This document shows, in pieces, positions 1-64,000 of a stretch of DNA of 64,000 nt (within the stretch, counting starts at the first letter, position 1; each line of letters opens with the position of its first letter). This DNA comes from Teretinema zuelzerae (GTDB lineage: Bacteria; Spirochaetota; Spirochaetia; Treponematales; Treponemataceae). The notes below the pieces were generated by a model, which saw only the letters and a list, made by a program, of their open reading frames with translations, did not search any database and was not told the origin of the DNA. Position numbers and translations under genes: made by a program. The stretch spans positions 1,736,001-1,800,000 of the forward strand of contig NZ_JAINWA010000003.1 of the NCBI RefSeq assembly GCF_021021555.1, written 5' to 3'.

Positions 1-8
1 AGGCGTCG

Positions 9-118
9 TTCTAACATTTATTTAACCTGCATTGCGTACATTGGCGCACTTTTTGCCGAGCGAAGCGACTAGCAAAAAGTGTGACAATAGCAATGTCAGG
101 TTGAAATAGTTGTTATCC
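9..118 (-). other. attC site 1 (class B)
   Basis: Core boxes TTCTAAC and GTTATCC. Arm variant ATTTAACC pairs with GGTTGAAAT, keeping the extrahelical G. It belongs to the gene-less family A cassette on its right. Confidence 0.93.
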
Positions 119-744
119 AATTTTTGGTTTCAGTTCTGCTGTAGCTTCGTTTCCAACTAATTTGTGTACTAAGCTTTTTACTTTTACAAACGTTACCAAC
201 GTCTTAAATTTTAATACGCAACAAAAATATTTCCTACAGAAAGCTCCGTTATGTTTTTATTCTACAGCAGCTTTATACAAAACATTTTTCTTATTTTTAT
301 CTCTTTTCTTCTATTATATAAGACCAAATCCAGTCCAATTATCTTGATTCGTTTCTGCAAAACATCAAGATCCTATTGTATAAAACAATAGAATGATAAC
401 CAGTAACTGAATCAGTTACTTATTTTTGATTTGCTTCATACAAGCCACTGTAAGGTTATTTCTCGAAACCAATTGTGCAGGATTCTCATTTTACTGCTGA
501 ATAACCACAGTAATCTAAAAACCTTATATCCAGGATCTTTTCAATTCAAGATGTTAAAATCAATTGAAAAGCAACGTCCTACAGTCGCCTTAAATTCTTG
601 GAAGTGAAAACGGAACACTGCTTTGCTGTTTTATTTTTAATGGATCTTCAGCATTTGTCGCGAGAGCTTGCACAGTAATCCAAATTATAATTCGAGATTT
701 ATAAGCGTTTTTAGTTCTTCTATCCTCGCCCGCCGAAGGCGTGG
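119..744. repeat. Gene-less cassette family A, copy 1
   Basis: About 625 bp between two attC sites with no convincing gene; the 61-codon + strand frame starting at 162 is disrupted in other copies and is probably chance. The family recurs five times in the window. Short perfect inverted repeats are visible: CTGCTGTAG (136-144) with CTACAGCAG (262-270), CTTTTCAATT (537-546) with AATTGAAAAG (562-571), and local hairpins such as GTAACTG-AAT-CAGTTAC. The right end carries the GC-rich mini-hairpin seen at cassette 5' ends. It could encode a structured RNA or be a passive DNA unit; no homologous known RNA is recognised. Confidence 0.8.
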
Positions 745-871
745 GGATAACATTTGCTTAACCTGTAATTCCGGCCCGAAGGGATTGGCGTGAAAATTGC
801 ACTAAAGGAGCGTAGCGACGACTGCAATTTTCATGACAAAAGGAATTATCAGGTTGAAGCAGTTGTTAGAT
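745..871 (-). other. attC site 2 (class C)
   Basis: Boxes GGATAAC and GTTAGAT; TAATTCCGG arm with inner stem TGAAAATTGC/GCAATTTTCA. Ends the lipoprotein cassette. Confidence 0.93.
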
Positions 872-881
872 AATTTTTTTC

Positions 882-1574
882 TTACCAAACTTCAATTAAT
901 TGTTTCAAATAATCTTTATCAAAAGATACGGAAGAGAATATCTGCTCATATTTACTATCAGCAGTCAAATCTCCAGGCGGATTACCAAGAGTATCAAAAA
1001 GCAATCTATATCTTGGTAAATCATTCTCATTTATTTCAAAGTATTTTTTAATATTTTGTGGAACTGATGTGAAATCGTAAGCTTCGCTATTTATTACTGC
1101 AGAATTATATTTTTTAATTTTCAATATTTTATAGTAGTTATGATTTGATGTTGTTTCAAAATCCCAAGTATTATTTCCCAATTTAACTGCCTTTATTTTT
1201 AAACTAATTAGCAATTTCTTATTTTCAATTTTCCAATCACCAAAAATATATTGGATATCATTTAATCCAGCATGATCTTTGTAAACCCTGAACATTCTAT
1301 TTGGATAAAAAGTAATTGAAATTCCTAATCCACTATTTTCTATATACTGATTATTATAAGTATCAACAAACCAAGAACCAATATTGTTTATTTCATCACT
1401 GGTTAATTTATATTTTTTAATAAAATAGAAACTATTATTAACACTCTTAAAATTAGTATCTACAGATTCAAATATACCTTCGTCTATAAATGATTGATAT
1501 TGATTTTTTTTATTACAACTAACAAGAAATGCACTTATCATACATACAATTAATACTACAGTTATTTTCTTCAT
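882..1574 (-). CDS. Predicted lipoprotein of unknown function
   Basis: 230 residues. Residues 1-20 form a signal peptide with a lipobox-like FLVSC, so the mature protein is probably lipid-anchored at Cys20. The remainder is hydrophilic and rich in Asn, Lys and Tyr with no recognised domain; a region around residues 100-135 (GDWKIENKKLLISLK) resembles small beta-rich lipocalin-like or META-like domains, but this is only an impression. The start ATG follows GGGGAA directly after the cassette 5' hairpin, so it depends on translation initiation close to the attC. It is the only gene of its cassette and stops 11 bp from the attC box. Confidence 0.85.
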   Translation of the reverse strand: MKKITVVLIVCMISAFLVSCNKKNQYQSFIDEGIFESVDTNFKSVNNSFYFIKKYKLTSDEINNIGSWFVDTYNNQYIENSGLGISITFYPNRMFRVYKDHAGLNDIQYIFGDWKIENKKLLISLKIKAVKLGNNTWDFETTSNHNYYKILKIKKYNSAVINSEAYDFTSVPQNIKKYFEINENDLPRYRLLFDTLGNPPGDLTADSKYEQIFSSVSFDKDYLKQLIEVW

Positions 1575-1599
1575 TTTTCCCCGCCCGCCGGAGGCGTGT

Positions 1600-1658
1600 A
1601 TCTAACATTTGCTTAACCTGCATTGCGAAGCAATGTCAGGTTGAAGCAGTTGTTAGTC
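1600..1658 (-). other. attC site 3 (class F, minimal 59 bp)
   Basis: Boxes ATCTAAC and GTTAGTC; the whole loop region is CATTGC-GAA-GCAATG. Belongs to the HUH transposase cassette on its right. Confidence 0.93.
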
Positions 1659-1878
1659 GCTTCTCTCTTATTGCATTTCAAATGATTTGATTTGGAAGAT
1701 TTTACAGGTTTCTTTCTATTATTTGCTGCTTTTAATACTTATACTCATCATCTTTTGTACTAGTTTCTTTTTTTATTATATCTCTTTCACATTTATTTCT
1801 TTCATTTCTCTTTTTTGGACATATCTTTACCAGGTCTTTTACTATCTTGGAGTCGCTATACTCTTACACCCATTCTCT

Positions 1879-2949
1879 TTACGTTTCAGGAAGCTTTATC
1901 TTACACAATATTTCATGTGCAGGAACTTCTTCATACGGTTCCAAGGTCATAATGATTTCCATTGCCGCATGACATATAGGACAATGATCTACACATTCCG
2001 CTTCTTCCATCTCTATTTCCATCGGAAATATTTTCTGCAGTTTTTCTAACTTATCGCTGTATTGGTTTGAGTATAATCCATAATTCCGTACTGTTACAGT
2101 ATGAGGGACAGGTATGTGATTCATGTATCGAGATACAAACAGTTCCTTATCCAACTCAATTCGCGTCTCTTTCCCTGCATGACGTTCAATATAACTAAAT
2201 GTTCCTTTCTCTTCGTTTTCCACCAATTCTTGATTAAGGTTTATCACTACACCCTTAGCGGCGTGTGCTAAATATCCTATTATCTTTTGTACATTTCCCT
2301 GATAATATGTTGCGTATACATTCCATTCGCGATCATTAATATCCTTCTGTTCAGGAATATCTTGTATATGTTTTCTCTGTAATTCTTTAACAAGATATTC
2401 TTTTATCACATCAGTAATTCGCGTATATGATATCGTTCCTAACGGCATCCAGTCACCGTTACCAGTCAGTCCACCATCAGATAACACGCAATGTATATGC
2501 GGTTTATAAGACATCCCCTTTCCATGTGTTTGAAATACCGCTATACATCCAGGGGTTATTCCATAATATTTCGATATGTTATTTATTGCACGCTTTACAC
2601 ATTCGAAAAAAGCGTTCATGAAATCTTTCTTATTTCTGAGCCACACGCCAGTGAAAACCTGTGGAATTGATATGACTAAATGAAAGTGATTAACATTTAA
2701 TACAGATGTTAATACCTTATCCTCCCATCTTTTCTGGTTCGCTTTATAACAGATAGGACAACCACGTTGGTTACAGGAATTATATACAGTTGCGATTGTT
2801 CCACATTTTGTGCATTGCACAACTCGGCCGCCATACCGGGTTGTTTTACACTCCCTCATATTCTGAAGAGAGCGTTTTTGTTTCGCATCAAGCTTAAAGG
2901 ATCTTTTAAGCGCAACAGAGCATATCTGCTCGAGTATACGGTTCTTCAT
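1879..2949 (-). CDS. IS91-like HUH transposase carried as a cassette gene (family 1, copy 1)
   Basis: 356 residues. An N-terminal zinc ribbon is visible (CTKCG near residue 47, CPIC near 65), followed by the HUH motif KPHIHC near residue 151 and Tyr residues in the conserved NYGLYSN segment near 283, and a C-terminal CPIC. This matches the IS91-like single-strand transposases, in which the Tyr attacks one DNA strand. The gene sits alone in a 1.36 kb cassette bounded by attC 3 and attC 4 with perfectly matching core boxes, so the unit moves as an integron cassette. About 220 bp of non-coding, T-rich DNA separates the stop from the attC. A copy with identical protein lies at 50414-51484. The exact start is uncertain because AAAGGA lies over 20 nt upstream of this ATG. 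Confidence 0.88.
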   Translation of the reverse strand: MKNRILEQICSVALKRSFKLDAKQKRSLQNMRECKTTRYGGRVVQCTKCGTIATVYNSCNQRGCPICYKANQKRWEDKVLTSVLNVNHFHLVISIPQVFTGVWLRNKKDFMNAFFECVKRAINNISKYYGITPGCIAVFQTHGKGMSYKPHIHCVLSDGGLTGNGDWMPLGTISYTRITDVIKEYLVKELQRKHIQDIPEQKDINDREWNVYATYYQGNVQKIIGYLAHAAKGVVINLNQELVENEEKGTFSYIERHAGKETRIELDKELFVSRYMNHIPVPHTVTVRNYGLYSNQYSDKLEKLQKIFPMEIEMEEAECVDHCPICHAAMEIIMTLEPYEEVPAHEILCKIKLPET

Positions 2950-3021
2950 GCATAGCTTGTATGCACAAATTCCTTTTCCTGCCTAACATATTCTTTCTTT
3001 TCCTCGGCGCCGTAGGCGTCC

Positions 3022-3137
3022 GACTAACATTTGCTTAACCTGCAATTCCGGCCCGTAGGGATTGGCGCACTTTTTGCCGCGAAGCGAAAGCAAAAAGTGT
3101 GACAAAAGGAATTGTCAGGTTGAAGCAGTTGTTCTAC
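3022..3137 (-). other. attC site 4 (class C2)
   Basis: Boxes GACTAAC and GTTCTAC. CAATTCCGG arm with inner CACTTTTTGC stem. Ends the first Phd/RelE cassette. Confidence 0.92.
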
Positions 3138-3145
3138 GTCTTCTC

Positions 3146-3472
3146 TTATTTACGTTTATTCAAATCTTCTTTTAATCGTTTTCCAATTGTCCTATAAATT
3201 TCTTCTTTTTCTCTTTTTCCAATTCCCCAAATTTCTATAACTTCTATTTTTTCTGGTGTTATCATGCGATAAACAATTCTGAACTTTTTACCATGGACAT
3301 ATATTTTATAGAAACCAGTCAAATCAATATTAAACTTATGCCCAAGCTTTTCACCAAGAAATGGATTTTTTTTTAATTCCTCAATTTTAGTTTCTATACT
3401 TTTTTTTACACTTCCATCTAGTTCTTTATAGTCCTTTGCAGCCTCAGGAATAAAAACAATTTTATACATCAT
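3146..3472 (-). CDS. relE: RelE/ParE-family toxin (copy 1)
   Basis: 108 residues with the typical RelE-type layout: MMYKIVFIPEAAKDYKEL at the N-terminus, the LGHKFNIDLTGFYKIYV core, and the basic strand KKFRIVYRMI. Toxins of this family cleave mRNA on the ribosome; which exact target cannot be told here. It lies 3 bp after the antitoxin, so the two are translationally linked, and it is the last gene before attC 4. The cassette is followed by an identical tandem copy 854 bp away. Confidence 0.9.
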   Translation of the reverse strand: MMYKIVFIPEAAKDYKELDGSVKKSIETKIEELKKNPFLGEKLGHKFNIDLTGFYKIYVHGKKFRIVYRMITPEKIEVIEIWGIGKREKEEIYRTIGKRLKEDLNKRK

Positions 3473-3475
3473 TTT

Positions 3476-3745
3476 TTATTCCTTGATTTTTTCCCATTCT
3501 ATTGAGTTATTAACATCATAATTCTTTATTCTCGTATTAATCATATTATTGATTTCGTAATACTCAAACATTTCTTCCAGGTTTGTTAAGTATTCATATT
3601 CTGAAAAGGGAACCATTACTGCTTCCATATTATTATTCTTTAGTATGTATACAGCTTCACCAGTTTCAGATAATTCTCTTATAGTTTGAGTAAGTTCTTT
3701 CTGTAACTTTGTAATTGGCATTATTCGATCTGTTTCTACTAACAT
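3476..3745 (-). CDS. Phd/YefM-family antitoxin (copy 1)
   Basis: 89 residues from the ATG that follows AGGAGG by 6 nt (start at 3745; a longer frame to 3787 lacks a ribosome binding site). The segment MPITKLQKELTQTIREL then AVYILKNNNMEAVMVPFSEYEYL is the classic Phd/YefM DNA-binding half, with a toxin-binding acidic tail. The upstream AT-rich stretch contains TATAAT and TAATA-CA-TATTA, consistent with a self-repressed promoter, so the module does not depend on the integron promoter. Confidence 0.9.
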   Translation of the reverse strand: MLVETDRIMPITKLQKELTQTIRELSETGEAVYILKNNNMEAVMVPFSEYEYLTNLEEMFEYYEINNMINTRIKNYDVNNSIEWEKIKE

Positions 3746-3875
3746 ATTCGTCCTCCTGCTTATATTATAATACATATTATTATACATAGCAACAGAAAGA
3801 GAATGATTATTATTTCTTTGTAATATATATATTTAATACTGGAATGTAAATTTTCTTTCCGCGCGCGCAGCGTCC

Positions 3876-3991
3876 GTAGAACATTTGCTTAACCTGCAAT
3901 TCCGGCCCGTAGGGATTGGCGCACTTTTTGCCGCGAAGCGAAAGCAAAAAGTGTGACAAAAGGAATTGTCAGGTTGAAGCAGTTGTTCTAC
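3876..3991 (-). other. attC site 5 (class C2)
   Basis: Boxes GTAGAAC and GTTCTAC; same variant as site 4. Ends the second Phd/RelE cassette. Confidence 0.92.
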
Positions 3992-3999
3992 GTCTTCTC

Positions 4000-4326
4000 T
4001 TATTTACGTTTATTCAAATCTTCTTTTAATCGTTTTCCAATTGTCCTATAAATTTCTTCTTTTTCTCTTTTTCCAATTCCCCAAATTTCTATAACTTCTA
4101 TTTTTTCTGGTGTTATCATGCGATAAACAATTCTGAACTTTTTACCATGGACATATATTTTATAGAAACCAGTCAAATCAATATTAAACTTATGCCCAAG
4201 CTTTTCACCAAGAAATGGATTTTTTTTTAATTCCTCAATTTTAGTTTCTATACTTTTTTTTACACTTCCATCTAGTTCTTTATAGTCCTTTGCAGCCTCA
4301 GGAATAAAAACAATTTTATACATCAT
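4000..4326 (-). CDS. relE: RelE/ParE-family toxin (copy 2)
   Basis: Protein identical to the copy at 3146-3472. The pair with its antitoxin forms a second, tandem cassette offset by exactly 854 bp. Identity including non-coding flanks suggests a very recent duplication or re-insertion. Confidence 0.9.
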   Translation of the reverse strand: MMYKIVFIPEAAKDYKELDGSVKKSIETKIEELKKNPFLGEKLGHKFNIDLTGFYKIYVHGKKFRIVYRMITPEKIEVIEIWGIGKREKEEIYRTIGKRLKEDLNKRK

Positions 4327-4329
4327 TTT

Positions 4330-4599
4330 TTATTCCTTGATTTTTTCCCATTCTATTGAGTTATTAACATCATAATTCTTTATTCTCGTATTAATCATAT
4401 TATTGATTTCGTAATACTCAAACATTTCTTCCAGGTTTGTTAAGTATTCATATTCTGAAAAGGGAACCATTACTGCTTCCATATTATTATTCTTTAGTAT
4501 GTATACAGCTTCACCAGTTTCAGATAATTCTCTTATAGTTTGAGTAAGTTCTTTCTGTAACTTTGTAATTGGCATTATTCGATCTGTTTCTACTAACAT
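4330..4599 (-). CDS. Phd/YefM-family antitoxin (copy 2)
   Basis: Protein identical to the copy at 3476-3745, with the same AGGAGG-driven start and the same promoter region, so both modules should be expressed and cross-neutralising. Confidence 0.9.
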   Translation of the reverse strand: MLVETDRIMPITKLQKELTQTIRELSETGEAVYILKNNNMEAVMVPFSEYEYLTNLEEMFEYYEINNMINTRIKNYDVNNSIEWEKIKE

Positions 4600-4729
4600 A
4601 TTCGTCCTCCTGCTTATATTATAATACATATTATTATACATAGCAACAGAAAGAGAATGATTATTATTTCTTTGTAATATATATATTTAATACTGGAATG
4701 TAAATTTTCTTTCCGCGCGCGCAGCGTCC

Positions 4730-4838
4730 GTAGAACATTTGCTTAACCTGCGTTTTGTTTGGCGCGGTTTTTGCCGAGCGTAGCGAAGAGCAAAAATCCG
4801 TGACAAGCAAATAAGTCAGGTTGAAGCAGTTGTTAGAT
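4730..4838 (-). other. attC site 6 (class A)
   Basis: Boxes GTAGAAC and GTTAGAT. Ends gene-less cassette B copy 1. Confidence 0.93.
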
Positions 4839-5228
4839 CGCCAACTGTTAAACAATTCAGTTTATAACCAACTACATCAATGTTAGAAAACGATTTGCAG
4901 TACCATTAAAAACCCGAAGGCTGAATCCTTATGACTTGTTATAATGTGAAGACTGAGGCAACTCTTCTGCATATCGTTTTCTAACATCAGTTCCTGCAAG
5001 TTTTAGCACAAGTGGTATGAAGTCAACTTCATCAACGAAAGAAAAAGTTTTAATCACGATGACACTTTAAGTAATAAACTAGGTGCAAACTGTATAACCG
5101 TTTTTTAGAGTGTTATCATCTGTTGAACTTTTTCTTAAGTCTATTTTCAGCGACAGTTTACTTCAGTTATACACAATCTTCTTCCAAATCTATTTCTTTT
5201 TCTTCTATTAATAAGTGTAGATTGGTCG
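4839..5228. repeat. Gene-less cassette family B, copy 1
   Basis: About 390 bp with no plausible gene, present five times. It holds a perfect 14-base inverted repeat, TGTTAGAAAACGAT near 4880 and ATCGTTTTCTAACA near 4975, flanking a loop of about 85 bases with GCAG/CTGC inside. Further nested pairs are AAGAAAAAGTT with AACTTTTTCTT, GTATAAC with GTTATAC, and GATGACACT with AGTGTTATC. This density of long-range pairing, kept in every copy, suggests a folded RNA or folded single-stranded DNA. Unlike most cassettes it lacks the GC-rich 5' mini-hairpin, and its edge boxes differ by one base. Confidence 0.82.
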
Positions 5229-5350
5229 AACTAACATTTGCTTAACCTGTATTTTCGTGCCCGCAGGGCTTGGCGCATTTTGTGCGCCAGGAGCGTAGCG
5301 ACAGCACAAAATGTGACAAAGAAAATATCAGGTTGAAGCAGTTGTTAGGT
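5229..5350 (-). other. attC site 7 (class D)
   Basis: Boxes AACTAAC and GTTAGGT. Its core supplies the TAA stop of the NmrA-like gene. Confidence 0.92.
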
Positions 5351-6211
5351 GAATTTCTTTATATTCATTCGAATAAACTCTTCAATTTTTTTTGGGTTTT
5401 CATTAAAAATATCATAAAATGTATTCACGATTTCAGGTTCAGGCTGTACTCTTGGTAGAAAATGCAAAACAAACATTACAAATATCATTCCTATTTCGTA
5501 TTTCTCTTTTTTCTTCGCTATGAAATATTTCAATGGATTTACTGATCTATATTTTATTTCACCATTGGTTATTAGATTAATTAATTTTACAACTTCCGGA
5601 AAGTTTAAGTTTTGTGATCCAGAAATTGTTAACGCCTTATTCTGATACTTATTAAAATTTGAAGCACATTCAAGTACAATTCTCGATATATCACTAATAT
5701 CAATCCAATTAAACTTCGCAGTCCCTGAAGGTAATGTTATTAATTTGCTATGTTGAATTTCAGGATATAACGTTGTTGTCAAGTTTTGCATAAAATAACT
5801 TGGACGAAGGAATATATAGTCAATTTTATTTTTTATTATTAATAACTCAATTTTCCTATGCGGAATAATTGTAGACGTTTCTGCTCCTTGTACAGATAAT
5901 AGGATTATTTTGATATTTCCAATTTCTGCTATTCTAGTAATTAATGGTGCAATATATTTTTTAATATTTGATATTTGCGGTGGTCGCAATAGAAACATAA
6001 TATCAATATTATCAAGAGCACTATCAAATGTACTAATATCATAGAAATCAAATTTTCTTAACTCAATGTCATTAAGTTCAGGGTAGTTTTTTTTAGTTTT
6101 TTCAATATCTCGAACTCCAGCAATTATATTACCAATAGTCCGATTCGCTTTGAATTGGTTAACAACTTCTAAGCCTATATTACCCGTTGCTCCAGTAATA
6201 AGTATATTCAT
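5345..6211 (-). CDS. NmrA-like NAD(P)-binding protein
   Basis: 288 residues. The N-terminus MNILITGATGNIGLEVV holds the GxxGxxG dinucleotide-binding loop of the atypical short-chain dehydrogenases (NmrA/SDR type), followed by GVRDIEK in the usual second strand position. Proteins of this type are NAD(P)-sensing regulators or reductases acting in the cytosol; the substrate is unknown. A hydrophobic stretch near residues 243-253 is unusual but short. The stop codon is formed by the TAA within the attC core. Single gene of its cassette. Confidence 0.85.
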   Translation of the reverse strand: MNILITGATGNIGLEVVNQFKANRTIGNIIAGVRDIEKTKKNYPELNDIELRKFDFYDISTFDSALDNIDIMFLLRPPQISNIKKYIAPLITRIAEIGNIKIILLSVQGAETSTIIPHRKIELLIIKNKIDYIFLRPSYFMQNLTTTLYPEIQHSKLITLPSGTAKFNWIDISDISRIVLECASNFNKYQNKALTISGSQNLNFPEVVKLINLITNGEIKYRSVNPLKYFIAKKKEKYEIGMIFVMFVLHFLPRVQPEPEIVNTFYDIFNENPKKIEEFIRMNIKKFT

Positions 6212-6245
6212 TTCTAGTTTATTTCCTCGCCCGCCGAAGGCGTGA

Positions 6246-6353
6246 ACCTAACATTTAGTTAACCTGCATTGCGTCATTGGCGCACTTTTTGCCGAGCGAA
6301 GCGACTGCAAAAAGTGTGACAATAGCAATGTCAGGTTGAACTAGTTGTTGGAT
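6246..6353 (-). other. attC site 8 (class B)
   Basis: Boxes ACCTAAC and GTTGGAT; arm variant AGTTAACC pairs with GGTTGAACT. Ends the AAC(3)-like cassette. Confidence 0.93.
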
Positions 6354-6358
6354 GATCC

Positions 6359-7096
6359 TCACAGATCAATATCAAATAACTCACTAATATTATGTTTCAG
6401 TTCATTTTCATAAATAGCTATCACATCTTTAACTCTGAAAAACATACTATCCGCATTACCAATTTTACTTCGAGTTATCAATCCTTTATCTTCTGCAATT
6501 TTTTGTACTTTTAACCAACCTTTATGATATTTTGGCAGCATTTCTGTTGAGATGAAATAATCATTCTGATTATATATTTTATGAATTTCTTCATTCATTG
6601 GCATAAATAGTTTTGGCCAAACATCCTCTGGAATATTATTTTCCACATAATGCATCGCGGTTAATTTTCTAATATCAACACCAACTAATAATCCATAACC
6701 ATTATCATTTACAAAATCCATTAAATCATTTACATATTGATTGGCATTTTTACCCCATGCTGCCATTCTGTGTTGTCCAGTTCCTATCACTGTTCCTGGC
6801 ATTCTACAAAAAATGTCAGCAATAATTCCCATATCGGTTCTTTCATTATGGTTTTCATCCAACCATTTATTTTTAGTAACAATTTCTAATGATACATCAT
6901 GCTCAGTTAAGGGCAAGCATTTTGATAATGGAAAAGCAGGCATAATTATATTGCCCTCAGCTGTTATCATACTTTTTAAATCAGTAATAATACTTTCGGG
7001 AGTACAGCTAGTTTCATTTATTGATCTCATTGACGAATGAAACTCAATCGACATACCTTTTGTAATTCCAGTACATACTAAATCATTTATAATCAT
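6359..7096 (-). CDS. Aminoglycoside N3-acetyltransferase-like protein (AAC(3) family)
   Basis: 245 residues, close to the usual 260-280 of AAC(3) enzymes. Family landmarks in order: EFHSSMRSINETSCTPESII (substrate loop), GNIIMPAFPLS, MGIIADIFCRMPGTV, GQHRMAAWGKNA (where classical enzymes have an RSxHPxxSxxAxG motif, so this is a divergent version) and LLVGVDIRKLTAMHYVE. AAC(3) enzymes transfer acetyl from acetyl-CoA to the 3-amino group of aminoglycosides; distant members acetylate other amines, so resistance is possible but not shown. The ATG follows GAGGA at long distance and AAAG nearer. A cassette-borne antibiotic acetyltransferase is typical integron cargo. Confidence 0.85.
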   Translation of the reverse strand: MIINDLVCTGITKGMSIEFHSSMRSINETSCTPESIITDLKSMITAEGNIIMPAFPLSKCLPLTEHDVSLEIVTKNKWLDENHNERTDMGIIADIFCRMPGTVIGTGQHRMAAWGKNANQYVNDLMDFVNDNGYGLLVGVDIRKLTAMHYVENNIPEDVWPKLFMPMNEEIHKIYNQNDYFISTEMLPKYHKGWLKVQKIAEDKGLITRSKIGNADSMFFRVKDVIAIYENELKHNISELFDIDL

Positions 7097-7128
7097 GTTC
7101 TTTAATTCCTCGCGCGCCGAAGGCGTCC

Positions 7129-7237
7129 ATCCAACATTTGCTTAACCTGCGTTTTGTTTGGCGCGGTTTTTGCCGAGCGTAGCGAAGTGCAAAAATCCGT
7201 GACAAGCAAATAAGTCAGGTTGAAGCAGTTGTTAGGA
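7129..7237 (-). other. attC site 9 (class A)
   Basis: Boxes ATCCAAC and GTTAGGA. Ends RHH/PIN cassette copy 1. Confidence 0.93.
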
Positions 7238-7246
7238 AAATTCCTA

Positions 7247-7669
7247 TTATCTTTTTTTAATCATTTTTAAGTATTCGGCTGGTGTTTGTATAACGAGATC
7301 CTTTTCCTTATAGTCTTTTCCATTTCGTGTAAGAATAATCTTAATCTCGTTCTCTCTTGCAGTAAAGTATTGTAACCCATCCTCAAAATCACTAAATTTT
7401 GAGTTTAATGCAAGATCAACAATTTTTTCATCAACAGAAATCACTCCGATTATTATTCGTAGTTTTCTTAATAATTCCTTTGCTTTTTCTATTCCTAAAA
7501 GTTTCCTTAATATATAGAAGACATTTGCAAAAACCAAGGATGTAGTTATTAACTCAATTTGTTTTGTATCCCCCAGGGTAAAAACTTCAGCTGCAAAATC
7601 ATAAAAAGGTTCACGTTTACACAACAAATCAAGAATAATATCAGAATCAATAAATACTTTTTTATTCAT
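7247..7669 (-). CDS. vapC: PIN-domain toxin, VapC-like (copy 1)
   Basis: 140 residues from MNKKVFIDSDIILDLL (a start 24 bases further upstream is also open). The PIN acidic residues are visible in IDSDIILD and near the end in FSDFEDGLQYFTA, with RNGKDY following. VapC toxins are Mg-dependent RNases. The start overlaps the end of the antitoxin gene, indicating translational coupling. A second copy lies at 12626-13048. Confidence 0.9.
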   Translation of the reverse strand: MNKKVFIDSDIILDLLCKREPFYDFAAEVFTLGDTKQIELITTSLVFANVFYILRKLLGIEKAKELLRKLRIIIGVISVDEKIVDLALNSKFSDFEDGLQYFTARENEIKIILTRNGKDYKEKDLVIQTPAEYLKMIKKR

Positions 7670-7901
7670 ATTTATGTTCCAAATATTGTACATAGTCGAT
7701 CTTATTAAGATCTTTCTCAGAAATTACACCGCTTAATTCTTCAACTAATGGGCTAAAATGTTTTATGGGTTCATTTTCAGAAATTAAATTTCTAAAATAA
7801 TCCTCCACAAGTTTTGATAAACTACGATTATTAGTTTGAGCGTATTTTTTAACAGATTGGATCACTGATTGATCAAGTTTTAAGGTCAGCTTTGTTTCCA
7901 T
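7662..7901 (-). CDS. Ribbon-helix-helix antitoxin (copy 1)
   Basis: 79 residues: METKLTLKLDQSVIQSVKKYA then NNRSLSKLVEDYFRNL, the beta strand and two helices of the RHH fold; residues 45-79 form the toxin-binding tail. Ribosome binding site AGGTG lies just upstream. Two TATACGTATA palindromes upstream are the probable operator. Confidence 0.9.
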   Translation of the reverse strand: METKLTLKLDQSVIQSVKKYAQTNNRSLSKLVEDYFRNLISENEPIKHFSPLVEELSGVISEKDLNKIDYVQYLEHKYE

Positions 7902-7913
7902 AAAACACCTCCA

Positions 7914-7947
7914 TATACGTATAACAGTAATGCAATATATACGTATA
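7914..7947 (-). promoter_or_regulatory. Paired TATACGTATA operator of the RHH/PIN module
   Basis: Two perfect 10-base palindromes, TATACGTATA at 7914-7923 and 7938-7947, 24 bp apart centre to centre, directly upstream of the antitoxin. RHH repressors bind paired sites of this kind as dimers of dimers. Confidence 0.7.
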
Positions 7948-8023
7948 GTAAAGCGATTTTATGCTATTTTTGTTAAATCATAACATTATAATGATTTCCT
8001 TCTTTTACGCGCCGAAGGCGTCG

Positions 8024-8136
8024 TCCTAACATTTGCTTAACCTGCGAGGCGTAATGGCGCGATTCTTGCCGAGGCGCAAAGCGCCGACAAGCAAGAATCG
8101 TGACATAGCCGAGTCAGGTTGAAGCAGTTGTTAGCA
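8024..8136 (-). other. attC site 10 (class E)
   Basis: Boxes TCCTAAC and GTTAGCA. Inner cap is GGCGC-AAA-GCGCC, one of the few caps not of GNA type. Ends the restriction-modification cassette. Confidence 0.92.
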
Positions 8137-8144
8137 GATTTTTT

Positions 8145-8738
8145 TTAGACTAATGCTCGCCCATCTGTACCCTTATAAATTTGCGGTACAGACTCAGATA
8201 TCGAATCATATTCAACTTCAATTACGGCTAGAACACCTTCAACAGGAAGACTTTTCCAAATAGGGAAATATGGTTCAATTTCTGCAAAATTTCCAATACG
8301 ATCTGTTAAATGAAAATATAAATCTCTGGAAGGAACGACAAGCACTCCACCAATAAGTGATTTTGTAATAAGTCCTAAGGCCATCTTATTTAATGCTCTG
8401 TGACTTGAAGAAATATTCCCAGTTTCCCATTCAAATGCAAAATCACCATAATGATCAACCGATAGAACAGCATCAACTGGACCAGGAGATATTCTAGATC
8501 CAAGATCCATTTTTTTCTCAAGTTCCCAATCTCTATTTTTCAAATATGATACACATCGCTCTTTTATTGGCTTTACACCATTAGCATTTTTTCCAGGAAA
8601 TATTGTAAATGTATCAGCGCCATCTGGCCATTTCACAGAATCAATAGCTTTATAAATTGTTGAAAAAATCAGCTCATATGCAGGAGAGTCAATAAAGTCC
8701 CCTTTTTTAATAAGGAATTCAGTTCTTAATGTTTTCAT
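8145..8738 (-). CDS. BamHI-like type II restriction endonuclease
   Basis: 197 residues against 213 in BamHI. Shared landmarks, from memory of the BamHI sequence: DTFTIFPGKNANGVKPIKE, the catalytic GPVDAV (position of BamHI Asp94) and FEWETGNISSSHRALNK (positions of Glu111 and Glu113), then LYFHLTDRIGNFAEIEPYF and a closing PQIYKGTDG. All catalytic acidic residues are present, so the enzyme looks intact; GGATCC recognition is the natural prediction but is inferred. It follows the controller gene with an overlap of 20 bp and is opposed by a divergent methyltransferase. Confidence 0.92.
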   Translation of the reverse strand: MKTLRTEFLIKKGDFIDSPAYELIFSTIYKAIDSVKWPDGADTFTIFPGKNANGVKPIKERCVSYLKNRDWELEKKMDLGSRISPGPVDAVLSVDHYGDFAFEWETGNISSSHRALNKMALGLITKSLIGGVLVVPSRDLYFHLTDRIGNFAEIEPYFPIWKSLPVEGVLAVIEVEYDSISESVPQIYKGTDGRALV

Positions 8739-8970
8739 TCCAATCTCCCTCTACGTGATGAATTAGCTCAGAGGGAGTGATTTGAAGTGAATTAGCTATT
8801 CGGAAAATGGTTTTTAATGTTGGTTGCCGTAAACCTCGTTCAATTAAGGATATGTAAGTTCTGTCGAGTTCACATAAATCTGCTAGTTGTTCTTGAGACA
8901 GACCTTTTTGATTTCTTAATTGCCTAACTATTTTACCGAAAAGTAACTCATTACTCAATTTTTCCCTCAT
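8719..8970 (-). CDS. Restriction-modification controller (C) protein, HTH XRE family
   Basis: 83 residues, the usual size of C proteins. The helix-turn-helix is at residues 12-65: LRNQKGLSQEQLADLCELDRTYISLIERGLRQP. C proteins activate their own operon and delay restriction until methylation is complete. It is the first gene of the leftward CR operon and its binding site lies in the divergent intergenic region. Confidence 0.92.
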   Translation of the reverse strand: MREKLSNELLFGKIVRQLRNQKGLSQEQLADLCELDRTYISLIERGLRQPTLKTIFRIANSLQITPSELIHHVEGDWNENIKN

Positions 8971-8998
8971 ATAGTAGGGTAAAATCGATGTTACTATC

Positions 8999-9017
8999 AG
9001 TCCACGGACTATAGTCC
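8999..9017. promoter_or_regulatory. C-box operators between controller and methyltransferase
   Basis: Perfect palindrome GGACTATAGTCC at 9006-9017 overlaps a near-palindrome AGTCCACGGACT at 8999-9010. GACT...AGTC pairs are the established signature of controller-protein binding sites. It sits about where the -35 of the rightward promoter should be. Confidence 0.8.
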
Positions 9018-9034
9018 GAATATACTAAGTATGT

Positions 9035-9040
9035 TATAAT
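9035..9040 (+). promoter_or_regulatory. Probable -10 element of the methyltransferase gene
   Basis: TATAAT, preceded by TG at one base spacing, 31 bp before the ATG at 9071, with TGGAG as ribosome binding site. The C-box covers the -35 position, suggesting repression by the C protein. Confidence 0.55.
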
Positions 9041-9070
9041 CATATTAAGTATGATATTTTTGGAGTTCCA

Positions 9071-10276
9071 ATGATAACAACAAATACACTTTTTAAAACC
9101 CTTGGAATTAACAATAAAAACCTACTCTCTGTTGTAAATGCAACTGGAATTTCAAAAGAAACATTGAAATACTATAATGACTCAAAAAAGATACCGATTG
9201 GAAGAGATTTGGAAAAAATCTGTGATTTTTTCCAAATCTCACCAAATTATCTTAAACTACGACTTGGTTTTCTTGATAATTCAATACTCGATGTTTTATC
9301 ATCAGAAACAGAATGCTTAAAAAAACTATTCCCTTACCAACCTTTTGTTCTTAATAAAGGATGCCCTACACCTAGTTTTCAAACAAAACTAGGAAAGCTC
9401 TATAAACAAGATTGTATTAGCTTTTTAAAAACAATCGAAGATAATTCATTTGATGTAATCTTTGCAGATCCTCCATTTAACCTTAATAAGCTTTATCCAT
9501 CAAAGATGAATGATTCATTAAAAGAGGAAGAATACATAGCGTGGCAAGAGGAATGGGTTTATGAGTGTATTCGAGTTCTAAAACCTGGTGGATCTTTTTT
9601 TATTTGGAATTTACCACGCTGGAATACTTATCTAACTCCTTTATTAAATTCTCACTTAACCTTTAAACATTGGATTAGTGTTGATGTAAAATACTCATTA
9701 CCAATACCAGGAAGACTTTATCCTTCACATTATTCATTGTTGTATTATATAAAAGGCGCTAAAGCTAATACATTTCACCCAGATAGATTACCAATGGAAA
9801 TATGCCCGAACTGTCAAACGGATTTGCGGGATTATGGTGGATATAAAGATAAAATGAATCCACTTGGTGTTAATCTTTCAGATGTTTGGTATGACATCCC
9901 ACCCGTACGCCATTCAAAGTATAAAAAACGAAAAGGTGCAAACGAACTATCATTGAAATTGCTGGATCGAATTATTGAGATGTCAAGCAATGAAGGTGAT
10001 ATAATTTTTGATCCTTTTGGTGGATCAGGAACAACTTATATTGTTGCTGAACTTAAAAATCGTTCATGGGTTGGAACAGAAATAGGACCTCTTGAAGATA
10101 TTATTAATCGATTCTCTGTACTTGATGAAGAGAAAGAGTACTTACAAAATATACGTGCTAAATTGAATTGTCTATTTACTGAAAAGGATTTAAAAACAAG
10201 AGCAAAGCTTGGATTATGGACTCCTGAATCTGTTCGAAAGAAAAAAGAACTAGCAAATAGTTTATTTGATAATTAA
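9071..10276 (+). CDS. DNA methyltransferase partner of the BamHI-like enzyme (probably N4-cytosine)
   Basis: 401 residues. Residues 1-75 look like a small HTH-type domain (ETLKYYNDSKKIPIGRDLEKICDFF). The catalytic part is a beta-class amino-methyltransferase: motif IV is VIFADPPFNLNK near residue 135, and the AdoMet motif I is FDPFGGSGTT near 312, the order typical of the beta class. A CPNCQTDL insert in the middle is Cys-rich. It transfers methyl from AdoMet to the exocyclic amine of the recognition sequence to protect host DNA. It is one of the few + strand genes in the array, so it needs its own promoter and runs against array transcription. Confidence 0.92.
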   Translation: MITTNTLFKTLGINNKNLLSVVNATGISKETLKYYNDSKKIPIGRDLEKICDFFQISPNYLKLRLGFLDNSILDVLSSETECLKKLFPYQPFVLNKGCPTPSFQTKLGKLYKQDCISFLKTIEDNSFDVIFADPPFNLNKLYPSKMNDSLKEEEYIAWQEEWVYECIRVLKPGGSFFIWNLPRWNTYLTPLLNSHLTFKHWISVDVKYSLPIPGRLYPSHYSLLYYIKGAKANTFHPDRLPMEICPNCQTDLRDYGGYKDKMNPLGVNLSDVWYDIPPVRHSKYKKRKGANELSLKLLDRIIEMSSNEGDIIFDPFGGSGTTYIVAELKNRSWVGTEIGPLEDIINRFSVLDEEKEYLQNIRAKLNCLFTEKDLKTRAKLGLWTPESVRKKKELANSLFDN

Positions 10277-10298
10277 TCCTCGCGCGCCGAAGGCGTCC

Positions 10299-10408
10299 TG
10301 CTAACATTTATTTAACCTGCATTGCGTACATTGGCGCACTTTTTGCCGAGCGAAGCGACTAGCAAAAAGTGTGACAATAGCAATGTCAGGTTGAAATAGT
10401 TGTTATCC
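10299..10408 (-). other. attC site 11 (class B)
   Basis: Boxes TGCTAAC and GTTATCC; ATTTAACC arm variant as in site 1. Belongs to family A copy 2. Confidence 0.93.
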
Positions 10409-11033
10409 AATTTTTGGTTTCAGTTCTGCTGTAGCTTCGTTTTCAACTAATTTGTGTACTAATCTTTTTACTTTTACAAACGTTACCAACGTCTTAAATT
10501 TTATTACGCAACAAAAATATTTTCTACAGAAAGCTCCGTTTTGTTTTTTACTCTACAGCAGTTTCATACAAAACATTTTTCTTTTCTTTCCATTTTCTTC
10601 TATTATATAAGACCAAATCCAGTCCAATTACCTTGATTCGTTTCTGCAAAACATCAAGATCCTATTGTATAGGACTATGGAATGATAACCAGCAACTGAA
10701 TCAGTTTTTTATTTTGATTTGCTTCGTATAAGCCACTGTAAGGTTATTTATCGAAAACTATTGTGCAGGATTCTCATTTTACTGCTGAATAACCACAGTA
10801 ATCTAAAAACCTTATATCCAGGATCTTATCAATTCAAGATGTTAAAAATCAATTGAAAAGCAACGTCCTACAGTCACCTTAAATTCTTGATAGTAAAAAC
10901 GGAACACTGTTTTGCTGTTTTATTTTTAATGGATCTTCAGCATTTATCGCGAGAACTTGCACCGTATTCCAAAATATATTTCGAGATTTATAAGCGTTTT
11001 TAGTTCTTCCATCCTCGCCCGCCGAAGGCGTGG
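10409..11033. repeat. Gene-less cassette family A, copy 2
   Basis: About 625 bp, close match to 119-744 with scattered substitutions and small indels spread evenly, without the codon-phase pattern expected of a gene. Some of the short stems seen in copy 1 are broken here (for example CTTATCAATT against AATTGAAAAG). Confidence 0.8.
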
Positions 11034-11142
11034 GGATAACATTTGCTTAACCTGCGTTTTGTTTGGCGCGGTTTTTGCCGAGCGTAGCGAAGAGCAAAAA
11101 TCCGTGACAAGCAAATAAGTCAGGTTGAAGCAGTTGTTAGAT
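11034..11142 (-). other. attC site 12 (class A)
   Basis: Boxes GGATAAC and GTTAGAT. Ends family B copy 2. Confidence 0.93.
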
Positions 11143-11532
11143 CGCCAACTGTTAAACAATTCAGTTTATAACCAACTACATCAATGTTAGAAAACGATTT
11201 GCAGTACCATTAAAAACCCGAAGGCTGAATCCTTATGACTTGTTATAATGTGAAGACTGAGGCAACTCTTCTGCATATCGTTTTCTAACATCAGTTCCTG
11301 CAAGTTTTAGCACAAGTGGTATGAAGTCAACTTCATCAACGAAAGAAAAAGTTTTAATCACGATGACACTTTAAGTAATAAACTAGGTGCAAACTGTATA
11401 ACCGTTTTTTAGAGTGTTATCATCTGTTGAACTTTTTCTTAAGTTTATTTTCAGCGACAGTTTACTTCAGTTATACACAATCTTCTTCCAAATCTATTTC
11501 TTTTTCTTCTATTAATAAGTGTAGATTGGTCG
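11143..11532. repeat. Gene-less cassette family B, copy 2
   Basis: Nearly identical to 4839-5228; the 14-base inverted repeat and the inner pairs are intact. Confidence 0.82.
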
Positions 11533-11641
11533 AACTAACATTGGTTTAACCTGCGTTTTGTTTGGCGCGGTTTTTGCCGAGCGCAGCGAAGTGCAAAAAT
11601 CCGTGACAAGCAAATAAGTCAGGTTGAAACCGTTGTTAGTC
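11533..11641 (-). other. attC site 13 (class A, GGTTTAACC variant)
   Basis: Boxes AACTAAC and GTTAGTC. Arm change GGTTTAACC is matched by GGTTGAAACC. Ends the small membrane protein/GNAT cassette. Confidence 0.93.
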
Positions 11642-11905
11642 GCTTTCTCTTGATATAAACACACCACCAAATAAACTTGTCATTGCATAGAAAGTGATAT
11701 ATTGATCATTATTTATTGATAACCGCACATAATATTTTGTCCCAGATCCTGGACCAACTGGACCAAACAATGACCAACAAACACTTAATCCTGTGATATT
11801 TTGATAGTTCTTTTTTACATATTTAACAATTCGTTGTCGCAAGTAATAAATATATATTACATACACAGGAATAACGACAGCTATACTCATTAAAAATGAT
11901 TTCAT
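11636..11905 (-). CDS. Small single-pass membrane protein (copy 1)
   Basis: 89 residues. Residues 3-22 form one hydrophobic segment (FLMSIAVVIPVYVIYIYYL) followed by a basic stretch, so the 65-residue Gly-rich tail is probably cytoplasmic. No recognised family. The stop TAA is provided by the attC core. It is downstream of the GNAT gene in the same cassette; a near-identical copy (R86K) lies at 41715-41984. Confidence 0.75.
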   Translation of the reverse strand: MKSFLMSIAVVIPVYVIYIYYLRQRIVKYVKKNYQNITGLSVCWSLFGPVGPGSGTKYYVRLSINNDQYITFYAMTSLFGGVFISRESD

Positions 11906-11967
11906 TGTAACTTCCTTTTATTATGATTATCAATTAAACTCATCAATCAAAAAAGTTAAATAAATAC

Positions 11968-12468
11968 TCAATTATTACCGGTTATTAAATATTCTGCTTT
12001 AATTAATTTTGATACATGTTGATTGCTTATTGTATCAACTGGATTAAATCCGTTTCGTGTATACATCTCGGTAATAGGTTTTCTGTTTCCATCATAATCT
12101 AATCGTATGTATTTTTTATTCATTTCTCGTCCATATTCTTTTACCCACTTAAGTATTCTATCAGAGTAATTCTTACCACAATACTTATTACTGATAACAA
12201 ATTTGTGAAAAAAATATGTTGAATTATCAGTTACTTCTGGCCAATACAACCGATCATACTCAACTAAAATGAAACCACCAATAATTTCATTATTAATTAT
12301 TCCTACATAAAAAACGGGATTCTCATATTTTTTATTCAATGCCTCAAGAGTAAATTGAGATTCATCCCATAATGGTTTATTCATTGATCGCAACCATTTT
12401 ACTTTCTCAATATAGATAGAAAGTAATGTATTTATTTCAGTAGAATCAGCTGTTTTTATCGTTAACAT
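11968..12468 (-). CDS. GNAT-family N-acetyltransferase (copy 1)
   Basis: 166 residues from the ATG at 12468, which follows AAAGGA; the open frame continues upstream through the attC but that part is site-encoded. GNAT fold features: VFYVGIINNEIIGGFILVEYDRLYWPEV (strands 2-4), KFVISNKYCGKNYSDRILKWVKEYG (the acetyl-CoA loop region, a degenerate RxxGxG/A), then KYIRLDYDGNRKPITEMYTRNGF, a typical GNAT C-terminus. The substrate is not predictable. First of two genes in its cassette. Confidence 0.85.
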   Translation of the reverse strand: MLTIKTADSTEINTLLSIYIEKVKWLRSMNKPLWDESQFTLEALNKKYENPVFYVGIINNEIIGGFILVEYDRLYWPEVTDNSTYFFHKFVISNKYCGKNYSDRILKWVKEYGREMNKKYIRLDYDGNRKPITEMYTRNGFNPVDTISNQHVSKLIKAEYLITGNN

Positions 12469-12507
12469 AAATTCCTTTAATTTCTTTCCTCGGCGCCGTA
12501 GGCGTCC

Positions 12508-12616
12508 GACTAACATTTGCTTAACCTGCGTTTTGTTTGGCGCGGTTTTTGCCGAGCGTAGCGAAGTGCAAAAATCCGTGACAAGCAAATAAGTCAGGTT
12601 GAAGCAGTTGTTAGGA
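12508..12616 (-). other. attC site 14 (class A)
   Basis: Boxes GACTAAC and GTTAGGA. Ends RHH/PIN cassette copy 2. Confidence 0.93.
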
Positions 12617-12625
12617 AAATTCCTA

Positions 12626-13048
12626 TTATCTTTTTTTAATCATTTTTAAGTATTCGGCTGGTGTTTGTATAACGAGATCCTTTTCCTTATAGTCTTTTCC
12701 ATTTCGTGTAAGAATAATCTTAATCTCGTTCTCTCTTGCAGTAAAGTATTGTAACCCATCCTCAAAATCACTAAATTTTGAGTTTAATGCAAGATCAACA
12801 ATTTTTTCATCAACAGAAATCACTCCGATTATTATTCGTAGTTTTCTTAATAATTCCTTTGCTTTTTCTATTCCTAAAAGTTTCCTTAATATATAGAAGA
12901 CATTTGCAAAAACCAAGGATGTAGTTATTAACTCAATTTGTTTTGTATCCCCCAGGGTAAAAACTTCAGCTGCAAAATCATAAAAAGGTTCACGTTTACA
13001 CAACAAATCAAGAATAATATCAGAATCAATAAATACTTTTTTATTCAT
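12626..13048 (-). CDS. vapC: PIN-domain toxin, VapC-like (copy 2)
   Basis: Same protein as 7247-7669. The cassette is the same unit 5379 bp further along, with the same class A attC at its left and a different neighbour attC at its right, as expected of cassette mobility. Confidence 0.9.
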   Translation of the reverse strand: MNKKVFIDSDIILDLLCKREPFYDFAAEVFTLGDTKQIELITTSLVFANVFYILRKLLGIEKAKELLRKLRIIIGVISVDEKIVDLALNSKFSDFEDGLQYFTARENEIKIILTRNGKDYKEKDLVIQTPAEYLKMIKKR

Positions 13049-13280
13049 ATTTATGTTCCAAATATTGTACATAGTCGATCTTATTAAGATCTTTCTCAGA
13101 AATTACACCGCTTAATTCTTCAACTAATGGGCTAAAATGTTTTATGGGTTCATTTTCAGAAATTAAATTTCTAAAATAATCCTCCACAAGTTTTGATAAA
13201 CTACGATTATTATTTTGAGCGTATTTTTTAACAGATTGGATCACTGATTGATCAAGTTTTAAGGTCAGCTTTGTTTCCAT
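13041..13280 (-). CDS. Ribbon-helix-helix antitoxin (copy 2)
   Basis: 79 residues; differs from the copy at 7662-7901 by one residue (Thr23 to Asn). The two modules should cross-neutralise. Confidence 0.9.
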   Translation of the reverse strand: METKLTLKLDQSVIQSVKKYAQNNNRSLSKLVEDYFRNLISENEPIKHFSPLVEELSGVISEKDLNKIDYVQYLEHKYE

Positions 13281-13292
13281 AAAACACCTCCA

Positions 13293-13326
13293 TATACGTA
13301 TAACAGTAATGCAATATATACGTATA
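13293..13326 (-). promoter_or_regulatory. Paired TATACGTATA operator, second RHH/PIN copy
   Basis: TATACGTATA at 13293-13302 and 13317-13326, same spacing as at 7914-7947. Confidence 0.7.
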
Positions 13327-13402
13327 GTAAAGCGATTTTATGCTATTTTTGTTAAATCATAACATTATAATGATTTCCTTCTTTTACGCGCCGAAGGCGT
13401 CG

Positions 13403-13521
13403 TCCTAACATTTGCTTAACCTGCAATTCCGGCCCGAAGGGCTTGGCGTGGTTTGTGCCGAGCGTAGCGACATGCACAAACCATGACAACAGGAATTGTC
13501 AGGTTGAAGCAGTTGTTCGAC
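13403..13521 (-). other. attC site 15 (class C2)
   Basis: Boxes TCCTAAC and GTTCGAC; inner stem TGGTTTGTGC is unique in the window. Ends the HTH/nuclease-like cassette. Confidence 0.92.
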
Positions 13522-13530
13522 GTCTCTTCT

Positions 13531-14322
13531 TTACCAAGAACTTGTTTTCTGAATTAAACTATTTTTTGTTTCTTCTGGGAAGAATTTGTCAATAAACGTA
13601 CTTAGAGTCGCCGGATCATATTTCATTTGTTTAGCTTCGAGTATTATTTTTCCATTTAATTCTGTTTTGTTTTCATCTAGAAACCAAATTTGCATTAATC
13701 CAATTCCATGTACTTTTGCTTCTTGTTCGATTCTTATGTATTTATCATTATCATAAAAATCTTCATCTTCAAGTTGTTCAAAACAATAATATGTTTGACT
13801 ACCAAATTTTGAATGTGAAATAGCTTCAAAAATACCAGAAAGCTCAAAAGCTGTATTCTTTGGTTTTATTTCATAAGAGATAGTATTGATGATATAGTCA
13901 GGTAAATATTTAAACTTTTTTAAAGATATACTTATGGCATCTGGTATTTCCCATTTTCCAATATCTTTTGGTCTTTTATTTCCAGAAACAATAACATCAA
14001 ACAAATCTTTTCCTTTTAAGAAATCATCTGGCAAAAAAGTTTCTTCAATATATTTCTTAAACGGAATATACAATTCTTCTTCATTTGCTGCTAAAACATT
14101 TACATTACTTGTAGATGCTGGAGTAGTACGAGTGATTTTTCCAAATGGCCCACCAAAGGAAGCTATAATTTCAATATAACCTTTATCTCTTAATTCACGT
14201 TTAGCTTTTTTTAGTCTATCTTTTTCCCAACCAGTTGCATTTAATGCGGTCTGATTTACAATTCTTCCAGAATCAGGAAGCATTTCATAGATTACAACAG
14301 CATCTTCCGATAAGTCATTCAT
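13531..14322 (-). CDS. Winged-helix protein with a PD-(D/E)XK-like C-terminal domain
   Basis: 263 residues, not assigned to a named family. Residues 1-65 read as a winged helix (ALNATGWEKDRLKKAKRELRDKGYIEII). The C-terminal half contains WEIPDAISIS and about 25 residues later YEIKPKNTAFELSGIFEAISH, the spacing of the PD...(D/E)xK nuclease fold with a following helix. It may be a sequence-specific nuclease or a nuclease-derived regulator. Alone in its cassette, in an array with other defence genes. The nuclease reading is inference from motif spacing. Confidence 0.6.
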   Translation of the reverse strand: MNDLSEDAVVIYEMLPDSGRIVNQTALNATGWEKDRLKKAKRELRDKGYIEIIASFGGPFGKITRTTPASTSNVNVLAANEEELYIPFKKYIEETFLPDDFLKGKDLFDVIVSGNKRPKDIGKWEIPDAISISLKKFKYLPDYIINTISYEIKPKNTAFELSGIFEAISHSKFGSQTYYCFEQLEDEDFYDNDKYIRIEQEAKVHGIGLMQIWFLDENKTELNGKIILEAKQMKYDPATLSTFIDKFFPEETKNSLIQKTSSW

Positions 14323-14348
14323 TTTATTCTCCTCTGCGCGAAGCGTCC

Positions 14349-14457
14349 GTCGAACATTTGCTTAACCTGCGTTTTGTTTGGCGCGGTTTTTGCCGAGCGT
14401 AGCGAAGTGCAAAAATCCGTGACAAGCAAATAAGTCAGGTTGAAGCAGTTGTTAGGT
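14349..14457 (-). other. attC site 16 (class A)
   Basis: Boxes GTCGAAC and GTTAGGT. Ends kinase cassette copy 1. Confidence 0.93.
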
Positions 14458-14469
14458 TTTTCTTCTTTA

Positions 14470-15030
14470 TCAACTATCTTCATTAATAAAAGTTTCTATT
14501 TCTTCAATTGTTGGACAATACTCTTTTTCAGTAGAAACTAGTAATGTAGGTACATCAAATTCAGGAAGATCATATTTTTCACCTGGCTCAAAATAACCAG
14601 TTTCTCTATAAACAGAAACTCTTTTATCACCATGATAATATTCACGTTTTGGATTTGCCAAACCTCTTTCCAAATGGCGTAATGCACTTTTGGTTGCATC
14701 AATATCGCATATTATAATAATTACATTTGCAACTTTCATAAAATCGGGTATAAAATAATCCCAAATTTTATGATCAAAAGCAGCTTCAATAATCAAAGAT
14801 ATTTTTGATTCAAGCAACTGAATTACTGTATCCTTAAAAATATCATTTACTATTCTATTAGTATCTTTTGGTAAAAGATCATGTTTAATACCAAAAGTAT
14901 TCACATATCCTTCTTTGAGCTCATCACGACTAACTTTAGGAATATACAAGTGTTTTGATAGTTTATCAGTTAACGTAGTTTTTCCAGAACCTGGTCGTCC
15001 TGTAATTACTATACATTTCGGTTTAATCAT
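14470..15030 (-). CDS. P-loop kinase of the AAA_33/zeta-toxin-like group (copy 1)
   Basis: 186 residues. Walker A is GRPGSGKTT at 11-19, followed by SRDELKEGYVNTFG, the DxxK/R region that contacts the substrate in small-molecule kinases, and a lid-like segment RHLERGLANPKREYYHGD. Such proteins phosphorylate antibiotics, nucleosides or sugar nucleotides. No antitoxin is adjacent. A 275 bp leader precedes it within the cassette. A copy with two substitutions lies at 46297-46857. Confidence 0.82.
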   Translation of the reverse strand: MIKPKCIVITGRPGSGKTTLTDKLSKHLYIPKVSRDELKEGYVNTFGIKHDLLPKDTNRIVNDIFKDTVIQLLESKISLIIEAAFDHKIWDYFIPDFMKVANVIIIICDIDATKSALRHLERGLANPKREYYHGDKRVSVYRETGYFEPGEKYDLPEFDVPTLLVSTEKEYCPTIEEIETFINEDS

Positions 15031-15305
15031 TATAACAGGATCCTTTTATCATATTTTTTTAACCGTAATTCACTAGCTATAACAACGGTATTAAACTCAT
15101 TTTAATTAGTTTGTTTAGAACAGAAAAGTCTAGTTCTGTGTTGTAGATGAAACGCAATTAATTGCTTAACTAATGGCGTCCAATAAAGAGTTAATTAAAA
15201 GATTTACTTTATACATAATTCAACAGACTTAAAGAATTAACAAAAACAAGCACAATGGTTTAAATCAATATTTAGCACATTCGTTGCGCCGCGAAAGCGG
15301 TGTCA

Positions 15306-15433
15306 ACCTAACATTTGCTTAACCTGTAATTCCGGCCCGAAGGGATTGGCGTGAAAATTGCACCAAAGGAGCGTAGCGACGACTTGCAATTTTCATGACA
15401 AAAGGAATTATCAGGTTGAAGCAGTTGTTAGAA
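15306..15433 (-). other. attC site 17 (class C)
   Basis: Boxes ACCTAAC and GTTAGAA. Ends the cassette of the following membrane protein. Confidence 0.93.
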
Positions 15434-16306
15434 CAAAATTCTTTTATCTATATGGTGTCTATTACAAGTTATACAGAAATCAACTTCTTCATAGGAATCA
15501 ATATTATGCCAGAAATAATATCGACAGCTTCTGATTTGCTCTACACGTGCTAAACTAAATCCAACAAATCTTCTAACTCTTTTTAATAAATACTTCCCAA
15601 TTTCAGGTTTATTAATATTTCTAAATACATATTTTATAACAACTGTTAAAATTTCATAATTCGTATAGAAAATTTGAACATATTGCATTGGGAAATACAA
15701 TATTATATAAACAACAGGTAATAATAAACCAACCAGTGAATTATAATTTACTATCTCATCTGGATTATTGATAAACGAAACAAGTAAATAAGCAATCAAT
15801 CCTATGGTAAATAGCATTCTTATTTTATTAATTATTGGCATAAGCAATTCGGCATCTTTATGTTTTTTAGCCACATCATAAAATATGAATACAAATAAAC
15901 TTATTGGTACAATGATTATTTCTATAATGACAGGAAATACATAAGTGTTTGCCAATAATTCAATAAACACTAAAAAGGTAATATTATCTTTTAATCTAGA
16001 TACTATACTAAAATCTTTAATTTTATTAGTTATTATTTTTTGAGTAAAATACAATCCGCTAATACAGAACCATAATATTGAATCCTTTATCAACCCAATA
16101 TTTAAGTGATAAATTTTATTTACTCCATATAAAATTATTCCAAAATAGATTATTGAAATAATAATGTATGCTTGTATTTGCCTTGAGAAGAAATTTTTAA
16201 CAACTTTACCAAATGATTTACGAACATCTTTTATCGTAAACGCGTAAATCATAAAAGATAAAAGCCAAAAGACTAAGGCTATTTCTCTATTTGATAATAT
16301 ATTCAT
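15428..16306 (-). CDS. Multi-pass membrane protein with a C-terminal Cys/His tail
   Basis: 292 residues with about seven hydrophobic segments between residues 8 and 225, and a soluble tail that holds RSCRYYFWHNIDSYEEVDFCITCNRHHID, a possible CxxC-HH metal site. No family recognised. The TAA stop is in the attC core. Signs of a sensor or effector are absent, so function is open. Confidence 0.72.
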   Translation of the reverse strand: MNILSNREIALVFWLLSFMIYAFTIKDVRKSFGKVVKNFFSRQIQAYIIISIIYFGIILYGVNKIYHLNIGLIKDSILWFCISGLYFTQKIITNKIKDFSIVSRLKDNITFLVFIELLANTYVFPVIIEIIIVPISLFVFIFYDVAKKHKDAELLMPIINKIRMLFTIGLIAYLLVSFINNPDEIVNYNSLVGLLLPVVYIILYFPMQYVQIFYTNYEILTVVIKYVFRNINKPEIGKYLLKRVRRFVGFSLARVEQIRSCRYYFWHNIDSYEEVDFCITCNRHHIDKRILF

Positions 16307-16332
16307 TTTATTTTGTCGCGCCGAAGGCGTCG

Positions 16333-16454
16333 TTCTAACATTTGCTTAACCTGTGGTTTCGTGCCCGTAGGGCTTGGCGTGATTTGTGCGTCAGGAGCGA
16401 AGCGACAGCACAAATCATGACAAAGAAAGCATCAGGTTGAAGCAGTTGTTAGGT
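16333..16454 (-). other. attC site 18 (class D, inner stem TGATTTGTGC)
   Basis: Boxes TTCTAAC and GTTAGGT. The arm is GTGGTTTCGTGCCC. Supplies the last codons and stop of the GGDEF gene. Confidence 0.92.
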
Positions 16455-17487
16455 TTAATTCATTAACAATTACTCGATTGCGGCCCGCTTGTTTTGCTTT
16501 ATACAGCGCTGTGTCAGCACGAAGTATATGTTGTTTTAGTTCTTGTTTATCATCGATTAATGATACACCAACACTAATCGTTATTTTATGCTCTATAATT
16601 TCAGTACTTTCTACACGACTACGCAATCTCTCAGCATATTGAATTAATTGTGGTATTTCCGTAAACGACACAAGTATTAAGAACTCCTCGCCTCCATATC
16701 TAAAAATTGCATCATTCTCACGAGTATTTTCAACCATTATTTCAGCTATTCTTTTTAAAACCTTATCTCCAACATCATGTCCAAAAGTATCATTGACATA
16801 CTTAAAATGATCAATATCACACATTAAAACAGCAAGAAAGCTTGATTTCCTTAAACTATCTGATAGTTTTACATTATATATTTGATGTAAATAATTTCTA
16901 TTTAATAGGTTTGTTAATTGATCGTGAGAAGCCTTTTTTTCAATGTTTTCTTGAACAACTTTTTTGATAAAAAAGCTAACAAGTCCTAAAATACATACAA
17001 TCGCAAATAATAGAAATAAAAACAAATACTGTAAAGCAATGTGGTTATGAGTTTTTATTTCAATTTTATTTACCACAATGTTTGATAACTTCCATAAATT
17101 CTCGCTACTATTTAATATTCGATCTTTTTGATTATTCTTAAGAATCTCTTTATATTCTGTCCAAGATTGCAGTAGGTTTGAAATTTCAACTTTATCATTA
17201 CTGTTAAACACTCCGGTCTTCGAATTTACAAAATCTGATAATATAAAATTTGTTTCATCGATCATTTTTACTGATTCTTTTATGTCCTGATTCAATAAAT
17301 ACAATTTGGTAACACGTTGAATTCCCCCTCTAATTGAACCAATACTATTAATAAAATTAGTTAATTTTTGAATATCATTTACTACATATAGAAAACTGAC
17401 TGTTGAAAATATTATTATGATAATCGTGATTAAAACAGAAATCAAAACAAGATTAGATCGCCGAGAAATAACTTTACTTGTGTTCAT
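16432..17487 (-). CDS. Membrane-bound diguanylate cyclase (GGDEF domain)
   Basis: 351 residues. A membrane helix at 13-34, an extracytoplasmic helical sensor region of about 120 residues, a second helix at about 155-175, then a GGDEF domain from about 180. The active site is GGEEF, and the inhibitory RxxD motif (REND) stands five residues before it, so c-di-GMP feedback control is predicted. DIDHFKYVNDTFGHDVGD is the usual GTP-binding stretch. It makes c-di-GMP from two GTP. The C-terminal residues LTTAST and the TGA stop are encoded by the attC itself. A c-di-GMP enzyme on a cassette could influence motility of the host. Confidence 0.92.
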   Translation of the reverse strand: MNTSKVISRRSNLVLISVLITIIIIIFSTVSFLYVVNDIQKLTNFINSIGSIRGGIQRVTKLYLLNQDIKESVKMIDETNFILSDFVNSKTGVFNSNDKVEISNLLQSWTEYKEILKNNQKDRILNSSENLWKLSNIVVNKIEIKTHNHIALQYLFLFLLFAIVCILGLVSFFIKKVVQENIEKKASHDQLTNLLNRNYLHQIYNVKLSDSLRKSSFLAVLMCDIDHFKYVNDTFGHDVGDKVLKRIAEIMVENTRENDAIFRYGGEEFLILVSFTEIPQLIQYAERLRSRVESTEIIEHKITISVGVSLIDDKQELKQHILRADTALYKAKQAGRNRVIVNELNLTTAST

Positions 17488-17515
17488 ACTTTTCTCCTCT
17501 GCGCCGAAGGCGTCA

Positions 17516-17626
17516 ACCTAACATATGGTTGACCTGCATTGCGTACATTGGCGCACTTTGTGCCGCGCGAAGCGCGAAAGCACAAAGTGTGACAATAGCA
17601 ATGACAGGTCGAACCAGTTGTTAGAA
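17516..17626 (-). other. attC site 19 (class B, GGTTGACC variant)
   Basis: Boxes ACCTAAC and GTTAGAA. Arm GGTTGACC is matched by GGTCGAACC, a compensated change. Inner cap CGC-GAA-GCG. Confidence 0.92.
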
Positions 17627-17634
17627 GCAAATTC

Positions 17635-17928
17635 CTAGTCTTGGTTATTCTTATATATATTTTTTAGATCTACACCAATAAATTCTTTATTTAGAAAAAA
17701 TATCAATATTGGTGTAGTTGTAAGTTGCGATACAATTTCAATCTTCTTAAGTAAGAATATTAACAATCCAATAACATATAAGGGGAAAAATAGTAAATTC
17801 AAAAACCAAAAAATTAATAATAAATTAACTACAAATCCAAAATTGTCTGAATGCTTTTTACATTTGATAATGACAATTTTAAGAATAAAAGAATATAAAA
17901 CAGCTAAGAAGCAACCGAATAAATTCAA
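17635..17928 (-). CDS. Small multi-pass membrane protein
   Basis: 97 residues, very hydrophobic, with two to three membrane segments and a soluble 30-residue tail. No family recognised. An IS66 element has inserted about 110 bp upstream of its start inside the same cassette, separating it from the cassette 5' end and possibly from its promoter. Confidence 0.6.
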   Translation of the reverse strand: MNLFGCFLAVLYSFILKIVIIKCKKHSDNFGFVVNLLLIFWFLNLLFFPLYVIGLLIFLLKKIEIVSQLTTTPILIFFLNKEFIGVDLKNIYKNNQD

Positions 17929-18036
17929 TAATATATATGAAAAATCATTTGTAAAGAAACTTATAAATATTATTTCCGGAATTATTAAACAAATAGTTAT
18001 AATTATTAAGGTAATTTTATTCTGTTCTATTTTGTC

Positions 18037-18044
18037 ATTTATTA
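18037..18044. repeat. IS66 target-site duplication, left
   Basis: ATTTATTA, repeated exactly at 20120-20127 on the other side of the element; 8 bp is the usual duplication for IS66. Confidence 0.88.
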
Positions 18045-18116
18045 GTAACCGTCAAATTCACCCCATAAGTACAATACTCAGAATTCATATGAAATTTTCC
18101 CAAAGGAGAACATCAT

Positions 18117-18461
18117 ATGATTCTGAGGAAAGACACACGGGTATTTGTCCAGTTGGGGTACACAGATATGAGGAAACAGATTAACGGATTATCAGCACTT
18201 GTTCAGGCAGAACGTTCTTCAGGACCATTCGATGGCTCATATTATGTTTTCTGCGGCAAGACGAAGAAGGTTATTAAAGTCTTGTATTGGGATCGGACTG
18301 GTTTTTGCCTGTGGCTCAAACGTCTTGAAAAGGACAGCTTTCCCTGGCCGCAGGGAGAATCGGATCTGACAGAAATCACAAGAAACCAGATTCGATTGTT
18401 GCTACGCGGTATCGATATCTGGAAAGCTCACAAAGAAGTGCAGTGTTCCATCGCCGGGTAA
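18117..18461 (+). CDS. tnpB: IS66 accessory protein TnpB (Orf2)
   Basis: 114 residues: VFVQLGYTDMRKQINGLSALVQ, YYVFCGKTKKVIKVLYWDRTGFCLWLKRLEKDSFPWP, the complete IS66 Orf2 signature. It is needed with TnpC for transposition in studied IS66 elements. Ribosome binding site AAAGGAGAA precedes the start. Confidence 0.93.
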   Translation: MILRKDTRVFVQLGYTDMRKQINGLSALVQAERSSGPFDGSYYVFCGKTKKVIKVLYWDRTGFCLWLKRLEKDSFPWPQGESDLTEITRNQIRLLLRGIDIWKAHKEVQCSIAG

Positions 18462-18504
18462 TATTTCTCTTGCCATCAAAATTCCGGCATGATAGAATTC
18501 TATC

Positions 18505-20106
18505 ATGCCGAAAACGATGACGGAACTTGAAAAAGAAATTGAGGCTCTTAAAGAAATCGTTAATGGCCTTCAACTTACAATACAGAACAAAGATCATGAG
18601 ATACAAATCTGGAAAGAAAACTACTTCCTGATCCGTCAGAAATTGTTCGGAAAGTCTTCTGAAAAGAAGCATTTCGAAAAGGATCCCCAGTACCTCTTGT
18701 TCGACGAAGCTGAAGCACATGCTGACGAGAAAGCGCCGCCTGTCCAGGAGATCAAGGTCGCCGAACACCAGAGAAAGAAAAGCGGACGCAAACCGAAAGA
18801 CATCCCGTTGCCGGTTGTTGAAAAGATTCATGAGCTTGCAGGTACGGATCGCGCCTGTCCGTGCTGCGGTAAAGACCGGCCGGTCATCGGCGAAGAACGA
18901 TCAAGCGAGTATGACCTTGTTCCGGCGCATTTCGTAAAGATCGTTCATGTTCGCCATAAGTACGGACCATGTGCGTGCGAGAGGTTTGAGGAATCAGAGA
19001 CTGCTCCGATCCTGATCGCTCCTCCTCCGGTGAAGGTCATTCCTGGAAGCGATTTCTCGAACCGCACGACGGCGTTCTTCATGACGGCCAAGTATGCCGA
19101 TTCCATTCCATTCTACCGAATGTCGAAAGTGCTTGAGCGCTATGGTTTGGGAATCTCACGCGCGACGCTCTCGAATCAGGCAATCGCCGTGGGGCGGGCA
19201 ATCGGGCCTCTCATCGATCTCATGAACCGCGATCTGATGAACTCTCCAGTTCTTCTCATGGATGAGACAACGGTACAGGTTCTCGACGAGAGCGGAAAGA
19301 ACAATACATCGAAATCGTATATGTGGGTGCAGCGCGGGTTCCATGACGGAAAACCGATTCACCGGTTTTCATATCATCACTCCCGTGCAGGAACCTTCGC
19401 GGAATCCTTGCTCTCGGGTTTCAAGGGTTATTTCCTGCAAACCGACGGGTACAAGGGCTATGCCCGGTTTCATGATGAAAAGCACCCGTCGTATCGACCA
19501 GACCTCGTCCATGTCGGATGCTTTGCGCATATCAGGCGGAAATTTGTTGAAGCATGGGAGGTTGCCGGGAAAACCGGTAACGCCCCTGAGGCAATCAAGC
19601 TCATCGCGAATCTCTATGAAGTCGAGCGAGAGTTGCGGAAGCAGCTTGACGAGAAAGCAATCGATGAGTCAACGTTCCTTTCACGGCGGAAACGAAAGGC
19701 CGAACCGTATTTGTCGGACTTACGCATGTGGTTGTCCCGCAATGCACTGACCGTTGCACCGCAAAGCAAACTCGGAATGGCGATATCGTACGCCTTGGCA
19801 GAGTTTCCGCTGGCATCGCGCTACATAGATCATCCCTTGTTGACGCCTGATACGAACGCGGTTGAAAATGCCATACGTCCGTTTGTGATCGGCAGAAAGA
19901 ACTGGCTGTTCTCGGGCAGTCCCCGTGGAGCGCACGCGAGCGCTGGAATCTACAGCCTGGTTGAAACGGCAAAAGCAAACGGTCATGATCCGTATTTCTA
20001 TTTTTGTTTTATCTTTGACCGATTGCCGCTGTGCAGGACTGAAGCAGAAATCGAGAAGCTGCTTCCCTACAAGATTACTTCCGAAGAACTAGTCAAGTTG
20101 CTCTGA
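18505..20106 (+). CDS. tnpC: IS66 transposase TnpC
   Basis: 533 residues. A leucine-zipper-like coiled coil at 8-45, a zinc-finger segment CPCCGKDRP near 117, and the DDE catalytic domain with LLMDETTVQVLDE, LQTDGYKGY, and a final NAIRPFVIGRKNWLFSGSPRGAHASAGIYSLVETAKANG. Full length and uninterrupted, so the element looks active. Confidence 0.95.
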   Translation: MPKTMTELEKEIEALKEIVNGLQLTIQNKDHEIQIWKENYFLIRQKLFGKSSEKKHFEKDPQYLLFDEAEAHADEKAPPVQEIKVAEHQRKKSGRKPKDIPLPVVEKIHELAGTDRACPCCGKDRPVIGEERSSEYDLVPAHFVKIVHVRHKYGPCACERFEESETAPILIAPPPVKVIPGSDFSNRTTAFFMTAKYADSIPFYRMSKVLERYGLGISRATLSNQAIAVGRAIGPLIDLMNRDLMNSPVLLMDETTVQVLDESGKNNTSKSYMWVQRGFHDGKPIHRFSYHHSRAGTFAESLLSGFKGYFLQTDGYKGYARFHDEKHPSYRPDLVHVGCFAHIRRKFVEAWEVAGKTGNAPEAIKLIANLYEVERELRKQLDEKAIDESTFLSRRKRKAEPYLSDLRMWLSRNALTVAPQSKLGMAISYALAEFPLASRYIDHPLLTPDTNAVENAIRPFVIGRKNWLFSGSPRGAHASAGIYSLVETAKANGHDPYFYFCFIFDRLPLCRTEAEIEKLLPYKITSEELVKLL

Positions 20107-20127
20107 AATTGACGGTTACATTTATTA

Positions 20128-20467
20128 TCATATATTTGACTCCTGTCTTAAATTCTTTTTACTAGTTCTTTTATTTATCAAAATTTGAGAAAAAAATATG
20201 CTTGTGATTCAATATTTCAGATCAATATTATCATGTACAAATAGCACGATTTTATATTTATAATATATTACTATTAGTTTGTTTACTTTTTACATATCTA
20301 TAAAATAAAACTTTATATGAATATTCATAGTATACGTCGATTAATGAACCACAAACAGAATTTCAAATATTGTTTTTATTAATTGCCGGATTTGATCAAA
20401 TTATATAGCAAGTTTTAGATATAGATACACACATTATTTCTCACCATATCCTCTGCGCGAAGCGTCC
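20128..20467. other. Cassette leader split off by IS66
   Basis: About 340 bp of AT-rich DNA between the IS66 duplication and attC 20. No gene or clear RNA is seen; it ends with the cassette 5' hairpin GCGCGAAGCG. It is the original leader of the gene at 17635-17928. Confidence 0.6.
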
Positions 20468-20580
20468 TTCTAACATTTGCTTAACCTGCGAGGCGTCATG
20501 GCGCGATTCTTGCCGAGGAGCGCAGCGACGACTAGCAAGAATCGTGACATAGCCGAGTCAGGTTGAAGCAGTTGTTAGAT
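20468..20580 (-). other. attC site 20 (class E)
   Basis: Boxes TTCTAAC and GTTAGAT. Provides the stop of the next gene. Confidence 0.93.
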
Positions 20581-21252
20581 TTCTTTTCCTATTCTTACAA
20601 AGATCTTTGCATATAAAATGCTAAAGACGTACCATGGAATCAATGATAGCAATGAAAAAATTAAACCAATTGTTCCAGCAGTTGAAGGAATAATCATAAA
20701 TATTGCTGCGAATAATCCCCAGGTTGCAGTTGCTTTTGAATAATATTTAGATTTATACATTAAAATGGAAATACAAAATAATGCAATTCCATTAAGAACA
20801 TAATATGTATCAAAAGCTGTCCCTTGCCATCCTAATAAGCATGCTTTTCCAGCTGATTCAAATATTATCTTTTCAGTTTCAATATTTGTGCTAAAATATT
20901 CGTAGGAAAGTTTTAATATCTCGAAAGTTTTATTTGATGAAATATATGCTGAAATTCCAATTAATCCTAAAGCTATACCTATTTGTATTACACCTTTATT
21001 TACTTCTTTTAAAGTATGATAAAAAGCTAAATATATAATACTAATTAGAATATTATTAATTAAAATAAAAAAATCTGCATGAAAAAATCCGATTACTAAA
21101 TTATCTTTAAACAAAGAAAACCATTCGATAGTTGTAGTAGGTAGCTTCGTTAATGCAAATACAAGTATCTGAATTGGAATAATGGTGAGCATAATAATCG
21201 TTGAAATAAATGCTGTTTTGTAGAGTGACTTGTAATCTTTTAATGCGTTCAT
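20575..21252 (-). CDS. Six- to seven-helix membrane protein, DUF4386-like
   Basis: 225 residues from the ATG at 21252, preceded by AAAGGAGAA (an upstream extension to 21285 runs into the attC). Hydrophobic segments cluster near residues 15-35, 55-80, 85-105, 145-165, 172-190 and 197-215. The composition and layout, including a GWQGTAFDTYYVLNGIAL segment, resemble DUF4386-type proteins of unknown function; this match is from memory and tentative. Confidence 0.7.
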   Translation of the reverse strand: MNALKDYKSLYKTAFISTIIMLTIIPIQILVFALTKLPTTTIEWFSLFKDNLVIGFFHADFFILINNILISIIYLAFYHTLKEVNKGVIQIGIALGLIGISAYISSNKTFEILKLSYEYFSTNIETEKIIFESAGKACLLGWQGTAFDTYYVLNGIALFCISILMYKSKYYSKATATWGLFAAIFMIIPSTAGTIGLIFSLLSLIPWYVFSILYAKIFVRIGKEI

Positions 21253-21284
21253 TTTGGTTTTTTCTCCTTTTGCCCGAAGGGTCA

Positions 21285-21410
21285 ATCTAACATTTGCTTA
21301 ACCTGTAATTCCGGCCCGAAGGGATTGGCGTGAAAATTGCTCAAAGGAGCGAAGCGACGACTGCAATTTTCATGACAAAAGGAATTATCAGGTTGAAGCA
21401 GTTGTTAGGA
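21285..21410 (-). other. attC site 21 (class C)
   Basis: Boxes ATCTAAC and GTTAGGA. Provides the stop of the esterase gene. Confidence 0.93.
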
Positions 21411-22169
21411 CTTTGTTTTTCCCAACAACCATTTATATATTTCATCATCTGAATAAACAACACCATGAACATAGTGTTCGCTTCCATCTTCAATTGTATA
21501 TTTTATATCTATATTTTTCTCTTGTAATTTTTTAATAAACCACGCTTCTTTCTCTAAGGGAATTTCAATATCATTCCTTGAGTGAAATGCCCATATAGAA
21601 ATATCCTTTAATTTATTAGGACTATTCTTCATTGGAGGGCAATATACTCCACCACTAATCGGAATCATCGCTGAAAACCATTCTGGATAATCCATAGCAA
21701 ATGACCATACACCCATACCACCCATACTTACACCGGTCAAATAAACATTATCCTTTTTTACTCGATATTCTGATTGGATTTCCTTCATCATTTTATTCAA
21801 TTTACTCGATAGAAAAGGCCAATATGTTTTATCTGGACATAACGGTGAAACAATAATAAACGGGAAATCCTTATCATCTAAATATGGAATCAGCCCGGAT
21901 TTCTCACCAAATTCATTATATATTATTAAATTAGGATCATTACCACGTTCTGCCATGCTATGTAAAAAGACAATAACAGGATAATCATCTGTGGTAGCAT
22001 CATAATTTTTTGGAAGAGCAATTACATAATTCAATTTACTTGATTTTGAATATACAGTTTCAATTGTGTATTTTTTTGGCTGATAAACTAACGCACTAGT
22101 TGAAGGTTTAAATACAGCACAACTATTTAATAGAAATATGGTTAAACAATATATACATAATTTCTTCAT
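21405..22169 (-). CDS. Lipoprotein alpha/beta-hydrolase (esterase/PHB-depolymerase-like)
   Basis: 254 residues from the ATG at 22169; the longer open frame only adds attC-encoded residues. Signal peptide with lipobox LLNSC, so it is probably anchored outside the inner membrane. The hydrolase core shows VIVFLHSMAERGND, the nucleophile elbow GVSMGGMG, the WAFHSRNDIEIP acid region and SEHYVHG with the catalytic His. Proteins of this group are carbohydrate or phospholipid esterases; substrate unknown. TAA stop in the attC. Confidence 0.85.
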   Translation of the reverse strand: MKKLCIYCLTIFLLNSCAVFKPSTSALVYQPKKYTIETVYSKSSKLNYVIALPKNYDATTDDYPVIVFLHSMAERGNDPNLIIYNEFGEKSGLIPYLDDKDFPFIIVSPLCPDKTYWPFLSSKLNKMMKEIQSEYRVKKDNVYLTGVSMGGMGVWSFAMDYPEWFSAMIPISGGVYCPPMKNSPNKLKDISIWAFHSRNDIEIPLEKEAWFIKKLQEKNIDIKYTIEDGSEHYVHGVVYSDDEIYKWLLGKTKS

Positions 22170-22193
22170 TTTTCCCCCGCGCGCGGAGCGCCG

Positions 22194-22302
22194 TCCTAAC
22201 ATTTGCTTAACCTGCGTTTTGTTTGGCGCGGTTTTTGCCGAGCGTAGCGAAGTGCAAAAATCCGTGACAAGCAAATAAGTCAGGTTGAAGCAGTTGTTAG
22301 TT
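22194..22302 (-). other. attC site 22 (class A)
   Basis: Boxes TCCTAAC and GTTAGTT. Provides the stop of the protease-like gene. Confidence 0.93.
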
Positions 22303-23232
22303 GCTTTTTAGCATACACTTCATTCGATATAAATCAATAAATACTACATATTTATCAAAAAAGGGTTTTCCAAGAAATGCATCATAACGAAAGAGACTAT
22401 TAATGCGATTATTATTATTAAATGTGTTATCAACAAAAAAACACTCTCCCCTATATGCTTGGTTTTGATTAAGCTGTAAATCCAAATGTTTTGCTTTATC
22501 TACAGAATAGTAGGAAATCCCATTAAGTGTAGAAATATTTACAACCTCTTTTGTATATTGCTTAGGAAAATATTTTTTATCAAAAACAAGAACATTAGCT
22601 GCTCCATTATCAAGTAAGCAATTAACTTGATTATCTTCAATAATACCTTTGATATAATAACGATTATGTTCTGTGTATAATGGAAACTCGTTTCTTTCAT
22701 AAATGGAGTCATTAAATACAAATACTTTATTTTTATAATCAATTATTACTGATCTAGTATTTTTAAAAGCCGCAAGACATAAAATTGCATCAATTCCTGG
22801 TATGGGATAATTTAGAGATGAATACTTCAAATCCAAATTTTGAATTGCTAAGTTTTCAATTTGAAATAACTCAACACTACAATTGACATATGTATTTGTT
22901 TTAATATTTAGTAAAGAAACTAAGAAATTAATGATGCTATTTTTTGTAGGAATATTTTCTTGATATGATACATGAAATTTTTCTAATCCAGATTCAAATA
23001 TAATGTTCTCTAGACCACCTGTATCAATAGAAAACTTAAAACTTTCTCCATTAATCTTCACAACAAATATTGGAAGGTGACATGTCTCTGGAGTATCTCC
23101 AAATGAGAAGGGCAGAATACATTTATCTTTATGGTCATCATCTACACTATTTTTATTTTGTTCTTGAGAAATAATATTATATGTTTGAAAAAACAACAAA
23201 ATAACAATTATAAACAATGTTTTATTTTTCAT
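22297..23232 (-). CDS. Secreted retropepsin-like aspartic protease
   Basis: 311 residues. A signal peptide at 1-22 without a lipobox, then two aspartyl motifs: SFKFSIDTGGLENIIF near residue 70 and VNCLLDNGAANVLVF near 205. A two-lobed layout in a single chain matches the bacterial pepsin/retropepsin-like family (DTG and a variant DNG). Both catalytic Asp are present; the second motif departs from the DTG/DSG norm. Exported, probably periplasmic. Confidence 0.75.
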   Translation of the reverse strand: MKNKTLFIIVILLFFQTYNIISQEQNKNSVDDDHKDKCILPFSFGDTPETCHLPIFVVKINGESFKFSIDTGGLENIIFESGLEKFHVSYQENIPTKNSIINFLVSLLNIKTNTYVNCSVELFQIENLAIQNLDLKYSSLNYPIPGIDAILCLAAFKNTRSVIIDYKNKVFVFNDSIYERNEFPLYTEHNRYYIKGIIEDNQVNCLLDNGAANVLVFDKKYFPKQYTKEVVNISTLNGISYYSVDKAKHLDLQLNQNQAYRGECFFVDNTFNNNNRINSLFRYDAFLGKPFFDKYVVFIDLYRMKCMLKSN

Positions 23233-23255
23233 TTTCTCCTCGGCCCGAAGGGTCC

Positions 23256-23377
23256 AACTAACATTTGCTTAACCTGTATTTTCGTGCCCGTAGGGCTTGG
23301 CGCATTTTGTGCGTCAGGAGCGAAGCGACAGCACAAAATGTGACAAAGAAAATATCAGGTTGAAGCAGTTGTTAGGT
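23256..23377 (-). other. attC site 23 (class D)
   Basis: Boxes AACTAAC and GTTAGGT. Ends the two-gene cassette that follows. Confidence 0.93.
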
Positions 23378-23739
23378 TAAAATTCAATTTCACTAATTAT
23401 TTTTTTATTAATATAATCATTAATTGCATAATACAGATTACTTATGAGATTTTTTGCTACATCACTTGTTGTAATCTCACTTTTATTAGTTTTTGATTCA
23501 ATAAGTATAAACATAATATTTGCTTCATATTGAACATTAAAATCTATTGAATAATCGGGCATTTTTTGCATTATAAAATATACATTTCCAGTATTTGATG
23601 GTGCTCTATATACTCTATAAATCTCATTGGAGTTTATAATCGATTTTTTTATTTCAGAATCATCATCACTTATCCAATCAATTTTACCGGCTTGTGTTTC
23701 ATTTATCATTTTTTGGACAAATTGTTCTAAATTATTCAT
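23377..23739 (-). CDS. Hypothetical soluble protein, second gene of a two-gene cassette
   Basis: 120 residues, acidic, with no recognised domain. The start overlaps the end of the upstream gene by 4 bp, so the two are translationally coupled and probably act together. The partner has a membrane anchor. Confidence 0.7.
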   Translation of the reverse strand: MNNLEQFVQKMINETQAGKIDWISDDDSEIKKSIINSNEIYRVYRAPSNTGNVYFIMQKMPDYSIDFNVQYEANIMFILIESKTNKSEITTSDVAKNLISNLYYAINDYINKKIISEIEF

Positions 23740-24137
23740 ATTTCCTCCCTTTCTAAATCAATAATTATTTCTTTATATATTTTTAGGAAATGAATATAAT
23801 TTTTATTGCGTAATCGCCATTGCTTTAATAGGAACCTCTTTTTTAGTGATTTAATTACTCCATAATTTCTAAGTATTTGTTCATTTGTACTTCGTATTCT
23901 GTCATCAATATCGCTAGGATTTAATGAAAAGTCATTTTTATTTTTATCAAGTATTCCAATAATTTCATTAATATCTGATATACACAAATTAGATTTTTTT
24001 GCTTTTTTTATTTTATCACGAATGTTTAATACAGATATAAATGTAATAAGAGTAATTAATAAACCAATTATTGAAACTGAAAAACTAATTACTTGTCCTA
24101 GATCTGTTTTAATAAATAAACTGAAATTATTGATCAT
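23736..24137 (-). CDS. Membrane-anchored hypothetical protein, first gene of a two-gene cassette
   Basis: 133 residues. One membrane helix at about 14-38 (VISFSVSIIGLLITLITFISVL), then a Lys-rich helical cytoplasmic part. No family recognised. Coupled membrane-plus-soluble gene pairs occur in phage defence but nothing here proves that role. Confidence 0.7.
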   Translation of the reverse strand: MINNFSLFIKTDLGQVISFSVSIIGLLITLITFISVLNIRDKIKKAKKSNLCISDINEIIGILDKNKNDFSLNPSDIDDRIRSTNEQILRNYGVIKSLKKRFLLKQWRLRNKNYIHFLKIYKEIIIDLEREEI

Positions 24138-24192
24138 AATTACCTCAAGATAATCACCTATTTCTTATATTCCTCGGCCGCCGAAGGCGTGA

Positions 24193-24302
24193 ACCTAACA
24201 TTTGCTTAACCTGCGAGGCGTAATTGGCGCAGTTTGTGCCGCGCGAAGCGCGAAAGCACAAACTGTGACAATAGCCGAGTCAGGTTGAAGCAGTTGTTAG
24301 TT
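24193..24302 (-). other. attC site 24 (class E, inner stem CAGTTTGTGC)
   Basis: Boxes ACCTAAC and GTTAGTT; cap CGC-GAA-GCG. Confidence 0.92.
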
Positions 24303-24541
24303 TATTTTTTTCTTCATTTTTCTATCATATATTAATTAGTGCAAATCAAGAAGGATTTATTTGTTTCTTCTAAATTTAAGTATTCAATTAACTGTTTCTG
24401 GTTCTTCATTAATTAAATTTATATAAATATGGAAATGTTATTACACAACAATATTCTTTTAATAGAATTAATTCTATCTAAACTCTATCATTGAACAAAT
24501 TTGTTTATTATGTCGAAATGAATGATTTACATAATTACTTC

Positions 24542-24847
24542 TTAAGTATTTCTTTTATGTTTTTTAGTAAAAGCTATGATATTAAAAATCATATAAGAGA
24601 AAAACGAAACCAATAATGGGATTACTATAAGAATAACAACAATAAACATAAACCATTCATTATCATAATCCAATAATGGTCTTCCAGTCCTTTTCCCAGG
24701 AAAGTATAGAATGCAAAATGCAATAAATGAAAACATAGCAGCAATTATTCCATATGCAATTGCCCGAATTACTAATTTTTTTTTCTCGTACTTATTCGTA
24801 TTTTTTGTTTTTATTGACTTCACTTTTGTTTCACTTCTTAATAACAA
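24542..24847 (-). CDS. Small membrane protein with two membrane helices
   Basis: Up to 101 residues; the first codon available is TTG and a GTG lies eight codons in, so the start is uncertain. Helices at about 27-48 and 66-90, basic termini. No family recognised. The cassette has 240 bp of non-coding DNA after the gene and 190 bp before it. Confidence 0.55.
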   Translation of the reverse strand: MLLRSETKVKSIKTKNTNKYEKKKLVIRAIAYGIIAAMFSFIAFCILYFPGKRTGRPLLDYDNEWFMFIVVILIVIPLLVSFFSYMIFNIIAFTKKHKRNT

Positions 24848-25038
24848 ATATTACTTTGTACTTTTATTTTTGTTAACCTTAATTACTAGCATTAATAAAC
24901 CAGCAAAACAGTATTATATCATTTTGATAAACTATTCCATAATTTCAAGTAAATTTACTTATTTGTGTAAATTTCAATATTTAATAGTTCATGTCAAAAT
25001 ACTACTGGTATTTTTTTCTTCGCGCGCCGAAGGCGTCA

Positions 25039-25147
25039 AACTAACATTTATTTAACCTGCATTGCGTACATTGGCGTGAAAATTGCCGAGCGAAGCGACT
25101 GCAATTTTCATGACAATAGCAATGTCAGGTTGAAATAGTTGTTAGAA
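25039..25147 (-). other. attC site 25 (class B arm, class C inner stem)
   Basis: Boxes AACTAAC and GTTAGAA; CATTGCGTACATTGG outer arm with TGAAAATTGC inner stem: a hybrid. Confidence 0.92.
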
Positions 25148-25342
25148 ACTTTTTTTTGATAATATATAGTTAATCAAAACAGTATTCAATTTTATCAGTA
25201 GACTTATTCAAATTAAATATATTATTTACTTAATACGAATATTAACTGCTTCGATAAACACAATTACTATCCGAAATTTTTCCTTATTTTTATTAATTCC
25301 ATTATATAAAACAATGTAACATATCCTAATAAATATTTCGTT

Positions 25343-25786
25343 TCAAACAATTATCTTCTTCTTATCATTCTCTTCTTTTATGGATTTCCTATTGTCTCTC
25401 CATTTTTTCTGATCTAGATTAGCTAAAACAAATCTATTATAAAATCCAGATATACATACCGTTATAAGCATTGATATTAACACAATTTTTATTTCTACAG
25501 AATACTCATTTGAAAACAATACAACAAAACATAAAAAACCAGCTGCTATTAATAAAGTTGAATAGACTTCTAGTACAAGCATTTTTGAGAACCAGAAAAT
25601 CATAAACATTTGTAATTGTATACCTAACAAAATAAATATGTTTAGCGCAAGAACAACACATATGTTTTTTAGTGATTTTATAACTTGATCATTATTGATA
25701 CTTAACAGGATGGCAAATATTATGATTTGTGACAAACAAAATATAAATATAAATGGTTTTGATTTAATAAATAGCTTTTTTAGCAT
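25343..25786 (-). CDS. Four-helix membrane protein
   Basis: 147 residues from the ATG at 25786 (upstream residues of the open frame come from the attC). Four hydrophobic segments between residues 10 and 120 with a Lys-rich C-terminus. No family recognised. Nearly 200 bp of AT-rich non-coding DNA lie between its stop and the attC. Confidence 0.65.
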   Translation of the reverse strand: MLKKLFIKSKPFIFIFCLSQIIIFAILLSINNDQVIKSLKNICVVLALNIFILLGIQLQMFMIFWFSKMLVLEVYSTLLIAAGFLCFVVLFSNEYSVEIKIVLISMLITVCISGFYNRFVLANLDQKKWRDNRKSIKEENDKKKIIV

Positions 25787-25819
25787 CTTTATTATTTTCC
25801 TCCGGCGGCGAAGCCGTCT

Positions 25820-25938
25820 TTCTAACATTTGCTTAACCTGTAATTCCGGCCCGAAGGGATTGGCGTGAAAATTGCCGAGCGAAGCGACCAGCAATTTTCA
25901 TGACAAAAGGAATTATCAGGTTGAAGCAGTTGTTAGAT
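25820..25938 (-). other. attC site 26 (class C)
   Basis: Boxes TTCTAAC and GTTAGAT. Confidence 0.93.
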
Positions 25939-25955
25939 GATTCTTCTATTAGCAT

Positions 25956-26498
25956 TTAGTACTTCTCGAACAGTTTCATTTTACCAATTATTTTACTCTT
26001 ATCTAAATTAATGCCTAAGCCTTCTGTATAATAGTAAAATTGGTCATTTTCTTTTCGTAAAATGTCATAATTATTATATTGATATGGTGAGTTATCAAAT
26101 GGTTTTAATTGATAATCAACATAATAGCAAAAGCAAATATATTTCTTGTCAATTAATTCTATACATACTTGATATAAAAATAATCGTCCTAAATTGGTGT
26201 GAAAGCTTCGATAAAATACAGCCTTTATATCAGTCTCTTTGAAATATATTTCTGTTTTATTTAGAATTTTTTTTGCACTGATCTCATTATTTCTTATTAA
26301 AACTCGGTATTGTCTGCTTGTATACCAAGGAAAAACATAGAAAACAAAAACCATAAGAAAAACTGAAAGTAAAATAATAAAATAATCAGCTTGAATAATG
26401 ATATTTATTAAACCAGTAATTATTAGGAATGGTGAAACTAGGTATTTAAATACTAGCACGCCATATCGATTTAAATAAAAGAAGTTTGATATTTCCAT
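25956..26498 (-). CDS. Membrane protein with a PH-like C-terminal domain
   Basis: 180 residues. Two membrane helices at about 12-33 and 38-56, then a soluble part starting YRVLIRNNEISAKKI...ETDIKAVFYRS, a beta-rich pattern like bacterial PH (YdbT/YcxB-like) domains. Function unknown. A leader of about 240 bp precedes it in the cassette. Confidence 0.65.
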   Translation of the reverse strand: MEISNFFYLNRYGVLVFKYLVSPFLIITGLINIIIQADYFIILLSVFLMVFVFYVFPWYTSRQYRVLIRNNEISAKKILNKTEIYFKETDIKAVFYRSFHTNLGRLFLYQVCIELIDKKYICFCYYVDYQLKPFDNSPYQYNNYDILRKENDQFYYYTEGLGINLDKSKIIGKMKLFEKY

Positions 26499-26736
26499 AG
26501 TTTTTCAATCCATATTTTTTTATCCCTAGCAGATAAAGAACTTCCAATAATTACTATACTTATATACATATTAAATTATTAAAGGTTTTATCATTATATT
26601 TTTACTTATTTTAAATTGATGGTGGAAGTCAGTTTTTGTATCAAATACATAATCCTACTTATTTAAAAACAAGATGTATTAAATAGAAAATGTATTACGA
26701 AAAAGATTGTTTTTTTGCGCCGCGCTAGCGGCGTCC

Positions 26737-26849
26737 ATCTAACATTTGCTTAACCTGCGAGGTGTAATGGCGCGATTCTTGCCGAGGAGCGTAGCGACGA
26801 CTAGCAAGAATCGTGACATAGCCGAGTCAGGTTGAAGCAGTTGTTAGTT
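26737..26849 (-). other. attC site 27 (class E)
   Basis: Boxes ATCTAAC and GTTAGTT. Confidence 0.93.
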
Positions 26850-26858
26850 GTCTTTTTT

Positions 26859-27734
26859 TTAAGCATAAATTGCTATTGGAATAAGTAGTATTCCTTTTTG
26901 CACACTTGATGTAATACGAGGTATATTAATACCCGTTTTTTTTATTTCTTCAGTTTGGAATCCTGATAACATTTGATCAATAAGTAAATCTCCAGCAGCA
27001 CTTAAACTAGTATTTCTTAATAAATTTATAGGTTCCGTATCTTCTGTAGCAATTTTTATTACTTTTCCTATTACTGAATATTCACCGTTCTCAAGTATTC
27101 CAACATTTTCATTTTCAAAAAAACGTATATCAGCTTGAGATACTGCATCAAAACCATTTTCATTTCTTTGTAATAAATCTACTAATCCTGTGACTTTCAT
27201 ATTATCATTAAACTTTTTTATTTGATCGCTTGTCTTCTTGATATCTCCAGAAGAACTATTTCCCGATCCTTTCCCGCTTATAGAAGCAATCATATTAATC
27301 ATATGATACATAGAATCAAATGCTTTAATTAATGGATTTACTGATACAGTACCCTTTACACGAATAAAATCGCCAGTTTCAATTAGTTTGAAATCACTTT
27401 CCTCAGAAACATCTTTTACTAAACCATTTTCTTCTAGATGTTCTAGTAATTTTTCAAACAACGATGTGGGTGTATGTATTCTTTCTTCAGAAACAGTTTG
27501 CTGATCTTGTTGTGAATTACTTCCCTTTAATTTTGCCCCTAATTTTAATCCAAATAAACCAAATGTATTACCTGTACCGATACTACTTTCTATTTCTGAA
27601 TCAAGCACACCTTCTTTGTTTTCTTTTCTTTCAATTGAACGTATTTGTGAAAATCCATTTTCAATAATTGCTAATAAATCAAAAACAACTTTCTGATTTA
27701 AATAAACTGGAAGAATTAAGTTTTTACTCGACAT
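26859..27734 (-). CDS. Hypothetical cytoplasmic protein, DUF6414-like
   Basis: 291 residues. It starts LILPVYLNQKVVFDLLAIIENGFSQIRSIE and then has a Gly-rich GTGNTFGLFGLKLGAKLKG segment, a helical RIHTPTSLFEKLLEHLEENG and an SH3-like DFIRVKGTVSVNP. This order recalls the DUF6414 group, a widespread family of unknown function; the assignment is from memory. No membrane segment or signal peptide. Confidence 0.6.
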   Translation of the reverse strand: MSSKNLILPVYLNQKVVFDLLAIIENGFSQIRSIERKENKEGVLDSEIESSIGTGNTFGLFGLKLGAKLKGSNSQQDQQTVSEERIHTPTSLFEKLLEHLEENGLVKDVSEESDFKLIETGDFIRVKGTVSVNPLIKAFDSMYHMINMIASISGKGSGNSSSGDIKKTSDQIKKFNDNMKVTGLVDLLQRNENGFDAVSQADIRFFENENVGILENGEYSVIGKVIKIATEDTEPINLLRNTSLSAAGDLLIDQMLSGFQTEEIKKTGINIPRITSSVQKGILLIPIAIYA

Positions 27735-27766
27735 ATTTTCTCCTCTTTCCGCCGCCCGCAGGGTCC

Positions 27767-27875
27767 AACTAACATTTGCTTAACCTGCGTTTTGTTTGGC
27801 GCGGTTTTTGCCGAGCGTAGCGAAGTGCAAAAATCCGTGACAAGCAAATAAGTCAGGTTGAAGCAGTTGTTAGAT
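27767..27875 (-). other. attC site 28 (class A)
   Basis: Boxes AACTAAC and GTTAGAT. Ends family B copy 3. Confidence 0.93.
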
Positions 27876-28266
27876 CGCCAACTGTTAAACAATTCAGTTT
27901 ATAACCAACTACATCAATGTTAGAAAACGATTTGCAGTACCATTAAAAAACCCGAAGGCTGAATCCTTATGACTTGTTATAATGTGAAGACTGAGGCAAC
28001 TCTTCTGCATATCGTTTTCTAACATCTGTTCCTGCAAGTTTTAGCACAAGTGGTATGAAGTCAACTTCATCAACGAAAGAAAAAGTTTTAATCACGATAA
28101 CACTTTAAGTAATAAACTAGGTGCAAACTGTATAACCGTTTTTCAGAGTGTTATCATCTGTTGAACTTTTTCTTAAGTCTATTTTCAGTGACAGTTTACT
28201 TCAGTTATACACAATCTTCTTCCAAATATATTTCTTTTTCTTCTATTAATAAGTGTAGATTGGTCG
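27876..28266. repeat. Gene-less cassette family B, copy 3
   Basis: Carries GATAACACT pairing fully with AGTGTTATC, where copies 1 and 2 have GATGACACT (a G-U type wobble). The long 14-base inverted repeat is unchanged. Confidence 0.82.
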
Positions 28267-28376
28267 AACTAACATTTATTTAACCTGCATTGCGTACATT
28301 GGCGCACTTTTTGCCGAGCGAAGCGACTAGCAAAAAGTGTGACAATAGCAATGTCAGGTTGAAATAGTTGTTATCC
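28267..28376 (-). other. attC site 29 (class B)
   Basis: Boxes AACTAAC and GTTATCC; ATTTAACC variant. Belongs to family A copy 3. Confidence 0.93.
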
Positions 28377-29000
28377 AATTTTTGGTTTCAGTTCTGCTGT
28401 AGCTTCGTTTTCAACTAATTTGTGTACTAAGCTTTTTACTTTTACAAACGTTACCAACGTCTTAAATTTTATTACGCAACAAAAATATTTTCTACAGAAA
28501 GCTCCGTTTTGTTTTTTACTCTACAGCAGTTTCATACAAAACATTTTTCTTTTCTTTCCATTTTCTTCTATTATATAAGACCAAATCCAGTCCAATTACC
28601 TTGATTCGTTTCTGCAAAACATCAAGATCCTATTGTATAGGACTATGGAATGATAACCAGCAACTGAATCAGTTTTTTATTTTGATTTGCTTCGTATAAG
28701 CCACTGTAAGGTTATTTATCGAAAACTATTGTGCAGAATTCTCATTTTACTGCTGAATAACCACAGTAATCTAAAAACCTTATATCCAGGATCTTTTCAC
28801 TTCAAGATGTTAAAATCAATTGAAAAGCAACGTCCTACAGTCACCTTAAATTCTTGGTAGTGAAAACGGAACACTGCTTTGCTGTTTTATTTTTAATGGA
28901 TCTTCAGCATTTGTCGCGAGAGCTTGCACCGTAATCCAAATTATATTTCGAGATTTATAAGCGTTTTTAGTTCTTCCATCCTCGCCCGCCGAAGGCGTGG
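28377..29000. repeat. Gene-less cassette family A, copy 3
   Basis: About 624 bp, close to copy 2 in sequence. It lies immediately next to a family B copy, as copy 2 does, but in the opposite order. Confidence 0.8.
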
Positions 29001-29124
29001 GGATAACATTTGCTTAACCTGTATTTTCGCACCGCGTAGCGGTTTGGCGCATTTTGTGCGTCAGGAGCGAAGCGACAGCACAAAATGTGACAAAGAAAAT
29101 ATCAGGTTGAAGCAGTTGTTAGCT
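29001..29124 (-). other. attC site 30 (class D)
   Basis: Boxes GGATAAC and GTTAGCT; outer cap ACCGC-GTA-GCGGT replaces the usual CCC-GNA-GGG. Confidence 0.92.
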
Positions 29125-29286
29125 TTTTCCTCTTCCTATTTTTTTATTTTGCATTAATTGTCTTATGTTAACTTAACATATAATTATTTTCATTAAGTAG
29201 TACTATTTAAGCTATCTTAAAACGATTTTTGATTAACTATTAATATCCTTGCATCATTATAATTATCAAAAAAACATATATATGTA

Positions 29287-29787
29287 TTATTTTAAGTACA
29301 TTGAATCAATCAAATATTTTCCAGTATTTGTCTTAAATATATTTTTCTTAACATTTTCGATTTCTCTTTTTTGTATATTATCTTCGTAAATATTCACAAT
29401 GAAATCTGCTTCAACTAATATTTGAAAATCTATTCCATCTATCTTTTTATATGAATGATGATTACCAATTATAAATTTAATTCTTTCGATTTGAGTATTG
29501 CTAATATCAATTTTATTTTTTACTAATAACTCTTCAGCTATTTTTGGGCCTTCAATTTCTTGATATTTTCCTGAACTAGACTTATATTTAATTTCCGCTT
29601 CATGAATACCAATATCATGTAGTATTCCACATATTTTTATAACGGTTAACTCATTAACAGTTACTTCTTCTAAATTTGCGATAATTTCAGAAAATTGAAA
29701 AACCTTAAGAGCATGATTAATTCTCTTAACATCCGGTGAATTATAATTTATCATTGATAATATTATGTTATTAATCGAATTTTCCAT
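29287..29787 (-). CDS. HD-domain phosphohydrolase-like protein
   Basis: 166 residues from the ATG at 29787, which follows GAGGAAGA. Metal ligands of the HD superfamily are visible: RINHALKVFQFS (first His), CGILHDIGIHEAE (the HD pair) and IIGNHHSYKKIDG, then EADFIVNIYED with the last Asp. Such proteins hydrolyse nucleotides or cyclic nucleotides; the specific substrate is unknown. Cytoplasmic, single gene of its cassette. Confidence 0.85.
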   Translation of the reverse strand: MENSINNIILSMINYNSPDVKRINHALKVFQFSEIIANLEEVTVNELTVIKICGILHDIGIHEAEIKYKSSSGKYQEIEGPKIAEELLVKNKIDISNTQIERIKFIIGNHHSYKKIDGIDFQILVEADFIVNIYEDNIQKREIENVKKNIFKTNTGKYLIDSMYLK

Positions 29788-29865
29788 CTTCTTCCTCTTC
29801 AAGTTAGTATTAACAAAAATAGAGTAAATCAATATAACATTCTTTCTGCCGCGCGCGCAGCGTCG

Positions 29866-29978
29866 AGCTAACATTTGCTTAACCTGCGAGGCGTAATGGC
29901 GCGATTCTTGCCGAGGAGCGTAGCGACGACTAGCAAGAATCGTGACATAGCCGAGTCAGGTTGAAGCAGTTGTTAGGT
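29866..29978 (-). other. attC site 31 (class E)
   Basis: Boxes AGCTAAC and GTTAGGT. Ends the Gabija-like cassette and supplies the helicase stop. Confidence 0.93.
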
Positions 29979-31034
29979 TTTCCATTTAGTAATCATTGGA
30001 TGAGATAATTCTTCATCACATAATATTGTAGCACTATACTTCGCACGTGTGAAAGCCACATAGTATTTAGCTGGCGAAGAGAATGGCTGGCCTTTTAGAA
30101 AGTTTATAATTGGAGTGTTAGGAAGTATTAACACCCTTTCATATGTTCTACCCTTAACCGCACCAAAATTTCTTACTTTCTCATCTAACCATTTGGTTTT
30201 TTTATCGTACCTCAATATAACTACCTGAAAATTTTGTAAGTATTCTTCGAGCTGGCTTCTTGATATGTAAAAGATACCATCATGCCCCGTTCTTTCAAAA
30301 TTCCTAGATATTGTTTTCTCATAATCATGATAAATTGAATCAGAAAAACTACATAGCTCTTGATTGCATCTATAACTCCAATTGTTGAGTTCTATTCTGC
30401 ATAGGCCATCAAGTTCTAATTTTTCTATTAATTTTAAAACTCCCGCTTTTTTATATTTTGCATTCCTCGCTGATTCATTTGTTGAAAATGTACCTTGACG
30501 AGGATCTGCAACAATTCGCAGAGTAATATCTGTTTGTAGCAATTCAATTACAAGATCATAGTCATATCCAGCAAAGTCTTGAAACTCGTCAATGAATATC
30601 AGATCGTAAATGGATTCTAATCGCTTTATTACTTTACCATCAGTTTTTGCATTACATAGCATTGCAAAATCAGCCAGCTTGTCAGAAAAAATGCAGTCAT
30701 CAGCTCCAAAAAAATATCTTGGATCAGTTTTCTTAAAGTATTTTGTTGATCGGCCTTGAACAAATATTGGTCTCGACACAAGCCTATCGAAAGCAGATAA
30801 TTGGTAAGGCCGAATGCATTCTTGAATCAGGAAGGACATCCAGGTCATTATTTCAACATTTTTTGGTATTGCTTGGTACTGCTCTATGAATATCTTCTTT
30901 AATTCTTCTGTGCCTTCAACTGTAAATGTTGTAATCAATATTCTTTTATCTTGATTGGCTATTGCTTCATTTACAATTCCGGTTGATTTACCAGAACCAG
31001 CAGCAGCTATTGTTATTACATTCTTAGATGGCAT
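29973..31034 (-). CDS. Small UvrD/Rep-like superfamily 1 helicase (GajB-like)
   Basis: 353 residues, shorter than the roughly 490 of described GajB. Walker A is AAAGSGKST at 10-18, motif II is DLIFIDEFQDFAGYD near residue 143, motif III VADPRQGTFST, and the last motifs AVKGRTYERVLI and YYVAFTRAKYSATIL are at the C-terminus, so the helicase core is complete but without large 1B/2B inserts. It overlaps the OLD gene by 11 bp. In Gabija, GajB senses DNA ends or nucleotide depletion and triggers GajA. The stop TAA comes from the attC core. Confidence 0.87.
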   Translation of the reverse strand: MPSKNVITIAAAGSGKSTGIVNEAIANQDKRILITTFTVEGTEELKKIFIEQYQAIPKNVEIMTWMSFLIQECIRPYQLSAFDRLVSRPIFVQGRSTKYFKKTDPRYFFGADDCIFSDKLADFAMLCNAKTDGKVIKRLESIYDLIFIDEFQDFAGYDYDLVIELLQTDITLRIVADPRQGTFSTNESARNAKYKKAGVLKLIEKLELDGLCRIELNNWSYRCNQELCSFSDSIYHDYEKTISRNFERTGHDGIFYISRSQLEEYLQNFQVVILRYDKKTKWLDEKVRNFGAVKGRTYERVLILPNTPIINFLKGQPFSSPAKYYVAFTRAKYSATILCDEELSHPMITKWKT

Positions 31035-32610
31035 TTTTTATATACTCTGGATATTCAATTTTTTCTGCACTCTCGAATACTCTTAGCGACCACTCTGTTT
31101 TATTATTCAACATCCAATTCTTGATTTCTTCAATACTACCAAAGTCTTTAATAAATATTTTATTTAAGTTCGCAACTGTATTACATGCGCAAAAGGCAAT
31201 TTCAATTGTAGATAATGAAGCATTCTCAGGATATATGATCTTAATCGTTTCAATACCTTCATAATCTGAATATTTTGCTTTGACAGCAGCAATATCACCG
31301 TCATTATCTGTTATTACTTGTGTTTTTATTTTTAATTGTTTTGATATTTCCAAAAATCTTTTAAATGATAATCCACGAACAGAGATTATATCAACATTAT
31401 TGCTTATGGGTAAGGTCCCGTATTTATCAAGGTACAATCGCTGGATAATTAATTCTTCTGTCGGACCTTCTACCAATATTATAGATTTGGCAAGTACCAT
31501 TCTTAATGTATCGTATCCTGGCAATCTTTTAAAATAGGAAACAGTTGATGCGCTTAATTCAACAAGACTTATTGACTTTTTAGCGTGTAGCAAGCGTAGG
31601 TTATCTAATCCCAGCTTATTCAATACGAATGAATTGTGTGTAGAGATTATAACTTGACGTTCGTCACACATTTTTGATATTTGATCTATTAAACTTGCCA
31701 TATTAGTAAATGAAAGATGGTTTTCTGGCTCTTCAATTAAGAATACAGATGTTTTTTCAAGCGTTGCATTCAAGGCAAACCCAATTTTCAATTTGCTTTG
31801 TTCACCCATACCAATAAATTGGAATGGTATGTCATCAAGATATGGAATTAATACTGAATCCCAGCCACTTTTTGCAGAAATATCAACAGAAACTTTAAAA
31901 TCGTTTTTGGTTATTTCTTTACCTTTTTCTGCTAAGCTACTATTAATTGTTTCAACCCCATTTATTTTTGAGAATGTTTCTCTTAGTTTTCTATATTCAA
32001 TAGAAAGCCTAGCCTTATCTTTCTCTGTTAATGCATCGTTGATTACCTTATTTATGAAACGATCGGAACCACTTGCAAATCTAATTGAGGCAGCATCTAT
32101 ATATGTTGATCGAATCTGGTTACTTCTTCCACCGACAGGATTTCCACTAAAAAACGCCCAAGAGACTCCATAGAACTCAGTTGGAACAGAATGTACTTCT
32201 TCTTTCTCTTTAATATATTGTTTATATTCTTCTGTAAATTCCTTATCAAGATCAACTACAATTGACACTCCCGGGAGATCAACTCTATCTAAATTATTTA
32301 TTCCACGATACCTAGCAGTTTCATCTGTGTCAAAAAATACTGCTTCGATAATAATCTTTGGTGGTATGCATTCTGGAGTGCCAATCGTATTTATAAAATA
32401 TCGAACTAAATCAGCATTGAAAATGTAAGGACTTATTTCAGTAAAAATTGATTTTCCAAATAATGTGCCAGTTAAGACGAGATTGAGAGCTTCAAGGATA
32501 GTGGTCTTTCCGGCATCATTATCTCCAATTATAATATTGATACCATGTTTAAAACTAATTTTGAAATCCTGTAAGTTCTTAAATCCAATGATCCGTAAGT
32601 AGTCGATCAT
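31024..32610 (-). CDS. OLD-family ATPase/TOPRIM endonuclease (GajA-like)
   Basis: 528 residues. N-terminal ABC-type ATPase: Walker A GDNDAGKTT near 29-37, signature region around GMGEQSKLKIGFAL, Walker B VFLIEEPENHLSF near 290. C-terminal TOPRIM domain: ILVEGPTEELIIQRLY near 375 with the catalytic Glu, and VITDNDGD near 427 with the metal-binding Asp pair. Class 2 OLD nucleases next to a UvrD helicase make up the Gabija anti-phage system, in which GajA nicks DNA when nucleotides drop. A two-gene defence operon of 2.64 kb is large for a cassette. It lacks the GC-rich 5' hairpin found on most cassettes here. Confidence 0.9.
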   Translation of the reverse strand: MIDYLRIIGFKNLQDFKISFKHGINIIIGDNDAGKTTILEALNLVLTGTLFGKSIFTEISPYIFNADLVRYFINTIGTPECIPPKIIIEAVFFDTDETARYRGINNLDRVDLPGVSIVVDLDKEFTEEYKQYIKEKEEVHSVPTEFYGVSWAFFSGNPVGGRSNQIRSTYIDAASIRFASGSDRFINKVINDALTEKDKARLSIEYRKLRETFSKINGVETINSSLAEKGKEITKNDFKVSVDISAKSGWDSVLIPYLDDIPFQFIGMGEQSKLKIGFALNATLEKTSVFLIEEPENHLSFTNMASLIDQISKMCDERQVIISTHNSFVLNKLGLDNLRLLHAKKSISLVELSASTVSYFKRLPGYDTLRMVLAKSIILVEGPTEELIIQRLYLDKYGTLPISNNVDIISVRGLSFKRFLEISKQLKIKTQVITDNDGDIAAVKAKYSDYEGIETIKIIYPENASLSTIEIAFCACNTVANLNKIFIKDFGSIEEIKNWMLNNKTEWSLRVFESAEKIEYPEYIKNAI

Positions 32611-32630
32611 TTTTACTCCTTAACTGATAA

Positions 32631-32735
32631 ACCTAACATACGCTTAACCTGCGAAATGCCCTGGCGTGATTCCTGCGACAATATTCAGCAGGAATCATGA
32701 CAGGGCATTGAGACAGGTTGAAGCGATTGTTAGAT
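32631..32735 (-). other. attC site 32 (class X1)
   Basis: Boxes ACCTAAC and GTTAGAT; arm ACGCTTAACC pairs with GGTTGAAGCGAT. The inner stem (TGATTCCTGC with GCAGGAATCA) and loop are unrelated to other classes and lack a GNA cap. Confidence 0.9.
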
Positions 32736-33548
32736 GTCTTGGATTTCTTCATTAATAATTTCCTGTATAATTTTGTGACAACACTTACCTAAAGGATTAT
32801 GATGTAGACAATCTGAATTCTTCATAGCGCCCGTAAATAGTTTTACATCATTAACTGTTTTTGCTCCATGATCTTTAATCGCCAGTATCACATCATTTTT
32901 GGTTACTTTGCTGCAGTAACACGCATAAATTGGGTTGGCATCTTTTTTATACCATAATGGTACAATTAAATCATTAGTATTAAATACTATATTCGAATCT
33001 AAACTATAATACGATATTTCGCAATTTCGATTCATACAAAGGGCGAATGCATCTCCAACTACACGCTTCAATGCATATTCTGATATTATAGCTTTAATTG
33101 TTTCTTTTTTAACTAACACCCCATGGGAATTGCATTCTGGGCATTTTTTGATAGATGTTTCTTTTTTCACTAACGGCATTGTTTTGCCAATATTTGGAAA
33201 TATCCCAATTTTACCATTATTACTTATTTTTGATTTTATCATCATTAATTCTTTATACCTAATGGAAATAAATTCCAATGGTAATACACCAGTATTTTTG
33301 CCATTAACCATATAGAGCCTACATGCGTAATTAAATCCAATTGGTTTATGCATTGTATAAATATCAATTCCGTCAATTAGGATCGTCGGTGATCCTTGGA
33401 AGTTGACTTCTTGAGCCATATCAGCACTTCTAATAAGAGAAATTTTTAGTTGATCTTCAGGAATGCTTGAACCTATAATAAAAGCACGTAATATTGACAA
33501 TGATTCCTTTGCATTAGGACAGCCCTCAAAATACTGAAATTCTATCAT
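32730..33548 (-). CDS. Thioredoxin-like domain fused to a CopZ-type [2Fe-2S]/zinc domain
   Basis: 272 residues. Residues 1-85 begin MIEFQYFEGCPNAKESL and read NFQGSPTILIDGIDIY, a thioredoxin-like fold with a single Cys, as found next to organomercury or arsenic genes. From about residue 135 comes CPEC...CMNRNCEISYY and then IYACYCSKVTKNDVILAIKDHGAKTVNDVKLFTGAMKNSDCLHHNPLGKCC, the BFD-like Cys4 pattern of the N-terminal zinc and [2Fe-2S] unit of archaeal CopZ. A role in metal (Hg or Cu) trafficking is likely. The fusion in one chain is notable. TAA stop in the attC. Confidence 0.78.
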   Translation of the reverse strand: MIEFQYFEGCPNAKESLSILRAFIIGSSIPEDQLKISLIRSADMAQEVNFQGSPTILIDGIDIYTMHKPIGFNYACRLYMVNGKNTGVLPLEFISIRYKELMMIKSKISNNGKIGIFPNIGKTMPLVKKETSIKKCPECNSHGVLVKKETIKAIISEYALKRVVGDAFALCMNRNCEISYYSLDSNIVFNTNDLIVPLWYKKDANPIYACYCSKVTKNDVILAIKDHGAKTVNDVKLFTGAMKNSDCLHHNPLGKCCHKIIQEIINEEIQDI

Positions 33549-33609
33549 AAAGTTACTCCTTATCCCTGGCCAGTGAAAAATAATTTACTTCTTTTCGCCC
33601 GAAGGGTCC

Positions 33610-33719
33610 ATCTAACATTTATTTAACCTGCATTGCGTACATTGGCGCACTTTTTGCCGAGCGCAGCGACTAGCAAAAAGTGTGACAATAGCAATGTCAG
33701 GTTGAAATAGTTGTTATCC
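33610..33719 (-). other. attC site 33 (class B)
   Basis: Boxes ATCTAAC and GTTATCC. Belongs to family A copy 4. Confidence 0.93.
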
Positions 33720-34348
33720 AATTTTTGGTTTCAGTTCTGCTGTAGCTTCGTTTTCAACTAATTTGTGTACTAAGTTTTTTACTTTTACAAACGTTACCAA
33801 CGTCTTAAATTTTATTACGCAACAAAAATATTTCCTACAGAAAGCTCCGTTTTGTTTTTTACTCTACAGCAGCTGTGTACTAAACATTTTTCTTACCTTT
33901 TCTTTCTCTTTTCTTCTATTATATAAGACCAAATCCAATCCAATTACCTTGATTCGTTTTTGCAAGACATCAAGATCTTATTGTATAAAACCATAGAATA
34001 ATAACCAGCAACTGAATCAGTTACTTATTTTGATTTGCTTCATACAAGCCACTGTAAGGTTATTTCTCGAAAACAATTGTGCAGGATTCTCATTTTACTG
34101 CTGAATAACCACAGTAATCTAAAAACCTTATATCCAGGATCTTTTCAATTCAAGATGTTAAAATCAATTGAAAAGCAACGTCCTACAGTCGCCTTAAATT
34201 CTTGATAGTAAAAACGGAACACTGTTTTGCTGTTTTATTTTTAATGTATCTTCAGCATTTGTCGCGAGAACTTGCACCGTATTCCAAATTATATTTCGAG
34301 ATTTATTAGCGTTTTTAGTTCTTCCATCCTCGCCCGCCGAAGGCGTGG
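33720..34348. repeat. Gene-less cassette family A, copy 4
   Basis: About 629 bp, closest to copy 1 in several stretches. No conserved coding frame. Confidence 0.8.
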
Positions 34349-34460
34349 GGATAACATTTGCTTAACCTGCGAGGCGTATATTGGCGCAGTTTGTGCCGCG
34401 CGGAGCGCGATTAGCACAAACTGTGACAATAGCCGAGTCAGGTTGAAGCAGTTGTTGGAT
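34349..34460 (-). other. attC site 34 (class E, inner stem CAGTTTGTGC)
   Basis: Boxes GGATAAC and GTTGGAT; cap CGC-GGA-GCG. Encodes the last residues and stop of pnuC. Confidence 0.92.
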
Positions 34461-35091
34461 GATTTTTCCTCATCCAATTTATCAAGCCGTAAACAGCCAT
34501 ACAAAGCAAAATGATATATTGGATTGCGATAAACCTAACATCTTTTACCCAATACAATCCAGTTGCAATTACATCAACAACTATCCAATAAATCCAACCT
34601 TCATTTTTCCTTATTGTAGTTAAATACATAGCAACAAAACTCATAATTGTTGTTAGTGCATCTAGAAATGGGAATGAAGCCGGCTCTGGGAATACTTTAG
34701 GAAGCCAAACATGGAAATTTGAAACACAGTAAGTAAGCACTGTTGTAAAAATTGCAGTAATTATTGTAAAGACGATAATTGCTTTAAATGAACTCCAGCT
34801 TGTTGGTATGTAACTTTCTTCATCTTGTTTCTTTTTCCACATTAACCAACCAACAATACTAATAACTAAGTAATACACCTGTTCCATCATGTCAGAATAG
34901 AGTTGTATTTGATAAAATAATATTCCGTATAAAACAACTGATATAATGCCAATAGGCCATGTTAGTATGTTCTTTTTTGAAATAAGAAATACTGATAGAA
35001 AATAAAATACTGTCCCTACGAATTCAATATAGCTTAATGGATACCCCGCAATATCTATCATTACTGTATTTACATTTAAAAAACTAAGCAT
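34438..35091 (-). CDS. pnuC: Nicotinamide riboside transporter PnuC
   Basis: 217 residues with about seven membrane helices. Family landmarks: ILTWPIGIISVVLYGILFYQIQLYSDMMEQVYYLVISIVGWLMWK (the QxxxW/YSDM region that binds the ribosyl-nicotinamide) and WIYWIVVDVIATGLYWVKD. It imports nicotinamide riboside by facilitated diffusion across the inner membrane, trapped by phosphorylation. It overlaps nadR by 8 bp. The last residues PTTAST and TGA stop are attC-encoded. Confidence 0.93.
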   Translation of the reverse strand: MLSFLNVNTVMIDIAGYPLSYIEFVGTVFYFLSVFLISKKNILTWPIGIISVVLYGILFYQIQLYSDMMEQVYYLVISIVGWLMWKKKQDEESYIPTSWSSFKAIIVFTIITAIFTTVLTYCVSNFHVWLPKVFPEPASFPFLDALTTIMSFVAMYLTTIRKNEGWIYWIVVDVIATGLYWVKDVRFIAIQYIILLCMAVYGLINWMRKNHPTTAST

Positions 35092-36055
35092 TAATTACTC
35101 CTTTTATTTGCTCTATTCTATTTTCTATTGTTCCAGAAAGTAGTGAATACATAATATTATACTTATGTAAAAGTTCAATGTTTATTTCCTGAAGTTTTTC
35201 ACGTGATCCAATACCGGACCTATCCCAAGTATCCTCAAAAGGAAAGTCATCATTACACAAAAAAACATTTTTATACTTGTATAAACTCTTTTCAACTATT
35301 TGCAATAGTTTTTTAGATGATTTATTAAAGTAATATATAGAATAGGCAAGTGTAGTTATTGTATTTGTATCACAAAAGGTATAATCCGTTTCTGTATTAC
35401 TTCTTGTTAATTCCATTTCATTTTGTGCGAAAGCGATTTTCTCTAAATCACTCATGGATAACCGATGATTTGTTTGATGTTTCATCCAATAATCTCTTCC
35501 ATATTCTTCGCAATATGAACCACCGAGTGTTTGAGCAGCAAGTAAAGCAATAGTTGATTTACCCGTTGATGGTCCACCAAGAAAGTAGTAGTGTGGCTTA
35601 ATTGAATTAAAAACTACAGGAGATAAAAAGGAACGATATTTCACTATATTATGTCTGATTTCTGTTGCACATATCGGGAATTGCTCTCTCTTAATATCAA
35701 TAGTTCTGTTTTTACATTTAAGAGCAGTGCTTACATATTCACCATATTTTTCACTTGAATAAAAAGTATCAACTTTTATATGCTTGAGTTTATTCTTAAG
35801 ATACTTATTTTGTGTGTCAATAATTTCTTTTGTATATCCAGTTTCTTGTGGACCATCTTCTGCAAGTATTATTCGAACACTGGGGAATATGCTTTTTATC
35901 CAGTTTGCTCTAACATAAGTCGGTATTTTAGTTGTTTCCGAGGCATTATAAACTATAACAACTACTTGATCCATTTCTTTTAATGCACAGGAGATCAAGT
36001 ACTCATGCCCTTTATGAAAAGGTGCAAACTTACCTAATGTTAAACCTATTTTCAT
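35084..36055 (-). CDS. nadR: NadR: NMN adenylyltransferase plus ribosylnicotinamide kinase
   Basis: 323 residues from the ATG at 36055; the open frame above it only reads attC sequence. N-terminal nucleotidyltransferase: MKIGLTLGKFAPFHKGHEYLI with the HxGH motif. C-terminal kinase: YFLGGPSTGKSTIALLA (Walker A) near 160 and a DTNTITTLAYSIYY segment. It converts imported nicotinamide riboside to NMN and on to NAD. No HTH regulator domain is present, unlike the enterobacterial protein. Together with PnuC it is a complete NAD salvage route on one mobile cassette. Confidence 0.93.
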   Translation of the reverse strand: MKIGLTLGKFAPFHKGHEYLISCALKEMDQVVVIVYNASETTKIPTYVRANWIKSIFPSVRIILAEDGPQETGYTKEIIDTQNKYLKNKLKHIKVDTFYSSEKYGEYVSTALKCKNRTIDIKREQFPICATEIRHNIVKYRSFLSPVVFNSIKPHYYFLGGPSTGKSTIALLAAQTLGGSYCEEYGRDYWMKHQTNHRLSMSDLEKIAFAQNEMELTRSNTETDYTFCDTNTITTLAYSIYYFNKSSKKLLQIVEKSLYKYKNVFLCNDDFPFEDTWDRSGIGSREKLQEINIELLHKYNIMYSLLSGTIENRIEQIKGVINA

Positions 36056-36080
36056 ATTTCTCCGCGCGCCGGAGGCGTCC

Positions 36081-36198
36081 ATCCAACATTTGCTTAACCT
36101 GTAATTCCGGCCCGAAGGGATTGGCGCACTTTTTGCCGAGCGAAGCGACTGCAAAAAGTGTGACAAAAGGAATTATCAGGTTGAAGCAGTTGTTAGCT
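36081..36198 (-). other. attC site 35 (class C arm, class B inner stem)
   Basis: Boxes ATCCAAC and GTTAGCT; hybrid of TAATTCCGG arm and CACTTTTTGC stem. Confidence 0.92.
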
Positions 36199-36209
36199 TT
36201 CTCGGATTC

Positions 36210-36683
36210 TTAAGTATTATAGCTTGTAAGCTTTATATTTAATCCATTTCCAAAATTATTAATTGCATTTATTGCATTATAAAGTATTTCGTCTTCATTA
36301 ATTTCATCTGATTTGAATATTAATTCATCATTACTACATATCGATTGTTGCCCTTGAATATATTTCTCTTCAATTTTATTAATACTTACATTTGGTCTAA
36401 TTTTTGCAATCGGTGATACTGCATACTTTATATCTAGAGTAATTTGATAAATATAAGCATTTATTGGTAATGAAATAATTATCCATTTTTGCCATGTTGC
36501 TTCTTCTAATCCTGTCGGTGCATATGCACTAATATTTGAAAAATCTGATACTTGGTATTTAGTAAGTAATTCTTGAGTAATTTTATTTTCTATTTTATCT
36601 AATCGCTCTTTATGTAGCGCTATTAACTGGATCATTTCTTTTTTTGTTCTGTCTTCCATTATTACATCCATTTTATTGCACAT
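36210..36683 (-). CDS. Hypothetical protein with coiled N-terminus
   Basis: Up to 157 residues (a start at Met9 near 36659, MEDRTKKEMIQLIALHKERLDKIENKI, is equally plausible). The first 40 residues form a charged helix; the rest is beta-rich. No family recognised. A 270 bp AT-rich leader precedes it. Confidence 0.65.
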   Translation of the reverse strand: MCNKMDVIMEDRTKKEMIQLIALHKERLDKIENKITQELLTKYQVSDFSNISAYAPTGLEEATWQKWIIISLPINAYIYQITLDIKYAVSPIAKIRPNVSINKIEEKYIQGQQSICSNDELIFKSDEINEDEILYNAINAINNFGNGLNIKLTSYNT

Positions 36684-36957
36684 TAAAATAACTTCATAGC
36701 TATTTTGTAAAATTCTGATATTACAGTAACTCGATGAGCAATCACATTACAATAATTCAGCTAATTTTCTTTTATATTCATAAACCTAGTTTAAAAACAG
36801 ATCATATTGTTCATACTATATGCTTTAATTTTTCATATACTAATTAATTCTATTCCCTATATTGACATATTATTTTCTCAATAGTTCGTGCATTTATGTA
36901 TTTCCATGTTTCTTTTTCTATGCAAAAACTCTTATTTATCCTCTGCCCGAAGGGTCA

Positions 36958-37074
36958 AGCTAACATTTGCTTAACCTGCATTGCGTACATTGGCGCACTT
37001 TTTTGCCGAGGAGCGTAGCGACGACTAGCAAAAAGTGTGACAATAGCAATGTCAGGTTGAAGCAGTTGTTAGGC
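36958..37074 (-). other. attC site 36 (class B)
   Basis: Boxes AGCTAAC and GTTAGGC. Encodes the tail of the nuclease-like gene. Confidence 0.92.
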
Positions 37075-37738
37075 GAAAATTATTTAACAATTCTATTCCA
37101 GGAGTAAGAGATTCATAATACATCATATAACTTGTTGCACATTTAATAATATTATCATTTGCTCCTTTTGCTATTTCATTTATTGAAATCATTTTCAAGG
37201 AATCCTTAATAAGTTTATATTCTGAATCCAATTCATAAAATGCAAAATATACCTTCATATTGAAAACGTCTTGAAAATTTTTATATTTCTTAAAATCTCG
37301 TATATCAATACCAACAACATTTCTATTATTATAGAATTTGATATTTCTTGCTTTGACCTCAATCGCAACTTTTTCTCCAACTATTATATAGTCAGGTCTT
37401 TTAATTGATATTTTTCCAGCATGTTTTATATATTGAATAAAGTTACTTTTACTCTGATTAATTTTTTCTATAATAATGTTGTTATTTAAACAATCTTCAA
37501 CAAATGCTTCTTCTGCTAAATAACCTGGAAATGTTTGACATAAATTATCCTTTAATTCATCATGATGTTTAATTTGAGTATATTCAATTTCATTTTCAGC
37601 TTCAATTACCATGGAATTCGAATCAACACCATATAAACTCTTTACTTCATCTATTGATGTTACAAAATACTGAACAATCTGATTTTCAATTATTGATAAA
37701 ATACTATATCCCATATAACACCTGTATAAATAATCCAA
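37052..37738 (-). CDS. PD-(D/E)XK nuclease-like protein
   Basis: 228 residues (or slightly fewer from Met9). The segment SIKRPDYIIVGEKVAIEVKARNIKFY near 125-150 has Asp, then Glu-Val-Lys at the usual spacing of the PD-(D/E)xK fold. An acidic helical N-terminus of 110 residues precedes it. The residues LTTAST and stop are attC-encoded. It may be a restriction-like or toxin nuclease; function is inferred from the motif only. Confidence 0.65.
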   Translation of the reverse strand: MDYLYRCYMGYSILSIIENQIVQYFVTSIDEVKSLYGVDSNSMVIEAENEIEYTQIKHHDELKDNLCQTFPGYLAEEAFVEDCLNNNIIIEKINQSKSNFIQYIKHAGKISIKRPDYIIVGEKVAIEVKARNIKFYNNRNVVGIDIRDFKKYKNFQDVFNMKVYFAFYELDSEYKLIKDSLKMISINEIAKGANDNIIKCATSYMMYYESLTPGIELLNNFRLTTAST

Positions 37739-37771
37739 GTCGAAAAAATATTTTGCGCCCGAAGGGCGTCC

Positions 37772-37832
37772 GCCTAACTATGATTTAACCTGCGAATCCG
37801 CAGGATGAGTCAGGTTGAAATCTGTGTTAGGC
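37772..37832 (-). other. attC site 37 (class X2, 61 bp)
   Basis: Boxes GCCTAAC and GTTAGGC; GATTTAACC arm pairs with GGTTGAAATC; loop CCTGCG-AATC-CGCAGG is unrelated to the other classes. Looks like a site from another source. Confidence 0.9.
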
Positions 37833-38116
37833 GCAAATCTTTCGACATATATCATTCCGTCTTTTTCGCGCCTTAACAATTTGAAATACCCGCCCTCGGG
37901 AATGCCTTTCTTTCCCCACTCGGAAAAAACGCCACCAGATATCTTGCATCCATTTATTGTGTAGATATCATGCTGAAAATCATATTGAACGCAAGCGAAC
38001 TTTATGGCGTATTTTTTCATTGGAAAGAAAATCCAAGTAAGCCACTCCGGAGCGATTTCACATTCGGAAATCTTTAATGCCTTGCAGATAACGCGAAACA
38101 ATTTCCGTTTAATCAT
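37778..38116 (-). CDS. Small hypothetical protein reading through its attC
   Basis: 112 residues, the last 20 of which (from about PNTDFNLTH) are encoded by the attC, since its third frame is open. Residues 1-35 are basic and aromatic (EWLTWIFFPMKKYAIKF). Base composition and attC type are different from the neighbours, so it was probably acquired from a different genome. No family recognised. Confidence 0.65.
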   Translation of the reverse strand: MIKRKLFRVICKALKISECEIAPEWLTWIFFPMKKYAIKFACVQYDFQHDIYTINGCKISGGVFSEWGKKGIPEGGYFKLLRREKDGMIYVERFAPNTDFNLTHPADSQVKS

Positions 38117-38175
38117 TTTATTCCTCCAGCGCGTTGTCCGCGCTTTTGCCGTAGGCGAAACGCGGCAGAGCGTCC

Positions 38176-38284
38176 GCCTAACATTTGCTTAACCTGCGTT
38201 TTGTTTGGCACGGTTTTTGTCGAGCGTAGCGAAGTGCAAAAATCCGTGACAAGCAAATAAGTCAGGTTGAAGCAGTTGTTAGCT
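38176..38284 (-). other. attC site 38 (class A, GTCGAGCG variant)
   Basis: Boxes GCCTAAC and GTTAGCT. Ends Phd/PIN cassette copy 1. Confidence 0.93.
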
Positions 38285-38291
38285 GAATTTT

Positions 38292-38690
38292 TTACCAACT
38301 AAGCTTTAATCCGTACGGTACAAATTTATAAAACTCTTGATCTTTACTTATTATAGTCATATTTCTCGATATGCTTTGCCAAATAAGCATTCTGTCGAAA
38401 GGATCATTATGTGTGTTTTCTTTTAATTTATGATATGTGATTGCTTCTTCGGGTGTTAAACTAATTACTTGAAAATCCATTCTTTCTGCAATTGTTAACA
38501 ATTCTTCTGGTTCTATTTTATCAAGATTTATTTTTTTTAATCTAGTTTTTATTGATATTTCCCAGAAGCTTACGGCACTTACAAAAACTTCATTCTTAGG
38601 ATTTTTAATTATTTCTAATGCTTTTTTTGATAGATTTTCTGTATTTGAAACAGTCCAAAGAAAAGTATGGGTATCTAATAAATAATTCAT
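38292..38690 (-). CDS. vapC: PIN-domain toxin, VapC-like (second family, copy 1)
   Basis: 132 residues: NYLLDTHTFLWTVS, VFVSAVSFWEISIKTRLKKI, and HNDPFDRMLIWQSISRNMTIISKD, the complete set of PIN acidic residues of the YefM-linked VapC group. The start overlaps the antitoxin stop by 4 bp. An identical tandem cassette follows 887 bp on. Confidence 0.93.
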   Translation of the reverse strand: MNYLLDTHTFLWTVSNTENLSKKALEIIKNPKNEVFVSAVSFWEISIKTRLKKINLDKIEPEELLTIAERMDFQVISLTPEEAITYHKLKENTHNDPFDRMLIWQSISRNMTIISKDQEFYKFVPYGLKLSW

Positions 38691-38947
38691 GATAAACCCA
38701 ATAATTCTTCTTCAGTCATTTTAAAATCATCCGTAAACTGAATATTAACTTTACCTTCAAGCAATCCTATTTTTCGTTCTTTTTTATCAACAGAGTCTTT
38801 ATACGGTACAATCATAGCAATGGGTTTCTTCTTTTTTCCATAAAGAATACCAAAGGATTCTCCGGATTTAACCTTTTCCAGAACCTCTGAGAACTGTGCT
38901 TTTAACTCACCAACAGGAAGTGTTTTCATACCAAAAATATCATACAA
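38687..38947 (-). CDS. Phd/YefM antitoxin (second family, copy 1)
   Basis: 86 residues, or 80 from MKTLPVGELKAQFSEVLEKVKSGESFGILYGKKKKPIAMIVPY, the textbook Phd N-terminus. The C-terminal acidic tail should bind the PIN toxin. Confidence 0.9.
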   Translation of the reverse strand: MYDIFGMKTLPVGELKAQFSEVLEKVKSGESFGILYGKKKKPIAMIVPYKDSVDKKERKIGLLEGKVNIQFTDDFKMTEEELLGLS

Positions 38948-39062
38948 GATGCGGTATTTGTCAAGTTGTCAAGTATGCCACTAAGTGTTCTTTTATGGCA
39001 AATCTCTATATTATAATGCTTTATGTTTTTCATTATCTTTTTTGCTCCGCGAAGCGGAGTCC

Positions 39063-39171
39063 AGCTAACATTTGCTTAACCTGCGTTTTGTTTGGCACGG
39101 TTTTTGTCGAGCGTAGCGAAGTGCAAAAATCCGTGACAAGCAAATAAGTCAGGTTGAAGCAGTTGTTAGCT
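39063..39171 (-). other. attC site 39 (class A, GTCGAGCG variant)
   Basis: Boxes AGCTAAC and GTTAGCT; the same variant as site 38, as expected for a duplicated cassette. Confidence 0.93.
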
Positions 39172-39178
39172 GAATTTT

Positions 39179-39577
39179 TTACCAACTAAGCTTTAATCCG
39201 TACGGTACAAATTTATAAAACTCTTGATCTTTACTTATTATAGTCATATTTCTCGATATGCTTTGCCAAATAAGCATTCTGTCGAAAGGATCATTATGTG
39301 TGTTTTCTTTTAATTTATGATATGTGATTGCTTCTTCGGGTGTTAAACTAATTACTTGAAAATCCATTCTTTCTGCAATTGTTAACAATTCTTCTGGTTC
39401 TATTTTATCAAGATTTATTTTTTTTAATCTAGTTTTTATTGATATTTCCCAGAAGCTTACGGCACTTACAAAAACTTCATTCTTAGGATTTTTAATTATT
39501 TCTAATGCTTTTTTTGATAGATTTTCTGTATTTGAAACAGTCCAAAGAAAAGTATGGGTATCTAATAAATAATTCAT
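39179..39577 (-). CDS. vapC: PIN-domain toxin, VapC-like (second family, copy 2)
   Basis: Identical protein to 38292-38690; tandem cassette. Confidence 0.93.
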   Translation of the reverse strand: MNYLLDTHTFLWTVSNTENLSKKALEIIKNPKNEVFVSAVSFWEISIKTRLKKINLDKIEPEELLTIAERMDFQVISLTPEEAITYHKLKENTHNDPFDRMLIWQSISRNMTIISKDQEFYKFVPYGLKLSW

Positions 39578-39834
39578 GATAAACCCAATAATTCTTCTTC
39601 AGTCATTTTAAAATCATCCGTAAACTGAATATTAACTTTACCTTCAAGCAATCCTATTTTTCGTTCTTTTTTATCAACAGAGTCTTTATACGGTACAATC
39701 ATAGCAATGGGTTTCTTCTTTTTTCCATAAAGAATACCAAAGGATTCTCCGGATTTAACCTTTTCCAGAACCTCTGAGAACTGTGCTTTTAACTCACCAA
39801 CAGGAAGTGTTTTCATACCAAAAATATCATACAA
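39574..39834 (-). CDS. Phd/YefM antitoxin (second family, copy 2)
   Basis: Identical to 38687-38947, overlapping its toxin by 4 bp. Confidence 0.9.
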   Translation of the reverse strand: MYDIFGMKTLPVGELKAQFSEVLEKVKSGESFGILYGKKKKPIAMIVPYKDSVDKKERKIGLLEGKVNIQFTDDFKMTEEELLGLS

Positions 39835-39949
39835 GATGCGGTATTTGTCAAGTTGTCAAGTATGCCACTAAGTGTTCTTTTATGGCAAATCTCTATATTA
39901 TAATGCTTTATGTTTTTCATTATCTTTTTTGCTCCGCGAAGCGGAGTCC

Positions 39950-40058
39950 AGCTAACATTTGCTTAACCTGCGTTTTGTTTGGCACGGTTTTTGCCGAGCG
40001 TAGCGAAGTGCAAAAATCCGTGACAAGCAAATAAGTCAGGTTGAAGCAGTTGTTAGTT
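39950..40058 (-). other. attC site 40 (class A)
   Basis: Boxes AGCTAAC and GTTAGTT. Confidence 0.93.
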
Positions 40059-40291
40059 TATTTTTTTGTCCGTATTACTGATGTAATAATAATCAGTATT
40101 CCTGCTGCGAAAGAAAAATAACTTACTGGTTCTCCGATATTTAGAAAACCTATTAATAGTTGTAAAACACCTAACAGGATTGTACTAATTGATTGTGATT
40201 TATTCATTTGACCCATTTTCAATTCTTTACCCAAAGAATAGATAAACATCATTATCGTGATTACAACTAAAACAAAAAGAATAGATTTCAT
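40058..40291 (-). CDS. Small membrane protein, two to three helices
   Basis: 77 residues with helices at about 3-20, 35-52 and 57-73. No family recognised; similar in style to several other short membrane cassette products here. Its stop touches the attC box. Confidence 0.6.
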   Translation of the reverse strand: MKSILFVLVVITIMMFIYSLGKELKMGQMNKSQSISTILLGVLQLLIGFLNIGEPVSYFSFAAGILIIITSVIRTKK

Positions 40292-40734
40292 TTTTTCTTC
40301 TTATTTAAAATCCAAATTTTCTGAAAATTCTGTAGTTACTGATAAGTTTCCAAATAATTCTTTATCTAAAGATTACACTATTTTTTCTTCAACAAAATAT
40401 TCCTATCTTCATAATAATCATTATGTGTAGAAGGGTTTTAAGCACGTAAACTGTTTTAATAATTTTTCGTTACTTTTTAATTTACTAAAAGCACTAAGGA
40501 TTTTGTATTACAAGAGCTAGTCCGATCAATTTTTGACAGTTTATTTTACTCAATATTATTGTCTTAATTTTTTTGTAGCTTCCTTCTTACTAAGACAAAA
40601 ACAATACTATTAATCAATTCCATTAATGTGTCGAACTGTTATAAGCATTTATTAAATTCATGTAATTTCCTAAAAAACAGAAGCCTTGTCACAGCATTTC
40701 ACAATGCATTTTTCCTCGCGCGCCGAAGGCGTCA
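40292..40734. other. Long AT-rich cassette leader
   Basis: About 440 bp without a plausible gene, ending with the GC-rich hairpin CGCGCGCCGAAGGCG. I see no clear promoter, RNA or repeat. Confidence 0.5.
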
Positions 40735-40843
40735 AACTAACATTTGCTTAACCTGCGTTTTGTTTGGCGCGGTTTTTGCCGAGCGTAGCGAAGTGCAAAA
40801 ATCCGTGACAAGCAAATAAGTCAGGTTGAAGCAGTTGTTAGAT
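40735..40843 (-). other. attC site 41 (class A)
   Basis: Boxes AACTAAC and GTTAGAT. Confidence 0.93.
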
Positions 40844-40851
40844 AATTTCCA

Positions 40852-41550
40852 TTACGGTCCAAAACTCCTAAATGTTTCAGGCAGTAATCGATAATATTCA
40901 TTCCCAATTATTTGCTTTGTTATGCCCTCTATCATTTTATCAGTTACTACAGTTATTTGTTTCATATTTATATCATCAATTGTTTGTGAATCAAATTCTA
41001 TATACTCATTACCTCTGATATTTAAATATTGTAGTGACTTAGGAAATTTGCATCCATTTACTTTCGTTAGATTTGACGATGAAATTTCAAAATATTCTAA
41101 TTGTGTATTACTTAGATCTATATTTTCCATGCTATTTATTTCCATAGACTGAAGATAAACAATTTTCAACATTGGCATTTTTTGCATAGAAAACAAGCAG
41201 TCTTCACTTAATCCAAATGACATACATAAACTTTCTATCTTATTTGATTCAAACACAGTGAAATCACTAAAAGAGTTTAATTCCATATATAATGAAACTT
41301 TTTTGAGGTTCACTAATTCTGAAATATTATCTATTTTTTTTATTGGACTTTTATGTTCATATTTTGTAATACATTTTCCTTTCTCATTAAATGACAGATG
41401 TGACTTAACACCAAAAATTTCATCAATTGAGTCACTCGTACTGACAATATTTTCTGTGCCATTCAACAGTGTAATTTTCAACTGTACTTCAGCTTGAATA
41501 TTAAAATATACTGAAAAGATAAGGATAGATGAAAGAATTAATTTTTGCAT
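40852..41550 (-). CDS. Secreted leucine-rich-repeat-like protein
   Basis: 232 residues. Signal peptide 1-20 (ending IQAE). From about residue 70 several 21-24 residue units of the pattern LxxLKKVxLYMxLNSFSDF, MLKIVYLQSMEINSMENIDLSNTQLEYFEISSSNLTKV and SLQYLNIRGNEY resemble degenerate LRRs. Probably exported. Function unknown. Confidence 0.7.
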   Translation of the reverse strand: MQKLILSSILIFSVYFNIQAEVQLKITLLNGTENIVSTSDSIDEIFGVKSHLSFNEKGKCITKYEHKSPIKKIDNISELVNLKKVSLYMELNSFSDFTVFESNKIESLCMSFGLSEDCLFSMQKMPMLKIVYLQSMEINSMENIDLSNTQLEYFEISSSNLTKVNGCKFPKSLQYLNIRGNEYIEFDSQTIDDINMKQITVVTDKMIEGITKQIIGNEYYRLLPETFRSFGP

Positions 41551-41611
41551 TACAACCTCTTTAACCTGATAGATATTTGATGAATATTCTCTTCGCGCGC
41601 CGAAGGCGTCT

Positions 41612-41720
41612 ATCTAACATTGGTTTAACCTGCGTTTTGTTTGGCGCGGTTTTTGCCGAGCGCAGCGAAGTGCAAAAATCCGTGACAAGCAAATAAGTCA
41701 GGTTGAAACCGTTGTTAGTC
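41612..41720 (-). other. attC site 42 (class A, GGTTTAACC variant)
   Basis: Boxes ATCTAAC and GTTAGTC. Same variant as site 13, carried by the second copy of the same cassette. Confidence 0.93.
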
Positions 41721-41984
41721 GCTTTCTTTTGATATAAACACACCACCAAATAAACTTGTCATTGCATAGAAAGTGATATATTGATCATTATTTATTGATA
41801 ACCGCACATAATATTTTGTCCCAGATCCTGGACCAACTGGACCAAACAATGACCAACAAACACTTAATCCTGTGATATTTTGATAGTTCTTTTTTACATA
41901 TTTAACAATTCGTTGTCGCAAGTAATAAATATATATTACATACACAGGAATAACGACAGCTATACTCATTAAAAATGATTTCAT
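41715..41984 (-). CDS. Small single-pass membrane protein (copy 2)
   Basis: 89 residues, one substitution from 11636-11905. The conservation of both genes in the two copies supports that it is a real gene. Confidence 0.75.
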   Translation of the reverse strand: MKSFLMSIAVVIPVYVIYIYYLRQRIVKYVKKNYQNITGLSVCWSLFGPVGPGSGTKYYVRLSINNDQYITFYAMTSLFGGVFISKESD

Positions 41985-42047
41985 TGTAACTTCCTTTTAT
42001 TAAAGATTATCAATTAAACTCATCAAACAAAAAAGATTAATAAATAC

Positions 42048-42548
42048 TCAATTATTACCGGCTATTAAATATTCTGCTTTAATTAATTTTGATACATATT
42101 GATTGCTTATTGTATCAACTGGAATAAATCCGTTTCGTGTATACATCTCGGTAATAGGTTTTCTGTTTCCATCATAATCTAATCGTATGTATTTTTTATT
42201 CATTTCTCGTCCATATTCTTTTACCCACTTAAGTATTCTATCAGAGTAATTCTTACCACAATACTTATTACTGATAACAAATTTGTGAAAATAATATGTT
42301 GAATTATCAGTTACTTCTGGCCAATACAACCGATCATACTCAACAAAAATGAAGCCACCAATAACTTCATTATTAATTATTCCTACATAAAAAACGGGAT
42401 TCTCATATTTTCTATTCAATGCCTCAAGAGTAAATTGAGATTCATCCCATAATGGTTTATTCATTGATCGCAACCATTTTACTTTCTCAATATAGATAGA
42501 AAGTAATGTAATTATTTCAGTAGAATCAGCTGTTTTTATCGTTAACAT
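42048..42548 (-). CDS. GNAT-family N-acetyltransferase (copy 2)
   Basis: 166 residues from the ATG at 42548. About seven substitutions relative to 11968-12468, all outside the core fold positions, so both copies look functional but have begun to diverge, unlike the tandem toxin cassettes. Confidence 0.85.
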   Translation of the reverse strand: MLTIKTADSTEIITLLSIYIEKVKWLRSMNKPLWDESQFTLEALNRKYENPVFYVGIINNEVIGGFIFVEYDRLYWPEVTDNSTYYFHKFVISNKYCGKNYSDRILKWVKEYGREMNKKYIRLDYDGNRKPITEMYTRNGFIPVDTISNQYVSKLIKAEYLIAGNN

Positions 42549-42587
42549 AAATTCCTTTAATTTCTTTCCTCGGCGCCGTAGGCGTCC

Positions 42588-42696
42588 GACTAACATTTGC
42601 TTAACCTGCGTTTTGTTTGGCGCGGTTTTTGCCGAGCGTAGCGAAGTGCAAAAATCCGTGACAAGCAAATAAGTCAGGTTGAAGCAGTTGTTAGAT
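42588..42696 (-). other. attC site 43 (class A)
   Basis: Boxes GACTAAC and GTTAGAT. Ends family B copy 4. Confidence 0.93.
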
Positions 42697-43086
42697 CGCC
42701 AACTGTTTAACAATTCAGTTTATAACCAACTACATCAATGTTAGAAAACGATTTGCAGTACCATTAAAAACCCGAAGGCTGAATCCTTATGACTTGTTAT
42801 AATGTGAAGCCTGAGGAAACTCTTCTGCATATCGTTTTCTAACATCTGTTCCTGCAAGTTTTAGCACAAGTGGTATGAAGTCAACTTCATCAACGAAAGA
42901 AAAAGTTTTAATCACGATAACACTTTAAGTAATAAACTAGGTGCAAACTGTATAACCGTCTTCCAGAGTGTTATCATCTGTTGAACTTTTTCTTAAGTCT
43001 ATTTTCAGTGACAGTTTACTTCATTTATACACAATCTTCTTCCAAATCTATTTCTTTTTCTTTTATTAATAAGTGTAGATTGGTCG
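42697..43086. repeat. Gene-less cassette family B, copy 4
   Basis: As copy 3, with GTCTTCC replacing the T-run before AGAGTGTTATC. Paired segments are intact. Confidence 0.82.
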
Positions 43087-43195
43087 AACTAACATTTGCT
43101 TAACCTGCGTTTTGTTTGGCGCGGTTTTTGCCGAGCGCAGCGAAGTGCAAAAATCCGTGACAAGCAAATAAGTCAGGTTGAAGCAGTTGTTAGAC
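43087..43195 (-). other. attC site 44 (class A)
   Basis: Boxes AACTAAC and GTTAGAC. Belongs to the inverted RHH/PIN cassette. Confidence 0.93.
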
Positions 43196-43332
43196 AATTT
43201 TTTATCGAAATAGCTAATTCATTACAATACAAAGAAATAGTATTATTGCTATTTCATATTTCTTTATCAGATATTGATTTAATAGAATTTAATATTACCA
43301 TTAAAAACACTTTCGAATCATTTATTGACTTA

Positions 43333-43362
43333 TTATACGTATTGTTTTATATTTTATACGTA
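43333..43362 (+). promoter_or_regulatory. Repeated TTATACGTA operator of the inverted RHH/PIN module
   Basis: TTATACGTA at 43333-43341 and again at 43354-43362, 21 bp apart (two helical turns), just before AAGGAGG and the antitoxin ATG. The core TATACGTA is the one seen at the other RHH/PIN family. Confidence 0.65.
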
Positions 43363-43374
43363 AGGAGGTTGATT

Positions 43375-43617
43375 ATGTCTAAAAAATTAACATTGAACAT
43401 TGATGATGAATTGATTAATTTTGCTCATTCCTATTCTCAACAAAATGGTTTGTCTATTTCTAAACTGTTCGAGCAGTATCTTAATCGTTTACGATCAACT
43501 GATCAAAACCAAGAACTAAATTCTAAGACGACTACTTTATATGGTCTTTTCCAAGACTCACCTATTCCAGATAAAAAACTATTAAGGACAAAATTTCATG
43601 AAAAAGATTCTCATTGA
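43375..43617 (+). CDS. Ribbon-helix-helix antitoxin (third TA family)
   Basis: 80 residues from the ATG after AAGGAGG; the open frame to its left is attC and leader. KKLTLNIDDELINFAHSYSQQNGLSISKLFEQYLNRL is the RHH fold. It differs in sequence from the antitoxin at 7662-7901 but shares the operator core. Confidence 0.9.
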   Translation: MSKKLTLNIDDELINFAHSYSQQNGLSISKLFEQYLNRLRSTDQNQELNSKTTTLYGLFQDSPIPDKKLLRTKFHEKDSH

Positions 43618-44005
43618 TTTAAATATCATTCTTGATTTTTTGAATAAAAGAAATTTCCATGTAGAAGCAGCTCAAGTTATTAATATGTGTGTAGAAAAGA
43701 AAATATCTGGCTACATCTGTGCTCATGAAGTAACAACGTTATCATATTTTCTACTAAAGGATCAAAAAGATAAAACAAAAGTAATAAATACAATTACAGC
43801 ATTACTAGATATATTCAATATAATTCCAATTGATGAAACTATTTTGCGGGATTCATTAATATCACCAATTTCTGATTACGAAGATGCAGTTATTGAAGTG
43901 AGTTCAATGAAAACAAATATTGACTACATTATTTCACGTAATATTTCTGACTTTAAATCTTCTCGTATTCCAACGTATACACCAGAACAATTTTTAATTC
44001 TTTAA
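43598..44005 (+). CDS. vapC: PIN-domain toxin (third TA family)
   Basis: 135 residues: KKILIDLNIILDFLNKR, then SDYEDAVIEVSS and DYIISRNISDF, matching PIN/VapC toxins. Overlaps the antitoxin by 20 bp. The module is opposite to array transcription, so it must have its own promoter. Intact. Confidence 0.9.
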   Translation: MKKILIDLNIILDFLNKRNFHVEAAQVINMCVEKKISGYICAHEVTTLSYFLLKDQKDKTKVINTITALLDIFNIIPIDETILRDSLISPISDYEDAVIEVSSMKTNIDYIISRNISDFKSSRIPTYTPEQFLIL

Positions 44006-44032
44006 TTCTTTCCTCGCCCGCCGAAGGCGTGT

Positions 44033-44091
44033 GTCTAACATTTGCTTAACCTGCATTGCGAAGCAATGTCAGGTTGAAGCAGTTGTTAGAA
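44033..44091 (-). other. attC site 45 (class F, minimal 59 bp)
   Basis: Boxes GTCTAAC and GTTAGAA; the only class F site not linked to an HUH transposase. Supplies the stop of the kelch gene. Confidence 0.93.
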
Positions 44092-45072
44092 AAAAATTTC
44101 TGTATACATTGGATTCTTTTCTAAAACATTTAAATCTAAAGACCATTTATATGGTTGGATTTTATTCATACTAAAACCTCCATATATAAATATTCTATTT
44201 TTACTTGAACAATAAAATACAACACTTTCATTCAAGTCAAATGGTAATCCTTGAACATATAAATCATTAAACTCATCTTTTTCAATATCATAAAATATAA
44301 TGGATCTACACACTTCCATTCCATTATATGTTCCTAACATAAAAAACACTTTCTTATATTTTTCTATATACACTGCTTTTGAAAATGTACGACCAACAAA
44401 TTCATTACATTTTTTGCTAATGAGCTTCATATTCTTTAAGTCCATTAATACATATTCACTATGACATATAGGATAATTATTCTGTGTAAAACCAGAGAAA
44501 CATAAAACCTTATCAGTATTTATACATATTGATGTTGAGCCGGTCTTAAATACAATATTTTCATCAAGAATAAATGTGTCACATATTTTCGTAGTAATAT
44601 CAAAAACATTCAGTAATTGCGGATCACAATTTAATCCACCATAGTAATATATTTTCTTGTCTTCAATACTTAACACGCTTGATGACCGAAATTTCATATT
44701 TGGTGCATCTATTTTTTCTATCTCATCATTTTCCAATTCATAAATAAGAATTTCATCAAATACTTTAGTTGAACCAAATTGTGTATATGATAAACCTCCA
44801 ACTATGTATAGTTTGTTGTCATAAAAATACATTTCATGATTTATTCTTGGAGTAACTGGTAAAACAATATTCTTACATATTTTTGAAGTACTAATATCAA
44901 AGACAACTAATTCACTTGTTGGAGTAAATTTATTGGTAATTCCACCAAATACAAACAGTATTGAATTTTTTTGATCAATACAAGAAGCAGCACTTCCTCT
45001 TAATAAAGGACTATTTTCATCAAGTAATTCATAATCCCAATACTCTTCTAATTCAAAAGAAATCATTTTCAT
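44086..45072 (-). CDS. Kelch-repeat beta-propeller protein
   Basis: 328 residues with repeated units of about 48 residues that carry the kelch double Gly and hydrophobic signature: ILFVFGGITNKF, KLYIVGGLSYTQF, KIYYYGGLNCDP, KVLCFSGFTQNN, KVFFMLGTYNGM and RIFIYGGFSMNK. Six blades are visible, with no signal peptide, so a cytoplasmic propeller is likely. Such folds bind sugars or proteins. TAA stop in the attC. Confidence 0.88.
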   Translation of the reverse strand: MKMISFELEEYWDYELLDENSPLLRGSAASCIDQKNSILFVFGGITNKFTPTSELVVFDISTSKICKNIVLPVTPRINHEMYFYDNKLYIVGGLSYTQFGSTKVFDEILIYELENDEIEKIDAPNMKFRSSSVLSIEDKKIYYYGGLNCDPQLLNVFDITTKICDTFILDENIVFKTGSTSICINTDKVLCFSGFTQNNYPICHSEYVLMDLKNMKLISKKCNEFVGRTFSKAVYIEKYKKVFFMLGTYNGMEVCRSIIFYDIEKDEFNDLYVQGLPFDLNESVVFYCSSKNRIFIYGGFSMNKIQPYKWSLDLNVLEKNPMYTEIFF

Positions 45073-45113
45073 TTTTTGAAATACCCTTTTTTCGCGCCGC
45101 GAAAGCGGCGTCG

Positions 45114-45223
45114 TTCTAACATTAGCTTAACCTGCGAGGCGTCAAGCTGGCACGATTTTTGCCGAGCGAAGCGATAGCAAAATTCGTGACAGTAGCCGAG
45201 TCAGGTTGAAGCTTTTGTTAGGT
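45114..45223 (-). other. attC site 46 (class E variant)
   Basis: Boxes TTCTAAC and GTTAGGT; arm AGCTTAACC pairs with GGTTGAAGCTT; inner stem CACGATTTTTGC. Encodes the tail of the reductase gene. Confidence 0.92.
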
Positions 45224-46142
45224 GCATGCTTTTCCATATTTTAAAATCATCATGATGATATAATGCTAAAAATTGTTTTTCTAATAATTCAATTTCATCC
45301 TTTGCTACAATCGTATGTTTTGCCATTGAATATTCGGATATTTTCGTTAGAAATAATATTTGATAAAAAGTAGCTAATAGCCATACTGGCAAGTAGTAAA
45401 AATTCAATTTTCTGGGCTCAATTTGTATTCCACTATTCTTTATAGCTTCAAAACCTTCACGTGTAGCATAAATCATTTCTTTTATCGTTTTTCTTGATTT
45501 AGCTAATTTTATATTTTCTGAATTGAAACGCAAAAGCGCATTGGCTATAGGGACAACAAATGCTATATGAGTTTTTTGCCAAGCATCCATATTATTGGAA
45601 TACGTTGGGTCAAATTTAGCGTTTTTAAATATTTTAACAAGTTTTTTTAGTCTTGACGTATTTTTTCCATCTATCTCCGCAAAAGTTGTTGTTTGCATAA
45701 TTTTTGCAATACCAGTTCCAATGAAATAAGTAACAATACCATTTTTCCTCTCACCACCAGCTGAAGGAAATCCAAGCATTACTCTTTCTTTTCCAACAGC
45801 ATTTATATATTTTTCATATCCTAATGGAGTGTTAACAACAAACACAAAATTATTTGATTTATTCTTTTTTAGTATTGGTAAAATATCATCTATCTGATTG
45901 TTTTGAACAACTATAATAATATAATCGTAAATATCATTTTCATTTAATTCTCTTATGCATTTTAAATTAATTGTTTCAATCTTATTATTAAGAGCATTTT
46001 TTAAAATAAGCCCATTTGAAGTGATTTCCTCAAATCTTTTCCCTCTTGCAAGAATTGTAATATCATTCCCATATTTTGCTAATTTACCAGCAAAAATACT
46101 TCCAATAGCGCCAGCACCATATACTAATATTTTTTCCGCCAT
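45201..46142 (-). CDS. Ketopantoate reductase-like protein (ApbA/PanE family)
   Basis: 313 residues. Rossmann loop KILVYGAGAIGSIFAGKLAKYG and ITILARGKRFEEI, the NADPH-binding signature of PanE. The second half is helical with WQKTHIAFVVPIANALLR at the place of the catalytic Lys region. PanE makes pantoate from ketopantoate; cassette relatives often act on other substrates. The last residues KAST and stop are attC-encoded. Confidence 0.82.
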   Translation of the reverse strand: MAEKILVYGAGAIGSIFAGKLAKYGNDITILARGKRFEEITSNGLILKNALNNKIETINLKCIRELNENDIYDYIIIVVQNNQIDDILPILKKNKSNNFVFVVNTPLGYEKYINAVGKERVMLGFPSAGGERKNGIVTYFIGTGIAKIMQTTTFAEIDGKNTSRLKKLVKIFKNAKFDPTYSNNMDAWQKTHIAFVVPIANALLRFNSENIKLAKSRKTIKEMIYATREGFEAIKNSGIQIEPRKLNFYYLPVWLLATFYQILFLTKISEYSMAKHTIVAKDEIELLEKQFLALYHHDDFKIWKSMHLTKAST

Positions 46143-46175
46143 TCATTTCCCCTTAGCGCAGCGATAGCTGCGTCC

Positions 46176-46284
46176 ACCTAACATTTGCTTAACCTGCGTT
46201 TTGTTTGGCGCGGTTTTTGCCGAGCGTAGCGAAGTGCAAAAATCCGTGACAAGCAAATAAGTCAGGTTGAAGCAGTTGTTAGGT
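46176..46284 (-). other. attC site 47 (class A)
   Basis: Boxes ACCTAAC and GTTAGGT. Ends kinase cassette copy 2. Confidence 0.93.
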
Positions 46285-46296
46285 TTTTCTTCTTTA

Positions 46297-46857
46297 TCAA
46301 CTATCTTCATTAATAAAAGTTTCTATTTCTTCAATTGTTGGACAATACTCTTTTTCAGTAGAAACTAGTAATGTAGGTACATCAAATTCAGGAAGATCAT
46401 ATTTTTCACCTGGCTCAAAATAACCAGTTTCTCTATAAACAGAAACTCTTTTATCACCATGATAATATTCACGTTTTGGATTTGCCAAACCTCTTTCCAA
46501 ATGGCGTAATGCACTTTTGGTTGCATCAATATCGCATATTATAATAATTACATTTGCAACTTTCATAAAATCGGGTAGAAAATAATCCCAAATTTTATGA
46601 TCAAAAGCAGCTTCAATAATCAAAGATATTTTTGATTCAAGCAAGTGAATTACTGTATCCTTAAAAATATCATTTACTATTCTATTAGTATCTTTTGGTA
46701 AAAGATCATGTTTAATACCAAAAGTATTCACATATCCTTCTTTGAGCTCATCACGACTAACTTTAGGAATATACAAGTGTTTTGATAGTTTATCAGTTAA
46801 CGTAGTTTTTCCAGAACCTGGTCGTCCTGTAATTACTATACATTTCGGTTTAATCAT
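46297..46857 (-). CDS. P-loop kinase of the AAA_33/zeta-toxin-like group (copy 2)
   Basis: 186 residues, two substitutions (Q to H, I to L) from 14470-15030. The 275 bp leader upstream is also duplicated. Confidence 0.82.
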   Translation of the reverse strand: MIKPKCIVITGRPGSGKTTLTDKLSKHLYIPKVSRDELKEGYVNTFGIKHDLLPKDTNRIVNDIFKDTVIHLLESKISLIIEAAFDHKIWDYFLPDFMKVANVIIIICDIDATKSALRHLERGLANPKREYYHGDKRVSVYRETGYFEPGEKYDLPEFDVPTLLVSTEKEYCPTIEEIETFINEDS

Positions 46858-47132
46858 TATAACAGGATCCTTTTATCATATTTTTTTAACCGTAATTCAC
46901 TAGCTATAACAACGGTATTTAACTCATTTTAATTAGTTTGTTTAGAACAGAAAAGTCTAGTTCTGTGTTGTAGATGAAACGCAATTAATTGCTTAACAAA
47001 TGGCGTCCAATAAAGAGTTAATTAAAAGATTTACTTTATACATAATTCAACAGACTTAAAGAATTAACAAAAACAAGCACAATGGTTTAAATCAATATTT
47101 AGCACATTCGTTGCGCCGCGAAAGCGGCGTCA

Positions 47133-47254
47133 ACCTAACATTTGCTTAACCTGTATTTTCGTGCCCGTAGGGCTTGGCGCATTTTGTGCGTCAGGAGCGA
47201 AGCGACAGCACAAAATGTGACAAAGAAAATATCAGGTTGAAGCAGTTGTTAGGT
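47133..47254 (-). other. attC site 48 (class D)
   Basis: Boxes ACCTAAC and GTTAGGT. Encodes the tail of the following gene. Confidence 0.93.
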
Positions 47255-47942
47255 TTCTCTTCCTCTCTTCTTTTTCCTTTTTTATTCTTTCCTCTTCTTT
47301 TCTACCAATTTCCCAGAAATACATATCAACTAATTTCATTGGTGGATAATCTATTCCTGAATGTTTTTTAATATATTTATAAGAACGATCAAACTCTATT
47401 TTGTTTACTCTGTAATAATCAAGAATATTTTGTAAGGTTGCTTTGTTTATTGATCTACCAAGATTATTAATTTTCATTCCAGTAATAAAAAAGCGATCAA
47501 ATGCAGGAATACAGGCATTAATACCAAGTAGTACTTTTGAGGCTAATGTAATTGAAGGTCTTACTTCCTTTTCTTTTCCATTCACAATTTTTATTTTATT
47601 GGTGTAATAGTCTTTTATTATTTGAATAGTACCTATAATTAATTCAATATTCTCTGAATCATTCTCTTTTATAAGATCAAGTTCATAAGATATCATATTT
47701 TTCTGTTTTAATAGATCTATCAAATCTTCGTGAATTTTATAGTCTTTCCATAATAAATAACTTGAACCTCTATACATTCCCCAAGATGCAAGATAAAAAG
47801 CTAATTGAAGTGACGCATAATCATTTTTGATTTCTTGAGATTTCTGAAAGTATGAAAAGCAATGCTCCCATGATTTATATCTATGATATTCATCATTTTT
47901 TAATTGATCATAGAATTCAATAATTTCATCATATATTGACAC
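47232..47942 (-). CDS. Hypothetical cytoplasmic protein
   Basis: 236 residues, mostly helical. Conserved-looking segments: LAFYLASWGMYRGSSYLLWKDYKIHEDLI and LGINACIPAFDRFFITGMK. The charged end KEEERIKKEKEERKRN is followed by attC-encoded LTTAST. No function assigned. Confidence 0.75.
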   Translation of the reverse strand: MSIYDEIIEFYDQLKNDEYHRYKSWEHCFSYFQKSQEIKNDYASLQLAFYLASWGMYRGSSYLLWKDYKIHEDLIDLLKQKNMISYELDLIKENDSENIELIIGTIQIIKDYYTNKIKIVNGKEKEVRPSITLASKVLLGINACIPAFDRFFITGMKINNLGRSINKATLQNILDYYRVNKIEFDRSYKYIKKHSGIDYPPMKLVDMYFWEIGRKEEERIKKEKEERKRNLTTAST

Positions 47943-48047
47943 TTTTTCCTCCGCGCCGAAGGCGTCAACCTAACATTTGCTTAACCTGCGTTTTGTTTGG
48001 CGCGGTTTTTGTCGAGCGTAGCGAAGTGCAAAAATCCGTGACAAGCA

Positions 48048-48055
48048 AATAAGTC
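48048..48055. repeat. IS256 copy 1 target-site duplication
   Basis: AATAAGTC, repeated at 49355-49362. It belongs to the conserved right arm of the attC. Confidence 0.9.
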
Positions 48056-49354
48056 GATTATGCAACCTTTTTTCTGTAAATTTCGTTCAAAGCAGGTCGG
48101 TCGGTTGACTCAGGCAAGTACCGTTTGTCATTCTGCCACTGGTCGTTTTGTTCGATCAGCATAGAAGCCGCAAGGCGAAGTAAACTCTCGGCGTTCGGGA
48201 AAACACCCACTACTTTCGTTCGCCTGTTAATCTCCTTCATCTGGCGTTCTGCCAGATTCGATGTTCGCATCTTCCTCCTGTGATTTTCAGGGATGTTGAA
48301 TACACTCAATCCTTCCCGTATATTTACATCGGCCCAAGCCGCTAAACGCGGATGGGTTTTTTGATATTTTTCAACGAGCTGTTGCAAATATCGTTCTGCA
48401 TTCTCGCGGTCAGGCGCATTGAACACCTTCCGAATATCGGCGGCTACCAGCGGGATGTCATCTTTTTTCGTGACGTAGGAGTGGGCATTCTGCTGCAGAT
48501 GAAACTGGCAGCGTTGCCACAGAATTCCAGGGAAGACAGCATCGATTGCAGCGCGAAGTCCTGAGTGGTCATCACTGGTGATCATTCGAAGGCCGTGCAT
48601 CCCTCGTCGTACGAGATCCTCGAGAAAGGAACGCCAGTTTACCTCTGCCTCACTGTTCGCGACTTCGGCGTCAAGAATATGCCGATTCCCGCTGTAATCA
48701 ACGCCAATAGCCACTAGAAGAGCCTGCTTGACCACCTGGGAACCGACGCGCACCGATTCATAGGTCGCATCAAGTACCAAGTATTGAATCTGTCCGACAG
48801 GCTGCGCCTTCCAAGACGTAATCTCTTCATCGAGCTCCTTTGCCAGCCTGCTGACCTGGGACGAGCTGACTTCGGTGCCACAAAGAATTTCGACGATATC
48901 CGAGACCCTGCGGGTACTTACTCCTTTGACATACATTTCGGCGATGGCGAGCTTGAGAGCACGCTCACTGCGCATGCCTTTCTCGATGCAGCTGGGGTAA
49001 AACTCCATCCCGCGAACTTGTGGTACTTTCAAGAGGACTTTCCCGGTCGCAAGATTGAGCGTCTTGTCTTTAAATCCATTGGCATGCCCAGTACGCTCTT
49101 CCGTGCGTTCATATGGTTCGGCGTTGAGAGCCTTTGCTCGCTCGATCTTCATGGCCTCATTGACGACCACTTCGATAACACGAGAAAATTTATTGTCCCC
49201 ATTCGCTGCCAGCATCTGGATCACTTGCTCCAAAAGTGTATATTCTGATTCGTAGGCCATCGGGTTCTCCTTATGGTTGGTTTGGTCACTTACCATTTGA
49301 GCCCGATCGGCCTGCTTTTTTCAACCCAATTTACAGAAAGAATTGTACACTAAC
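48056..49354 (-). mobile_element. IS256-family insertion sequence, copy 1 (1299 bp)
   Basis: Bounded by 8-bp duplications. Imperfect terminal inverted repeats share the TTTCTGTAAATT segment near both ends. Same length and same protein as the element at 58197-59495. Confidence 0.95.
48058..49260 (-). CDS. IS256-family transposase, copy 1
   Basis: 400 residues from the ATG at 49260, which follows AAGGAG (an upstream in-frame start lacks a binding site). DDE residues lie in YLVLDATYESVR, MITSDDHSGLRAA and SNLAERQMKEINRRTKV. The mid-part WQRCQFHLQQNAHSYV is the C/D(2)H signature of the family. Intact. Confidence 0.95.
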   Translation of the reverse strand: MAYESEYTLLEQVIQMLAANGDNKFSRVIEVVVNEAMKIERAKALNAEPYERTEERTGHANGFKDKTLNLATGKVLLKVPQVRGMEFYPSCIEKGMRSERALKLAIAEMYVKGVSTRRVSDIVEILCGTEVSSSQVSRLAKELDEEITSWKAQPVGQIQYLVLDATYESVRVGSQVVKQALLVAIGVDYSGNRHILDAEVANSEAEVNWRSFLEDLVRRGMHGLRMITSDDHSGLRAAIDAVFPGILWQRCQFHLQQNAHSYVTKKDDIPLVAADIRKVFNAPDRENAERYLQQLVEKYQKTHPRLAAWADVNIREGLSVFNIPENHRRKMRTSNLAERQMKEINRRTKVVGVFPNAESLLRLAASMLIEQNDQWQNDKRYLPESTDRPALNEIYRKKVA

Positions 49355-49396
49355 AATAAGTCAGGTTGAAGCAGTTGTTAGGCAATCGTTTTTCGT

Positions 49397-50086
49397 TTAG
49401 CTCTTTAAGAAATTAATAACGTCATTTTTTACCATTTCTTTTTGTGTAATTAAGCCAAAATGATCAACTTTATCAAAAAAAACTACCCGTCCATTATTTT
49501 TAATTATTTTTTCGTTTTGGATATTCAATTTCTGATAAACACTAGCATCATCAGTTCCTGTGTATATAAGATAAGGACAATTCATTTGTTCTGGTTCAAT
49601 TATTGGCCATTTATATAAAGCTCTTATCCTTTTTTGTAATACAATATCCTCTGTTCCTTTAATTCCCTTTTTTATAAATTCCTTTTAAAAAATTATTCCA
49701 AAATATGTACCACAAACAATTGCTTTTTTTAATCTATATTTTGAAGCGTATTGTGTTGTAATTGTTCCACCTAGAGACCACCCAAAAAGTATTGGATCGT
49801 TTATTTCTTCATAATCAAGTATTGAAGTAATATCAGCTAAATGATTTTCTATAGAATAAAAATCCTCATTGTGTCCCACTTCACTTTGACCACATCCTCG
49901 TAAATCAAAAGTTATTACAGTAAAATCATTTTTTAATTCATCTATCCAACCAGAATTATTCCAAATAGTATGATCACCACCCAATCCATGAATTAACAAT
50001 ATAGCAGGTCCTATACCCGTTTTATCATAATAAATTGAAGCGTTATCATTACTTTTTATGAACATATGTTCCTCAAAAAAAGACAT
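49397..50086 (-). pseudogene. Alpha/beta-hydrolase, nonsense-mutated copy
   Basis: Compared with the intact gene at 55472-56161, a codon for Ser (TCA) is TAA here (49685-49687), ending the protein at residue 133, just after the nucleophile region GWSLGGT. The remainder, from QKRMRALYKWP to the catalytic His in VDHFGLI, stays open. The cassette and attC variant are otherwise the same, so the mutation is young. Confidence 0.9.
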
Positions 50087-50135
50087 TAAGAAAGCTCTTT
50101 AAGTTTAACAAATTCCTCGCCCGCCGAAGGCGTGT

Positions 50136-50194
50136 GCCTAACATTTGCTTAACCTGCATTGCGAAGCAATGTCAGGTTGAAGCAGTTGTTAGTC
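50136..50194 (-). other. attC site 50 (class F, minimal 59 bp)
   Basis: Boxes GCCTAAC and GTTAGTC. Belongs to HUH transposase family 1 copy 2. Confidence 0.93.
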
Positions 50195-50413
50195 GCTTCT
50201 CTCTTATTGCATTTCAAATGATTTGATTTGGAAGATTTTACAGGTTTCTTTCTACTAGTTGCTGCTTTTAATACTTATACTCATCATCTTTTGTACTAGT
50301 TTTTTTTTTATTATATCTCTTTCACATTTATTTCTTTCATTTCTCTTTTTTGGACATATCTTTACCAGGTCTTTTACTATCTTGGAGTCGCTATACTCTT
50401 ACACCCATTCTCT

Positions 50414-51484
50414 TTACGTTTCAGGAAGCTTTATCTTACACAATATTTCATGTGCAGGAACTTCTTCATACGGTTCCAAGGTCATAATGATTTCCATTGC
50501 CGCATGACATATAGGACAATGATCTACACATTCCGCTTCTTCCATCTCTATTTCCATCGGAAATATTTTCTGCAGTTTTTCTAACTTATCGCTGTATTGG
50601 TTTGAGTATAATCCATAATTCCGTACTGTTACAGTATGAGGGACAGGTATGTGATTCATGTATCGAGATACAAACAGTTCCTTATCCAACTCAATCCGCG
50701 TCTCTTTCCCTGCATGACGTTCAATATAACTAAATGTTCCTTTCTCTTCGTTTTCCACCAATTCTTGATTAAGGTTTATCACTACACCCTTAGCGGCGTG
50801 TGCTAAATATCCTATTATCTTTTGTACATTTCCCTGATAATATGTTGCGTATACATTCCATTCGCGATCATTAATATCCTTCTGTTCAGGAATATCTTGT
50901 ATATGTTTTCTCTGTAATTCCTTAACAAGATATTCTTTTATCACATCAGTAATTCGCGTATATGATATCGTTCCTAACGGCATCCAGTCACCGTTACCAG
51001 TCAGTCCACCATCAGATAACACGCAATGTATATGCGGTTTATAAGACATCCCCTTTCCATGTGTTTGAAATACCGCTATACATCCAGGGGTTATTCCATA
51101 ATATTTCGATATGTTATTTATTGCACGCTTTACACATTCGAAAAAAGCGTTCATGAAATCTTTCTTATTTCTGAGCCATACGCCTGTGAAAACCTGTGGA
51201 ATTGATATGACTAAATGAAAGTGATTAACATTTAAAACAGATGTTAATACCTTATCCTCCCATCTTTTCTGGTTCGCTTTATAACAGATAGGACAACCAC
51301 GTTGGTTACAGGAATTATATACAGTTGCGATTGTTCCACATTTTGTGCATTGCACAACTCGGCCGCCATACCGGGTTGTTTTACACTCCCTCATATTCTG
51401 AAGAGAGCGTTTTTGTTTCGCATCAAGCTTAAAGGATCTTTTAAGCGCAACAGAGCATATCTGCTCGAGTATACGGTTCTTCAT
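50414..51484 (-). CDS. IS91-like HUH transposase carried as a cassette gene (family 1, copy 2)
   Basis: Protein identical to 1879-2949 (356 residues). Sequence differences between the cassettes are few and mostly silent. The copy has the same left class F site and a different right site. Confidence 0.88.
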   Translation of the reverse strand: MKNRILEQICSVALKRSFKLDAKQKRSLQNMRECKTTRYGGRVVQCTKCGTIATVYNSCNQRGCPICYKANQKRWEDKVLTSVLNVNHFHLVISIPQVFTGVWLRNKKDFMNAFFECVKRAINNISKYYGITPGCIAVFQTHGKGMSYKPHIHCVLSDGGLTGNGDWMPLGTISYTRITDVIKEYLVKELQRKHIQDIPEQKDINDREWNVYATYYQGNVQKIIGYLAHAAKGVVINLNQELVENEEKGTFSYIERHAGKETRIELDKELFVSRYMNHIPVPHTVTVRNYGLYSNQYSDKLEKLQKIFPMEIEMEEAECVDHCPICHAAMEIIMTLEPYEEVPAHEILCKIKLPET

Positions 51485-51556
51485 GCATAGCTTGTATGCA
51501 CAAATTCCTTTTCCTGCCTAACATATTCTTTCTTTTCCTCGGCGCCGTAGGCGTCC

Positions 51557-51665
51557 GACTAACATTTGCTTAACCTGCGTTTTGTTTGGCGCGGTTTTTG
51601 CCGAGCGTAGCGAAGTGCAAAAATCCGTGACAAGCAAATAAGTCAGGTTGAAGCAGTTGTTAGAG
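51557..51665 (-). other. attC site 51 (class A)
   Basis: Boxes GACTAAC and GTTAGAG. Its right box is one base off from the partner at attC 52, the only such case outside family B. Confidence 0.92.
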
Positions 51666-51789
51666 AGCCGAATTGATAGCGTGTATGCATTCCAATAATT
51701 ATACGGATTTAATATTCAATGATTTCAATTTATCAATTGCACAATCAAAATCTGATCTCTGTTTTTTATAATTTCATAATTACTTATTC

Positions 51790-52137
51790 TTAATACTTTT
51801 GATTATTACCATTTAATATAGTATATGCTTTTACCCACAACCATTTTTTTTGTAATATCGTATAATCAGAACCATAATTTACTGATGTAAAGTGATTAAA
51901 TACTTTTGATATGCTTATAATTCTGTTATTAATTGTTATTGTTTTAATTCCCTTACTAATTGAAACATAACTAATTAATAAAAAAATAATAATATCATAT
52001 TTTAATGTTAAACTAGACAATGGTAAAACAAGTGATCCTGTACTAACTAAAAGCCAGATACTGATAATTGAAAAATATACAGTAAAAGCCATAAAGGTTT
52101 TAATTCCAATAAATAATACCGAGCCTTTATAGATCAT
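51790..52137 (-). CDS. Small membrane protein with a beta-rich tail
   Basis: 115 residues with two membrane helices (about 8-35 and 48-62) and a tail GIKTITINNRIISISKVFNHF that resembles a truncated PH-like domain as in the proteins at 25956 and 54655. No family assigned. Confidence 0.6.
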   Translation of the reverse strand: MIYKGSVLFIGIKTFMAFTVYFSIISIWLLVSTGSLVLPLSSLTLKYDIIIFLLISYVSISKGIKTITINNRIISISKVFNHFTSVNYGSDYTILQKKWLWVKAYTILNGNNQKY

Positions 52138-52467
52138 TTTTTTCTCCTAGAGGTTAATCGAAATTATATCTCATTAAATAATATTTGAGTGAAGAAATAT
52201 AATTTTGACTGAATATCTTACACCTAAGAATAATCAAAGCAATAACATTTAAATATCAGCGATATTATCAAATATTTTTTTTTGAAATAAAAAATAATAT
52301 TGTATCGATAAAATAAAATACTTCTTCATCAAATTTTTATTTCATTTTTTTGTAGATTTTTTTTGTATTCACACCTTAATAGAAATTTATTTTGAGTAAA
52401 TCTTAAAAAAACTAAAACCTTGTCACACACAATAATAGTTGAACAAGTTGTATGAATCACAAGGTCT
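52138..52467. other. AT-rich cassette leader without 5' hairpin
   Basis: About 330 bp with no gene seen. It ends in CAAGGTCTTTCTAAC without the usual GC-rich hairpin. Confidence 0.5.
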
Positions 52468-52591
52468 TTCTAACATACGCTTAACCGGTAATTTCGCGCC
52501 CGTAGGGCTTGGCACATTTTTTGCAGAGGAGCGAAGCGACGACAGCACAAAATGTGACAAAGAAATTATCCGGTTGAAGCAGTTGTTCGAT
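52468..52591 (-). other. attC site 52 (class D variant)
   Basis: Boxes TTCTAAC and GTTCGAT. The conserved ACCTG/CAGGT is changed to ACCGG/CCGGT on both arms, a compensated pair change. Confidence 0.92.
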
Positions 52592-52695
52592 GCTCTTATA
52601 CTAAATAACACTATTTATTTACGGATTAAAATCTATTTAATTTATTTTGATAAACTCATATACACATCCATCCAGTTACTATTCTGTTCTATAAT

Positions 52696-53178
52696 TTAAA
52701 TATTCTTTACAATAAATATTGATCCAATTAATAAAGAAACTAACTCCATGCTTCCAACAATATAATTAATAAAATTAAAATTTTGAAATGCTATGCCCTG
52801 TAAAAGACCTAAAACTATAAAAGGAATTAACCATAACACTTTTCTTCTAATAATTATATCAACTAATAATCCGATATATATAACAATTGATGCAAAATAA
52901 TTATGTAAAGACAAATATTCAGGAAAATACGAACTAAATGTTGCTAAGGTAATAAACCCAATACCAGTTAAAAACTTATTATAAAGGAGCCAACAACCAA
53001 TAATTAATAAAAAGAAAGTATAAAAATATACTCTACTAATATCCATACCCATAATTGAAGAATATGTTACTTGATTATGTAATAAAGCATCAATACAGCC
53101 TATAATAATAAATGAAAATAATATTAAAGCTGTAATCAATTTTCTTATTGTGACTTTGTTAACTCTTTTTATCAACAT
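52696..53178 (-). CDS. Five-helix membrane protein
   Basis: 160 residues with hydrophobic segments at about 12-30, 45-60, 66-82, 90-108, 115-128 and 137-157, few soluble residues. No family recognised. Confidence 0.6.
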   Translation of the reverse strand: MLIKRVNKVTIRKLITALILFSFIIIGCIDALLHNQVTYSSIMGMDISRVYFYTFFLLIIGCWLLYNKFLTGIGFITLATFSSYFPEYLSLHNYFASIVIYIGLLVDIIIRRKVLWLIPFIVLGLLQGIAFQNFNFINYIVGSMELVSLLIGSIFIVKNI

Positions 53179-53389
53179 AATGCTTTCCTTGATTCTTTTG
53201 CTAATTTAGTAATTCACCTTTATTAATTTTATGATAAATTATATAAACCTACTACTAAAAGCCATAGATTTATCTTTATAAATATTTTTATTTACCTCAA
53301 AAAAATAATTTTAAAATTATTTCATTTATTTGTAAAATTACCAATAGTTTTTATATAGATAAATAATTCTTTCCGCGCGCGCAGCGTCC

Positions 53390-53498
53390 ATCGAACATTT
53401 GCTTAACCTGCGTTTTGTTTGGCGCGGTTTTTGCCGAGCGCAGCGAAGTGCAAAAATCCGTGACAAGCAAATAAGTCAGGTTGAAGCAGTTGTTAGCC
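53390..53498 (-). other. attC site 53 (class A)
   Basis: Boxes ATCGAAC and GTTAGCC. Supplies the stop of the Fic gene. Confidence 0.93.
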
Positions 53499-54458
53499 AC
53501 TTGCTTTTTTACGATATTTTGTCATTCGGCCTGTACCTAATGACTCAATTTTCTCTTCAATAAGTAATTGTTTAATATCTCTACTCGCAGTTGCAGTTGA
53601 TATACCCTTGCATACATTCATGTATTCTTTACGATCAAACCAATCATTTAAGACAGATAATGCATATTCAATTCGTTTCTTATAATCTGGGCTTGCGGGC
53701 TTTGCATCCTCAACAGTCTCTCTTAATGATTTATTAATCGTATCAAGCATGAACTCAATAAAACTAGTTGATGATCCAGATAAATCTGATTGCTCCAAAA
53801 CCCTATAATATTCTTCTTGATTATCTCTTATTACCTTTTCTATTGGAACAAATTCAAAAATAGGATTAGCTTTCATCAATAATCGAGTTTGCCAGTAACG
53901 ACCCATTCTACCATTTCCATCTTCAAACGGATGGATAAACTCCATTTCATAATGGAAAACACAGCTTTTAATTATCTCAAGATCATTATCATTTTTTAAG
54001 TAGTTAAATAGATCTTTCATGAGCCCTGGAACCATGTCATATCCAGGTGCAATATGCGAAACTTCTTTTCCCTTAATTATTCCTACTTGTGTTCTTCGAA
54101 ATTTACCTGGATTCTCAACCAATCCATTCATTAATGTCTTATGAGCTTTTAAAAAGTCATTTACATTTACAGGATTAAACTCATTTAATTGCTCATATGC
54201 TTTAATTGCATTTTGTACTTCAAGAATGTCCTTCTGTGGTCCAAGAACATGATTATTATTTATCAACGCCGTTACATGCTCAATATTGAGAGTATTACCT
54301 TCAATGGCGAGAGATGAGTGGATTGTTTTAATGCGATTTTGCTTACGTAATCTTGCTTCAGGCTTAACAAGCAATAAACTCTGACAGATACCAAGAGCTT
54401 CAGTAATCTGTCCATATAAATCAAGTATTCTGTGAGTAATTTGATATGGTGGTTTCAT
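53493..54458 (-). CDS. Fic-domain protein with N-terminal inhibitory motif and C-terminal winged helix
   Basis: 321 residues. The inhibitory helix SSLAIEGNTL (S/TxxxE(G/N)) at about 48-57 is of class II type. The active site HPFEDGNGRMGRYWQTRLL near 176 has His, Asp/Glu, two Gly-Asn-Gly-Arg residues and is complete. The C-terminal part NVCKGISTATASRDIKQLLIEEKIESLG is a winged helix. Fic enzymes transfer AMP or similar groups to target proteins. The Glu in the inhibitory motif suggests autoinhibition. A perfect palindrome just before the start suggests autorepression. Start ATG at 54458. TAA stop from the attC. Confidence 0.93.
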   Translation of the reverse strand: MKPPYQITHRILDLYGQITEALGICQSLLLVKPEARLRKQNRIKTIHSSLAIEGNTLNIEHVTALINNNHVLGPQKDILEVQNAIKAYEQLNEFNPVNVNDFLKAHKTLMNGLVENPGKFRRTQVGIIKGKEVSHIAPGYDMVPGLMKDLFNYLKNDNDLEIIKSCVFHYEMEFIHPFEDGNGRMGRYWQTRLLMKANPIFEFVPIEKVIRDNQEEYYRVLEQSDLSGSSTSFIEFMLDTINKSLRETVEDAKPASPDYKKRIEYALSVLNDWFDRKEYMNVCKGISTATASRDIKQLLIEEKIESLGTGRMTKYRKKASG

Positions 54459-54466
54459 ACATACAT

Positions 54467-54488
54467 GATAGTATCAAATGATACTATC
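54467..54488 (-). promoter_or_regulatory. Perfect palindrome upstream of the Fic gene
   Basis: Arms GATAGTATCA and TGATACTATC, 2-base spacer, ending 8 bp before the ATG. It most likely is the operator of the winged-helix Fic protein itself, which would block initiation. Confidence 0.75.
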
Positions 54489-54522
54489 GTCAAGATTTTT
54501 TTCCCCGGCGCCGGAGGCGTCT

Positions 54523-54644
54523 GGCTAACATTTGCTTAACCTGTATTTTCGCGCCCGAAGGGCTTGGCGCATTTTGTGCGTCAGGAGCGAAGCGACAGCA
54601 CAAAATGTGACAAAGAAAATATCAGGTTGAAGCAGTTGTTAGAT
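54523..54644 (-). other. attC site 54 (class D)
   Basis: Boxes GGCTAAC and GTTAGAT. Confidence 0.93.
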
Positions 54645-54654
54645 TTCTTCTTTC

Positions 54655-55305
54655 CTAAAACAGGAATTTTATATACAAATATAATTTATAACTTACAAAA
54701 AGGATCATGAATAAATTTGCAAATAAAACTACAAATATATTTTTTTTGGTTTTACATATCCCTTGTATATATGAAAAAATAAGATATATACCTACAGGGA
54801 TAACAATACTTGGAATATTTATTAGTAAATAGATAACGAAAAGAAATAGATTTATTGCATAAATAGTTTTATTTTTTGCTTCTGATTTTTCTGTTATACA
54901 TATTATTTGTTTTAATCTGAAAAGCAAGTCATCATAATTACTTATTGTTTTATAGATCCTATAATTCTCATTATTAGAAATAATCACCAAATCCTTATTA
55001 ACTGTTGTATAAACTTCTTTTATTTCAGAAACAGGAATATATTTATCACATATCGAAATACTATCAGAAATATTAATTGTAAAAGTTCTTATTTTTTTTA
55101 GGCATATCAAATACCAATAGGGAATGCACAAAATGATAGTAATGGTTGATACAAGCAAATACACATTGAATGCATCATTATAATTTTTCATTTTAAGCAA
55201 TATTGCAATACCTAATGTTGATAATAGTGTAGCAAAACTCAATATCAAGTATTTTTCGTTAAACTCAGATAAGGCTGATTGATATGGATTCTGGTAAGTA
55301 TGCAT
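54655..55305 (-). CDS. Membrane protein with PH-like middle domain
   Basis: 216 residues from the ATG at 55305. Two membrane helices (about 18-40 and 45-65), a soluble segment with RTFTINISDSISICDKYIPVSEIKEVY...YRIYKTISNYDDLLFRLKQII that reads like a PH/YdbT-type domain, and two to three more helices at the end. Function unknown. Confidence 0.65.
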   Translation of the reverse strand: MHTYQNPYQSALSEFNEKYLILSFATLLSTLGIAILLKMKNYNDAFNVYLLVSTITIILCIPYWYLICLKKIRTFTINISDSISICDKYIPVSEIKEVYTTVNKDLVIISNNENYRIYKTISNYDDLLFRLKQIICITEKSEAKNKTIYAINLFLFVIYLLINIPSIVIPVGIYLIFSYIQGICKTKKNIFVVLFANLFMILFVSYKLYLYIKFLF

Positions 55306-55349
55306 ATTGTTTCCTATAATTTGTTTCTCTTCTTCTGCCCGAAGGGTCA

Positions 55350-55458
55350 ATCTAACATTTGCTTAACCTGCGTTTTGTTTGGCGCGGTTTTTGTCGAGCG
55401 TAGCGAAGTGCAAAAATCCGTGACAAGCAAATAAGTCAGGTTGAAGCAGTTGTTAGGC
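55350..55458 (-). other. attC site 55 (class A, GTCGAGCG variant)
   Basis: Boxes ATCTAAC and GTTAGGC; same variant as the split site 49, the pair of attCs of the duplicated hydrolase cassette. Confidence 0.93.
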
Positions 55459-55471
55459 AATCGTTTTTCGT

Positions 55472-56161
55472 TTAGCTCTTTAAGAAATTAATAACGTCAT
55501 TTTTTACCATTTCTTTTTGTGTAATTAAGCCAAAATGATCAACTTTATCAAAAAAAACTACCCGTCCATTATTTTTAATTATTTTTTCGTTTTGGATATT
55601 CAATTTCTGATAAACACTAGCATCATCAGTTCCTGTGTATATAAGATAAGGACAATTCATTTGTTCTGGTTCAATTATTGGCCATTTATATAAAGCTCTC
55701 ATCCTTTTTTGTAATACAATATCCTCTGTTCCTTTAATTCCCTTTTTTATAAATTCCTTTGAAAAAATTATTCCAAAATATGTACCACAAACAATTGCTT
55801 TTTTTAATCTATATTTTGAAGCGTATTGTGTTGTAATTGTTCCACCTAGAGACCACCCAAAAAGTATTGGATCGTTTATTTCTTCATAATCAAGTATTGA
55901 AGTAATATCAGCTAAATGATTTTCTATAGAATAAAAATCCTCATTGTGTCCCACTTCACTTTGACCACATCCTCGTAAATCAAAAGTTATTACAGTAAAA
56001 TCATTTTTTAATTCATCTATCCAACCAGAATTATTCCAAATAGTATGATCACCACCCAATCCATGAATTAACAATATAGCAGGTCCTATACCCGTTTTAT
56101 CATAATAAATTGAAGCGTTATCATTACTTTTTATGAACATATGTTCCTCAAAAAAAGACAT
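55472..56161 (-). CDS. Alpha/beta-hydrolase, intact copy
   Basis: 229 residues. ILLIHGLGGDHTIW (oxyanion hole), VITFDLRGCGQSE, the nucleophile elbow GWSLGGT near 108, acid in YTGTDDASVY and His in KVDHFGLIT complete the triad. Size and motifs fit small esterases or haloperoxidase-like hydrolases; substrate unknown. No signal peptide. Confidence 0.9.
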   Translation of the reverse strand: MSFFEEHMFIKSNDNASIYYDKTGIGPAILLIHGLGGDHTIWNNSGWIDELKNDFTVITFDLRGCGQSEVGHNEDFYSIENHLADITSILDYEEINDPILFGWSLGGTITTQYASKYRLKKAIVCGTYFGIIFSKEFIKKGIKGTEDIVLQKRMRALYKWPIIEPEQMNCPYLIYTGTDDASVYQKLNIQNEKIIKNNGRVVFFDKVDHFGLITQKEMVKNDVINFLKS

Positions 56162-56210
56162 TAAGAAAGCTCTTTAAGTTTAACAAATTCCTCGCCCGCC
56201 GAAGGCGTGT

Positions 56211-56329
56211 GCCTAACATTTGCTTAACCTGTATTTTCGTGCCCGCAGGGCTTGGCGTAAAACTTGCCGAGCGAAGCGACAAGCAAGTTTTATGACAAAG
56301 AAAATATCAGGTTGAAGCAGTTGTTAGAC
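56211..56329 (-). other. attC site 56 (class D arm, inner stem TAAAACTTGC)
   Basis: Boxes GCCTAAC and GTTAGAC; a hybrid with an inner stem unique in the window. Supplies the stop of the ComB-like gene. Confidence 0.92.
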
Positions 56330-57010
56330 CATTTTTTCTAATATCACACAATTACTTTCTACAGATTTCCTAACTATGATTGAATCGAATTTATCTAGAT
56401 CCATACAGTATTCAAAATCTGAATATGGAGCAAACCCATTTTCCTTAAAACCTTTTCCGCTTCCTATTCTTAACTTTTTCTTTATTTCTATATAATCTAC
56501 TTCTTCTTTTTCTATTTTTTTCTTTAAGTATTCTGCAAAATAATAATCTTCTTCTCCATACAAATTTCCCTTTTCTGCTGTACAATAAATGTTGACTACT
56601 TCGATTTTATTTTTATGGATATATTTTGTTATAGCATTTGCATTTACAAAACTCCCTACAATAACAGTATTGTGTTTTGGTTGACGCATGAGTCCTTTGG
56701 TTCCTGCTGTTGTTGTATGAATTATTGTTTTATTTGTAAAATCCTTATTAACAATTTCGGTGGGTGAATTACCGTAATCAAAACCATCGATTTTAACACC
56801 TTTTCTTTCTCCAATTAATAGTGATTTACTATCTTGGTGATTTAATAAAAAAGCTAATTCAATGTTATCAACCGCAATGTATTTTTGTGGATTATTAGCC
56901 ATTATAAAATATGAAACAGTAAAAGCACGAAAAACATCAACTACAATAGTGAAACCATTTATGTTATTAACATCAGTTTCAGGATCATAAATATTCACAA
57001 CTATATTCAT
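56324..57010 (-). CDS. comB: 2-phosphosulfolactate phosphatase-like protein (ComB family)
   Basis: 228 residues. Family landmarks: TIVVDVFRAFTVSYFIM, LIGERKGVKIDGFDYGNSPTEI, and IIHTTTAGTKGLMR. ComB removes phosphate from 2-phosphosulfolactate in coenzyme M biosynthesis; bacterial relatives act on related sulfonates or are uncharacterised. Cytoplasmic. Stop TAA in the attC. Confidence 0.88.
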   Translation of the reverse strand: MNIVVNIYDPETDVNNINGFTIVVDVFRAFTVSYFIMANNPQKYIAVDNIELAFLLNHQDSKSLLIGERKGVKIDGFDYGNSPTEIVNKDFTNKTIIHTTTAGTKGLMRQPKHNTVIVGSFVNANAITKYIHKNKIEVVNIYCTAEKGNLYGEEDYYFAEYLKKKIEKEEVDYIEIKKKLRIGSGKGFKENGFAPYSDFEYCMDLDKFDSIIVRKSVESNCVILEKMV

Positions 57011-57044
57011 AGTTTCCTTTATTCCTCGCTCGCCGAAGGCGTAG

Positions 57045-57103
57045 GTCTAACATTTGCTTAACCTGCATTGCGAAGCAATGTCAGGTTGAAGCAGTTGTTG
57101 GGC
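57045..57103 (-). other. attC site 57 (class F, minimal 59 bp)
   Basis: Boxes GTCTAAC and GTTGGGC. Belongs to HUH family 2 copy 1. Confidence 0.93.
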
Positions 57104-57138
57104 AAATCCTAAGATAATTTCATTAAGTTTTTTATCAG

Positions 57139-57324
57139 CTAATAATGTAAAGAACTAAACAATTTTCTAGAGTGCTCTTTACTTATTTTATGCATTTCAT
57201 ATTTTACGAACATTATTATAGCTTTTTTATACTGATTATTGAACTTTGAATATAGCTTCGCAACCCATATCCTACTTGAGAAATCAATTGTACGCATGTG
57301 AACCAAGTAATCTTGGCGGTCCAT
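57139..57324 (-). CDS. Small ORF overlapping the HUH transposase 3' end
   Basis: 61 residues, basic, helical (KLYSKFNNQYKKAIIMFVKYEMHKISKEHSRKLF), overlapping the transposase end by 41 bp in a different frame. It is identical at 62645-62830, so it may be real or may be only a passenger of the recent duplication. Confidence 0.35.
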   Translation of the reverse strand: MDRQDYLVHMRTIDFSSRIWVAKLYSKFNNQYKKAIIMFVKYEMHKISKEHSRKLFSSLHY

Positions 57325-58188
57325 GGCTGCATAATTGTTCTATGTCTTCAGGATCAGTATTTGCAGGAAACAGTACAACTGTATACATTCGATTTTGACA
57401 ATTCGGACACAGATCTATTACCGATTCTTCTTCTGTTTCTAAAACAGTTTCAAATTCTTTTCTTATTGCTTTTAACTCATCCGTATGTTGATTCGAGTAT
57501 AATCCATAGTATCGAATTGTAACCAATCCCGCCGGCGGTATATGATTTAGATATCGTTCAACAAATACCTTTTTCCCTAATACTGTTTCTATTTGTTTTC
57601 CATTATGTGTTTCGCTAAAACCTATAGTGTTTTCATTTATATCAAAGGTCTGTTTTAAGTTTATTACTGCACCACACGAAGTGTGACCTAGATAACCAGC
57701 TATGCTTTTTCCTGTATCTCGATGATACTCCGGATATATACGCCACTCGTTGTCTTTAATATCTTTTGTGTTGGGTAAACTTTCTATATGAATCTGTTTT
57801 AGCAATTCTTGATAAGCAATCTCATGAAATCTATTTGCCATTTCAGTGTAGCGGAGTGTCCTGAGCCTTTCCCATTTTCCGTTCTGATTTATCCCACCAT
57901 CACTGAGAATGCAGTGTATGTGAGGTTTATAACTCATTCCTCTTCCGTGCGACTGAAAATCTAAAGCACTTCCGCATAATAAACCTGTTGTTGCTCGTAA
58001 TTCCGCAATAACTTTGCTAGCGCTCTTAAATAATATTTCTGCTACTTTTTTCTTGTTCCTTAGCCAGGTTGTTGTAAATGCTGCCGGCATAGAAAAAACT
58101 AAATGATAGTGGCTTACAGGCAAGAGCTTTTTACTAACCTTCTTTTGCCACAACACTTTATTTCTATTTGAACAGATTGGACATCCAC

Positions 58189-58196
58189 GCGTATTG
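58189..58196. repeat. IS256 copy 2 target-site duplication
   Basis: GCGTATTG, repeated exactly at 59496-59503. Confidence 0.9.
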
Positions 58197-59495
58197 GTTA
58201 GTGTACAATTCTTTCTGTAAATTGGGTTGAAAAAAGCAGGCCGATCGGGCTCAAATGGTAAGTGACCAAACCAACCATAAGGAGAACCCGATGGCCTACG
58301 AATCAGAATATACACTTTTGGAGCAAGTGATCCAGATGCTGGCAGCGAATGGGGACAATAAATTTTCTCGTGTTATCGAAGTGGTCGTCAATGAGGCCAT
58401 GAAGATCGAGCGAGCAAAGGCTCTCAACGCCGAACCATATGAACGCACGGAAGAGCGTACTGGGCATGCCAATGGATTTAAAGACAAGACGCTCAATCTT
58501 GCGACCGGGAAAGTCCTCTTGAAAGTACCACAAGTTCGCGGGATGGAGTTTTACCCCAGCTGCATCGAGAAAGGCATGCGCAGTGAGCGTGCTCTCAAGC
58601 TCGCCATCGCCGAAATGTATGTCAAAGGAGTAAGTACCCGCAGGGTCTCGGATATCGTCGAAATTCTTTGTGGCACCGAAGTCAGCTCGTCCCAGGTCAG
58701 CAGGCTGGCAAAGGAGCTCGATGAAGAGATTACGTCTTGGAAGGCGCAGCCTGTCGGACAGATTCAATACTTGGTACTTGATGCGACCTATGAATCGGTG
58801 CGCGTCGGTTCCCAGGTGGTCAAGCAGGCTCTTCTAGTGGCTATTGGCGTTGATTACAGCGGGAATCGGCATATTCTTGACGCCGAAGTCGCGAACAGTG
58901 AGGCAGAGGTAAACTGGCGTTCCTTTCTCGAGGATCTCGTACGACGAGGGATGCACGGCCTTCGAATGATCACCAGTGATGACCACTCAGGACTTCGCGC
59001 TGCAATCGATGCTGTCTTCCCTGGAATTCTGTGGCAACGCTGCCAGTTTCATCTGCAGCAGAATGCCCACTCCTACGTCACGAAAAAAGATGACATCCCG
59101 CTGGTAGCCGCCGATATTCGGAAGGTGTTCAATGCGCCTGACCGCGAGAATGCAGAACGATATTTGCAACAGCTCGTTGAAAAATATCAAAAAACCCATC
59201 CGCGTTTAGCGGCTTGGGCCGATGTAAATATACGGGAAGGATTGAGTGTATTCAACATCCCTGAAAATCACAGGAGGAAGATGCGAACATCGAATCTGGC
59301 AGAACGCCAGATGAAGGAGATTAACAGGCGAACGAAAGTAGTGGGTGTTTTCCCGAACGCCGAGAGTTTACTTCGCCTTGCGGCTTCTATGCTGATCGAA
59401 CAAAACGACCAGTGGCAGAATGACAAACGGTACTTGCCTGAGTCAACCGACCGACCTGCTTTGAACGAAATTTACAGAAAAAAGGTTGCATAATC
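58197..59495 (+). mobile_element. IS256-family insertion sequence, copy 2 (1299 bp)
   Basis: Same element as 48056-49354 in opposite orientation, flanked by 8-bp duplications. The two copies form inverted repeats about 8.8 kb apart. Confidence 0.95.
58291..59493 (+). CDS. IS256-family transposase, copy 2
   Basis: 400 residues, identical to the protein at 48058-49260, same AAGGAG-driven start. Intact. Confidence 0.95.
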   Translation: MAYESEYTLLEQVIQMLAANGDNKFSRVIEVVVNEAMKIERAKALNAEPYERTEERTGHANGFKDKTLNLATGKVLLKVPQVRGMEFYPSCIEKGMRSERALKLAIAEMYVKGVSTRRVSDIVEILCGTEVSSSQVSRLAKELDEEITSWKAQPVGQIQYLVLDATYESVRVGSQVVKQALLVAIGVDYSGNRHILDAEVANSEAEVNWRSFLEDLVRRGMHGLRMITSDDHSGLRAAIDAVFPGILWQRCQFHLQQNAHSYVTKKDDIPLVAADIRKVFNAPDRENAERYLQQLVEKYQKTHPRLAAWADVNIREGLSVFNIPENHRRKMRTSNLAERQMKEINRRTKVVGVFPNAESLLRLAASMLIEQNDQWQNDKRYLPESTDRPALNEIYRKKVA

Positions 59496-59764
59496 GCGTA
59501 TTGCATGGGTTATACACTACTGTTCTGGTATAGCAGTTAGGGCATTGGACGATGCGTCCTCCTCGTGCAGCAGTTCGACACGTATGCATGTTTTCTACCG
59601 CTTTTCTTTGTTCTGTGCTTGCAAAGAAAAGCGGGCTATTCATAACCTGTGTGATCTCAGCGAGAATGGACTTGTTCACGTGAACTAAGTAATCAAAAAT
59701 GTACGTTTCTGCCCATGTTTTCGGGTATCTTCTCTTCTCTTCCCGCACCGCGCAAGCGGTGTCG

Positions 59765-59871
59765 GCCCAACATTTAGTTAACCTGCATTGCGTACATTGG
59801 CGCACTTTTTGCCGCGAAGCGATAGCAAAAAGTGTGACAATAGCAATGTCAGGTTGAACTAGTTGTTAGAC
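59765..59871 (-). other. attC site 58 (class B, AGTTAACC variant)
   Basis: Boxes GCCCAAC and GTTAGAC. Confidence 0.93.
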
Positions 59872-59881
59872 GCTTTTTTTC

Positions 59882-60367
59882 TCAGAATCCATTAATAATA
59901 ATGAGTTCTCCTTCATCCTCTGTTGGAAATTCAAAATTATCATAATATTTTTCCGTTTCTTCAGTAGTTAACATTATTTCATCTGCATTACTACCATTTC
60001 TTTTTTCTATTCTCTCTATTACTATACTTTTTGGAGTTTTTATAACAATAATCTTAGGTTCAAGATTATATTCTTTTAAAATTTCCTTATATTTATTTCG
60101 CATTTTTTTTGACCAAAAAGAAAAATCTAAAACCACATCTATTCCATTAACAATATTTTCTTTTAGTATTTTTATAAGTCTGTTTTCAATTTCTTGATGC
60201 ATTTCTTTTGATAAAGGATGTTTAGTAATACCCAGTTTAAATGATTCTTCATCAAACGATAAACGTAAAAAACCTTCCCGTTCAAGTTTTTTAGCATAAG
60301 TTGTTTTTCCTGATCCTGCTGGACCACACATAAAAAAAACATTTGGTTTAATTGGTTTTTTTTCCAT
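59882..60367 (-). CDS. P-loop kinase of the AAA_33 group
   Basis: 161 residues. Walker A is CGPAGSGKTT near 14-23, then RLSFDEESFKLGITKHPL and DVVLDFSFWSKKMRNKYKEI (Walker B-like and substrate-binding), and a lid RIEKRNGSNADEIMLT. Related in layout to the kinase at 14470 but clearly a different family. Such cassettes may modify antibiotics or nucleotides; no target can be inferred. Confidence 0.82.
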   Translation of the reverse strand: MEKKPIKPNVFFMCGPAGSGKTTYAKKLEREGFLRLSFDEESFKLGITKHPLSKEMHQEIENRLIKILKENIVNGIDVVLDFSFWSKKMRNKYKEILKEYNLEPKIIVIKTPKSIVIERIEKRNGSNADEIMLTTEETEKYYDNFEFPTEDEGELIIINGF

Positions 60368-60575
60368 AAATAAAGCCTTTATAAATTTATAAGAGTCTAA
60401 ATCACAAATTCATATGTTTCGTATATCAACCATTATTTTGAATTATACTAGACTTATAAGGCATGGTTAAAAATCATTTTTAAATTGAATTACTAACAAA
60501 GTAGAAAAATAAGACTGCTAAACAATAGTTTTTTAATTGTTCTTCATTACTAAATTTCCTCGGCCCGAAGGGTCC

Positions 60576-60684
60576 GTCTAACATTTGCTTAACCTGCGTT
60601 TTGTTTGGCGCGGTTTTTGCCGAGCGTAGCGAAGTGCAAAAATCCGTGACAAGCAAATAAGTCAGGTTGAAGCAGTTGTTAGAT
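60576..60684 (-). other. attC site 59 (class A)
   Basis: Boxes GTCTAAC and GTTAGAT. Ends family B copy 5. Confidence 0.93.
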
Positions 60685-61074
60685 CGCCAACTGTTTAACA
60701 ATTCAGTTTATAACCAACTACATCAATGTTAGAAAACGATTTGCAGTACCATTAAAAACCCGAAGGCTGAATCCTTATGACTTGTTATAATGTGAAGCCT
60801 GAGGAAACTCTTCTGCATATCGTTTTCTAACATCTGTTCCTGCAAGTTTTAGCACAAGTGGTATGAAGTCAACTTCATCAACGAAAGAAAAAGTTTTAAT
60901 CACGATAACACTTTCAGTAATAAACTAGGTGCAAACTGTATAACCGTCTTCCAGAGTGTTATCATCTGTTGAACTTTTTCTTAAGTCTATTTTCAGTGAT
61001 AGTTTACTTCAGTTATACACAATCTTCTTCCAAATCTATTTCTTTTTCTTCTATTAATAAGTGTAGATTGGTCG
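60685..61074. repeat. Gene-less cassette family B, copy 5
   Basis: Closest to copy 4 in sequence. The 14-base inverted repeat is present. Confidence 0.82.
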
Positions 61075-61199
61075 AACTAACATTTGCTTAACCTGTAATT
61101 CCGGCCCGAAGGGATTGGCGCACTTTTTGCCGAGGAGCATAGCGACGACTAGCAAAAAGTGTGACAAGAGGAATTATCAGGTTGAAGCAGTTGTTAGAT
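61075..61199 (-). other. attC site 60 (class C arm, class B inner stem)
   Basis: Boxes AACTAAC and GTTAGAT; cap GC-ATA-GC, a departure from GNA. Supplies the stop of the small membrane gene. Confidence 0.92.
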
Positions 61200-61388
61200 T
61201 TTTTCTTTGTTTTTTTTTCTTCTTTTAATGAAATACCAAATTACTACAAACGGCATTGTAAATGTTAAAAGAAACAATACTTTGGTTGTTTTACTTAATG
61301 TAATATTATTTTTTTCAGCATCTCTTGAAAAGAGTATGAACAAAACTATTACAATTGCAAAGGCAATAATTGAACTGGTTGATTGCAT
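61194..61388 (-). CDS. Small membrane protein with two helices
   Basis: 64 residues from the ATG after AAGGAG (a longer frame to 61415 has no ribosome binding site). Helices at about 6-20 and 33-53, basic tail. No family recognised. Confidence 0.6.
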   Translation of the reverse strand: MQSTSSIIAFAIVIVLFILFSRDAEKNNITLSKTTKVLFLLTFTMPFVVIWYFIKRRKKNKEKI

Positions 61389-61805
61389 TTTAATTACTCC
61401 TTGATTCATTTCCAAAAATAAGCACTTTAATACTTTTTACTATTTCACAAATAAACTTATGTTTGATTGATAATATTTTTGTACGTATTTATACATCACC
61501 TCCGTATAGACAAAATATTTAGTAAATTATGAACAAATTTAGACTAATTTCTAAAATATATCAGTTATTATATATGTAATAATCAGAATTTATTCATTAA
61601 TAGTTATTGCATCAAAATCATTTACATTGAAATCAATAAAAAAATCATCTTAATGTTTATTTAATACTCTTACCATCTTTTTAGTACATTTTTATTATAA
61701 TTTTTATCAGATCAGTAACATAGACTATTAAAACATAGATGGTCCTATCATATTTGTTATAAAGAAAACTGGGTGTTTTTTCTTTTTCTTCGGCCCGAAG
61801 GGTCA
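61389..61805. other. Long AT-rich cassette leader
   Basis: About 420 bp without a gene, rich in short A/T tracts, ending with CGGCCCGAAGGGTC. I see no clear RNA or promoter. Confidence 0.5.
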
Positions 61806-61920
61806 ATCTAACATTTAGTTAACCTGCATTGCGTACATTGGCGCACTTTTTGCCGAGGAGCGTAGCGACGACTGCAAAAAATGTGACAATAGCAATGTCA
61901 GGTTGAACTAGTTGTTATCC
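61806..61920 (-). other. attC site 61 (class B, AGTTAACC variant)
   Basis: Boxes ATCTAAC and GTTATCC. Family A copy 5; other A copies use the ATTTAACC variant. Confidence 0.93.
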
Positions 61921-62550
61921 AATTTTTGGTTCCAATTCTGCTGTAGCTTCGTTTCAAACTAATTTTTATACTAATCTTTTTACTTTTACAAACGTTACCA
62001 ACGTCTTAAATTTTATTCCGTAACAAAAATATTTCCTATAAAAAGCTCCGTTTTGTCTTTTGCTCTACTGCAGCTTCATACAAAACATTTTTCTTATTTT
62101 TTCTTTCTCTTTTCTTCTATTATATAAGACCAAATCCAGTTCAATTATCTTGATTCGTTTCTGCATAACCAACAACAGCCTGTTTTATAAACCTATAGAA
62201 TGATAATCAACGCCTGAATCATTTTTTGACTTTGATTTGCTTCGTATAAGCCACTGTAAGGTTATTTCTCGAAACCAATTGTGCAGGATTCTCATTTTAC
62301 TGCTGAATAACCACAGTAATCTAAAAAACCTTATATCCAGGATCTTTTCACTTCAAGATGTTAAAACAATTGAAAAGCAACGTCCTACAGTCGCCTTAAA
62401 TTCTTGATAGTAAAAACGGAACACTGTTTTGCTGTTTTATTTTTAATGTATCTTCAGCATTTGTCGCGAGAACTTGCACCGTATTCCAAATTATATTTCG
62501 AGATTTATTAGCGTTCTTAGTTCTTCCATCCTCGCCCGCCGAAGGCGTGG
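61921..62550. repeat. Gene-less cassette family A, copy 5
   Basis: The most divergent of the five copies, with small indels at several places, which excludes a conserved reading frame. Confidence 0.8.
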
Positions 62551-62609
62551 GGATAACATTTGCTTAACCTGCATTGCGAAGCAATGTCAGGTTGAAGCAG
62601 TTGTTGGGC
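62551..62609 (-). other. attC site 62 (class F, minimal 59 bp)
   Basis: Boxes GGATAAC and GTTGGGC. Belongs to HUH family 2 copy 2. Confidence 0.93.
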
Positions 62610-62644
62610 AAATCCTAAGATAATTTCATTAAGTTTTTTATCAG

Positions 62645-62830
62645 CTAATAATGTAAAGAACTAAACAATTTTCTAGAGTGCTCTTTACTTATTTTATGCA
62701 TTTCATATTTTACGAACATTATTATAGCTTTTTTATACTGATTATTGAACTTTGAATATAGCTTCGCAACCCATATCCTACTTGAGAAATCAATTGTACG
62801 CATGTGAACCAAGTAATCTTGGCGGTCCAT
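62645..62830 (-). CDS. Small ORF overlapping the HUH transposase 3' end (copy 2)
   Basis: Identical to the 61-residue frame at 57139-57324. Confidence 0.35.
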   Translation of the reverse strand: MDRQDYLVHMRTIDFSSRIWVAKLYSKFNNQYKKAIIMFVKYEMHKISKEHSRKLFSSLHY

Positions 62831-63947
62831 GGCTGCATAATTGTTCTATGTCTTCAGGATCAGTATTTGCAGGAAACAGTACAACTGTATACATTCGATT
62901 TTGACAATTCGGACACAGATCTATTACCGATTCTTCTTCTGTTTCTAAAACAGTTTCAAATTCTTTTCTTATTGCTTTTAACTCATCCGTATGTTGATTC
63001 GAGTATAATCCATAGTATCGAATTGTAACCAATCCCGCCGGCGGTATATGATTTAGATATCGTTCAACAAATACCTTTTTCCCTAATACTGTTTCTATTT
63101 GTTTTCCATTATGTGTTTCGCTAAAACCTATAGTGTTTTCATTTATATCAAAGGTCTGTTTTAAGTTTATTACTGCACCACACGAAGTGTGACCTAGATA
63201 ACCAGCTATGCTTTTTCCTGTATCTCGATGATACTCCGGATATATACGCCACTCGTTGTCTTTAATATCTTTTGTTTTGGGTAAACTTTCTATATGAATC
63301 TGTTTTAGCAATTCTTGATAAGCAATCTCATGAAATCTATTTGCCATTTCAGTGTAGCGGAGTGTCCTGAGCCTTTCCCATTTTCCGTTCTGATTTATCC
63401 CACCATCACTGAGAATGCAGTGTATGTGAGGTTTATAACTCATTCCTCTTCCGTGCGACTGAAAATCTAAAGCACTTCCGCATAATAAACCTGTTGTTGC
63501 TCGTAATTCCGCAATAACTTTGCTAGCGCTCTTAAATAATATTTCTGCTACTTTTTTCTTGTTCCTTAGCCAGGTTGTTGTAAATGCTGCCGGCATAGAA
63601 AAAACTAAATGATAGTGGCTTACAGGCAAGAGCTTTTTACTAACCTTCTTTTGCCACAACACTTTATTTCTATTTGAACAGATTGGACATCCACGCGTAT
63701 TGCATGGGTTATACACTACTGTTCTGGTATAGCAGTTAGGGCATTGGACGATGCGTCCTCCTCGTGCAGCAGTTCGACACGTATGCATGTTTTCTACCGC
63801 TTTTCTTTGTTCTGTGCTTGCAAAGAAAAGCGGGCTATTCATAACCTGTGTGATCTCAGCGAGAATGGACTTGTTCACGTGAACTAAGTAATCAAAAATG
63901 TACGTTTCTGCCCATGTTTTCGGGTATCTTCTCTTCTCTTCCCGCAC
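62790..63947 (-). CDS. IS91-like HUH transposase carried as a cassette gene (family 2, intact copy)
   Basis: Up to 385 residues. The upstream limit is a GTG inside the cassette 5' hairpin; a GTG at 63876-63878 gives 362 residues, close to family 1 and aligned with its start. Zinc ribbon CPNC and CPIC, HUH motif KPHIHC, and the Tyr pair in IRYYGLYSNQ are present, with a final CPNCQNRM. Roughly the same architecture as family 1 at 1879-2949 but clearly distinct in sequence. Confidence 0.87.
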   Translation of the reverse strand: MREEKRRYPKTWAETYIFDYLVHVNKSILAEITQVMNSPLFFASTEQRKAVENMHTCRTAARGGRIVQCPNCYTRTVVYNPCNTRGCPICSNRNKVLWQKKVSKKLLPVSHYHLVFSMPAAFTTTWLRNKKKVAEILFKSASKVIAELRATTGLLCGSALDFQSHGRGMSYKPHIHCILSDGGINQNGKWERLRTLRYTEMANRFHEIAYQELLKQIHIESLPKTKDIKDNEWRIYPEYHRDTGKSIAGYLGHTSCGAVINLKQTFDINENTIGFSETHNGKQIETVLGKKVFVERYLNHIPPAGLVTIRYYGLYSNQHTDELKAIRKEFETVLETEEESVIDLCPNCQNRMYTVVLFPANTDPEDIEQLCSHGPPRLLGSHAYN

Positions 63948-63963
63948 CGCGCAAGCGGTGTCG

Positions 63964-64000
63964 GCCCAACATTTATTTAACCTGCATTGCGTACATTGGC
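63964..64000 (-). other. attC site 63 (class B), cut by the window edge
   Basis: Box GCCCAAC and the beginning of a CATTGCGTACATTGG arm with ATTTAACC are present. Confidence 0.88.

Follow-up and report, generated by a model that had tools for sequence, protein, structure and literature searches.

A probable BamHI/OkrAI-type restriction-modification system with its own controller in an integron cassette

Controller (C) proteins were first discovered in the BamHI and PvuII restriction-modification (R-M) systems (PMC12707154). The methyltransferase of the former, M.BamHI, makes N4-methylcytosine (N4mC; PMC2890505), and OkrAI is an isoschizomer of BamHI (PMC4081073). As cited in PMC12707154, Vaisvila (2001) placed type II R-M genes in cassettes of pseudomonad super-integrons, and R-M in integron cassettes is also on record for Xanthomonas and in the survey by Darracq et al. 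(PMC12444791; PMC12409362). In the literature that we searched, no BamHI-type cassette under C control was found for a Treponema-like array.

Here we analyze such a candidate in a 64-kb stretch of DNA from Teretinema zuelzerae, termed the window, in which three intact genes lie between two attC sites (both strands of positions 7000-11500 were read): an endonuclease (R), a controller (C) and a methyltransferase (M). A first-pass annotation had proposed a BamHI-like type II R-M system with a controller in a single cassette, a proposal supported by family, structure and synteny, and the locus is highly likely to be a complete, self-contained BamHI/OkrAI-type system that is mobile as an integron cassette. 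The computations show the family and fold, the conserved residues and C-boxes, the gene order and the cassette borders; activity, cut sequence, methylated base, delay and repression of M are inferred. The cassette would make mobile a potentially lethal type II system of the textbook kind, along with the circuit that times it, in support of the idea that large integrons store genes for defence.

Cassette borders and the surrounding array

The cassette spans about 8030-10304 on the minus strand (2275 bp, or ~2.28 kb; 34% GC), with borders taken from the G|TT crossover of both attC sites: read on the minus strand, it starts with TTAGCA at 10304 and carries its own attC at the 8030 end. Both this attC (8024-8136, minus strand; z of -4.9 and -6.2 against shuffles) and that of the neighboring cassette, which forms the right-hand border (10299-10408, minus strand), fold far below shuffled sequences, and no attC-like site occurs between them. 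The unit is thus a single cassette, as first annotated; the span given at that time, 8024-10298, had the right place, but its exact limits were off by 6 nt. At 2.28 kb and with three genes, the unit exceeds most cassettes of the array, as might a system that is fixed in the chromosome or an island and has come to lie among attC sites by chance. Such a coincidence is barely credible, however, given that both attC sites fold, that the stop codons of R and M are close to the cassette ends (that of R is 8 nt away from the attC belonging to this cassette, that of M 28 nt away from the other crossover), and that the R family is missing from relatives. R occurs once in the genome, which holds no second full copy of M, and its absence from all 58 relatives searched argues for horizontal gain of what we continue to regard as a mobile cassette.

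Pattern matching counts 52 attC sites in the 64-kb window, and genome-wide the attC core pattern has ~160 matches on the strand of the array, which is roughly 180 kb long, and 7 on the other. The extra base in the arm CTTCAACC, as compared with CTTAACC, together with the run of minus-strand genes, identifies the minus strand as the sense strand of the array, such that C and R are sense, and M is antisense, to the array. The integrase (C3:1880840-1881784, minus strand; profile score of 457 bits against a cut-off of 265) lies ~135 kb from the cassette and is transcribed in the same direction as the cassettes, matching the atypical layout of Treponema integrons, in which the integrase is co-directional with the cassettes (PMC3607928). 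By this layout, the host is probably Treponema-like. With folding attC borders and an array that includes an integrase, the unit belongs among integron cassettes.

Most cassettes of the array share a further feature: on the minus strand, just past the attC crossover, they read TTAGNN-GA(C), followed by a short hairpin and often by an AGGA Shine-Dalgarno-like stretch. The cassette under study has CGCC-TTC-GGCG at 10285-10295 (minus strand), and other examples lie just left of the attC starts at 7130, 12509, 39064, 45115, 46177 and 59766. The stems vary and yet pair (CGCC-GGCG, CCC-GGG, CGCCGC-GCGGCG, CTCCGC-GCGGAG, CGCAGC-GCTGCG, CACCGC-GCGGTG); stems of at least 4 pairs occur at 38 of 53 distinct cassette starts, where shuffles predict 5, and stems of 3 pairs are common among the remaining starts. 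A fixed place with changing but paired sequence suggests a functional hairpin, perhaps an RNA leader or a recombination feature, of which we found no description in the literature searched. Five cassettes (attC starts 5230, 11534, 28268, 43088 and 61076) share the start GACCAATCTACACTTATTAATA without the hairpin and may all be copies of a single cassette poor in ORFs.

Several other features were observed in and around the array. In a cassette adjoining the R-M unit, a PIN-domain protein is encoded together with a DUF6364/ribbon-helix-helix partner (7247-7901, minus strand), likely a toxin-antitoxin pair, and another cassette (6359-7096, minus strand) encodes an aminoglycoside 3-N-acetyltransferase family protein (PF02522, 1.3e-26). 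That end of the array which holds the integrase has two near-identical ORFs of 356 aa with zinc-finger-like motifs, possibly IS91-type transposases (L091, 5854-6924 and 7276-8346; G000:C3 ~1877853-1880345), the first of which adjoins a very short attC (~60 nt). Isolated attC-like sites far from the array (G000:C1 ~477934-536532, C1:3106, C1:1580726 and C3:1974470), several of them reversed, are possible outlying cassettes.

Nuclease and methyltransferase

The nuclease R (8145-8738, minus strand; 197 aa) matches PF02923 (BamHI) with an E-value of 4.6e-60 over 156 of 157 profile positions (202 bits against a curated cut-off of 22.8), and PADLOC labels it a type II restriction enzyme. Its only real matches among solved structures are OkrAI (4.9e-58, residues 1-196 of 197) and BamHI (1.1e-26), to whose crystal-structure sequences it is ~48-49% and 38% identical. 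The comparison with BamHI by structure prediction that had been proposed for this locus was run: the AlphaFold2 model (pLDDT 93) superposes on OkrAI with a TM-score of 0.91 and on BamHI with one of ~0.85, leaving BstYI and BglII far behind (8-17% identity). GPVDAV of R aligns to BamHI GPIDVY, and FEWETGNISSSHR to BamHI MEFETGNISSAHR, so that E74, D89, E103 and E105 of R are the counterparts of BamHI E77, D94, E111 and E113; among 32 R homologues, D89, E103 and E105 are invariant and E74 is at least 90% conserved. The first-pass annotation had claimed a catalytic Asp and two Glu, and would have abandoned its reading had they failed to align; D89, E103 and E105 align to D94, E111 and E113, and that reading survives.

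The residues that contact the bases of GGATCC in the BamHI-DNA structure, which we take to be N116, S118, R122, D154, R155 and D196 (numbering checked against the R-BamHI alignment), are all kept in R as N108, S110, R114, D146, R147 and D192, the first five invariant and D192 at least 90% conserved among the 32 homologues. With catalytic and base-contact positions all kept, R would be expected to cut GGATCC, and cleavage as G/GATCC is predicted from the base-contact positions. A related site, AGATCT or RGATCY, might be considered, given that BglII and BstYI have the same fold, at low similarity. This is very improbable, however, for an enzyme that retains the BamHI base-contact residues and is 48% identical to OkrAI, against 8-17% to BglII and BstYI, and GGATCC remains the predicted site.

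M (9071-10276; 401 aa) lies on the plus strand and R and C on the minus strand, in agreement with the opposite direction originally noted for the methyltransferase. It is an amino-methyltransferase (PF01555, N6_N4_Mtase, 6e-39; PADLOC MTase_II, 2.1e-139 over residues 10-394) of the beta class, with motif IV (FADPPFNL, residues 131-138) preceding motif I (DPFGGSGTT, residues 314-322). Most N4-cytosine methylases carry SPPY, and DPPF is closer to DPPY of the adenine type (PMC8885841). This motif, the presence of the adenine methylases MboIIA and BceJIV among the best matches of M, and a match to an adenine-specific NCBIfam model, at a score far under its cut-off, would fit an N6-adenine methylase that blocks R by making GGm6ATCC. 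We nonetheless consider adenine methylation distinctly unlikely: by fold, M matches an N4-cytosine enzyme best, and a chain of orthology leads to the BamHI system, with its N4mC methylase. On a Geobacillus plasmid, a nuclease that is 72% identical to BamHI is accompanied by a C gene and by a DPPF-family M, which is 47% identical to the window's M and arranged in the same head-to-head order. Because M is orthologous to the methylase beside this near-BamHI nuclease, and M.BamHI is an N4-cytosine enzyme, M probably makes N4mC as well, most likely at the inner cytosine of GGATCC, and would in this way shield the site from R.

Of the BamHI-type loci in which an M lies close by and its motif can be read (~75), all but one carry the FADPPFN family. 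The exception is a locus from Thermogemmatispora (L035, 6599-7669), in which a BamHI-type nuclease is accompanied by an SPPY methylase instead of a DPPF one, a swap that could help to test which base is methylated.

Controller, promoters and a putative second brake

C (8719-8970, minus strand; 83 aa; HTH_3, 3e-17) is a small helix-turn-helix (HTH) protein encoded 5' of R, the start of which it overlaps by 20 nt, the usual layout being a C-R overlap of ~20 nt (PMC2997769). Its start codon is ambiguous (ATG at 8970, or TTG at 8958 after GAGGG); its best matches in the PDB are C.BclI and C.AhdI, and PADLOC assigns it to Control_protein (1.5e-20). Published C operators consist of two GACT-tat-AGTC boxes with GT within the spacer (PMC4824078), and, similarly, two GACT-N-AGTC boxes with a GT-containing spacer precede C. 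C-box 1, the distal half-site (GGACTATAGTCC; 9006-9017, minus strand), matches the published form and occurs as a single copy in the 64 kb, and C-box 2, the proximal half-site (GACTGATAGT; 8993-9002, minus strand), was aligned with relatives. The pair 5' of C reads GACTATAGTC-CGTG-GACTGATAGT, with CGTG as spacer, and the C strand from 9018 to 8993 reads CGGACTATAGTC-CGTG-GACTGATAGT; relatives anchored on the C-box have TG.AGACTATAGTC.GT.GA in common. Upstream of R, ACTATAGT is present at 17 of the 28 loci that have C (window included) and at 0 of the 56 that lack it (shuffled expectation 0.01 per locus; Fisher p 8e-11, which overstates independence, the 84 R loci being related). The intact C gene and the box at 9006-9017 are thus as the first-pass annotation had them, save that it missed the second half-site.

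The probable M promoter has an extended -10 element (TGTTATAAT; 9032-9040, plus strand), and its -35 region (9012-9017) falls within C-box 1; the weak M -35 and the C promoter were assigned by eye. With the M -35 inside C-box 1, binding of C should hinder M, an effect reported for several C systems (PMC12707154). On arrival in a new host, M would be made at once from its own promoter, and C and R, on one overlapping transcript, would begin at a trickle. C would then bind both C-boxes and raise expression of C and R and, since C-box 1 covers the M -35, would probably also turn M down. The N-terminal HTH-like domain of M may act as a second brake. The C-protein delay of R, like N4mC at GGATCC, is a sound inference from the family.

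Given divergent promoters of its own within the cassette, the system would not need the integron promoter, and the independence initially claimed for it is in good agreement with the anatomy: the cassette has C-boxes of its own, M has an extended -10 and runs antisense to the array, and the integrase is ~135 kb distant. C and R, lying in cassette sense, could nevertheless be read through from neighboring cassettes. The same distance of the integrase and its promoter region could be taken to mean that the genes are silent cargo, intact but unexpressed deep in the array, or that R is inactive, and most deep cassettes elsewhere are thought to be little expressed (PMC12409362). The genome also holds 823 GGATCC sites, which likewise fits an idle R, but these sites only demand a working M if R works. 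All ORFs and active-site residues are intact, and the cassette has conserved C-boxes and a promoter-like site for M of its own; we therefore regard silence as unlikely and favor a self-regulated system, whose divergent layout would explain how a toxic multi-gene unit can live far from the integron promoter. Avoidance of GGATCC, considered as a sign of long use of R, was not seen at 823 genomic sites; the cassette itself (8030-10304) has 0 copies, and the window has 3 against 7 expected, too few to weigh.

The N-terminal domain of M (residues 1-66; 9071-9268, plus strand) is HTH-like, with five predicted helices that are modeled at a pLDDT of 89-98 over residues 11-70. It matches HTH_26 weakly (0.007), and a few homologues weakly match HTH_3, HTH_31 or MerR; the first-pass annotation had missed the domain. 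Among the loci tabulated, long forms of M that carry the domain occur at all 22 in which M is head-to-head with C-R or R, compared with 1 of 53 of other layouts, although on the tree (3 label changes) the long forms essentially group as a single clade, so that these reflect few events and not 22 independent ones. Some members of the clade have the domain and no C (L007, L046, L074, L083 and L086). Fused N-terminal repressors are known for the methylases of Ecl18kI, SsoII and EcoRII, which carry an HTH of ~70 residues ahead of the catalytic domain, comparable to the HTH-like domain of M, and which lie, as M does, beside overlapping divergent promoters (PMC12707154, PMC3978073). SsoII, however, is a C5 methylase, whereas the window's M is an amino-methylase that is accompanied by a separate C protein. 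By this likeness, self-repression is a plausible role for the domain.

Two 16-nt direct repeats (9022-9037 and 9042-9057, plus strand; 14 of 16 positions alike, 20-nt period) cover the -10 and start region of M and are a candidate M operator, with such similarity reached in 0 of 200 shuffles. As a conserved operator for the domain they were rejected: relatives with enough spacer show nothing comparable. We tentatively propose, as a possibility that falls short of our favored expectation, that head-to-head BamHI-type systems stack two regulators, C and an M that represses itself through its N-terminal HTH, with the M domain as sole switch where C has been lost (loci of Clostridium, Geosporobacter and Bacteroidota), and that the pair makes the unit promoter-independent and fit for a cassette. 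In a system that laboratories across the world use as a reagent, the tight link between the domain and head-to-head promoters would thus offer a second layer of control that can be tested.

Distribution and comparison with known systems

Relatives of R and M are scattered across many phyla and also occur on plasmids. No R relative was present in 50,697 phage records, and carriage by phages was rejected. Integrons do not emerge as frequent carriers of BamHI-type systems: when ~84 other loci were scanned for attC-like sites, with a scan tuned on the window's array such that other attC types may escape it, hits remained at chance level (7 loci, compared with 3 hits after shuffling). The window's system is the only one of ~85 BamHI-type loci examined with flanking attC sites above chance. 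A 5.5-kb plasmid of Klebsiella michiganensis (L003) carries an M of the DPPF family (54%), an HTH ORF and a 297-aa protein, annotated as hypothetical, whose weak similarity to BamHI (33% over 77 residues) makes it a possible diverged BamHI-type nuclease.

The nearest relative of the system is in Bacteroides sp. UBA1317 (L007), where R is 58% identical, the catalytic part of M is 68% identical, and a long M is likewise head-to-head with R; there, however, neither a C gene nor a C-box was found between M and R, and no attC was detected. A plasmid of Desulfocapsa sulfexigens (NC_020305, L002) has the same three genes in the same order with the C-box GACTATAGTC (R 56%, M 56%), but this copy is plasmid-borne, and an integron-like site was looked for beside the unit and none detected. 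BamHI R-M of Bacillus amyloliquefaciens shares the fold and active site of R (TM 0.85) and a C protein, although its nuclease is only 38% identical and longer (213 aa as opposed to 197), and the window's system differs in residing in an integron cassette. OkrAI from Oceanobacter kriegii (PDB 3odh) is closer to R than BamHI is, at 49% identity over the full length and a TM-score of 0.91, and the two have the compact form of 194-197 aa in common. The parts of the system are thus all of known kinds, and it is their place, in an integron cassette, that is unusual.
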